Positions 1 to 33,185 of a stretch of DNA of 33,185 nt are shown here, one piece after another. The stretch is from a virus. Where the stretch lies: IMG/VR virus record IMGVR_UViG_3300032006_000040, positions 1 through 33,185 of that record; one strand, written 5' to 3'. Both the position numbers and the translations under genes were made by a program. The notes beneath the pieces are model-generated. The model ran no database searches. It was not told the origin of the DNA and saw only the letters and a program-made list of their open reading frames with translations. Within the stretch, counting starts at the first letter, position 1, and every line of letters begins with the position of its first letter.

Positions 1-497
1 CCCTCCCCACACCCACCATCTCAGCGGTCGTTACACCGGCTACGGTGGCGGCTGCGGCGACGTTCCCCGGCCACTCGCTCTACATCACTGTCGATGCGAC
101 ACCGGGAGTCATTGCAGCTACGACAACGATGCCATCGGAAACACCGAGCGGTAATTACACAGCAGTTGTAGATACCATTGCAGCGACTAGCACAATGGGA
201 GCTAAAGAAGTTTATCGGCTGCTCGTTATGCCAACGGCTAATACACTTCCACGTATAGGAGTTCCAGAAGCTTCGACACCTGCAGCCCGCGCTCTTATGC
301 GTCACTTCGCACCCGGCGCACAAGGCAGTAATGTATTTATAGTTAATGGCTCGACTGTACAAACATATTTACCAGCAGACTGGGCAACAGTTACTCGCTG
401 GATTTATGGTGGACATGAAAGCCCCCGTGACTTAACACAATCAGAAGAAACCGTACTCGTAGGAGCCGGTTACTCATTTAGAGTAGGACCAGAATAG
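1..497 (+). CDS. 5'-truncated late structural-type protein (C-terminal part)
   Basis: The reading frame is open from the left edge (codons in phase with position 3) to the TAG at 495-497, with no stop upstream of the first internal GTG at 45, so the true start lies outside the window. The visible part, about 164 residues, is rich in Ala, Thr, Val and Pro. It ends with a region containing RWIYGGHESP and the C-terminus GYSFRVGPE. I recognise no family. Its place in the late + unit, just before a zinc-ribbon gene and a connector-like gene, suggests a virion protein. The next gene starts with a GTG that shares the G of this TAG. If the genome is circular, the missing N-terminal part lies between 33185 and 1. 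It could belong to the same region as the truncated gene at 33094, but this cannot be decided here. Confidence 0.75.
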   Translation, partial: LPTPTISAVVTPATVAAAATFPGHSLYITVDATPGVIAATTTMPSETPSGNYTAVVDTIAATSTMGAKEVYRLLVMPTANTLPRIGVPEASTPAARALMRHFAPGAQGSNVFIVNGSTVQTYLPADWATVTRWIYGGHESPRDLTQSEETVLVGAGYSFRVGPE

Positions 498-907
498 TGC
501 CAATTTATTGTTACCGATGTCTTGATTGTGGGTTGACCCATGAGATCCGTCATGGGTTTGACGAAACCTACGATGGAGTTTGTGATGCCTGTAAAGGAGT
601 AATTCGCAAATACTTCGGTGAAGTACACATTGCTGCGTCAGCTACACCAACGAGAGGTATGCACGATGGCAAGGCGATTGATTGGTCTGGATCTAAAGCT
701 AAAGAAAGAGACAAAGAAAGAGATATGGCAGCCTACAAACGCCTCCGATCTGAAGGTATTCAGCCCAAGAACATTGACGGCGCTGCCAAAATGGAACGAG
801 AAGCCGCAACCTCTCACGAAATTAAAGCCGGGACGCTTCTTCAAGGGCCGAAGTCAGAAAAGAAACGCAAAGAACGTGCCCTTAACGACGTTCTTGGGAG
901 CACATAA
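497..907 (+). CDS. FmdB-like zinc-ribbon protein
   Basis: 136 residues. The N-terminus reads MPIYCYRCLDCG and is followed by CDAC near residues 30-33. Two CxxC knuckles about 20 residues apart, opening with MPxYxYxCxxCG, are the signature of the FmdB/CxxC_CxxC_SSSS zinc-ribbon family, so one structural zinc is expected. The rest, from about residue 60, is highly charged (KAKERDKERD and KKRKERAL) and probably helical or disordered. Phage members often sit among head and connector genes, but their role is unknown. The GTG start overlaps the preceding TAG by one base (TAGTG), indicating translational coupling. The stop overlaps the ATG of the next gene (TAATG). A role as a small nucleic-acid-binding or assembly factor is inference. 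Confidence 0.7.
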   Translation: MPIYCYRCLDCGLTHEIRHGFDETYDGVCDACKGVIRKYFGEVHIAASATPTRGMHDGKAIDWSGSKAKERDKERDMAAYKRLRSEGIQPKNIDGAAKMEREAATSHEIKAGTLLQGPKSEKKRKERALNDVLGST

Positions 908-1857
908 TGCCTGCACAAATATGGATTGACCAGACAAGGGACATGCTTTTATCAGGCTATGTTGAAGAACTTAACTTAGTCATAGCCCCAGCGTTGACTG
1001 ATGCTACTGGCACAACTGTGCATGTGCAGAACGCTTCAAGCAGCGGCATTGTCAAAGGCGTAATAATAGAAATCAACGAAGAACTTATGTACGTTACCGC
1101 TGTAACGGGTACCGAAGTCTCTGTTATCCGTGGGTATGGGGGCTCAACGGCTTCTTCGACGGGTCACGCAGTCGATTCTTTAGTGAGGACATCACCTAAA
1201 TTTCCCACACACAGGATCATCGACGCCATCAACGACGACTTGGCAGATCTGTCAGCACCTGACTCTGGTTTATTCCAAATGAAAAGTTTGCAAAGCATTA
1301 CTTACAATGCAGCTATCGACGGATACAACATGACAGGACTAACGGATGAAGAAGTCCAGTCCATCTATTCAGTGACGTATGCCCAAGTCGGTGTCGAAGC
1401 ACGTGAACCCGACGTGAGAGCATGGGAACTTAAACGTAACCGTGATACAGATACCTTCGCTAGTGGTTTAGCACTTGTTCTTTATGGGACTGCGTGGCCG
1501 GGAAAGAAATTAAACGTCAGCTACAAATCCCCATTTACGTCTATTACTAATAGCAGTTCGACTAGAGTTTCAACGGGTTTGCCTACGACCGCATATGATT
1601 TGCCGCCTTTGGGAGCAGCAATGGCGTTGATGACAACTCGCCCCATACGGAGAGAGTTCTTAGATGCACAAGGCACGTCTCGAATGGGAGAAGAAGTACC
1701 GCCCGGAGCTATCGCTGCTTCGTTCAAAGATCTAATGGGAAGAAGATTCGCAAGAGTATCAGCGGAAGCAGCACGGCTAGCAGCCAAGTACCCTCAACAC
1801 TTGAAAGACAATTCAACTAATACACCTCATGGTAACTGGGGCCGGTACTGGTCGTGA
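907..1857 (+). CDS. putative head-tail connector / neck-type structural protein
   Basis: 316 residues, preceded by GGGAG six bases before the ATG. The N-terminal half (about residues 15-100) is beta-rich and has the pattern IIEINEELMYVTAV...VIRGYGGSTASSTGHAV, seen in phage proteins that build on a beta-sandwich. The middle contains NRDTDTFASGLALVLYGTAWPGKKLNVSY split over several strands. The C-terminus (about 235-305) is a long helix: an arginine-rich stretch ending in RFARVSAEAARLAAKYP. I do not recognise a named family with certainty. The mixed beta plus C-terminal helix layout and the position between virion genes suggest a neck or head-completion protein. It overlaps the next gene by four bases (GTGA). 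Structural function is inferred from context only. Confidence 0.6.
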   Translation: MPAQIWIDQTRDMLLSGYVEELNLVIAPALTDATGTTVHVQNASSSGIVKGVIIEINEELMYVTAVTGTEVSVIRGYGGSTASSTGHAVDSLVRTSPKFPTHRIIDAINDDLADLSAPDSGLFQMKSLQSITYNAAIDGYNMTGLTDEEVQSIYSVTYAQVGVEAREPDVRAWELKRNRDTDTFASGLALVLYGTAWPGKKLNVSYKSPFTSITNSSSTRVSTGLPTTAYDLPPLGAAMALMTTRPIRREFLDAQGTSRMGEEVPPGAIAASFKDLMGRRFARVSAEAARLAAKYPQHLKDNSTNTPHGNWGRYWS

Positions 1858-3782
1858 GTTTTAATTCCGAATCGTTACCTATCGAACTTAACGGTGTGTC
1901 TTATTTATTAGACACACGTGAGTATCGACGTACAACGATTCCTGTTTCGCGTCAGCAACGTGACAACAGTAGGGAACCCGGAGAGAACACTCTTGATACG
2001 ACTGGTGCGTGGGTACGCTCACAAACTGACTGGTCTTATGGTGCAGGACAACTTTACCTCGACTATGAAGACTCTGATCGTAGACGTTTCTTCTCGTCAA
2101 CAGGTATTGATGTGTGGACTAAGGGCCAGATTACTTTGCTGCCCGAAACTGAAGACGCAGCGTCAAGCCTGACCTTAGGCACAGAAGATCTAATCATCAA
2201 ACGGTTTACGAAAGCTAGCGACGGCACCGAATACATTTACATGGCATCGGACTCCAGCTTGTTTTTCAGCACCAACGGTGGAACAGCGTGGACAACTATC
2301 AGCACCACAAGCAACGTCACAAGTCTGACAAGCGATGGCGCATCAGTCTACGTGGGTCGTGACACCACAAACGTCCCACAAAAATACGCCCTTGGGTTAA
2401 GTTCAGACTTGGGATACGGCAGCCTAACCCCTGATCTTTTGCATGTCGCAGCCGGGCGTATGATCGCTGCCGATTCTAATTCTATTTACGAACTGGATTC
2501 CTCTGGAGCTAAAGCCAGTTCCTCCCTCGACTATTCGTTGCCTTTGTCTTCTAGCACATGGGTGTCTGCCAGCGCCGCAGCTAACGGTATCTACGCTGCC
2601 GCCAACACAGACAACACCGGATCTTTGTATTACATAGGAGTCAACGCAACTGACGGAACTTTGTCTGCTCCCACAATCGCAGCTTCCCTCCCTCGTAACG
2701 AATACATAAACGAAATCGTTGCTTACGCAGGGCTAATAGGGATAGCCACTAGTAAAGGATTCCGAGTCGGGCTCATCGAGCAAGATTCTTCTGGTGTTGT
2801 CATAGGCCCAGCCATCGACACAGGTGGCGAAGCGTTCTGTTTAGAAGCTGACCAAGAGTTTATGTGGTGGGGAGGCAACAACGCACAAGTATTCCGAGCG
2901 AACCTAGCCAGATTTACAGACACACTGGTGCCTGCATACGCAGCCGATCTTTACATGACAGGCTCTATCGCAGCCGGAGACAACGTAGTTTCTTTATGTA
3001 GATTAAATAACGATGGATCCCCCAAGCTGTTCCTCGCAGTAAATAAAGCTAGTGGAGCAGGAGGATTGTTTCGCGAAAGCTACACCGACGTGAAGCTAGC
3101 TACTGGTTCTCTGATAGTAGGCGAAATCACTTGGTCAACAGTAGTCCCGAAGCTTCTGAGATCTGGAGTGATAGACCTCGACCGTTCACAATTCGAACGC
3201 ATAAAAATGGTGTACCCACAATCAGGAACAGACTACGCACAAGACGACAACACCTATACATTAGGCAATGAAACCAGCACACCAGTCGGCAAGATACGTT
3301 TAAAAGCAGTCAACAGACAGAACACGGCAGCATATATTCCTAGTTCATCTGGCACTTTGACTACTGGTAACCCAGAAACATTCGTGTTTCCTAGCGATGA
3401 AGCGACCGCTATTTCTTATGACCTAACGGTAGAGTTAGAACGATCAGCTTCTCCTACTACAGCTTCCCCTATCTGCCACGACTGGCAGCTAACAGCAGTA
3501 GCTACGCCACGCAGAATTGATGAAGTCATTCTACCTATCGTTCTTAGACGTAACGTGTTAACTGCACGCAACTCGGGAGCCCCTCAAACATTAGCGGCAG
3601 GTGATACCTTCACAAGTTTAAGAACACTAATGGAAAGCGGCGGTGCTGTTAATTATAAAGAAGGGGACAGATCAGAGAACGTAACAGTTGAACGGTTAGA
3701 GATGCAACCCGAACGCCTATCCGATGATGGAAGCTGGTGGGAAGGTACTCTCTTAGTCAGGCTCTTAACAGTTCCAAGCTAG
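1854..3782 (+). CDS. large beta-rich tail-associated protein
   Basis: 642 residues, GTG start overlapping the previous stop (GTGA). Near the N-terminus it has a basic stretch with DTREYRRTTIPVSRQQRD. A long central part (about residues 100-400) carries repeated short motifs of the type SLFFSTNGGTAWTTI, YYIGVNATDGTLS and IAADSNSIYELDSSG, which look like propeller blades. The C-terminal 200 residues are also beta-rich, with IDEVILPIVLRRN and VERLEMQPERL. Such a layout is usual for tail tip, tail tube-like or nozzle proteins of phages. No catalytic motif is visible. It is the last large structural gene before the exonuclease gene at 3790, and the two are separated by only seven bases. The propeller assignment is pattern-based; fold prediction could change it. 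Confidence 0.55.
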   Translation: MSFNSESLPIELNGVSYLLDTREYRRTTIPVSRQQRDNSREPGENTLDTTGAWVRSQTDWSYGAGQLYLDYEDSDRRRFFSSTGIDVWTKGQITLLPETEDAASSLTLGTEDLIIKRFTKASDGTEYIYMASDSSLFFSTNGGTAWTTISTTSNVTSLTSDGASVYVGRDTTNVPQKYALGLSSDLGYGSLTPDLLHVAAGRMIAADSNSIYELDSSGAKASSSLDYSLPLSSSTWVSASAAANGIYAAANTDNTGSLYYIGVNATDGTLSAPTIAASLPRNEYINEIVAYAGLIGIATSKGFRVGLIEQDSSGVVIGPAIDTGGEAFCLEADQEFMWWGGNNAQVFRANLARFTDTLVPAYAADLYMTGSIAAGDNVVSLCRLNNDGSPKLFLAVNKASGAGGLFRESYTDVKLATGSLIVGEITWSTVVPKLLRSGVIDLDRSQFERIKMVYPQSGTDYAQDDNTYTLGNETSTPVGKIRLKAVNRQNTAAYIPSSSGTLTTGNPETFVFPSDEATAISYDLTVELERSASPTTASPICHDWQLTAVATPRRIDEVILPIVLRRNVLTARNSGAPQTLAAGDTFTSLRTLMESGGAVNYKEGDRSENVTVERLEMQPERLSDDGSWWEGTLLVRLLTVPS

Positions 3783-3789
3783 AGGGGAT

Positions 3790-4545
3790 ATGGCTAAAGT
3801 TCTTTTCTTTGACATAGAAACTGCACCTAACTTGGCATACGTGTGGGGCCAATGGCAACAAGATGTCATCGACCACAAACGAGAATGGTATATTCTATGT
3901 TTCTCATATAAGTGGGAAGACCAAAAGAAAACCCATGTCGTTTCGCTAAACGACTTTGATCTTTACAACGAAGATTCTGAAAACGATTTAGAAGTAGTTA
4001 AGAAACTATGGGAACTGATCGACGAAGCAGACATTGTGATCGGTCACAACTCAGACGCATTCGATATCAAGAAAGCTAATGCAAGGTTTGTTTACCACGA
4101 ACTTGGGCCACCAAGTCATTTCGGTTCTGTCGATACGTTGAAAATAGCTCGCCGTTATTTCAAATTTAATAGCAATAGACTTGGACACCTCGGAGAACAT
4201 CTCGGATTAGGTGGCAAAGAAACAACAGGAGGATTCCAAACGTGGGCAGGATGTATGAGGGGTGAAGCCAAAGCATGGGCGACCATGAAAAAATACGCTA
4301 AACAAGATGTCGATTTACTTGTTGATGTCTATGAACGATTGCGTCCTTGGGCTACAAACCACCCGAACAGAAACGTCATCGACCAAACCACGTTCGCTTG
4401 TCCAACGTGTGGCGGCAACAGGTTGCATAAGCGTGGTGTCAGGTGGACACGCACACTGGCCTACCAACAATACCAATGCAGCCGCTGTAAAGCGTATTGT
4501 CGAGAGCGGTTGGCTCAACACAACGACAGACCCGAAGTGGTTTAA
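3790..4545 (+). CDS. DEDDy 3'-5' exonuclease fused to a C-terminal zinc ribbon
   Basis: 251 residues. An RNase H-like exonuclease of the DnaQ/PolB-exo superfamily is clear: Exo I is FFDIET (D8, E10), Exo II is IGHNSDAFD (residues 84-92) and Exo III is YAKQD (Y169, D173), the tyrosine variant of the DEDD motif. Two metal ions would support removal of 3' nucleotides. No polymerase domain follows. Instead residues 204-237 form a zinc ribbon, CPTC (204, 207) and CSRC (230, 233) plus C237, likely a nucleic-acid-binding module. The SD AGAGGGG lies just before the ATG. It is the last gene of the late + unit, and its TAA overlaps the TAA of the converging early gene. A role in genome-end processing, repair or host DNA degradation is possible; the sequence does not decide between them. 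Confidence 0.8.
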   Translation: MAKVLFFDIETAPNLAYVWGQWQQDVIDHKREWYILCFSYKWEDQKKTHVVSLNDFDLYNEDSENDLEVVKKLWELIDEADIVIGHNSDAFDIKKANARFVYHELGPPSHFGSVDTLKIARRYFKFNSNRLGHLGEHLGLGGKETTGGFQTWAGCMRGEAKAWATMKKYAKQDVDLLVDVYERLRPWATNHPNRNVIDQTTFACPTCGGNRLHKRGVRWTRTLAYQQYQCSRCKAYCRERLAQHNDRPEVV

Positions 4546-4709
4546 TAGCCGTTATACCTAGCTGGCAAAGTACGTTCCATATCTGGTTCGAGTATACGTT
4601 TTTTGCATTTACGGCAACGACATTCGCCGACAAGGTATTTAGCTATTGTTCCGTGCTTCTTGAAGTCGGCTTTCTCCCACCGGATGTGGCCGAGATCGTC
4701 GGTGAACAT
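4542..4709 (-). CDS. small cysteine/lysine-rich protein, last gene of the early unit
   Basis: 55 residues, ATG at 4709-4707, overlapping the upstream stop codon by one base (TAATG), which indicates translational coupling. The middle is GECRCRKCKKRIL, with three cysteines at about 30, 32 and 35 in a very basic context. This may bind a metal together with another ligand, or nucleic acid. The start is fixed by the junction with the upstream gene. The TAA stop (4544-4542) overlaps the TAA of the converging exonuclease gene (4543-4545). No family recognised. Support comes from the tight overlap, the continuous frame and sensible composition. Confidence 0.65.
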   Translation of the reverse strand: MFTDDLGHIRWEKADFKKHGTIAKYLVGECRCRKCKKRILEPDMERTLPARYNGY

Positions 4710-4879
4710 TAGTAATCTTCTGGGTTTTGTGAATCCTGTTTGATTATGTCGGCAAGTCTTTCAGCTTCTGTACGTGTGCGGTACCATTCACGGATCTGGC
4801 TATCGCATATGACTGCGTAGCCTTTGATCGTTGGTCCGCCTAGTATTCGTGCCGGTATGGATTCAACCTTGACATCCAT
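4709..4879 (-). CDS. small unknown protein
   Basis: 56 residues, beginning MDVKVESIPARILGG and ending QNPEDY. It has a good Shine-Dalgarno site (AAGGAG, seven bases before the ATG at 4879-4877). Its TAA overlaps the ATG of the next small gene. The centre, GYAVICDSQIREWYRTRTEAERLA, split here only for description, looks like a short beta-strand plus helix domain. This is typical of small phage proteins that read like 'x-Y-x-V-x-S...R...EA..LA'. No function can be assigned. The gene fills most of the 4546-4926 interval, which would otherwise look empty. Confidence 0.7.
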   Translation of the reverse strand: MDVKVESIPARILGGPTIKGYAVICDSQIREWYRTRTEAERLADIIKQDSQNPEDY

Positions 4880-4926
4880 TTGTTTCTCCTTGTCATGGTC
4901 TTCCTTTATTTTACCACGTTTAGTGG

Positions 4927-5706
4927 TTACTCGTCATCTATCATGCAGCCGCAGCCACCCCAGTCGAACAGATCTAGCTGACCAGTATCTTCCGCTTCGA
5001 TCTTTCCCCTGAATTGTTTGAGCGTTATCGGTTTGCTTTCCCCACCCGATCTATCTCTAAGAATAGCGACGTTAGCTCCTAGTTCTTGCCGCATTTCTTC
5101 TTCCTTCTGCTCCCAATCAGCGAATGTATCTGGTATCGCTTTCAACGCCCACTTGAAATGGCCGTGTCCTGCCCGTACACACAGCCCTCCACAATTATTA
5201 TGTGGTGCGCCGAGATCATAAAGCCTTGGTTGCTTTATCCCATAACGTGCGAGCAGCATATCTGCATCTTCTTTGTCACTTAATGGTTCCCATAATAAAG
5301 GAAAGTCAACTTGATATGGGGTCCAGTGTTTGGGGATTCTTTCTGTCCTATGAATCTCTGTCCAGTCAATACCAAAATGTATTGTTGTTTCTTCAGGCGA
5401 TTCACAATGAGCGTCTAACCATCGTCTACTTATTTCTTGCTTCAGTATCCTTGAACATAAAGGAACTCTGTTATTCCCAAGAAACCTAGAGTCTTTAAAG
5501 ACTTGCCAAATGTCTCGGCCATCTGCGATATGTTCCAACGGTAGATCTAAAGCGTCGCTTGCTTCATAAAGGAATCTGTACAGATCTTCGTCTTCAGTTT
5601 TAGTATCAGTAAATAACAGCAGCACATCGTCGTATCGTTCTTTAGCTAAAGCAGCAGCAAGAAAGGATGCCTTACCACCTGAGAACATGACTACATGCTT
5701 CTGCAT
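4927..5706 (-). CDS. PAPS reductase-family PP-loop protein (adenine nucleotide alpha hydrolase-like)
   Basis: 259 residues. The N-terminus carries the PP-loop MFSGGKASFLAA (S9, G10, G11, S14), followed by LLLFTDTKTEDEDLY, as in PAPS reductase / ATP sulfurylase-type enzymes that bind an adenylated nucleotide. Further cysteines occur at C84 (VPLCSR), C172 and C176 (NNCGGLC), and C252 and C254 (GGCGCM) near the C-terminus; these could hold a metal or a redox thiol. Phage homologues are widespread. Proposed roles range from sulfur assimilation to base or backbone modification (DndC-like), and none is established by sequence alone. No Shine-Dalgarno is obvious before the ATG at 5706. Instead a perfect 12-bp inverted repeat lies 19 bases upstream. 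The gene sits near the end of the early unit. Confidence 0.75.
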   Translation of the reverse strand: MQKHVVMFSGGKASFLAAALAKERYDDVLLLFTDTKTEDEDLYRFLYEASDALDLPLEHIADGRDIWQVFKDSRFLGNNRVPLCSRILKQEISRRWLDAHCESPEETTIHFGIDWTEIHRTERIPKHWTPYQVDFPLLWEPLSDKEDADMLLARYGIKQPRLYDLGAPHNNCGGLCVRAGHGHFKWALKAIPDTFADWEQKEEEMRQELGANVAILRDRSGGESKPITLKQFRGKIEAEDTGQLDLFDWGGCGCMIDDE

Positions 5707-5724
5707 AACAAAATATTAGAGGGC

Positions 5725-5766
5725 GGAGCATAGAGATAGAAAGGAAATTAACACTCTCTATGCTCC
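5725..5766 (-). promoter_or_regulatory. perfect 12-bp hairpin before the PAPS reductase-like gene
   Basis: Positions 5725-5736 (GGAGCATAGAGA on +) are perfectly complementary to 5755-5766, with an 18-nt loop. The hairpin lies between the stop of the helicase-loader-like gene (5786) and the ATG at 5706, in one of the few real gaps of the early unit. No U-run follows on the - strand, so a classical intrinsic terminator is unlikely. It may be an RNA processing or stability element, or a translational control element, as the downstream gene lacks a clear ribosome-binding site. Confidence 0.6.
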
Positions 5767-5785
5767 TTCACGGGTAACCAGCCCA

Positions 5786-6115
5786 CTAGCCCTCAATGGT
5801 TCCTTCTCTGAGTTGCTTCCGAAGTTCACGGAGGCGACGAACATTCTCCTCACGAGGGAGATACTCTCTCTCGATTGGCTTAACGACCATCTGATTGCGT
5901 CTAATAATATTCTGGTACTCATTCTTGAACTCGGCAATCGACGGCCAGTAAGGGGTTTCACGTACCAATTCCTTTACTGTGGTTCTTACAGAATCATAGT
6001 CCAGATCGTGTAGCACACTTGTCCAGATCTTCAATGTTCCAACAGGCATACTAACATTCTTGAACCACATTTGTGACATCACTAGTAGCAGTTCATCAGC
6101 TTGATCTTCAGTCAT
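5786..6115 (-). CDS. putative replicative helicase loader (G39P-like)
   Basis: 109 residues from the ATG at 6115, chosen because GGAAGGT lies just upstream and the start then falls right after the previous stop (6118). A start at 6136 would overlap the lysozyme gene by 19 bases. The pattern MWFKNVSMPVGTL.IWTSVLHDLDYDSVRTTVKELV.ETPYWPSIAEF matches the N-terminal helical domain of phage helicase loader/inhibitor proteins (SPP1 G39P type): a Trp-x3-Leu-x-D-hxxxxV unit followed by a WPSxAE-like loop. Family members bind the replicative helicase and deliver it to the origin or block host helicase loading. The C-terminus is basic and charged (EENVRRLRELRKQLREG). As no phage helicase is seen, the target would be the host DnaB. 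Assignment by pattern only. Confidence 0.55.
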   Translation of the reverse strand: MTEDQADELLLVMSQMWFKNVSMPVGTLKIWTSVLHDLDYDSVRTTVKELVRETPYWPSIAEFKNEYQNIIRRNQMVVKPIEREYLPREENVRRLRELRKQLREGTIEG

Positions 6116-6117
6116 AT

Positions 6118-6453
6118 CTACCTTCCACATGTCCACAACTGCCAGCCTTGGCGTGTGTTATTAACTATGAATGCAGCCATCTTGGTCGAGGCTTCGACTT
6201 CGAATCGTTGAGCCCACAACTGACTGCTAAAACTTTCTTTCCAATAATAAGTTGAGATTTGAAACAACCCATTATCAATAGTCTTCGCATTAAACGCCCG
6301 TGGGTTATGCAAACTTTCGCACCAACTAATACTTAATGCAGTCACGCAATCTTCTTGGAAGTATTCGCATACAACTGCTGGTATCTCAGGGTTAGGTGGC
6401 TCGTGGTTTACAGTAGCGAAGTCCAGTATTCTCCAGATCGCTAACCAAATCAT
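6118..6453 (-). CDS. lysozyme-like / transglycosylase domain protein (endolysin candidate)
   Basis: 111 residues. The core ALSISWCESLHNPRAFN, then DNGLFQIS, then FEVEASTKMAAFIV and GWQLWTCG is the lysozyme-like fold of lytic transglycosylases and actinobacterial resuscitation-type enzymes. The Glu of CES (about residue 46) is the expected catalytic acid, GLFQIS the conserved substrate loop, and GWxxWTCG the closing motif. The enzyme would cut the glycan strand of peptidoglycan. The N-terminus is hydrophobic (MIWLAIWRILDF) but too short to call a secure signal peptide. Oddly, it lies in the early - unit among replication genes rather than in the late + unit. ATG overlaps the preceding TGA (ATGA, 6450-6453). 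No holin neighbour is obvious on this strand. It could be an endolysin or serve another wall function. Confidence 0.75.
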   Translation of the reverse strand: MIWLAIWRILDFATVNHEPPNPEIPAVVCEYFQEDCVTALSISWCESLHNPRAFNAKTIDNGLFQISTYYWKESFSSQLWAQRFEVEASTKMAAFIVNNTRQGWQLWTCGR

Positions 6454-6641
6454 TTGTCAACAAACGGTTCTACTAGTGGCATGATCCACGTTGATTCGAA
6501 CTGAATAAAGTTCTCATCATATTTTAAAGCAGCATCCCATCCATTGAATGGACCAACGATGTCGTAGCCGTCACTAAGATTGCCTCGCACAATCACATGC
6601 GGAAGTTCATCTAAGTCTAAGACGTTAACAGCTTCAAGCAT
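6450..6641 (-). CDS. small acidic protein of unknown function
   Basis: 63 residues, starting MLEAVNVLDLDELPHVIV and ending MPLVEPFVDK. It is acidic and has aromatic residues spaced through YDIVGPFNGWDAALKYDENF, suggesting a small compact alpha/beta fold. The ATG at 6641 overlaps the end of the upstream small gene by eight bases, and its TGA overlaps the lysozyme ATG (ATGA), so the three are co-translated. The position directly before the lysozyme-like gene invites the idea of a partner or regulator, but no motif supports that. Confidence 0.7.
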   Translation of the reverse strand: MLEAVNVLDLDELPHVIVRGNLSDGYDIVGPFNGWDAALKYDENFIQFESTWIMPLVEPFVDK

Positions 6642-6780
6642 TCTCTTTATCCTTTCTTGCTTCTTCTATTTCTCCTTTGGTAAAGGAGTCATTCTTGAAT
6701 AGGACTGGGTTGTTCCGTGACCTCATAGCTTTCTTTTGCCACGCAATCTTTTCTTCCCTACTCAGTTCTTCGTTTCCCAT
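6634..6780 (-). CDS. 48-residue highly charged protein
   Basis: An ATG at 6780-6778 with a strong AAGGAAAG Shine-Dalgarno opens a 48-codon frame to the TGA at 6634. The product begins MGNEELSREEKIAWQKKAMR and ends ARKDKENA; more than half of its residues are charged and it is likely helical. It overlaps the gene upstream by 23 bases and the gene downstream by eight. No family recognised. It explains the apparent gap at 6642-6757. Confidence 0.65.
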   Translation of the reverse strand: MGNEELSREEKIAWQKKAMRSRNNPVLFKNDSFTKGEIEEARKDKENA

Positions 6781-7087
6781 TTATTCTTTCCTTTCTTAAT
6801 TCGAGAATTTTATTCCCGATCTTTCCGTAACGGTCTTCTTGTTCTTCCCGTAGTTTCCGTAACGCTGTCTCAAACGCAGCTTCAGTGAACGCCCACGTTA
6901 CGCTTAACGCTGCGTAACATTCATTGATTGTCCAGCCTGCAGTGATAGCCATCTCCACGACATGTCGTATGCGTGCTGGTTTAGTCAGCGGCTTGCGTTC
7001 TTGTTCCTTCCACCATGTGTTCAACATGTGAGTTACGTTCTTGAACTCCGGGTGATAGGGGATATCCAAGTGTATTAATTCCCCCAC
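6758..7087 (-). CDS. unknown helical protein, possibly DNA-binding
   Basis: 109 residues with a GTG start at 7087, supported by AAAGGGAAAG six bases upstream. The early part, YHPEFKNVTHMLNTWW, is followed by a block PARIRHVVEMAITAGWTINECYAAL that resembles a helix-turn-helix (AGWTxxEC), then EAAFETALRKLREEQ and a very basic tail ending NGKRRTE. A small DNA-binding or recombination accessory protein is plausible from this, and from its place right after the resolvase gene. Unusually, its first 107 bases lie inside the 3' end of the resolvase frame. No database-level family is recognised. Confidence 0.6.
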   Translation of the reverse strand: MGELIHLDIPYHPEFKNVTHMLNTWWKEQERKPLTKPARIRHVVEMAITAGWTINECYAALSVTWAFTEAAFETALRKLREEQEDRYGKIGNKILELRKERINGKRRTE

Positions 7088-7457
7088 GACTTTCCCTTTC
7101 TTTCATATCCATCCATGTTCTAAGCAACGAAGCAAAGTGTGCTAGCTCCATGACAACGTAAGCCCCTCCGGTTCCGAAGTTCCTACGTTTCACTAATGCC
7201 ACTCCGTAATCTGCGTCTGCATTAATCCTTTCTTGTTCTGTTTCTTTCATTATCTCTGATAAAGATGACAGCGCATCCTTCCTGTTTTTGCATTCGAATA
7301 CAAATTCAGGAAGCCAAGCGCTTTCGATATCCCCTGTGTCCTTACTACCTGACAACGGAGATCTTCTAAACCCTTTAGTGTTATTAAAGACGACGTTAGA
7401 TAGATAGCGAACGCACTCGGTTTCCCAAGCCGTCCCCTTTTGTTTTGCTTTGTTCAT
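6981..7457 (-). CDS. Holliday junction resolvase-like PD-(D/E)xK nuclease
   Basis: 158 residues. GTAWETECVRYL (E12, E14), then GFRRSPLSGSKDTGDIES (D43) and FVFECKNRK (E55, K57) form the PD-(D/E)xK core in the order found in archaeal Hjc and related phage resolvases. These are small dimeric enzymes that nick four-way junctions with metal ions. Branch resolution before packaging, or recombination with the Rad52-like and Cas4-like neighbours, is the likely role. The conserved domain ends near residue 118. The remaining residues (about 121-158) are Gly/Pro/Ser-rich and coincide exactly with the 107-nt overlap with the next gene, so they may be a non-essential extension. ATG overlaps the upstream TAA (TAATG). 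Confidence 0.75.
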   Translation of the reverse strand: MNKAKQKGTAWETECVRYLSNVVFNNTKGFRRSPLSGSKDTGDIESAWLPEFVFECKNRKDALSSLSEIMKETEQERINADADYGVALVKRRNFGTGGAYVVMELAHFASLLRTWMDMKERESRGGINTLGYPLSPGVQERNSHVEHMVEGTRTQAAD

Positions 7458-7717
7458 TAGTTCACTTCAGGTGGTAAGTAATCTCTGTCTTCGTTGTACA
7501 TGAGCCAGAACTGTAAAGCGTTTTGAATAATAAATGATTTAGCTTGTTCGAGTTTGTTGTTCGGATCCATTGCATAACCAGATGGATGCCGTTCAAACCT
7601 GTCAACAAAGTGAATAGCTTCAAGTTCTAATTGATCCGCGAAATCTTTAGGTACTACAGCAGAAAAGATTGTTACATCTTCGTTGAGTATCGGTATCAAT
7701 ATATGGTTCTCATCCAC
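7457..7717 (-). CDS. unknown 86-residue protein between SSB and resolvase
   Basis: GTG start at 7717 sharing a base with the TAG of the SSB gene (TAGTG), and a TAA that overlaps the resolvase ATG. The product is acidic. A beta-like N-terminus (HILIPILNEDVTIFSAVV) leads to a helix with FADQLELEAIHFVDRF and a C-terminal block AKSFIIQNALQFWLMY. No family is recognised. Strict coupling to SSB and resolvase on either side suggests a replication or recombination accessory. Confidence 0.65.
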   Translation of the reverse strand: MDENHILIPILNEDVTIFSAVVPKDFADQLELEAIHFVDRFERHPSGYAMDPNNKLEQAKSFIIQNALQFWLMYNEDRDYLPPEVN

Positions 7718-8115
7718 TAGAAGGGCTCCGTATCATCCTCTATTTCGAATCCCTTTTGTACAGCCGAAACTGCTTTCGCTTGTACCGTATCACTTTGAGA
7801 ACCTCTTGGTTCCCACCTCCATGAAGGGCCAGCATCATCAGCATACAGCCGTAATTTCTTGATGCTCTTGCCTTCCTTGTTGGACCATTCATCTTCTTTC
7901 ATGCGACCTTTAACTATGATCCTGTCTCCTTTTGACAACTCGGCTATGCGTTCAGCTAGCGTGTCAAAACATTTCACATCGAACCAATGCGTGGCTTTGG
8001 TGGTGTCTCGTCCAGTGGTTACAGCTACTGAAAACATTACGTTAGCTGTCCCTTGTTTAGAGAACCGTAGCTCTAGGTCTTGTCCTATGTTTCCTGCAAT
8101 GGTGATCTCACTCAT
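7717..8115 (-). CDS. ssb: single-stranded DNA-binding protein (SSB, OB-fold)
   Basis: 132 residues from the ATG at 8115, chosen because AGGAAG lies just upstream and the protein then begins MSEITIAGNIGQDLELRFS, the normal SSB start. The longer frame to 8166 lies inside the annealing-protein gene. The OB-fold pattern is clear: NIGQDLELRF...GTANVMFSVAV...THWFDVKCFDTLAERIAELSKGDRIIVKGRM.EDEW. The C-terminus ends EDDTEPF, an acidic tip like the DDDIPF end of bacterial SSBs that recruits partners, implying contact with host or phage replication proteins. It lies directly after the Rad52-like gene (8-nt overlap), a usual pairing in phage recombination modules. Confidence 0.9.
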   Translation of the reverse strand: MSEITIAGNIGQDLELRFSKQGTANVMFSVAVTTGRDTTKATHWFDVKCFDTLAERIAELSKGDRIIVKGRMKEDEWSNKEGKSIKKLRLYADDAGPSWRWEPRGSQSDTVQAKAVSAVQKGFEIEDDTEPF

Positions 8116-8527
8116 TGTCTTCCTTTCTTTTTTCAAGAATGTCTGCGAGAACATAGTTCCCGTCATGTTTATGCCAGAGATGCAGACCTAAGCCCAACCT
8201 CATCGCACATCTTTTAATACCATCCGAAGCGCAAGCCTTCAGACGTGCTCCATCTGTCTTCCAGTTCGTCGGATTCTCGCACTCACCAACCTCTTGTATC
8301 GAGGTAGTTCGTCCATCAACATCGACAACAAGAGTGCAGAGGCAACCAGTAACAGTACCATCAGCATCCCTAACAACATCATCAATAGAAAAATCATAAG
8401 CTCCTACGATCCCCAAAAGAAACTGCGTCACTATTCCGTGGGGTACATATGCTGCTGCAAACTTCCCCGGTTTAGTTTCGATGAACTTGTCTTGGAATGG
8501 CGTCGCTAACTTAGCTAACTGACTCAT
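8108..8527 (-). CDS. Rad52/Sak-type single-strand annealing protein
   Basis: 139 residues, with AAGGAAAAGGA before the ATG at 8527. N-terminal PFQDKFIETKPGKFAAAYVPHGIVTQFLLGIVG, read here only in parts, matches the 'conditions for annealing' front of Rad52-type proteins (PF......R..K...YI....V...L). The diagnostic block is ARLKACASDGIKRCAMRLGLG followed by LHLW, equivalent to the Rad52/Rad22 SDAxKRAxxxxGxGxYLW motif. Such proteins form rings that anneal complementary single strands, usually with a 5'-3' exonuclease and SSB; here the Cas4-like nuclease gene overlaps upstream and SSB downstream. It is shorter than eukaryotic Rad52 and similar in size to some phage annealing proteins. Confidence 0.75.
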   Translation of the reverse strand: MSQLAKLATPFQDKFIETKPGKFAAAYVPHGIVTQFLLGIVGAYDFSIDDVVRDADGTVTGCLCTLVVDVDGRTTSIQEVGECENPTNWKTDGARLKACASDGIKRCAMRLGLGLHLWHKHDGNYVLADILEKRKEDNE

Positions 8528-9347
8528 TATCCTTTTCCTTTATTCTTAGTATTGAACTTATTGAGTCCCCCTCAGGTGACTCGCAAAGCTTCCGGTAGCT
8601 ACAGTAACCACACTCCCAAGGAGTGTCGCCTGAACCGCCGCTTCCTTTCAAACCCAATGGTACCACACCAGTTTGCAGAGCAGTAATCGTTTCGCGCATC
8701 TCCATTTCGAGCACGTACTCAGTGATTGTGCGTAACGTGGCACCACTTTCTTCAACTCTGTCGTCTAGTTCATAGACCCATTCGATAGTGTCACCAGCTT
8801 TAGCTTGGTCTTTCCACTTGCCCGGCGTTGCATCAGTACAGATATAAACCATGTGAACAGCATGAACATTAAGTCCAAGCGCATAGGTGGCAGCTTGCAA
8901 GAGATGTTGTTCTCTCGGCCCTTCCTTCCTTGCCTTACGGAAAGCAAAGTTACGCATGGTTTTAATTTCAACAACACAGATTCTTCCTTGGAACTTTCCG
9001 AACTTGTTGTGAAACCATAGGTAAACTCCATCAGCATGACCTGATCGCATGACTTCAGGGAAAGAGACACGCACTTCGGATCTAAACTTTTCAAAGACCG
9101 GATCAGTTTCCATTGCACACTGGACTTGGCTATGCAAAGTGTTACCTATCTCCCGTGCAACCAGCCCATTAGCTGCAGTGTCAGGGTTACCTGCTTCAAC
9201 TGGAGCCCTTAACCCGTCATAGATTTGTTGACGAATACAGTTCCCGATAGAAGACACACGCAAGAAAGACCCATCTGCCGTAGGTTTTGAACTATCAGCT
9301 AAACCTTTACGAGTTAAAGCTCTCGTTGCAGAATTAACTAGCTCCAT
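8511..9347 (-). CDS. Cas4/RecB-like Fe-S PD-(D/E)xK exonuclease
   Basis: 278 residues from the ATG at 9347, chosen because GGGAGC precedes it and the frame upstream runs inside the neighbouring gene. Nuclease motifs in order: SSIGNCIRQQIYDGL (C37), GNTLHSQVQ (H72), GHADGVYL (D106), VVEIKTM (E127, K129) and EQHLLQAATYALGL (Q151, Y155). The C-terminus has CGYCSYRKLC (C246, C249, C255). C37 plus these three make the four-cysteine 4Fe-4S set of Cas4, AddB and phage RecB-like nucleases. It would resect DNA ends to give single strands for the Rad52-like protein encoded next. Phage Cas4 homologues have also been discussed in relation to CRISPR adaptation, but no cas1, cas2 or array is present here, so a recombination role is preferred. 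Confidence 0.8.
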   Translation of the reverse strand: MELVNSATRALTRKGLADSSKPTADGSFLRVSSIGNCIRQQIYDGLRAPVEAGNPDTAANGLVAREIGNTLHSQVQCAMETDPVFEKFRSEVRVSFPEVMRSGHADGVYLWFHNKFGKFQGRICVVEIKTMRNFAFRKARKEGPREQHLLQAATYALGLNVHAVHMVYICTDATPGKWKDQAKAGDTIEWVYELDDRVEESGATLRTITEYVLEMEMRETITALQTGVVPLGLKGSGGSGDTPWECGYCSYRKLCESPEGDSISSILRIKEKDNESVS

Positions 9348-9714
9348 CAGTGTGCTCCCAATACCTGTGGTAGTAATCACTTGATGTGCGCCAAATATAC
9401 TGAGGCCCAGCGTGTCGCTCTTTACGTTCAGACAATTTAGTTTCTTGACGTTTGCAAGTCGGACAAACAACAGCCTCTATCATCCCCCCTCGTTGCGCCT
9501 TCTTAATTAATGGGCCTAAGAGCCGAGCATTATCTAACTTGACCCCCATCTTTTTTAGTTCCATGTGAACCTCGTCAGTAGTCCATGTTCGCCACGGCCC
9601 ATACTTAGTTACACATTTTTTGATTGCCATTTGTGCAGCAAACTTTTGAGATGGTCGTGCGTTAGCTTCGACTTGTCTCATGCCAGCATCTCTAGCTTCT
9701 TTACCACTATGCAT
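9334..9714 (-). CDS. unknown, possible winged-helix protein with CxxC
   Basis: 126 residues, ATG overlapping the upstream stop by eight bases. A basic N-terminus leads to KFAAQMAIKKCVTKYG, then WTTDEVHMELKKMGVKLDNARLLGPLIKKAQRGGMIEAVV, cited here only as the likely helix-turn-helix-wing region, about residues 44-84. A single CPTC (about 85-88) follows, then KLSERKERHAGPQYIW and an aromatic C-terminus. The layout resembles winged-helix domains that read fork or end structures, and the wing ends in a strand with the CxxC. Function unknown; the position before the nuclease gene suggests DNA metabolism. Confidence 0.65.
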   Translation of the reverse strand: MHSGKEARDAGMRQVEANARPSQKFAAQMAIKKCVTKYGPWRTWTTDEVHMELKKMGVKLDNARLLGPLIKKAQRGGMIEAVVCPTCKRQETKLSERKERHAGPQYIWRTSSDYYHRYWEHTDGAS

Positions 9715-10735
9715 TTACTAATTCCTTTGCAGCTTTCTCGGTCATCGGTAGCTTCCCGAACATGACGCTCGCTTGGTGTCTTCGGTTACGTTCACCTGTG
9801 CCAGCGATCCATTTGCTTGTACCTTTCATGGGTTTATCTTTCTGTTCCCATGCTTGGACAGCCATCAGCGCACCCCACTTAGTGTTACGCACGCCAGCTA
9901 TATCTTCATCACGATAGAACCTTGCATTCAAATCGTCTTTGTTGTTAGACCATCGAGTTATCTTGTTGTAATAACCCTGATGATTTTGTTTACCATCTGT
10001 GAAAGCCGGTGCTTCTGGGTTGAACGATGGCTTGTGTCCAATCAGATCAACAACTAACTGATCCCATTGGCCATCAACAAACTCTTGATTAGCCATCCGT
10101 TCAATAGTCTGAGCGTAACTCTTGTGTCGTTCGTAACCTTTGCATAGTTCTCTGACTGCTTGTTCCATCATCTCTTGTGGCTTACCAACCTTGCGGAATC
10201 TAAACACCGCATCGTTGTCTAAGATGTTCCACTTAAATGTGTTAGCACACACAACAGCAGTAGCAGACTGAGTAGCTATCAACGGCACATTCTTGTCATG
10301 TCCGTTACCAAGATTAAAGATTGAATCAACATGGGACCAGCCCGGTATCTCAATCCCATCCTTAAACTTCAACGACACATAACCAACAGCACCGTTGTCA
10401 TAAGTACCCACTGATTCAATAGTTTCTACTAGTCCAGTGTCAAGCAAGATGCCAGTGAGATCATCAATCATAAACCGATGCTGCACTATCTGATATCGAG
10501 GGCTCACCTCTGCAAACGCATGAGCATAGTGAACCATCTTTAACAGTTGCCTGTCACCTAGATCCCAGAACTCGTCGCCATGTTCTATATGTAATGTAGA
10601 TCTTTCAACCTCACACCAATCAAAAGCATTACGAGCTTCCAACCAGTCGATATGTCCGACCTTTCCTAACTTGTGCCATGCTTCCACACGATAACGTGCG
10701 TGCACCGCATCTGTTTCAGTCATTCTATGACTCAT
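9707..10735 (-). CDS. DUF932 family phage/plasmid protein
   Basis: 342 residues, with AAAGGGAA before the ATG at 10735. The features of the DUF932 / TIGR03299 'phage/plasmid-like protein' group are present: an early W...LG (AWHKLGKVG), YQIVQHRFMIDDL near residue 82, GAVGYVSLKF, then SATAVVCANTFKW (about 170-182) and a helical block with EMMEQAVRELCKGYERHKSYAQ. A basic C-terminal part has WIAGTGERNRRHQAS. DUF932 proteins are common in phages and plasmids, their biochemical role is not established, and they are often found beside recombination genes, as here. The gene precedes the Cas4-like, Rad52-like and SSB genes on the same strand. Confidence 0.75.
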   Translation of the reverse strand: MSHRMTETDAVHARYRVEAWHKLGKVGHIDWLEARNAFDWCEVERSTLHIEHGDEFWDLGDRQLLKMVHYAHAFAEVSPRYQIVQHRFMIDDLTGILLDTGLVETIESVGTYDNGAVGYVSLKFKDGIEIPGWSHVDSIFNLGNGHDKNVPLIATQSATAVVCANTFKWNILDNDAVFRFRKVGKPQEMMEQAVRELCKGYERHKSYAQTIERMANQEFVDGQWDQLVVDLIGHKPSFNPEAPAFTDGKQNHQGYYNKITRWSNNKDDLNARFYRDEDIAGVRNTKWGALMAVQAWEQKDKPMKGTSKWIAGTGERNRRHQASVMFGKLPMTEKAAKELVNA

Positions 10736-10737
10736 AT

Positions 10738-10839
10738 CTATTCCCTTTCATTGAGATCTTCAGGAGAGAGGAACTTGTCATATATCAGGGAGGCAAGCTC
10801 CCCTCTCCCTTTCTTGCAGCTAATCAGGCAACGCCCCAT
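10738..10839 (-). CDS. candidate 33-residue protein
   Basis: An ATG at 10839 with AAGGG five bases upstream opens a short frame starting MGRCLISCKKGRGEL and ending LSPEDLNERE, with its TAG two bases before the DUF932 ATG. Composition is protein-like and spacing fits the tightly packed operon, but a frame of 33 codons is weak evidence alone. A GTG six bases upstream in frame is an alternative start. It lies in the largest gap of this part of the early unit (10736-10885). A small hairpin (GGGAG/CTCCC, 10788-10802) falls inside it. Confidence 0.4.
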   Translation of the reverse strand: MGRCLISCKKGRGELASLIYDKFLSPEDLNERE

Positions 10840-10885
10840 GTACACCCTTCGGCATTCGTGGTGCGGACATCCGATTAGCTACGTC

Positions 10886-11185
10886 CTATTCTTCTTCTTC
10901 TTCGTAGTCGAAAGCGTTTGCTAAAGGATCATCACCATAAACCACAGCGATTCCTACCTGTGTACTGCCATTCATCAACCTAAACACGGGATAATATCCA
11001 TCACCCCACGTTGTACTGGTAGCAACAGCACCTTCAACTTCACCTACATTGTCATTACTCAACGTCGTTTCACAGATCGCTTCATAAGTTTCACCGTCAG
11101 TTACATAACATGGATCAACCACCATTATCTGGCCTGAATCCACACCAATATCCCCAACTTTTACATATTCAAAATCGAAACTCAT
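10886..11185 (-). CDS. conserved phage protein of unknown function (DSG...DPCY type)
   Basis: 99 residues. The pattern VGDIGVDSGQIMVVDPCYV, followed by a Gly-rich centre with TTWGDGYYPVFRL and then VGIAVVYGDDPL, occurs in many phage hypothetical proteins. It probably forms a compact beta domain; the DSG, DPCY and GDGxYPV motifs may outline a ligand site. The C-terminus is a run of glutamates (YEEEEE). I am not certain of the family name (DUF4241-like). The ATG overlaps the upstream TGA (ATGA). No reaction is proposed. Confidence 0.6.
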   Translation of the reverse strand: MSFDFEYVKVGDIGVDSGQIMVVDPCYVTDGETYEAICETTLSNDNVGEVEGAVATSTTWGDGYYPVFRLMNGSTQVGIAVVYGDDPLANAFDYEEEEE

Positions 11186-11367
11186 ACCACGTACTCATCT
11201 CGTATCCGTTGAGCTACTTGATCTAGCTCTGCTTGTACTCGTCTGACATAGACGGCTTCGTCTTCACGCTTCCGTCTCTTGTGTTCTTCCCATTTCAGAA
11301 TCAACAACATGTGTGACCACGCTGCTGCGAATCCGAACATTAAATAAGATGCCGCTGGTATGTCCAC
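11182..11367 (-). CDS. small single-pass membrane protein
   Basis: 61 residues with a GTG start at 11367, fixed by a perfect AAGGAGG five bases upstream. Residues 6-25 (ASYLMFGFAAAWSHMLLILK) form one membrane helix. The rest is a charged, mostly basic helix (EEHKRRKREDEAVYVRRVQAEL, quoted only to show charge) that would lie in the cytoplasm. Small early phage membrane proteins may change host membrane functions or block superinfection, but nothing here decides. It shares 28 bases with the upstream small gene. Confidence 0.65.
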   Translation of the reverse strand: MDIPAASYLMFGFAAAWSHMLLILKWEEHKRRKREDEAVYVRRVQAELDQVAQRIRDEYVV

Positions 11368-11501
11368 GGTTCCTCCTTCATTGCTTTTATTTGTTGATCT
11401 GCTGCGTCGTACTCGTCGTAACCTTCGAGCGCCGCTTCGTATTCTTCATCATCCATATATTCATATGGATCGTCCGGTGGATCAATATTGAAGTACTCCA
11501 T
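11340..11501 (-). CDS. 53-residue very acidic, tyrosine-rich protein
   Basis: An ATG at 11501 that overlaps the upstream TAA (TAATG) opens a 53-codon frame to the TAA at 11340. The product starts MEYFNIDPPDDPYEYMDDEE and continues with Glu, Asp and Tyr, ending EPWTYQRHLI. The strongly negative charge is like that of DNA-mimic or inhibitor proteins encoded early by phages, but composition is the only basis. Its 3' end contains the Shine-Dalgarno AAGGAGG of the next gene. Confidence 0.65.
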   Translation of the reverse strand: MEYFNIDPPDDPYEYMDDEEYEAALEGYDEYDAADQQIKAMKEEPWTYQRHLI

Positions 11502-11689
11502 TACTCTTTCTCCCCTGTCACTAGCTCATGGACTGTTTGAATTAACTGAGCAACCTGATTCTTAGTAAGACTTGACTGCTCTATGTCATAGTTGTGTGCG
11601 TACAAGATGCCTAACGTCCAGCCAATCTTCTGGTGACGCACAGCTACTTCGTTCACATAATGTGTGTCTACATTCGTAAGTTTCGGCAT
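11501..11689 (-). CDS. small unknown protein
   Basis: 62 residues, beginning MPKLTNVDTHYVNEVAVRH and ending HELVTGEKE. The middle (KIGWTLGILYAHNYDI) is followed by SLTKNQVAQLIQTVHEL, probably a helical hairpin. Its ATG shares a base with the upstream TGA (TGATG) and its TAA overlaps the next ATG. Unknown function; kept because of tight coupling on both sides. Confidence 0.6.
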   Translation of the reverse strand: MPKLTNVDTHYVNEVAVRHQKIGWTLGILYAHNYDIEQSSLTKNQVAQLIQTVHELVTGEKE

Positions 11690-11958
11690 CAGAACGCCTC
11701 CGCTTTGTACTCATCGACACTCACACCAGCATCTTCTAACCGGATCTCTTGCTGACGTGCACGCTCTTGGCTTTCACGGTGCATGTCTTCAATCATCTGG
11801 TCTATGCCAGCATCAATCAACTTGTCGAGCTTCTTAAGCTCACCCATTTCAATCATCGCCACCCTGTCTGGATGCGGTGACGACAGTTCTAATATTCTCT
11901 GCTGTATATACTTCTGTATGCCACGAGCAGTAGACATATCAATGTAATCACGATTCAT
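11689..11958 (-). CDS. unknown helical charged protein
   Basis: 89 residues with a good ribosome-binding site (AGAAAGGA before the ATG at 11958). It is almost entirely helical and charged: GIQKYIQQRILELSS, then KKLDKLIDAGIDQMIEDMHRESQ and ARQQEIRLEDAG. A coiled-coil or helical bundle is likely. No family recognised. It follows a 47-nt gap (11959-12005) in which I see only the ribosome-binding site and an A/T-rich stretch with TTAATTAATT. Confidence 0.6.
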   Translation of the reverse strand: MNRDYIDMSTARGIQKYIQQRILELSSPHPDRVAMIEMGELKKLDKLIDAGIDQMIEDMHRESQERARQQEIRLEDAGVSVDEYKAEAF

Positions 11959-12005
11959 CGTGAATCCTTTCTAAGTTACGGTTACTGATACTTTACCAGA
12001 ATTAA

Positions 12006-12221
12006 TTAACATAAGCCTTGTTCAAGCACCATTTGTTCGTACTTCTTACGGCCAAGAATAAACCCGATGTGTCTGAAACTGTACCCTGTTTCTTCTTGGA
12101 TCTGGCTAAGTGTTCTACCATTACTGGCCCGCGCACGAACTCGACTATGTATGTCCTTCTCTAACTCACGGGTCTTATCTATCGAATCTTTATGTGCTTC
12201 TATCAACTTGTTAAGTCGCAT
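12006..12221 (-). CDS. small helix-turn-helix-like protein
   Basis: 71 residues from the ATG at 12221, preferred over 12266 because AAAGGAAA lies seven bases upstream and the longer frame would run through the non-coding gap. After a charged helix (IEAHKDSIDKTRELEKDIHSR) comes NGRTLSQIQEETGYSFRHIGFILGR, quoted in part as the candidate helix-turn-helix of about 20 residues (TLSQIQEETGYS... turn ...HIGFILG). The geometry fits a DNA-binding domain. It may regulate the early unit or bind the nearby control region. No repressor-specific family is recognised. Confidence 0.6.
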   Translation of the reverse strand: MRLNKLIEAHKDSIDKTRELEKDIHSRVRARASNGRTLSQIQEETGYSFRHIGFILGRKKYEQMVLEQGLC

Positions 12222-12288
12222 AACATTTCCTTTATGGTTTACATGAAGTGCTCTAAACCTGAACACGAATACGAATAAATGTAGGTTT

Positions 12289-12323
12289 GTACGCCTGCCA
12301 GCCTTGATGACTGACAGACGTAC
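12289..12323 (-). terminator. strong hairpin, possible terminator or attenuator
   Basis: 12289-12301 and 12311-12323 pair over 13 positions on the - strand transcript (11 Watson-Crick, two G-U) around a 9-nt loop, and the stem extends through a one-base bulge. It follows the stop of the 211-residue gene at 12337 and precedes the helix-turn-helix gene. No perfect U-run follows (the next bases are AAACCTACATTTATT), so it may act as a weak terminator, an attenuator or an RNA-stability element. The G-U pairs fit only the - strand RNA, which supports function on that strand. Between the hairpin and 12222 there is a direct repeat of ATTCGT units (TTCGTATTCGTGTTC). Confidence 0.55.
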
Positions 12324-12336
12324 AACCTTGTGACCT

Positions 12337-12972
12337 CTAGCGCATGTATGTCATGCTTGGGGTTGCTTGACTCAACTCACGAGCCTTATTGGTCACGTCC
12401 CTGTATTCAGCCTTCATTAGCTGAACATCTACGTCGTGTAGCAGATTCGTGGTGTAGATAACCCACGGAATGTAAGGCTTTCCCATGTGGCGATCCCTTG
12501 TGAACCGCGACAGGTGTCGATACGTTTGACCGTCTATAGCCACGGTGTTGCCATCTTCCCACAGCTTGTGATTGCCAAAGTCACGCACCCACACAGTCTC
12601 TTGGAAGTTTGCCTTGGTAAGCTCACCATCTTCAGTTACTTCACGGATGTCTAACGCTGCTCCGACAACCTTGAATTGCAACTGACAACGTGCAGGTATC
12701 TCTATCGCCTGCTCACCGGGAACACTTGAACGTCGTGCAGCTTCTTCTGCATAACCTTCAGCCACTTGGTGGTCACTGTTGAACACGTACAGATATTGGC
12801 TAGCCGTACCGTTGTTTTTGTTTTGGTAACCTTGGTCAGCGTGCTTCTGCAACTCTGCAGTCGTGAAGCCACATTCCTGTTCGTTACCATCTGTGTAGAC
12901 TTCAAGGTGGTTTGTAACCATGTTGTCTACTATTGCTTGGAGCTTCTGAGCCCCTGTCTGTAATTGCTGCAT
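12337..12972 (-). CDS. unknown early protein
   Basis: 211 residues from the ATG at 12972, chosen for the AAAGGAA just upstream; an in-frame ATG at 12987 lacks a ribosome-binding site. The N-terminus is Gln-rich and helical (MQQLQTGAQKLQAIVDNMV), then an acidic region with EVYTDGNEQECGF and a beta-rich centre (EIPARCQLQFKVVGAALDI, ETVWVRDFG). The C-terminus has DVQLMKAEYRDVTNKAREL. I see no motif that names a family. As the second gene after the control region it would be expressed very early. Confidence 0.65.
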   Translation of the reverse strand: MQQLQTGAQKLQAIVDNMVTNHLEVYTDGNEQECGFTTAELQKHADQGYQNKNNGTASQYLYVFNSDHQVAEGYAEEAARRSSVPGEQAIEIPARCQLQFKVVGAALDIREVTEDGELTKANFQETVWVRDFGNHKLWEDGNTVAIDGQTYRHLSRFTRDRHMGKPYIPWVIYTTNLLHDVDVQLMKAEYRDVTNKARELSQATPSMTYMR

Positions 12973-12992
12973 TTGTTTCCTTTGCATATTGG

Positions 12993-13193
12993 TCAGTCCA
13001 GATCCGTCAGCCAGCCGCTACCGCTAGTTCCACGGTCATACTTGCCCGTATCAACGTAACGCTCGCCCATCTCTTGCAGACAACCTTCGTCATCTGCAAA
13101 CATTGAATTAAAACCATCTCTCGCCCTCATCTCCTTGGCGGAGAGAGACACGGGATTTGGCTTTGTCCAAGATCGCCGAGTGCGTGCTGACAT
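12993..13193 (-). CDS. first early gene, small unknown protein
   Basis: 66 residues from the ATG at 13193, with AAAGGA nine bases upstream. The product begins MSARTRRSWTKPNPVSLS, has KEMRARDGFNSMFADDEG and ends SGSGWLTDLD. The longer frame to 13436 reads through the structured element and is not credible. The ribosome-binding site (13198-13205) is the closing strand of the large structure at 13198-13402, so translation of this gene may be controlled by RNA folding. No family recognised. Confidence 0.6.
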   Translation of the reverse strand: MSARTRRSWTKPNPVSLSAKEMRARDGFNSMFADDEGCLQEMGERYVDTGKYDRGTSGSGWLTDLD

Positions 13194-13197
13194 GCTG

Positions 13198-13402
13198 GTC
13201 CTTTCTGGTTGGTTGAAGCGCCGTGAACAGCAGGTTCTGATGCAGAGCAAGTGGCTCGGGCAGCCAAAGTTTGTGGGCGCTAGATCTCGCCGCTCGTTCG
13301 TTGCGAGCCCAGAGATCAGCGGCAGAAAGTTTTGCTGGCTGCGGAGCACCACTTGAACCAGACAGGTTCTGCTGTACGGTGAAGCAACCAAGCCGAAAGG
13401 AC
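13198..13402 (-). ncRNA. large branched structured RNA element / 5' leader of the early unit
   Basis: Nested complementary segments, all Watson-Crick: 13198-13205/13395-13402 (8 bp), 13207-13215/13385-13394 (9 bp, one bulge), 13221-13224/13376-13379, 13227-13233/13369-13375 (7 bp), 13248-13254/13349-13355 (7 bp), 13255-13257/13344-13346, 13260-13265/13337-13342 (6 bp), 13278-13281/13318-13321, 13283-13288/13312-13317 (6 bp) and 13292-13296/13304-13308 (5 bp, loop TTCGTTG). A separate AACC/GGTT hairpin (13356-13368) stacks between two stems without any unpaired base, making a three-way junction. About 60 pairs over 205 nt is far beyond chance. In the - strand RNA the closing stem hides GAAAGGAC, the ribosome-binding site of the first early gene. 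Which strand is transcribed is inferred from that; pairs alone do not decide it. It could be a regulatory leader or a free non-coding RNA. Confidence 0.65.
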
Positions 13403-13405
13403 AAA

Positions 13406-13587
13406 GCCTGTGGGCATGCAGGCGAACGCAGGACAAATTAAATCACGGGGCTCACACCGACAAGGACCAGCCACCACGTCCTGCTCCAGCCAAAGGCTGG
13501 CCCTGCGCAGCAGGCTGTCGAAGACAGCAGCAGGAGGGATACCCACCTCACAAACTACTAGTCACGGTAGCCTCTGGTGGGTTTGTG
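13406..13587. ncRNA. second structured segment of the control region
   Basis: A further run of hairpins follows the large element: GCCTG/CAGGC (13406-13423), GGAC/GTCC (13464-13481), CCAGCC-AAA-GGCTGG (13486-13500) enclosed by CCTGCT/AGCAGG (13480-13514), GCTGTC-GAA-GACAGC (13514-13528) and CACAAAC/GTTTGTG (13549-13587). The last competes with ACCCACC/GGTGGGT (13541-13582), so two exclusive states are possible. Weak - strand promoter-like boxes lie inside (13437-13463). It may be part of the same large RNA as 13198-13402 or a separate one. Confidence 0.4.
13437..13463 (-). promoter_or_regulatory. candidate promoter of the early unit
   Basis: On the - strand TTGTCG (13463-13458) and TTTAAT (13442-13437) stand 15 bases apart; they match sigma-70 boxes at 4/6 and 5/6. 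The spacing is two short of optimal. A start near 13430 would give a leader that contains the whole 13198-13402 element. This is a weak call. Confidence 0.25.
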
Positions 13588-13932
13588 TGTTCGTTAAGGT
13601 CGGGAACGGGGCTATGTGCCGAGGGTGGGGGTCAAGATATAGTGATATACGGTGTTTTGGGGAGTTTGGTTCAGTGGTTTGGGGTGGTGTGTTTGTTTGG
13701 TGGGTGTGTGGTTGGTTATGTCCTTGGTATCCTCCGAGTGTTGGGGCCTCTCTTGCCTTGACCTAGCCTCGCTGTGCTGGTCGCTCCGTGCCCCCCTGTT
13801 GTGTTGGGCCGTCGTGTCTGGACACGGAGTCAGATGCCCCTCTGACGGGCGATCGGACCGGTGTTAGCGGCGAGTGCGTTTGTACTGTATCATGTCGGCT
13901 TAGGGGGTTGATTCGTTTTTTGGAGATTTTTG
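13588..13932. other. rest of the divergent control region, no gene seen
   Basis: I see no credible gene in this stretch. It holds an A/T island GATATAGTGATATAC (13636-13650), the G/T-only tract 13651-13720, and hairpins CTCCGTG/CACGGAG (13784-13790 with 13823-13829) and GTCAGA-tgcccc-TCTGAC (13829-13846). A possible -10 box TATCAT lies at 13888-13893 with no good -35. The late + unit starts at 13933 after GGAG at 13922-13925. Late promoter, replication origin or packaging site could be here; none is proven. Confidence 0.5.
13651..13720 (+). other. G/T-only tract
   Basis: 66 of 70 bases on the + strand are G or T (one C, three A), with GGGG at 13659-13662 and 13681-13684 and a further GGG near 13701. 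GGG and GGGGG also occur just upstream (13623-13631). Such strand asymmetry can form G-quadruplexes or R-loops and is found at some replication or transcription control sites. It is not coding: no frame here has a start signal and sensible composition. Confidence 0.6.
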
Positions 13933-14772
13933 ATGGCTGAACGTAAACGGAACCGATCTAACTTTGGTGTTCGAGGTCTTGGTGCTGAAGAAAGTACAAA
14001 GAGCCAGCCTGCTACTCCTAAGCCGAGCCAGTCTCCTCCGCCATCACCTGACCGTTTAGCAGAACGCTCTGGTTTAGGGAGGGGCGTATACAGCAATAGG
14101 GATTATTACAATACGGCCACTTATTCGCTACCGGATGTGGCGAGTCTTGGTCGTGGTATTTCGCAGACACGACGTGGAGATGTACAACCGGCGTATAAAC
14201 CTACTGCACGTGGCGGTAGGGGCGATTACGATAACCCTAATGTTCCTACACGGGCTATGGCTGGCGGTCGCCCAAGAGTAGGTGGCGGTAGTGATGCTGT
14301 GGATGCACGAAGGCGGCGTAAAGCGTCAACAAAAGCCACATATCGTGAAATTGAGGCTGCCCCAGCAATTCGTAGCCAAGAAATCCAAGATCAAAATAAA
14401 ACCGCTGCAAGGCGTGAAGCTATTCGGACACGTGAAACGTATGAGCCTGCTGATAGAGGTGCGCTGTTCGAAGCAGAAAATACTGGCTGGAGTGCACACG
14501 TAAAGCATGAAAGAGGAAGTCAGGCTAACCGTCAAGAATATACCTATGGGGCAGCAGATTTCGGTATGGCCTCTGATGCTCTTATTAGCTGGGAAAACAA
14601 TAGAGCGGCTGCCCGAGATGCCGACCGGTGGGCTACAGGAAACAATGCGCTTGGGAGAGCAGACGCTTCAATGGCTGACTCACGTGTCACACCCCCATCA
14701 GTTCCAATCGAACAAAAAAAGAGTCGAGGCCGCATACGCCGAAACGACCGCAACATACAAGCCTTCTACTAG
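13933..14772 (+). CDS. unknown basic, disordered protein, first gene of the late unit
   Basis: 279 residues from the ATG at 13933, with GGAG eight bases upstream. The N-terminus is Arg/Lys-rich (MAERKRNRSNFGVRGLG) and continues with a Pro/Ser-rich linker, SQPATPKPSQSPPPSPD. Glycine/arginine repeats such as GRGVYSNRDYY, LGRGISQTRRG and ARGGRGDYDNP suggest nucleic-acid binding without a fixed fold. The C-terminal half is helical and charged (AAARDADRW), ending RGRIRRNDRNIQAFY. No family is recognised. A small-terminase role is possible given the position upstream of the large subunit, but five genes lie between and there is no clear helix-turn-helix. Confidence 0.6.
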   Translation: MAERKRNRSNFGVRGLGAEESTKSQPATPKPSQSPPPSPDRLAERSGLGRGVYSNRDYYNTATYSLPDVASLGRGISQTRRGDVQPAYKPTARGGRGDYDNPNVPTRAMAGGRPRVGGGSDAVDARRRRKASTKATYREIEAAPAIRSQEIQDQNKTAARREAIRTRETYEPADRGALFEAENTGWSAHVKHERGSQANRQEYTYGAADFGMASDALISWENNRAAARDADRWATGNNALGRADASMADSRVTPPSVPIEQKKSRGRIRRNDRNIQAFY

Positions 14773-14781
14773 GGAGAAATC

Positions 14782-14922
14782 ATGGACGACTACTCACACG
14801 CAATAGAAGTATCACGCGAACGAGCCGACGAAGGCCGAGATTTTGACCCTGAGATCTTTGATCTCATGGAAGGAAACGGCAACCAGTCACGAATCAACGA
14901 TGGGCAACCATCGTCCTCCTGA
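14782..14922 (+). CDS. 46-residue acidic protein
   Basis: An ATG at 14782 with AGGGAGAA upstream opens a 46-codon frame to the TGA at 14922. The product starts MDDYSHAIEVSRERADEGRD and ends NDGQPSSS; a helix is followed by an unstructured tail. It fills the space between the first late gene and a membrane protein gene. Unknown function. Confidence 0.6.
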   Translation: MDDYSHAIEVSRERADEGRDFDPEIFDLMEGNGNQSRINDGQPSSS

Positions 14923-14928
14923 CCCATT

Positions 14929-15204
14929 ATGACAATAGAAGACATAGCAGAGCGTTCTGATGTCTGGCGAGACTCCATAGAACACATTCTGAAAAACGTC
15001 AAAGCTATTGCTGGGGCGGTTGTCGCAGCCATCATTGGTGTCTGGGCGTTCTGGCCCAGTGGAGATCCAGAACCCACAGCCCCAATCACAGATGAAGCAT
15101 GTGTAGCTTTACTCGGATCATTGAATGATGAAAGTGTGCGAAACTGGTCAGAAGAACAGTGGGGCGTCTTCGAGGCGTCGCAACGAGCATTGGAATGTGA
15201 CTAA
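14929..15204 (+). CDS. small single-pass membrane protein (holin-like candidate)
   Basis: 91 residues. A short charged N-terminus (MTIEDIAERSDVWRDSIEHI) leads to one membrane helix at about residues 25-43 (KAIAGAVVAAIIGVWAFWP), then a soluble acidic tail of about 45 residues with two cysteines. A Gly/Ala/Val-rich single helix with a short N-terminus fits some holins, and the next gene also has a membrane helix, so this pair could serve lysis. However, the lysozyme-like gene lies far away on the other strand. The stop overlaps the next ATG (TAATG). The function is inference. Confidence 0.55.
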   Translation: MTIEDIAERSDVWRDSIEHILKNVKAIAGAVVAAIIGVWAFWPSGDPEPTAPITDEACVALLGSLNDESVRNWSEEQWGVFEASQRALECD

Positions 15205-15647
15205 TGGCTGAAGATATAGAAAACGACTTTAAACAAATCAAAGTCAGCCGCCTAACTCTCGGACTTATCATGTCCGTAGCAGTCACCTCAGGCGTAATTG
15301 TGTGGAACGCCGCCCAAGTAGCAGGCCGAATAGGCGAACTCGAAGACACAGTGAACCGAGTAGAACAAGACATGGGTGAGTTGCAAATCGAAACCGACCC
15401 CACAATCCTCCTCAGACTCGACTCATTAGAAGAAAAAATCGACGAGCTTGCCGATACTGACCACAATGCGGAACTCACGTCCCGAGTCGTGGAACTTGAA
15501 GAATGGATTGAGGAACTCGACCGAGACAACGGTGAAGAATTTAAGTGGGAAATAGACGATCTTCACCATAGGACATATGTATTGGAAGAAGCAATCCGTA
15601 GTAGATCTTGGGGGGAAAATTTTCTTCGGGAACATTTTGGGTGGTAG
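15204..15647 (+). CDS. membrane-anchored coiled-coil protein
   Basis: 147 residues. After a short N-terminus comes one membrane helix (about residues 17-36, LTLGLIMSVAVTSGVIVW), then a long acidic coiled coil to about residue 125 with heptads such as IGELEDTVNRVEQDMGEL, LDSLEEKIDEL and VVELEEWIEELD. The end is WGENFLREHFGW. This is the layout of phage spanin-like or membrane-anchored accessory proteins. In a Gram-positive host a spanin would not be needed, so a holin regulator or anchor is an alternative. Coupled to the previous gene by TAATG. Confidence 0.55.
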   Translation: MAEDIENDFKQIKVSRLTLGLIMSVAVTSGVIVWNAAQVAGRIGELEDTVNRVEQDMGELQIETDPTILLRLDSLEEKIDELADTDHNAELTSRVVELEEWIEELDRDNGEEFKWEIDDLHHRTYVLEEAIRSRSWGENFLREHFGW

Positions 15648-15650
15648 CTG

Positions 15651-15734
15651 ATGACAAAATGCCCAAATTGTAATTGTGAGTCATGCCCCTGTAGCTGCAA
15701 TCATTGTGATTGTTGTGGACATATGGATGGCTGA
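15651..15734 (+). CDS. 27-residue cysteine-rich mini-protein
   Basis: An ATG at 15651, three bases after the previous stop, opens a frame of 27 codons whose TGA overlaps the ferredoxin ATG (TGATG). The product has nine cysteines (residues 4, 7, 9, 12, 14, 16, 19, 21, 22) and two histidines, with CPNCNCESCPCSC at its start. This density is metallothionein-like. The block CNCESCP....C.C matches a block of the larger Cys-rich protein at 15976 (CACEHCP....C.C), so the two may be related. A role in binding zinc, copper or iron, or in donating metal to the neighbouring ferredoxin, is inferred. The frame is short, but coding is supported by coupling on the 3' side and by the shared motif. Confidence 0.6.
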   Translation: MTKCPNCNCESCPCSCNHCDCCGHMDG

Positions 15735-15976
15735 TGAAAGTTTGGATCGACCAAGATCTCTGCACCGGTGACGGGTTATGTGCAGAAATATGTCCTGAAG
15801 TTTTTATTATGCGAGATGACGGACTCGCCTATGTCCAAGAAAACGGGCATGTGTTCGACGATCCGGGTGGGGCGCTTGGGTTAGCAAACTTTAAGGAAAG
15901 TGAATTAGAAGCAGTTATCGAATCGGCAGAGGAATGTCCGGGGGAATGTATTTACATTGAAGTAAGTTCTGGGTAA
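15734..15976 (+). CDS. single-cluster ferredoxin (actinobacterial type, Asp at the second ligand position)
   Basis: 80 residues from the ATG at 15734. The signature CTGDGLCAEICPEVF has C10, D13, C16 and C20-Pro, and the last half CP motif is EECPGEC (C68-Pro, C72). In the usual C-x2-C-x2-C-x3-C-P pattern the second position is Asp, as in Pyrococcus furiosus ferredoxin, so a 4Fe-4S cluster with an Asp ligand, or a 3Fe-4S cluster, is expected. Such ferredoxins pass one electron, for example to cytochrome P450s or other reductases in actinobacteria. The gene overlaps a Cys-rich mini-protein gene on one side and a Cys-rich protein gene on the other (TAATG), inside the late unit before the terminase. 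A phage ferredoxin is uncommon; its partner is unknown. The PAPS-reductase-like protein is one candidate but lies in the early unit. Confidence 0.85.
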   Translation: MKVWIDQDLCTGDGLCAEICPEVFIMRDDGLAYVQENGHVFDDPGGALGLANFKESELEAVIESAEECPGECIYIEVSSG

Positions 15977-16254
15977 TGGTTATTTATGGGTGTTTATGTG
16001 AAGAAGAAGAATGTATATGCCACTTCTATCACTATGACTGCGCCTGTGAGCATTGCCCAGACTGCGCTGACGAATGTTTTTGTTTCGAATATGCAGAATG
16101 GATAGAAGAACCTATGGAACCAACCACACTTGCCGAAATTTTTGAACAGAACCCCGACCTTTTAGGGGAACGAGGGCCAGTCGATCCTTTTGAAGACGAT
16201 GAGCTTTTAGAATGCGGTTTAGAAAATCCTGAGATTTGCGATACCTGCCAATAA
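15976..16254 (+). CDS. cysteine-rich acidic protein
   Basis: 92 residues, coupled to the ferredoxin by TAATG. Ten cysteines crowd the first 36 residues (6, 8, 13, 15, 22, 24, 27, 30, 34, 36) with three histidines; three more lie near the C-terminus (80, 88, 91). The rest is acidic with PTTLAEIFEQNP and EDDELLECG. This looks like a metal-binding protein, possibly with zinc or Fe-S sites, with a short acidic linker between two metal-binding parts. Part of its N-terminal block resembles the mini-protein at 15651. No named family is recognised. The terminase gene starts nine bases downstream. Confidence 0.65.
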   Translation: MVIYGCLCEEEECICHFYHYDCACEHCPDCADECFCFEYAEWIEEPMEPTTLAEIFEQNPDLLGERGPVDPFEDDELLECGLENPEICDTCQ

Positions 16255-16263
16255 GGGGCCCAT

Positions 16264-18186
16264 ATGCCATCTGGAAAAGCGACCACTGTTGAGAAATGGA
16301 CTGATTATTTAGCGTTTCGGCGGCAAGGTCAATCAATCTTCCACGCTGCTAAAGAATGCGGCCTTTCCTACCATGCGTGCAAAGATGCAGAAAATGGGCG
16401 TGCGCCTAAAAACTATTTAACTGCAGAAGCCGCAGTAGGCAAAATGACCCAGCCGGAGGTCCCAGAATATGATGAGCTTTCTCCCGAGGCGCAGGCTGCA
16501 TACGATAATATCGAAGTCTTTGCCAAAAGGTATTTCGGCATTATTTTACAACCGTGGCAGATTGAAGCAACCGAACGGATCATGGATCTCCTCGACACAG
16601 AATACGAGGAATACGCCGTAATCAACGCCCCACCCGGTACAGGCAAATCCACATTCTTCGCAAAAGTATTGCCTGCATGGGCAACAGTCCGCAACCGAGC
16701 CATACGTGGAATGATCGGATCCTCTACCCAACGGCTAGCTGAATGGTATGCACGGCGACTACGTGCAGAATTTGATAGAGGTATCCCAGTTAAAGCTGAA
16801 CTTAATGATGTGAGACTCAACTTAGCTGTAGATGCTGAAGCAACTTTGCAAGAAGACTTTGGTATGTTCCGTCCAGACTCGACAGAGATATGGCGAGCCG
16901 AAGCTTTCACAGTGTTACAGAAAGATGACACCCCACTTTCGCAGAAAGAACCTACGTGGTCTGCCTTCGGAATGGACTCCGGTTTCCTCGGGGGCCGTTT
17001 CGATCTAGTTATATGGGACGACGTATACGATCCACGCAAAATGCGTTCTTCTGAATCCCGCGAAGATATGCGAAGATGGTGGGATGAAGTGGCTGAAACA
17101 AGGCTCGAACCCGGCGGACTACTTGTACTACAAGGACAGCGAATGTCCGCTGACGATATTTACCGATACGCACTTGATAAAGTGGCCCCACCAGACGACT
17201 ATGAACTCGAAGAATTCGACCCAGAAGACGCACCAGATGACTGGAGGAAATACACTCATCTTAAATATCAAGCGCATTACGAAGAAAATTGTCAAGGCGA
17301 CCACAAACCTGACGCCGCATCTTGGCCCGAAGGGTGCCTACTTTACCCTCGGCGGCTCCCGTGGCGACGACTCCGCCACATCAAAGCTCAAACCCCAGAC
17401 CGGTTTGAAGTCCTTTACCAACAGTCAGATGTAAACCCGTCAAATGTTCTTGTCGATCCTTTATGGGTAAGCGGAGGCGTAGGCAAAGACGGGGTGCATT
17501 ACCCCGGATGCTGGGACGACGACCGGGATTTATGGGAACTCCCCAATGTCCACACAGACGATCTTTTCGTAGTAGCAACCGCAGACCCCTCGCCAGCTAA
17601 TTTCTGGGCAATACAATGCTGGGCCTATAATCCTTTTACAGAGTTCCGGTATCTCCTAGAATCGTATCGCCGGAAAATGGACGCACCAGCGTTCCTTGAT
17701 TGGAGCCACGAACGCCAAGCATTTTCAGGAGTTGCTGAAGATTGGTGGCAAATAAGTTCAGATATGGGGGCTCCAATAACTCATTGGATTATTGAAGCAA
17801 ATGCCGCACAAAAATTTATTCTCCAATACGATCACTTCAGGCGTTGGGCAGCGCTACGCAACGTCCAGCTTGTGCCGCATTATACGCACTCTAAAAATAA
17901 GGGCGACCCCAAGTACGGGGTGCAAATGCTTGCTCCGTTATGGCGCGTTGGCAGAGTGCGTTTGCCCGGTAAAAGAGACACAGAAGCAAGACCACATTCG
18001 CTTTTACTGATAAACGAAGTTACCAGATGGAACGCCGAAGGTACTGGTTCACGCACAGACGACTGTGTTATGGCAGAATGGTTCCTAGAACATAACCTAG
18101 ATAAGATTTATGTTCCGTATGATATGCAAACTCGCCAATGGCGACCCTCGTGGCTGTCGGCTGAATCTGAAATTGTGATGAGGTAA
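16264..18186 (+). CDS. terL: terminase large subunit
   Basis: 640 residues with AAGGGG before the ATG. An N-terminal helix-turn-helix (about 24-45, SIFHAAKECGLSYHACKDA) may bind DNA or the small subunit. The ATPase has Walker A PPGTGKST (123-130), an adenine-side QPWQIE (96-101) and Walker B FDLVIWDD (246-253), followed by LLVLQGQRM (about 286-294) as coupling motif. The nuclease has D441 in TADPS, E511 in WIIEAN and D599/D600 in TDDCVM, the three acidic positions of the RNase H-like domain. It translocates DNA into the prohead and cuts concatemers. No separate small-subunit gene is obvious nearby. The gene is directly followed by the portal gene (two bases apart), and preceded by the cysteine-rich cassette. 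Confidence 0.9.
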   Translation: MPSGKATTVEKWTDYLAFRRQGQSIFHAAKECGLSYHACKDAENGRAPKNYLTAEAAVGKMTQPEVPEYDELSPEAQAAYDNIEVFAKRYFGIILQPWQIEATERIMDLLDTEYEEYAVINAPPGTGKSTFFAKVLPAWATVRNRAIRGMIGSSTQRLAEWYARRLRAEFDRGIPVKAELNDVRLNLAVDAEATLQEDFGMFRPDSTEIWRAEAFTVLQKDDTPLSQKEPTWSAFGMDSGFLGGRFDLVIWDDVYDPRKMRSSESREDMRRWWDEVAETRLEPGGLLVLQGQRMSADDIYRYALDKVAPPDDYELEEFDPEDAPDDWRKYTHLKYQAHYEENCQGDHKPDAASWPEGCLLYPRRLPWRRLRHIKAQTPDRFEVLYQQSDVNPSNVLVDPLWVSGGVGKDGVHYPGCWDDDRDLWELPNVHTDDLFVVATADPSPANFWAIQCWAYNPFTEFRYLLESYRRKMDAPAFLDWSHERQAFSGVAEDWWQISSDMGAPITHWIIEANAAQKFILQYDHFRRWAALRNVQLVPHYTHSKNKGDPKYGVQMLAPLWRVGRVRLPGKRDTEARPHSLLLINEVTRWNAEGTGSRTDDCVMAEWFLEHNLDKIYVPYDMQTRQWRPSWLSAESEIVMR

Positions 18187-18188
18187 GA

Positions 18189-19955
18189 GTGAAAACAGTC
18201 GATGAGATCCTTGCACTATACACCGTTCGTTCAAGAGCAAACGATGGTGCAAAACAAAAAATGCGGACTCTCCGTGATTACTATAACGGTGATGTCATAG
18301 TACCACTACCAGAACTTAACTCCGACGAACAATCCGCAGTTGCAAACTTATTGTCACAAGGGCTCGACCAAACAGCAATGCGTATCGCATCAACAGCCCC
18401 CGACATTTATTGTCCACCGACTGATCCTTCTAAAAAGAAATCACGAGACAACGCAAGCATTCGCAGGCGAGCACTATTTGGTTGGTGGGAACACAGCCGA
18501 ATGGATTTGCAACTAGCTAAACGAGCACGCCAGTTAATCGGATATGCAACAACTTGCACACAACTCAGATTCAACATGGAAACTGGTGCCCCGGAATGGC
18601 ATTTGCGTGATCCGCTAACTGCGTATCCAGCAACAATGATGGGCGTAGACGATATGCGCCCAAGAGATGTCATCTTTGCATACGAGCGTCCGCTTGGGTG
18701 GTTGCGCCAAATGTATCCAGAAGCTGCACGCAAATTCTCTGGTGATGGTTTAGCAAGCGACGATCAAGGCATAGAGCTTCTTGAATATGTAGACGAAGAA
18801 GAAACAGTTCTTATCGGAAGTAGGTCGCCTCTGAACTCGGGGATGTATAGCCCTATACCGCAGAAAGAAAGCAAATCTGTAGTCGTAGAACTCGAACGTA
18901 CCCCTAACCCGTTAGGGCAAACGCCTGTAGTGTGCGCTCAAAGAATTAGTCTCGATAATGCACAAGGACAGTTCGATGGCATCATTGGCATGTACCAGAT
19001 GCAAGCTCGGTTAATGGCTCTTGAAGTTATAGCTGTACAAAAAGGTGTATTCCCTGACACATGGTTAGTGGGCCGTCAAGGGGAAACCCCACAAATAGTT
19101 AACCCAGCAGATGGGCTGACTGGAGAAGTTGGGGTAGTAAGAGGCGGCGATCTACGGGATATACAAACACAACCCGGATATATGACTAACCCGGCGATTG
19201 ATAGATTAGAACGAGCCCAGCGCTTAACAGCAGGTATACCTGCCGAATTTGGTGGTGAGTCACCATCCAATATTCGTACAGGGCGTAGAGGTGACGCAGT
19301 TCTGTCAGCCGTCGTGGATTTCGCAGTACAAGAAGCACAACGAATCATGGCTCGGTCGCTGCAAGAAGAAAACAAACTAGCAATAGATATATCTAAAGCT
19401 TATGCAGGATCAAAAGCCAAAACATTTTATGTAAGCACAAAGAATGCTAAAGGTCGAGTTGATTATCGACCTCGGGAAAACTTTGACTCAACAGACAATG
19501 TTGTGTCTTATTCACATCCGGGTGCAGACATCAACAATCTTGTCATAGGGGGAGGACAACGAGTCGGAATGGGCACCATGTCCAAGAAATCGTTTATGGC
19601 GATTGACCCACTGGTCGATGATCCAGAGTTTGAACACGATACGGTAATCGGCGAACAACTAGAACAAGCACTACTGGCATCTGTGCAGCAGCAAGCATCG
19701 CAAGGAGCTATACCCCCAGCGGATCTTGCTCGCATCATGGAACTAGTGATGAACGATAAACTGGAACTAGCCGGTGCTGTGGAAAAGGTGCAACGAGAAG
19801 CGCAGGAACGCCAAGCTGAACTTGTTGAAGCAATGGCCCCTGAAGCGCAACCCGGACTAGCAATGCCCGGCATGGGTGCCGAATCGCCTGTCATGGGGGA
19901 GCCTGAACCGCAGGCAGGGCCACCCGGACTCGAAGAATTGATTGGGGCTCTCTGA
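18189..19955 (+). CDS. portal protein
   Basis: 588 residues, GTG start at 18189. Placement after terminase, the size and the N-terminal start (LYTVRSRANDGAKQKMRTLRDYYNGD) fit a portal, as do the central WRLMQ-type helices with LGQTPVVCAQRISL and FDGIIGMYQMQARL, and the region GIPAEFGGESPSNIRTGRRG, which is like the DPTAKTGRA/SxxSGxA loop in other portals (each part quoted separately). The C-terminus (about 500-588) is Gln/Glu/Pro/Met-rich and low in complexity (MPGMGAESPVMGEPEPQ). It would form the dodecameric ring at one capsid vertex through which DNA passes. Its stop overlaps the next ATG (TGATG). Confidence 0.8.
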   Translation: MKTVDEILALYTVRSRANDGAKQKMRTLRDYYNGDVIVPLPELNSDEQSAVANLLSQGLDQTAMRIASTAPDIYCPPTDPSKKKSRDNASIRRRALFGWWEHSRMDLQLAKRARQLIGYATTCTQLRFNMETGAPEWHLRDPLTAYPATMMGVDDMRPRDVIFAYERPLGWLRQMYPEAARKFSGDGLASDDQGIELLEYVDEEETVLIGSRSPLNSGMYSPIPQKESKSVVVELERTPNPLGQTPVVCAQRISLDNAQGQFDGIIGMYQMQARLMALEVIAVQKGVFPDTWLVGRQGETPQIVNPADGLTGEVGVVRGGDLRDIQTQPGYMTNPAIDRLERAQRLTAGIPAEFGGESPSNIRTGRRGDAVLSAVVDFAVQEAQRIMARSLQEENKLAIDISKAYAGSKAKTFYVSTKNAKGRVDYRPRENFDSTDNVVSYSHPGADINNLVIGGGQRVGMGTMSKKSFMAIDPLVDDPEFEHDTVIGEQLEQALLASVQQQASQGAIPPADLARIMELVMNDKLELAGAVEKVQREAQERQAELVEAMAPEAQPGLAMPGMGAESPVMGEPEPQAGPPGLEELIGAL

Positions 19956-20353
19956 TGCCACGTAAGGGAATGGGACAAAAAATACAGACAGCTAAAGGTC
20001 AAGAGTACGGGCAAGCAACTCAACAAGAAGAAGCGCAACGTGTAGCGCCACTTCCAGAGCTTGCTCCTCCACCACGGCCACAGCGTCGTGAACCTGTTCG
20101 CCAAGCAACTCCTCCGGGGGCAGCAGGCGATCCTTTCCGAAGTAGCGAACGACCCAACGAACCCGTTACCATGCCGGTAACCCAGACAGCAGAATCGCAG
20201 ATACAGTTAAGTCCAGAACGGGCACAATCTATTCCTCCTGTGCTGCACATGCTGTACTCAATGGCGAATAGCGCTTATGCAGACCCAGCTTTGCAAGACT
20301 TTGTTCGGAGAATGGAAAACTTCACCCCAACTAAATACGATCCTCCGCGATGA
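19955..20353 (+). CDS. unknown Pro/Gln-rich protein after the portal gene
   Basis: 132 residues, ATG overlapping the portal stop. The first 80 residues are low complexity (KIQTAKGQEYGQATQQEEAQ, PLPELAPPPRPQRREP), probably disordered. The last 50 are more ordered (AQSIPPVLHMLYSMANSAYADPALQDFVRRMENF). Such small proteins between portal and next head gene can be scaffold-like or assembly factors. Its TGA overlaps the ATG of the giant gene by four bases. No family recognised. Confidence 0.6.
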   Translation: MPRKGMGQKIQTAKGQEYGQATQQEEAQRVAPLPELAPPPRPQRREPVRQATPPGAAGDPFRSSERPNEPVTMPVTQTAESQIQLSPERAQSIPPVLHMLYSMANSAYADPALQDFVRRMENFTPTKYDPPR

Positions 20354-23300
20354 GCGTTCTCGGTAGAGTCTTCAAAATCGTGCGAGCCCCCGTAGATTTA
20401 GGGGCGCAGCTAGGAGATTTCGTAATCGACGGGATTACTCATCTGCCTGAAGCTAGAGATGAAAGCGGTTTTGTTTACGCTCCCATACGTTCGTACTTTG
20501 AATCGTTTAAAGACAACATCGTCGGACAAGCGAGTATGACAGGCGAAGGGGACAAGAGCGTACTCAAAAGCGTTTTCGGGCCAGAAGGAATGCTCGGGGC
20601 AACTGTCGGGGGGCTACCTGAAGAAGGTTTAATTGGGATGCCTCGGAGAAAGTTCGGAGATCTTTTCTGGGATCCGTCACTTTCGTTTCTCCAATTCGCA
20701 TACAAGAACGGTGTCGATAGACCCATAGGCAGTATTGCGACATTGTGGAGTTTGGCTGATGCAGATGCAGAGTTTGACGACACTGAACCGTTTTCTTTTA
20801 ACCCTTTTGAAATAGGCGATACGTTTACTGGAATAGCGAGGAGAGCTAATAGAACTATCCCCGGTATGTCCTTTAGTGATTTAGTAACAGACCCAGAAAA
20901 AGCAATTAAAAACAATCAGTTCTTTAATTTAGATACTTACTCAGATGTTTGGGAAATAACTAATTCTCGTAGCGCAGGTCAAGCAATTATGCTTGCACAA
21001 CAACGAGTCAACATCCTTGACCCTCGCGAATTGCAACAGGCTAAAGGCACGTTGTGGTATCAGATGGGGTCTGGGCTAATAGATTTTTCTTTAAACATTG
21101 TCGGAGATCCTGCCTTCCTTGTAGTTAAAGGTGTGCGTGGCGCACGCGCGATGAAACGCATGGGCACACAATTCGATGCAACAGGCAATGTTGTCTTCGG
21201 TCCGAAAGACAACCTTTCCCCGTTCGTTTATCCTCAGCGGCCCCCGAAAAAACGTAACTCAATTTTGTATAACGCCACAGATGGACGCATCGGTAGGGGC
21301 AAAGGTTCAGTCGCCGAATACGACGAAGTGTTCTCTATCGACAAAGACCGGAATATTCATTATCAGAAAGATCCGTCACGATATGACCCGATGTATGGCA
21401 AGACCCCAGAGTTTGCCACAATAGACGATGCGATTATTAGCCCTGAAATGGATGTGTTTAAGCAACGCATTCAAACGCTGGTCGTTGGAGAAGTAGGGTA
21501 TCGAAGCAAAGACGCTCATCTTAAAAGACGAACATCTAGTCCTCATGGCGCAGCGGCAGATAAAAAGCGTCCATATAAGGGGTATCTAATTGATGAAGCT
21601 CTCGAAGCATCGGACGAAGTTATCGAGAAAGCTGCTTATGCCGAAGAAGTTGCTGTTTTAGTAGACGATATAGACACAGAGCTAATGAAGCTCGCTCCTG
21701 ATGGGAATATCACTAAGGGCCGGTTCGATCTTGCAAAAGCCGAACAAGAAGCTTTTCAGGCAATGCTTGAAAAGCCTTCGGCTCGCACCCGTGAAGCGTG
21801 GGAAAAAGCTGAAGGGCTGCTAGACGAATGGGATGATCTTATATCCCAGAAACGAATGCACCAGAAAGATGCATTAGCAAACCTCGGAGAAGTAGAAACC
21901 TACAAGTCGCCAAAGACTGAAGGTTTACAAGCCACTGAACAAGCTGCACGCAAAATACAACGGGATATGCAGGCTGGGCGATTTGGTGGCGAGTTTAAAA
22001 TGATGGACCCCACCGATCAGTGGGGTTTAGCAAAAGTTTTAGCAGATCTCGTTCCGGGTAATGCGCCTATTGGTACAAGCGCTTGGATTCCTTTCGACAA
22101 CTTTTTGAAACTTCGTTTAAATGGCAAAAACGCTATTGAAGCATTCGAAGCACAAGCACCGATACTCGCCAAACTTTTGTTTGGGGACAATGGTTTAGCA
22201 ATAAATCAAATTACTAATATTGCGGAAGTTCAAAATGCGTTACTAGAAGCACGAGACATTCTAAGCAAGGTACCTGAAGATTCTGCTCGACGGCAGCCGC
22301 TTAGAGTCATTATCGACGGATTAGAACAACAAGAAAAAATGCTTTACAATGCTGCCCAGAACCGTATTGCAACTGTTCTTGAAGATGTAAAACAAGTTAT
22401 TGATAGCGCCGACGATCAAGCACAAGCGCTATGGGAAATCCCTGCCCGTGGAACTCCAGAGTTCACGCAGGTGATGAACGAAGTCGCTGCTATGGACAAA
22501 ATTCCGTGGCTTGAAATTCTTAACGCAAACGATAACTTTGTAAAAACTCTTGTCGAAGAAGCCTCACCTGTTGGGTTCGCCAACAGAATGCCAGTAGACA
22601 AACTAGACGCAAGCCAAGCAGCAGTCCGAGGTATCAGCGAACTAGCTGTTAACGAAATCGCTCGGACAAGCAACCTTCCTATTCTTCCTAATAACCAGTT
22701 GCCATTCTTGGGGCCAATGAACCGAGCCGGTTTCCAAGCACGCACATTCTTCGAGAAAACATTTGACGGGGTTAAATACCCTAAAGCTTCACGTGCTTAT
22801 CGAGCTATCACTGAAATGACTACGCAATCAATCATTTCATTTTCCCAAGCCGGAGCAGCGTATCGTCAGTTCGATCGAATGCTAAGAGACGCAGACCGTG
22901 TTGTAGACGAGAACGGTGTTTCGATGGTTACCCGAGCCGGGTTAAACAGAGAACAACTTCTTATCGAGTTTCTAAATAACACTGCAGACCAGATCTTTAT
23001 GAAAGACCATTTCGAAAAGACTGTCGGAACTTTGATGGATCAGCTAGTCGATATGGTTGCGAATACCGAGTTCAATCCTCGGGGTCTTACTTTCGATAAA
23101 CAAGAACTTGTGTCGATCCTCAGAGGTGACTTAGATCACGCTAAACGGCAGATAGATGAAGCTGCAGACGCAGAAGAAATACGGCGTTCAAAAGCCTATG
23201 GCAACGTAGATTACCAATACACCTCAATTAATTTTGCGCGTGATGGTGAAAGCCTCCGGCTTCATGTTCCTTTGAGCCCTAGCCAGTTACGGGAATCACT

Positions 23301-26300
23301 AATAGTTCCTCGATTCGACATGTTCCAACGTGTCGTTAAAGAAATCAAAGGCGACTTTAAAGAAGTTTACGATGCACAAGGCAACATCAAGGAAGTCCAT
23401 ATAGGCAAAAGCAGAGCAGTTGCACGACACACCGCTCTTGTAGCAAACACCATGTGGAAACGAAGCGTACTACTTACACCCCGTTGGCAAATGGTGGTGA
23501 ACATAGACTCTCTCCTCCGTAGTTTTGCCCATGTAGGCGCTACCGCTGTGCTAGGTCAGATCGGTCCACAGATGGACACGCTGAAATCTCGGTGGCTTCG
23601 AGGTCGAGGCGTAGACGTTACGAAAGTAGTTGAAGATGAACTGTTTGGGTTTCTCGATAGCTACTACGAAGGCGTCATAGACAACCCGTGGGAATTCCAA
23701 GACCCGAAATACCGCACGGTAGACCCCGACGACCGTATCTTTGTTAACCCAATGACCGAGCCGCAACGAACACTTGCCCAAGCGATACGTGTATACGAAC
23801 AAATGTATGACAACGGCGCTGTTTCTCGGTCGCTAAACAAAGTCTTTGAAGACGCTATAGATACTGCTTACGCTTCAAAAAGCTACAAACGCCGTGTCTC
23901 AGTAATGACCGCCGCAGGGTTGTACTTCGCTGGCCCTGTCGGAGCAGCCGCAGCCGCAGCCCTATACACCCCCTACCATCGATCAAGTGTCGCTAAACTC
24001 GCACGGCACGAAATAGCGCAGACTTACGGCAACCAGCTACGGTTTGACGCACACCATTTGCTAGAAGATGTCGCTTACCAAGAACGAAACTTGTTAACAA
24101 TAGAAGATTCGTTTGATGTTGACGGTCGGCCTTTAACCAGAGATGAGCAACTCGACTTGCTTAAAGAAAGTCTTGGAGAAGATTTCTTCCTCGAAGCTCA
24201 ATACTGGGATGCTCTTGTAAAAGGAGATGCAGTTGAATACAGCGACTGGCGGAGAGCTTACGACGAAGGGGAGATAAGTCTCGAAGAAGCCCAAATGCTT
24301 GACCTTGCTGAACAGCTTGTAGCCAAAGAAGATCTTTCTGAAACATTCCGAGTTATGCGGCAAAACAGGCGAGAAGCAGCAAAACTTCTTGAAGCCCGAG
24401 CCGAGAACCTCGACACATTCCAGCGTCAGATAGTTGATGACTTTATCGCCGAATACCCAGAGATCGCTGGCCGATTCGAACGAGCAGGCGATCTGTTAGC
24501 TGAGTCAGGATATCCTCACGTTCAAGTAGGAAACGTAGTATTCGATCCAGCATACGGCGACATCCCAGCGGTACAGGCAGTATGGGAAAAAGCTAATTCA
24601 GCGAATGCTACCAATAGGACGCTGTGGGCAACGGAAGTAGATAACCAGCGTAAATCCCAGTTATATCAAGGAGCGCATCAATATGACATTCTTACAGATG
24701 CAGGCTCCGCTCCAATCGGCAGTCAACCACGTCAATCATTTGTTAATGCGTGGGATGATTACATGGATCGTCATGCTGGATCTCTTGGTCCTTCGGGGGT
24801 AGCAGCCAACAGAGATTTCTACCGCCAATATTGGCTGGGCAAAACCGACGATGAAATAGTTCAATGGTTGCAAAGTGGTGAAGGCCGCAAAATAGATTTG
24901 CCTGATGAATGGCGCAATCCCGAAACCATTTATGAGATGGTTGGGCGGACTCGCTGGGAAGCAGGGTCACTCGTACCAGATCTACCTATATTCAAATCGG
25001 TTCGTGAACGTCTTGCCCAAGGCGACACCATTACGTGGGAACGAGACATCCAACCACTCCTTGATGAAGCGCAACGTGAGATAGTTTCCGCTTACGAAAC
25101 TGTTGTGCGAACTGGCATAGATGTACATGGCGAAGGGGCCACTAACCGTCAGGTCTATCTTGAAAGTGTTTTCTTCCGAAATAACCCTCACCGTGAAGCT
25201 GCACTAACAGTCTTCAACGATCTTGTGAACAAGCAACCAGTATCCCGAAGTCTTGTAGAACGAAACCAGCAAGCAGCCCGAGAACTTTCCGAAATGCCTA
25301 CTGTTCTCCTGTACCGCAAATACGGTGAACTAGTAGAACCTTGGGCTAACAACGAGTTCTATGGTCTTACAGACTTTGGCAAAACCGTTAACGATTCTAG
25401 TTTCTTAGACGCACGCCAAACAATGTGGCTTCGCAAAGAAGCTAAAGGCCTAGTCAGAGATTTCTTTGAAAAGCGATTCGAAAACCTGACAATGGTCGAA
25501 GACGTTGTTTCACGTGGAACACTTTACAAATCGGTTTACGAACGCCAAGTTGCGATGGAGCTACAGCCCTACCGTATCGAAGGCGGCAAATACCGGGTTG
25601 ACGAAAAAGATGTTAAAAATATTCAGAACCGGGCAAGACGCACAGCGTTGCATGAAACAAAAGTTATTCTTTATGACCTTGCAGAAAAGTCAAGGTTCCA
25701 AGAACTGACAACACTATTAATGCCGTTCCTTGGCGCATGGCAAGAAGTCGCTACCCGTTGGGTAGGTATAGCAGCACAAAACCCTGTCTTCGTTGCCCGG
25801 ACTTTACGTCCGTGGCATGTCCTCACTTCTAAAGACGAGAACAATCAGACACGGCTAGTGTTCCAACTCCCCGGCGTATTCGCTACTGACACTCCGGGGC
25901 CATTGAGTCGTATACCGGGCTTCGACAAACTCTTTGGCGATTTCTCAGCTTTAGCAGAACAAAAAGTAGACTTAAACCTTGGCTCTGCTTCAATGATAGG
26001 TGGCTTACCCGGAGGCGGTCCTATCGTTTGTTTCGGTGCTGCACAACTACAGATCGTTGCACCAGAACTTATGCAATGGATTCCTAATGCGTGCCTCCCT
26101 TATGGCCCAGCCGAAGGCGACAACGTAGCGACGCAGTTCATAGACGCATTCACTCCTTCATGGACGCAAGCTTTCTTTAACGCTAAAGGAATGGACACCG
26201 ATCAGCGTGCCCGAACCGCAGCTACAGTCTTGCAAAGCTACTTAACGGAACTCTCCGAGCAAGGCATCGTTGTTGGCAGAGGCGGCCAGATAACAGAAGA

Positions 26301-27258
26301 CGAAGTTGCTGACGAAGTAGAACGCCGAGTCCAACATATCTTTGGAATGTTTATGGCACGCTCACTAGCGTTCCCTGTTTCTTTCCAACAACAATCTCCT
26401 TACTGGGCCACACTCTCTGATTTCTGGAAACGACAAGACGAATATGGAAGCCAAGAAGCAGTCGATTGGCTGCTAGAGAACCACCCAGATATGTGGGCTT
26501 TCACAGCGCGACGCACAAATATTAAATCGGTGGTTGCAGGAACCCTTGAAGGTCGAGCAGCGATCAAAGAACATCAAGAGTTTGCTGACAGAAACCCAGA
26601 GTTGGGTCGTTGGGTGACAGGTGAGATTGGCCCACTAGATGTACAGTTCGCATACAACGAAGCAGTCGCTCGACTTGAAAAGATCGAAGGCAAACGAGAG
26701 TATCTCGACAGCAAAGGACTTTTGAAGGAAGCTCAAACATCAATCGGGTGGCGAGAGTTCCGAGTATTCCGCAACTCTCGTGATTCTATACTGCGTGAAA
26801 GAGCAGAAGCTGGTGGATCAGTTAGCCTTTTGGCACGAGCAAACTACGATTTGTTTACATCCACACAGGATTTTGTTGCTCAACTTGCAGAAACTAATCC
26901 GCTTTGGTTCGAGGAATACAACGCAGGCGGTGATCCAGAAAGACAACGACGAATACTGCGTGGGTTCCGTGACGCTGTAGCCGATCCTGCGTTTGAGAAA
27001 CGGCCTGATATCGTGCCTATTTCTCAATATTTAGAACTGCACGACCAGATAGCGCAAGCGATGGTTGAACGTGCTGAGGTAAACCAGAACCGTAATTTCT
27101 TGCAATTAAGTTATAGAGGCAACGCTGATCTTCAACAGCAATGGGAAGTTGGGAAACTGCGTTTGCTGCGTCAGTCAGACTTTGGTTCTGTCTACGATTA
27201 TTTCTTTAGTAATATAGCGACAGTTTCAGTAGGAAACTTGCCGAGAACGAGAGTTTGA
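20350..27258 (+). CDS. 2302-residue giant virion-type protein (internal / ejection protein candidate)
   Basis: One uninterrupted frame of 2302 codons, about a fifth of the window, coupled to the previous gene by ATGA. The protein is mostly helical and charged; early parts include DFSLNIVGDPAFLVVKGVRG (about 235-265), then long coiled-coil stretches. A Gly/Ala-rich hydrophobic segment, near residues 1186-1208 (AAGLYFAGPVGAAAAAALY), is the only membrane-like stretch. Another conserved-looking block, LTTLLMPFLGAWQEVATRWVG (cited in part, about 1785-1805), and GGLPGGGPIVCFGAA (about 1882-1896) follow. I do not see RNA polymerase, protease or lysozyme motifs. Position between portal and scaffold/capsid genes suggests a capsid-internal protein ejected with DNA, or a giant portal-bound protein. 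This is inference. Confidence 0.7.
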   Translation: MSVLGRVFKIVRAPVDLGAQLGDFVIDGITHLPEARDESGFVYAPIRSYFESFKDNIVGQASMTGEGDKSVLKSVFGPEGMLGATVGGLPEEGLIGMPRRKFGDLFWDPSLSFLQFAYKNGVDRPIGSIATLWSLADADAEFDDTEPFSFNPFEIGDTFTGIARRANRTIPGMSFSDLVTDPEKAIKNNQFFNLDTYSDVWEITNSRSAGQAIMLAQQRVNILDPRELQQAKGTLWYQMGSGLIDFSLNIVGDPAFLVVKGVRGARAMKRMGTQFDATGNVVFGPKDNLSPFVYPQRPPKKRNSILYNATDGRIGRGKGSVAEYDEVFSIDKDRNIHYQKDPSRYDPMYGKTPEFATIDDAIISPEMDVFKQRIQTLVVGEVGYRSKDAHLKRRTSSPHGAAADKKRPYKGYLIDEALEASDEVIEKAAYAEEVAVLVDDIDTELMKLAPDGNITKGRFDLAKAEQEAFQAMLEKPSARTREAWEKAEGLLDEWDDLISQKRMHQKDALANLGEVETYKSPKTEGLQATEQAARKIQRDMQAGRFGGEFKMMDPTDQWGLAKVLADLVPGNAPIGTSAWIPFDNFLKLRLNGKNAIEAFEAQAPILAKLLFGDNGLAINQITNIAEVQNALLEARDILSKVPEDSARRQPLRVIIDGLEQQEKMLYNAAQNRIATVLEDVKQVIDSADDQAQALWEIPARGTPEFTQVMNEVAAMDKIPWLEILNANDNFVKTLVEEASPVGFANRMPVDKLDASQAAVRGISELAVNEIARTSNLPILPNNQLPFLGPMNRAGFQARTFFEKTFDGVKYPKASRAYRAITEMTTQSIISFSQAGAAYRQFDRMLRDADRVVDENGVSMVTRAGLNREQLLIEFLNNTADQIFMKDHFEKTVGTLMDQLVDMVANTEFNPRGLTFDKQELVSILRGDLDHAKRQIDEAADAEEIRRSKAYGNVDYQYTSINFARDGESLRLHVPLSPSQLRESLIVPRFDMFQRVVKEIKGDFKEVYDAQGNIKEVHIGKSRAVARHTALVANTMWKRSVLLTPRWQMVVNIDSLLRSFAHVGATAVLGQIGPQMDTLKSRWLRGRGVDVTKVVEDELFGFLDSYYEGVIDNPWEFQDPKYRTVDPDDRIFVNPMTEPQRTLAQAIRVYEQMYDNGAVSRSLNKVFEDAIDTAYASKSYKRRVSVMTAAGLYFAGPVGAAAAAALYTPYHRSSVAKLARHEIAQTYGNQLRFDAHHLLEDVAYQERNLLTIEDSFDVDGRPLTRDEQLDLLKESLGEDFFLEAQYWDALVKGDAVEYSDWRRAYDEGEISLEEAQMLDLAEQLVAKEDLSETFRVMRQNRREAAKLLEARAENLDTFQRQIVDDFIAEYPEIAGRFERAGDLLAESGYPHVQVGNVVFDPAYGDIPAVQAVWEKANSANATNRTLWATEVDNQRKSQLYQGAHQYDILTDAGSAPIGSQPRQSFVNAWDDYMDRHAGSLGPSGVAANRDFYRQYWLGKTDDEIVQWLQSGEGRKIDLPDEWRNPETIYEMVGRTRWEAGSLVPDLPIFKSVRERLAQGDTITWERDIQPLLDEAQREIVSAYETVVRTGIDVHGEGATNRQVYLESVFFRNNPHREAALTVFNDLVNKQPVSRSLVERNQQAARELSEMPTVLLYRKYGELVEPWANNEFYGLTDFGKTVNDSSFLDARQTMWLRKEAKGLVRDFFEKRFENLTMVEDVVSRGTLYKSVYERQVAMELQPYRIEGGKYRVDEKDVKNIQNRARRTALHETKVILYDLAEKSRFQELTTLLMPFLGAWQEVATRWVGIAAQNPVFVARTLRPWHVLTSKDENNQTRLVFQLPGVFATDTPGPLSRIPGFDKLFGDFSALAEQKVDLNLGSASMIGGLPGGGPIVCFGAAQLQIVAPELMQWIPNACLPYGPAEGDNVATQFIDAFTPSWTQAFFNAKGMDTDQRARTAATVLQSYLTELSEQGIVVGRGGQITEDEVADEVERRVQHIFGMFMARSLAFPVSFQQQSPYWATLSDFWKRQDEYGSQEAVDWLLENHPDMWAFTARRTNIKSVVAGTLEGRAAIKEHQEFADRNPELGRWVTGEIGPLDVQFAYNEAVARLEKIEGKREYLDSKGLLKEAQTSIGWREFRVFRNSRDSILRERAEAGGSVSLLARANYDLFTSTQDFVAQLAETNPLWFEEYNAGGDPERQRRILRGFRDAVADPAFEKRPDIVPISQYLELHDQIAQAMVERAEVNQNRNFLQLSYRGNADLQQQWEVGKLRLLRQSDFGSVYDYFFSNIATVSVGNLPRTRV

Positions 27259-27259
27259 T

Positions 27260-28462
27260 ATGGGTTGGTTAGACGATGTTTGGAACGCTGCGTTAAAATT
27301 TTTTGAAGCGCAAGGACAAGCAGAGATGAATCAGGCAGAGATGAATCAAGCATTCGTAGAAGAATACATTCTGCCTGCATGGAACGAAGGTTCCGACGAC
27401 GAGAACAAGTTAGTTGAAGCTAACGAAGGCGAAGAAGCTACAGAACAAGCAGACGATGAAAGCGTTGATGCGTTTATCGACGTTGAAGAACAGGGCGGCA
27501 GGCATCCAAGTGGGCGCACAACATGGCTTGTTACCGACGCTTTCCTTATGTCAGAAATGGATCCTGAAACGTGGCGTGTCCCGTCACAAGCAGCAATATT
27601 TGGTAAAGGATCTCAACAACGTGGCCCGAATGTTACTGGGTTACCGGGTGGCCGCCACGATTACCGAGGAATGTTGGGGACTGAAGACCTTGCTTACTAC
27701 GGTATCGCTGCCTCGTCACCTATAACAGAAAAGGTAATGGGAGCTAACGCTACCCGTAGCTGGAGCAAATCAGAAGACATGGCAGCAAGCGGCTTCGACT
27801 TCGTTGAACTAGTCGAAGAAGATGTGCCTTTCACTATTGCTGACGCAATGGGTATTTATGATGCACAAACCCCAGACAAACAGCGAAGAATTGCTGAAGG
27901 ACTAGCTGTCGGAGACAAGACTGCTTCCTACATGTTCAAGGTTCTCGGCTACGAAATGTTTGAGAACCCTGACGCTATTTACGATAGAGGCAATATCCAA
28001 GAAGCAATCATGGAAATGTCCAGAGATGCGACGAACCAAGCCCAGTTGTTGGGCCCCGATGGGTACACAATGCTGGGCGACAGATTTATCCCTGACGTAT
28101 CCCAAAACGAAAGCTTTACTTACACGGTCGGGGATTTCCAAGAACGGCTGTTCGACATGGCTGTCGATTCGGGACTCGTAGCAACAATTTCACAGACAGC
28201 TACAGAAGATAAAGCGGTAGCTGTGTATGAGGCAATGACTGGGCGGTCAGCTTCCCCTGAAGTAATTGAGTGGGCTAAAGGTTTGACGCCTCAAATGCAA
28301 AGACATTTCTTGGAGGAACGTCCGGGCGATAAATATATTCCTGAAAATACCCAAGAGGATTACATCGCTAGTGAAGTTAAAGAAATGGCTAGTGAAGATC
28401 TGGCTAAGAGTGGGTCTGACAGGTTCGATCAAGTATTTTTAAAGGTTCTGACTAATGGTTGA
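27260..28462 (+). CDS. unknown structural-type protein with an N-terminal repeat
   Basis: 400 residues, ATG one base after the giant gene's stop. The N-terminus is helical with a perfect duplication QAEMN-QAEMN (from the 15-nt repeat at 27320-27348), then an acidic stretch (ANEGEEATEQADDESVD). A Gly-rich part with FGKGSQQRGPNVTGLPGGRHDY leads to a long helical domain. No family is recognised. The continuous late operon and similar helical style of the next two genes suggest a group of virion proteins associated with the giant protein. Confidence 0.55.
   Translation: MGWLDDVWNAALKFFEAQGQAEMNQAEMNQAFVEEYILPAWNEGSDDENKLVEANEGEEATEQADDESVDAFIDVEEQGGRHPSGRTTWLVTDAFLMSEMDPETWRVPSQAAIFGKGSQQRGPNVTGLPGGRHDYRGMLGTEDLAYYGIAASSPITEKVMGANATRSWSKSEDMAASGFDFVELVEEDVPFTIADAMGIYDAQTPDKQRRIAEGLAVGDKTASYMFKVLGYEMFENPDAIYDRGNIQEAIMEMSRDATNQAQLLGPDGYTMLGDRFIPDVSQNESFTYTVGDFQERLFDMAVDSGLVATISQTATEDKAVAVYEAMTGRSASPEVIEWAKGLTPQMQRHFLEERPGDKYIPENTQEDYIASEVKEMASEDLAKSGSDRFDQVFLKVLTNG
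27320..27348 (+). repeat. 15-nt tandem duplication inside a coding gene
   Basis: GCAGAGATGAATCA occurs at 27320-27333 and again at 27335-27348, period 15. It encodes QAEMN twice without changing the frame. It looks like a recent in-frame slippage. Confidence 0.8.
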
Positions 28463-29429
28463 TATCGTTGATTCTGTAGATGTTTTAACTGCAAGACGCG
28501 AAAATGATTTGGGTCAAGCGATGTTTGCGTGGGTTAAAAGAAACCCTAAAGCCACTATCAAAGACGGTGAATTTGCAGGATGGAATCTTGCGGATGCCGC
28601 AGAAGTTCTTAAAGAACGCTATGCAAGTGACACTGAAATGGGGTTGCAGCAATACGCCTCAGCTATCCAAACGCTTTTACGAAACACAGATTACTACAGA
28701 GATACTGAAGAAGGCAGAGCCTTAAAAGAATCAGAATGGTACGCCGGTGACGACAGCGAAAGCTGGACAACACGACGAGAATCATTAGTCGCAGCAGACA
28801 CCGAAATAATTGAGCGTATAGCAGGTGAACTACAACTCAACTGGGAAGACGACCAAATCCTAGAACTCGCAAAAATTGCATGGCTATCAGGCTGGACCGA
28901 AGACCAGATTTACGATTTCCTTGAAGAATCAGGAGATCTAAAATTTGGTGTCGAAGCTCTCCCCGGCAGCACAATAGCCATTGACCAAGCGACAATGGCT
29001 GGAGAAGCACAACAATATTTCGTAGATTACGACCCATCGGAATACGAAAAGTTTCAACGAGCGTCATTACGTGGCGAAGCAACAGCAGAACAATGGACCA
29101 ACAAGTTAGCTCACGAAGCAGCCAGACTTTACCCGTCATGGGCTGCTGACATTCTTGCCGGTCAAACCCCGATGGACATAATGAACTCTTACAACCAAGT
29201 CTTTTACAGACGCATGGGGTATATGCCAGATTGGGGTGGCAACGACAACGACTGGGTAATGAAGTTCGGAAGCTATGCCGATCCGAATGGTAGCCCGATG
29301 ACAATAAGTGGCTGGGATGCAAGTTTGGCGTTTATGAACTCGCCGCAAGGTGATAAAGCAATGCCACAAGTACTTAATGCCTACAGCCTTGTAAACGACT
29401 TAGGTCAAGCTATGGGAGTTATAGGGTAA
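28455..29429 (+). CDS. unknown helical structural-type protein
   Basis: 324 residues with AAAGG before an ATG that overlaps the previous gene by eight bases. Helical and acidic, with WNLADAAEVLKERYAS, WLSGWTEDQIYDFLEES and an aromatic C-terminal half including YDPSEYEKFQRASLRGEAT, MDIMNSYNQVFYRRMGYMPDW, each quoted as a landmark. The pattern 'TEDQIYDFLEESGDL' recalls 'TDEQIIAGIRDGSLY' of the following gene, which hints at distant relationship. Its stop overlaps the next ATG (TAATG). Function unknown. Confidence 0.55.
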   Translation: MVDIVDSVDVLTARRENDLGQAMFAWVKRNPKATIKDGEFAGWNLADAAEVLKERYASDTEMGLQQYASAIQTLLRNTDYYRDTEEGRALKESEWYAGDDSESWTTRRESLVAADTEIIERIAGELQLNWEDDQILELAKIAWLSGWTEDQIYDFLEESGDLKFGVEALPGSTIAIDQATMAGEAQQYFVDYDPSEYEKFQRASLRGEATAEQWTNKLAHEAARLYPSWAADILAGQTPMDIMNSYNQVFYRRMGYMPDWGGNDNDWVMKFGSYADPNGSPMTISGWDASLAFMNSPQGDKAMPQVLNAYSLVNDLGQAMGVIG

Positions 29430-30844
29430 TGGTTATTGAAAATCCAGTAAATTGGGCTGCAAACGAAGCTGGGTTGTCTACCTCCCAGAAGCGTGCGGCT
29501 GCACGTGAAGTAATAAAACAAGAGCAACGTGACCTTAACGAAGCCAATGCAGGCAAAGTCGATGCAGATGGGAACGCTTACGTCCCTTTAGTTGTTGACG
29601 GTATCGTTGGTCCAAAGACTGAGGGCGCTAGAGATTTTGTCCCTGTTAAGACACCGAGTAGCACCGACCCTTTGCAGACAGAAGGGATACCGGAATACGC
29701 TGCGGCTCGCGAAATTTTAGGGATGACCGACGAACAAATTATTGCCGGTATCCGTGACGGAAGCCTGTATCCTGATCAAAAAAATTATCCCGGTATGCCG
29801 GGCCAACCCACAACTGGACTGCAACCGGGTCCGGGGCAGATATGGAACTTCAATCCTGATGCTACAAACCCAGAAGATATTTGGCAAATAATCGATGAGT
29901 ATGGTCCCAACAGCAGGAACAATAACCAGAATAATAATAGGGGAGGCAACGATCCCTATTCAGATTTCCTTACCAAAGCTAATATCGCTGGAGCTAAAGC
30001 GATAGTCAGCGGTTTCTTACAAAAATTTGGTTTAGCTGATATAGCGCCGTGGGCATTAGATCTTGCTTCGCAAGGTTTAAACGCTGACGCAATATTGACA
30101 GAGCTTCGATTCGGTGATGACCCTACTGTCAGAGCTTTATATGATGCTCGTTTCCCGTCTATGAAATCTCGCCGTGACAGCGGACTCCCACCTTTAACAG
30201 AAGCTGAATACATTGATTTGGAACGTGGGTATTACCAGATTGCAGAAACAGCAGGTATCTCCCCAGCGTTTTTAAATAATAGTGCTGTTGCGTCCGTAAA
30301 CGCTTTGATAGCAGGCGATGTGTCTTTATCCGAATGGAAGTCCAGAGTGACTTTGGCTGAACAAGCCGTCAACGTAGCGGACGCAGAAACTATTGCTGCT
30401 CTTACCGACTACTACCAGTACGACAGCGGCGATCTTGTGGCAACATTCCTTGACCCGAATTACCGTCGGAGTCCAGATGCAGCACCTATCAACATAACCC
30501 AGCGAGGCCGCCAGTTCGCTTCAGCACAATTAGCTGGAGCTTCAGAAAGAGCCCTTGGCCCTAACAGAGTATTCAGCAGAGAACTATCTGAAGATCTGAA
30601 CAAAATGAATGTTCAAGCCAGAGAAATCGCTACAAGAATTGCTCCCGTAGCAGGGCTCCAAAATAATCTGCTAGGCGACGAAGGGTTAACCCCCGACGAA
30701 CTAGGCCGTGGAGTCTTTGGGGGAGCAAGCAATGTGGGTAATATGCGGCGAGCGCAAGAGCGTAGAGCAACTCGTTTTAAAGGACGCAGCGGTTTGCTGG
30801 GCACAAGCAGCGGTATGACCGGCTTGGGTACTACCAGTACTTGA
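29429..30844 (+). CDS. unknown structural-type protein
   Basis: 471 residues. The N-terminal quarter has ANEAGLSTSQKRAAAREVIK and an Ala/Pro-rich linker, then a Pro/Gly-rich low-complexity part (PGMPGQPTTGLQPGPGQIW) and an Asn-rich spacer (NSRNNNQNNNRGGND). A helical domain (about 180-370) follows with NIAGAKAIVSGFLQKFGLAD and EAEYIDLERGYYQIAETAG. The C-terminus is basic and Gly/Ser-rich (KGRSGLLGTSSGMTGLG). Its layout suggests a virion protein with flexible linkers. The TGA at 30842-30844 lies within the promoter-like TTGACT box described next. No family recognised. Confidence 0.55.
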   Translation: MVIENPVNWAANEAGLSTSQKRAAAREVIKQEQRDLNEANAGKVDADGNAYVPLVVDGIVGPKTEGARDFVPVKTPSSTDPLQTEGIPEYAAAREILGMTDEQIIAGIRDGSLYPDQKNYPGMPGQPTTGLQPGPGQIWNFNPDATNPEDIWQIIDEYGPNSRNNNQNNNRGGNDPYSDFLTKANIAGAKAIVSGFLQKFGLADIAPWALDLASQGLNADAILTELRFGDDPTVRALYDARFPSMKSRRDSGLPPLTEAEYIDLERGYYQIAETAGISPAFLNNSAVASVNALIAGDVSLSEWKSRVTLAEQAVNVADAETIAALTDYYQYDSGDLVATFLDPNYRRSPDAAPINITQRGRQFASAQLAGASERALGPNRVFSRELSEDLNKMNVQAREIATRIAPVAGLQNNLLGDEGLTPDELGRGVFGGASNVGNMRRAQERRATRFKGRSGLLGTSSGMTGLGTTST

Positions 30845-30870
30845 CTTGCACTATAGAAACCTTCTATATT
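30841..30870 (+). promoter_or_regulatory. sigma-70-like promoter before the scaffold and capsid genes, with an internal palindrome
   Basis: TTGACT (30841-30846) and TATATT (30865-30870) are 18 bases apart and each match the consensus at five of six positions. A perfect inverted repeat TATAGAA-ACC-TTCTATA (30852-30868) sits between and overlaps the -10 box, a possible operator. A transcript starting near 30877 would have a roughly 90-nt leader, with a GGGTG/CACCC hairpin (30893-30912) before the scaffold ATG at 30965. An extra promoter for capsid proteins, needed in high copy, makes sense. Confidence 0.55.
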
Positions 30871-30964
30871 AAATACTGTTGTCTGGCCCTTCGGGTGAGC
30901 TATTCGACACCCCTCCATCTCCGGTGCCACCGCCGGGATGCGTTACAGGACAGGTGAGTGACAT

Positions 30965-31444
30965 ATGACAGAAAACGACTCCACTGGATACAGTGAAGAA
31001 GGTTCTGACAGTTCAACCGAATCGAAACCAAATTTTCGACGTAAGCTAGAAGGCGAACGAGATGAGTTGCGTACAGAACGTGACCAGCTTGCTCAACAGC
31101 TAGCTAATTATGAGCGTCGAGATACATTCCGTTCAGCAGGGCTCGACCCTGATGATTCGCGTGTTAAGTATTTTGTTAAAGGTTATGAAGGCGAACTTGA
31201 TGTTGAAGCTATCCGACAGGAAGCATCAGCGGCAGGGTTCTTGGGAGCAGATGCTCCACCTCCAGCCTCGACAGCAATACCGCCAGAAGTTTTAATGGCA
31301 GAACAACGAATCCAATCTGTCGGAGAAGGCGGAGATCCGGTGTCACAAGCTGATCTTGAAGCTCGGATTAAAGCAACAAGTAATCCAGATGAATTGCGTG
31401 CTTTGATGGAGAGCGAAGGTTATCTGTGGGGCGCAGCAACCTAA
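30965..31444 (+). CDS. scaffolding-like protein
   Basis: 159 residues. A Ser/Glu-rich unstructured start (MTENDSTGYSEEGSDSSTES) leads into a coiled coil (RRKLEGERDELRTERDQLAQQ, cited in part), then DTFRSAGLDPDDSRVKYFVKGYEG and an Ala/Pro-rich linker. The C-terminus ends ALMESEGYLW. Acidic, helical and lying directly before the major capsid gene, it matches the architecture of phage scaffolds, including the GLDPxDxxxxYxxxxYxG block often found in them. It would guide capsid assembly and then leave or be degraded. No protease gene is seen nearby. Confidence 0.7.
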   Translation: MTENDSTGYSEEGSDSSTESKPNFRRKLEGERDELRTERDQLAQQLANYERRDTFRSAGLDPDDSRVKYFVKGYEGELDVEAIRQEASAAGFLGADAPPPASTAIPPEVLMAEQRIQSVGEGGDPVSQADLEARIKATSNPDELRALMESEGYLWGAAT

Positions 31445-31458
31445 TTCTCTAACCCATT

Positions 31459-31480
31459 GGAGTCCTGACCATAGGACTCC
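31459..31480 (+). promoter_or_regulatory. 8-bp hairpin directly before the capsid start codon
   Basis: GGAGTCCT (31459-31466) and AGGACTCC (31473-31480) are perfectly complementary around the loop GACCAT, three bases before the GTG of the capsid gene. The only Shine-Dalgarno-like bases (AGGA, 31473-31476) are inside the stem. It could regulate translation of the capsid gene relative to the scaffold or stabilise its mRNA. Confidence 0.6.
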
Positions 31481-31482
31481 CC

Positions 31483-32424
31483 GTGGCTTATACAACAACT
31501 ACAACTCTCGGAGATCAGGTAACAACGGCCTTCGATCAGGTTGCTTATTTCGCTTTGCGTTCACAGCCCCTGTTCGAAATGATCGCTGATGTCCGTTCAA
31601 CAGCCCAGAGCCATAACGGTTCGGGTGTACAATTCACGTTCTACGCTGACATGGCACAAGCAACATCGGCCCTCACTGAAAACAGTGACGTTACCGCTGT
31701 TGCGTTGACTGATAGCGCAGTAACCGTAACTCTCGCTGAGTACGGTAACGCTGTTATCACAACCGCCAAGGTGCGTGGAACTTCATTCCTCAATGTTGAC
31801 GCTGATGCGGCCAACATTGTTGGTTATAACATGGCTGACTCGCTCGACAAAATCGTTTCAGATGTTGCCAATGCTGGCACAAACGTAACGTATGTCGGGC
31901 AAACAAGCCGTGGCGCAATTACCGATGCGAACAACTACACCGCTTCCGAAGGCCGTAAAGCCGTCGCACAGCTTCGTAGCCGTAACGCTCCCGGTTGGGA
32001 CAATGGCAACTATGTAGCGATCATTCACCCTGACGTTTCCTACGATCTTCGTGGAGACACAGCGGTAACTGACGTTATCCAGTACCAACTGTACCAAGAC
32101 GGAGCCCCCGTTCGTGCAGGTTCAATCGGTACCTTCAATGGCATCGAATACATTGAAAACCCCCGTGCTGGCCTTATCGCCGACGGTGGCACAAGCAATG
32201 TCGATGTTTACCAAACCCTTATCTGCGGTCGCCAAGCTATTGCTAAGGCGCATTCGCGGGCTCCGGGCTTTGGCGCTGATCCAAGCATCGTGTTCGGTCC
32301 TGTGACCGACTCTTTGCGTCGGTTCAACCCTGTTGGTTGGTACCACCTCGTTGGTTACGGCATCTTCCGTGAAGATTGCCTGCAACGTGTGGAAGCATCA
32401 TCCAGTATTGGCGATAACGCCTAG
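31483..32424 (+). CDS. major capsid protein, N4-gp56 family
   Basis: 313 residues, GTG start at 31483. It opens AYTTTTTLGDQVTTAFDQVAYFALRSQPLFEMIAD, quoted only in part: the N-arm followed by a helix as in N4-gp56-type capsid proteins (TIGR04387), which are HK97-fold. The GSGVQFTFYAD and ALTENSDVTAVAL region gives the E-loop. Central NMADSLDKIVSDVANAG is the spine-like helix and NYVAIIHPDVSYDLRGD the P-domain/A-domain motif (the HPDV motif is typical of the family). It ends YGIFREDCLQRVEASSS. The protein would form the icosahedral shell with the scaffold encoded upstream. Its codon usage is noticeably C-ending at many sites, consistent with high expression. A terminator-like hairpin follows. 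Confidence 0.8.
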   Translation: MAYTTTTTLGDQVTTAFDQVAYFALRSQPLFEMIADVRSTAQSHNGSGVQFTFYADMAQATSALTENSDVTAVALTDSAVTVTLAEYGNAVITTAKVRGTSFLNVDADAANIVGYNMADSLDKIVSDVANAGTNVTYVGQTSRGAITDANNYTASEGRKAVAQLRSRNAPGWDNGNYVAIIHPDVSYDLRGDTAVTDVIQYQLYQDGAPVRAGSIGTFNGIEYIENPRAGLIADGGTSNVDVYQTLICGRQAIAKAHSRAPGFGADPSIVFGPVTDSLRRFNPVGWYHLVGYGIFREDCLQRVEASSSIGDNA

Positions 32425-32442
32425 TTAACGCCATAGAGGTTT

Positions 32443-32479
32443 GGAGGGGTCGGGTTTTCCCCCTTTCCCCGGCCCCTCC
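32443..32479 (+). terminator. strong terminator-like hairpin after the capsid gene
   Basis: 32443-32454 (GGAGGGGTCGGG) pairs with 32468-32479 (CCCGGCCCCTCC) over 12 positions, one a U-G pair, around a 13-nt loop. The following bases (ATTATCCTCTGCTATCATTT) contain some T but no long run, so termination may be partial. It would lower expression of downstream genes compared with the capsid gene. Confidence 0.65.
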
Positions 32480-32504
32480 ATTATCCTCTGCTATCATTTC
32501 AATT

Positions 32505-32603
32505 ATGCCTATCGTTAATGGAAAGAAGTATCCTTATACCGCTAAAGGTAAAAAGGCTGCTGCTGCCGCAAGAAAGAAAAAGAATGCAAAAACCAAACGG
32601 TGA
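32505..32603 (+). CDS. 32-residue very basic peptide
   Basis: An ATG at 32505 opens a frame of 32 codons to the TGA at 32603. The product begins MPIVNGKKYPYTAKGKKAA and continues with Ala/Lys/Arg, ending KNAKTKR: 14 of 32 residues are Lys or Arg. Short MPxVNGKKYPYTxKGK peptides occur after the capsid gene in marine phages, which supports coding. It probably binds DNA or the negative inner capsid surface. No Shine-Dalgarno is obvious. Confidence 0.65.
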   Translation: MPIVNGKKYPYTAKGKKAAAAARKKKNAKTKR

Positions 32604-32647
32604 TGTAACGATCAGGCCAAAGCCGATCCAAGGAACAGGTACTGCTA

Positions 32648-33085
32648 ATGGCTAGTGGTCTTTACGTTGAGACTTTCGAAGCTGCGTTTAAGAACGATCT
32701 CGCACTTGACATGGACAATGACACATTTAAGTGCATGTTGGTCAACGCTTCTTATTCCCCGAACTTTGAAACTCACACAAATAAATCAGATGTAACAAAC
32801 GAAATTTCGGGTACTGGTTATACACTCGGTGGCGAAGCTCTCACTAGTGTCGCAATGACTAGTAGTTCTGATGGAACGGGCACAATTAAATGGGATGCAG
32901 ATGACGTATCGTGGACCAGTTCTACGTTGTCGAATGTACGAGCCGGAGTTATCTACGATGACACGGTGACGAACGACCGTCTGATTGCATACATAGATTT
33001 CGGGGGAGATTTCAGCACAACGTCAGGCACATTCCAAATACAGTGGAATGCGTCTGGCATTTTCACCCTTGATTTGGTTCCATAG
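32648..33085 (+). CDS. small beta-rich virion protein (decoration-like)
   Basis: 145 residues. It opens ASGLYVETFEAAFKNDLALDM and contains DNDTFKCMLVNASYSPN, EISGTGYTLGGEAL, then VRAGVIYDDTVTNDRLIAYIDFGG and a C-terminal strand SGIFTLDLVP. The pattern 'D..TDTxKVxLV......SGTGYTxGG..L' is common in marine phage structural proteins of this size and suggests an immunoglobulin-like or beta-sandwich domain that decorates the capsid or belongs to the neck. AAGGAAC lies about 14 bases before the ATG, rather far. Role inferred from position after the capsid gene. Confidence 0.65.
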   Translation: MASGLYVETFEAAFKNDLALDMDNDTFKCMLVNASYSPNFETHTNKSDVTNEISGTGYTLGGEALTSVAMTSSSDGTGTIKWDADDVSWTSSTLSNVRAGVIYDDTVTNDRLIAYIDFGGDFSTTSGTFQIQWNASGIFTLDLVP

Positions 33086-33093
33086 GAGCAATA

Positions 33094-33185
33094 ATGCCAA
33101 GTTCAAACTATCCAACATCTCTTGACACAACCTCAACGCAGGTAACTCCAAGCTCAACAACTGACTTGGATGCGTCAGGGTACGA
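33094..33185 (+). CDS. 3'-truncated structural protein (head or tail fibre-like N-terminus)
   Basis: An ATG at 33094 with AGGAG six bases upstream starts a frame that runs off the right edge; 30 complete codons are visible. It opens MPSSNYPTSLDTTSTQVTP and continues SSTTDLDASGY. A start of the form YPTSLD.......(L/D)D..GY is often seen in phage fibre or head-fibre proteins, where it attaches the protein to the virion. The remaining part is outside the window. Confidence 0.6.
   Translation, partial: MPSSNYPTSLDTTSTQVTPSSTTDLDASGY

Follow-up and report, generated by a model that had tools for sequence, protein, structure and literature searches.

Gene layout of the locus

The window, meaning the whole 33,185 bp viral record that was analysed, carries its late genes on the + strand. 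Among these is a run of three small genes, encoding a 27-residue peptide (mini27), a ferredoxin and a 92-residue protein (CR92), with two small proteins bearing apparent membrane segments on its 5' side and the large terminase subunit (TerL) on its 3' side (Table 1). The stop codon of mini27 and the start codon of the ferredoxin share TGATG, those of the ferredoxin and CR92 share TAATG, and 9 nt separate the end of CR92 from TerL. An earlier note on this DNA had described three overlapping cysteine-rich and ferredoxin frames ahead of a terminase, with nine cysteines in the 27-mer and 13 in the 92-mer, and this description was accurate; the frame opening at 15651, a lack of conservation of which it had named as counting against its reading, is conserved in 11 distinct DNA versions, and the other two frames are conserved as well.

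Table 1. Coordinates of the three-gene run, the modules of CR92 and the flanking genes
Feature	Position	Strand	Description
147-aa protein, lysis-like, apparent TM segment and coiled coil	15204..15647	+	Sequence; weak XhlA/hemolysin-type matches; synteny
mini27	15651..15734	+	27 aa, 9 Cys, 2 His; metallothionein-like composition; no Pfam/PHROG match
Ferredoxin	15734..15976	+	80 aa, single cluster; C10-x2-D13-x2-C16 ... C68-P; Fer4_15 E 2.4e-17
CR92	15976..16254	+	92 aa, 13 Cys; two modules: Cys-rich block, linker and RNR-type C-terminal tail
CR92 Cys block (aa 6-37)	15991..16086	+	11 Cys and 2 His invariant in 20-homologue alignment
CR92 RNR-type redox tail (aa 69-92)	16180..16251	+	DPFxDDxxxxC-x7-C[ED][ST]CQ-stop
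TerL (terminase large subunit)	16264..18186	+	phrog_38, E 1.3e-49

Elsewhere in the window, a PAPS-reductase-like gene (4927-5706, - strand; phrog_424, E 6e-43) may connect the cysteine-rich proteins with a supply of sulfur or cysteine. A 2302-aa ORF (20350-27258, +) has no Pfam match and probably encodes a large virion protein, and a 136-aa protein encoded amid structural genes (497-907, +) has an N-terminal zinc ribbon, its match to Zn_ribbon_8 (3.7e-7) lying just under the cut-off.

The ferredoxin

That the middle gene encodes a real ferredoxin, as first read, is upheld by Pfam matches above the cut-off to both Fer4_15 and Fer4_13 (63.8 and 45.2 bits). The nearest solved relatives are the P. 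furiosus (phmmer against the PDB, 4.8e-8) and T. maritima ferredoxins, and the best Foldseek match of the AlphaFold model (pLDDT 64) is the P. furiosus [Fe3S4] ferredoxin 1siz (7.8e-5), with further matches to 4id8/8amp and to proteins of [3Fe-4S] and [4Fe-4S] types, including P450-linked and M. tuberculosis ferredoxins. Among aligned relatives C10, D13, C16, C68 and C72 are invariant, the first four being the predicted cluster ligands, and position C20 is alanine in the hosts and most phages but cysteine in the window's group, which suggests that C20 is dispensable. Since C20 is so often replaced while the other five positions are fixed, the cluster is consistent, by analogy with the P. furiosus protein, with a [3Fe-4S] or Asp-ligated [4Fe-4S] type. 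The viral protein would on these grounds be an ordinary host-type [3Fe-4S]/[4Fe-4S] carrier. Its listed bacterial relatives are mostly from Acidimicrobiia or other Actinomycetota MAGs (64-79% identity), an 88% identical match is a phage contig within a TMED189 MAG, and the isolated phages in the collection searched gave no match. The parallel once drawn with cyanophage ferredoxins fails, as those are [2Fe-2S] proteins of the plant type, a family other than Fer4_15. The host homologue adjoins ORFs reading as a proteasomal ATPase and TrmI (L197, L204 near 4001).

CR92 combines a cysteine block with an RNR-type tail

CR92 is a protein of two modules, a feature overlooked in the earlier note. The 11 cysteines and two histidines of the N-terminal block are unchanged across 20 homologues, and pN/pS is 0.09 in the block and 0.16 in the tail (20 distinct sequences), values that are rough because pS is near saturation. 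This composition and conservation suggest that the block probably binds metal, as a multi-metal site, or stores thiols. Modelled by AlphaFold with metals left out, which makes the model uninformative, CR92 showed no fold (pLDDT 52) and no Foldseek match; it likewise had no match in Pfam, the Ribonuc_red_lgC catalytic domain included, or among the isolated phages of the collection searched. The CxCExCP...CxC block reported as common to mini27 and CR92 does occur in both, with P of 0.05-0.07 against composition shuffles and 0.24 when the order of the inter-cysteine gaps alone is shuffled. The duplication proposed from it was rejected, the likeness being within chance for two cysteine-rich peptides.

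Ribonucleotide reductase (RNR) makes the building blocks of DNA, and is a central control point of DNA synthesis. The main new result of this work is the likeness of CR92 to the tail of this enzyme: the last ~22 residues, DPFEDDELLECGLENPEICDTCQ-stop, match the redox-active C-terminus of the class I RNR alpha subunit, FTDEEAIACSLENPESCEACD/Q-stop. When CR92 was compared with 296 Acidimicrobiia genomes by tblastn, nine matches were found, one a phage contig and eight chromosomal, the latter being the C-termini of 849-930-aa ORFs aligned to CR92's own C-terminus. All eight are RNR alpha tails, seven reading as KTTYYLRSRPAT ... ACSLENPEVCEACQ and the eighth (G028) having been read separately. Similarly, all 14 chromosomal matches of a phage-tail profile (A2) in 296 Actinomycetota genomes were RNR C-termini (best E 4e-6), and so were three of its four weak matches among 177,635 PDB sequences, the three top ones being yeast Rnr1 residues 871-886 of 888 (a weak E of 0.87 each). 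A profile-profile comparison of phage and host tails gave a 98% probability, with a C-x7-CxxC and LENPE core in common.

Exact tails from 27 host and 69 phage proteins share C-x7-CxxC, [LVI][ED]NP[ED] and an acidic run; the cysteine columns of this alignment were set by the selection pattern, of which the HMM searches were free. Phage tails differ consistently from those of hosts in having E for Ala at -14, G or D for Ser at -12 and a terminal Q, with which all 69 end; C[ED][ST]CQ-stop closes 20/20 CR92 homologues and 80/80 of the best viral matches. The CxxC pair thus stands at the extreme C-terminus, and the sequence around it is RNR-specific (8/8 and 14/14 matches). We are highly confident that the CR92 tail is RNR-like.

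Stand-alone tail proteins in viruses

The tail profile, run against viral contigs, left 314 stretches past the tblastn filter. The best 80 of these are all small ORFs that end in the tail and adjoin TerL, structural or lysis-type genes, and there is no RNR among them. Many contigs of uncultured phages encode such stand-alone tail proteins, which are 33-57 aa long. In the window's phage group the tail protein directly precedes TerL and has the Cys block fused ahead of the tail; the block is present in 20 of 69 distinct viral tail proteins. Across 55 tail-only genes, pN/pS at non-cysteine codons is 0.35, with pS near-saturated. The RNR catalytic domain PF02867 was found neither in the window nor in the other tail-carrying viral records checked, and therefore the partner of the tail would be the host RNR. 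A weak RNR-like ORF did appear in one of 20 viral records, an 80-kb contig (L286) chosen for its mini27 and not for a tail protein.

Pfam and NCBIfam scans left the tail proteins unmatched, and the only match in isolated phages, to Burkholderia phage FLC9, had an E of 3 and ran antisense to an annotated gene. The 53-aa phrog_9555 does resemble the stand-alone tails over its last 25 positions (best E 0.0023), with its N-terminal half unmatched; members of phrog_9555 were absent from six named marine phages and from the 296 genomes. A limited search of the open-licence literature found no description of stand-alone RNR tails in phages.

mini27 and the ferredoxin as a separable insert

mini27 (MTKCPNCNCESCPCSCNHCDCCGHMDG) has a pN/pS of 0.08 over its 11 distinct DNA versions and of 0.15 when codons covered by the search pattern are set aside, again rough figures given near-saturated pS. 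It had no match in Pfam or PHROG or in the isolated phages searched, and its pattern was absent from 296 Acidimicrobiia genomes. Hence its sequence points to a conserved, phage-specific, metallothionein-like peptide, which may buffer metal or thiols.

The earlier note had treated the three genes as a unit, and suggested co-occurrence as a check. Relatives of CR92 were found in 32 viral loci, and an independent sample of marine relatives was drawn by TerL alone and then typed for neighbours. In this sample a Cys-block protein lay immediately or almost immediately 5' of TerL in 30 loci, and only a short tail protein did so in four. The ferredoxin and mini27 accompanied the Cys-block protein in just six of the 30; they were joint in all six loci with either, of which three are near-identical viruses, leaving ~4 independent cases. 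A second phage group (L009, L012, L015-L017) has a different TerL, and there ferredoxin and mini27 lie 3' of a separate 50-aa tail protein. The pair itself can also be parted: mini27 is fused to another small ORF in L003, with one gene between it and the ferredoxin; it is present in L278/L286 on a contig lacking ferredoxin; and in the L272 contig the two are >20 kb apart. Conversely, 67 of 80 ferredoxin loci had neither mini27 nor CR92 in the flank examined. As CR92 is mostly found without the ferredoxin, and mini27 also occurs without it, the three are separable elements in one gene run, in which ferredoxin and mini27 form an optional, separately inherited accessory insert.

These distributions bear on two readings of the run. 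Under the first, put forward in the earlier note as a metal or electron-transfer cassette, mini27 and CR92 would be metallochaperones for the ferredoxin, and the three genes one late unit. Overlapping starts and stops, cysteine-rich composition and the joint occurrence of mini27 and ferredoxin in 6/6 TerL-sampled loci (only ~4 distinct viruses) speak for it, yet CR92 mostly lacks a ferredoxin beside it, mini27 exists without one, and many phage ferredoxins lack both partners. Hence the redox and metal theme survives, together with the ferredoxin itself, but for the whole trio the cassette is largely refuted and we consider it improbable; cysteine-rich genes unlinked to ferredoxin, which the earlier note had named as what would count against it, are what was found (30 versus 6 loci; L286; L272). 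Under the second, mini27 would act in cis as a leader that senses cysteine and governs translation of the ferredoxin, resembling the polycysteine sORF attenuators of mycobacteria. Its frame is cysteine-dense, its stop overlaps the ferredoxin start in most loci and the host class is actinobacterial, but conservation extends to the residues between its cysteines (pN/pS 0.15 outside the pattern) and it is kept without a ferredoxin downstream in L272 and L278/L286, and with one gene intervening in L003, making this reading very improbable.

Two further kinds of small gene were seen at these positions. An ORF with KFKLSVCAGQGFKIRPIVRPY stands beside the mini27/ferredoxin insert in L004 (4739-4921), L016 (5244-5435), L008 (4795-4911) and L003 (4348-4554), being joined to mini27 in the last, and may mark a mobile segment. 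In L120, L122, L126, L128 and L144, lysine-rich proteins of 85-96 aa (weak DUF6321) lie 5' of the tail protein or TerL, filling the slot that the ferredoxin insert takes in the window.

Candidate hosts

Ferredoxin similarity and a GC content of 47-53% single out four Acidimicrobiia (NAT188, FRAM18, MED-G95 and ETNP14) as candidates, and these types are likely hosts on such sequence criteria. The class I NrdA of all four ends FTDEEAIACSLENPESCEACD, and next downstream comes an ORF of 362-363 aa, apparently NrdB in each of the three cases that were read. TMED189 was rejected as a host: the phage contig has 46-48% GC, against 29-35% in relatives or the other contig examined. The contig in question (L192 / G001 C16) is 37.6 kb long and binned in a TMED189 MAG, the relatives having ~35% GC and the other contig 29%; the binning is doubtful because of this mismatch. 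The TMED189 family has a class II RNR or a CxxxxC tail.

A possible trans-acting tail for host RNR

In class I RNR every catalytic turn leaves a disulfide, which the tail of the enzyme reduces. These tails are flexible, with a CxxC (PMC9669993); they reach into the active site of the next subunit, and glutaredoxin or thioredoxin reduces them in turn (PMC3618301, PMC9669993). As they work on a neighbouring subunit, and the C-terminal domain of a fungal RNR, taken by itself, binds Rnr1p in trans (PMC3618301), a tail supplied free by the phage could either regenerate or block host RNR; a separately encoded redox domain also exists, as NrdJb, in class II (PMC5704485). We propose that CR92 would be a phage-made, free-standing version of the host NrdA redox tail, preceded by a Cys block that would bind metal or store thiols. 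With host thioredoxin or NrdH as its reductant, it would dock on host NrdA and regenerate the active site in trans while phage DNA is made and packaged.

From the sequence likeness, action of the tail on RNR is probable, whereas activation by it has a slightly less than even chance. Re-reduction of host RNR by a trans-acting thiol tail is the best explanation we can offer, and is given nearly even odds. Several points count against it. Firstly, the similarity spans only ~22 residues, and could reflect convergence on a thioredoxin-recognised tail. The consistent departures of phage tails from host ones, at -14, -12 and the last residue, weigh on the same side. Secondly, a separately expressed Cys-rich domain failed to rescue a truncated class II RNR (PMC5704485). 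Thirdly, a late position at the packaging end is unexpected for a gene boosting dNTPs. Fourthly, the TMED189 family, with a related phage contig in its MAG, has a class II RNR or CxxxxC tail, if the doubtful binning is accepted.

The main rival to regeneration is a decoy, in which the tail protein would sit at the entrance of the NrdA active site, or trap NrdA as a mixed disulfide, halting host RNR late in infection. Being a near-copy of the host motif encoded among late genes would suit such an inhibitor, and there are precedents: the isolated RNR C-terminal domain of UN-24 in yeast produced a non-reducible Rnr1p complex and impaired growth, with its last residues needed (PMC3618301), and Sml1 competes for the R1 (Rnr1) catalytic site (cited in PMC6382339). 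The toxic fungal domain is, however, much longer, at 135 aa, phages usually need more dNTPs, and the two tail cysteines kept in every member would be needless in a pure competitor. Regeneration is favoured over blocking because these two and the third cysteine are all retained throughout the family, and the decoy appears unlikely. We think it just as unlikely that the CxxCQ tail is a generic dithiol recognised by thioredoxin or NrdH, serving other clients such as capsid or lysis proteins or keeping host thioredoxin reduced, with its RNR likeness arising from a common reductant. RNR tails do use the same reductant (PMC9669993, PMC3618301), and packaging and lysis genes adjoin the tail gene, but the likeness takes in LENPE, the third cysteine and the upstream acidic segment as well as CxxC, which is more than a thioredoxin substrate ought to require.

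On the favoured reading, the ferredoxin and mini27 would be an accessory pair on the same transcript, the ferredoxin providing one more copy of an Fe-S electron carrier of the host type. E. coli YfaE is a [2Fe-2S] ferredoxin that serves RNR, a parallel that is suggestive only, the link between ferredoxin and RNR at this locus being positional.

Significance and comparison with known systems

Complete RNRs encoded by phages are known. The wider picture, which we hold tentatively and at somewhat below even odds, is that phage microproteins which mimic only the RNR redox tail form a large and so far undescribed family, plugging phages of marine Acidimicrobiia and their relatives into host RNR and thereby controlling dNTP synthesis without an RNR of their own; one lineage would have joined the tail to a Cys/His metal cluster and coupled it with a viral ferredoxin. 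If true, the stand-alone tail represents a different and cheaper takeover of the enzyme, a natural protein of 40 residues allows a direct test of the trans action of an RNR tail, and the tiny late phage genes of this family, with 314 candidate stretches, gain a function.

Each part of the run has known counterparts. The viral ferredoxin shares the CxxDxxC...CP motif, fold and length class of the Fer4_15/Fer4_13 ferredoxins (P. furiosus, M. tuberculosis Fdx, R. palustris P450-linked), but is phage-encoded, and the window's group has C20 where hosts show Ala. mini27, with nine cysteines in 27 aa, has CxC/CxxC/CC spacing in common with metallothioneins (Metallothio_Pro PF02069 and short fungal types); neither it nor CR92 gives a Pfam match to the bacterial family, and the likeness of mini27 is one of sequence composition and spacing. 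NrdJb and the cysteine-rich domain of class II RNR likewise present an RNR redox domain as a separate protein, but one of 150-220 aa with six cysteines in a zinc-finger arrangement and a class II partner (PMC5704485), whereas CR92 has 92 aa, a different cysteine spacing and a class I type of tail, placing it outside that family, and no phage NrdJa was found. The closest counterpart is class I RNR alpha (NrdA/Rnr1), with which the phage tail has in common C-x7-C-x2-C at the extreme C-terminus, the LENPE core and the preceding acidic run; the phage proteins differ in lacking the catalytic barrel, in their length of 33-100 aa and invariable final Q, and, in the window's group, in bearing a Cys block instead.
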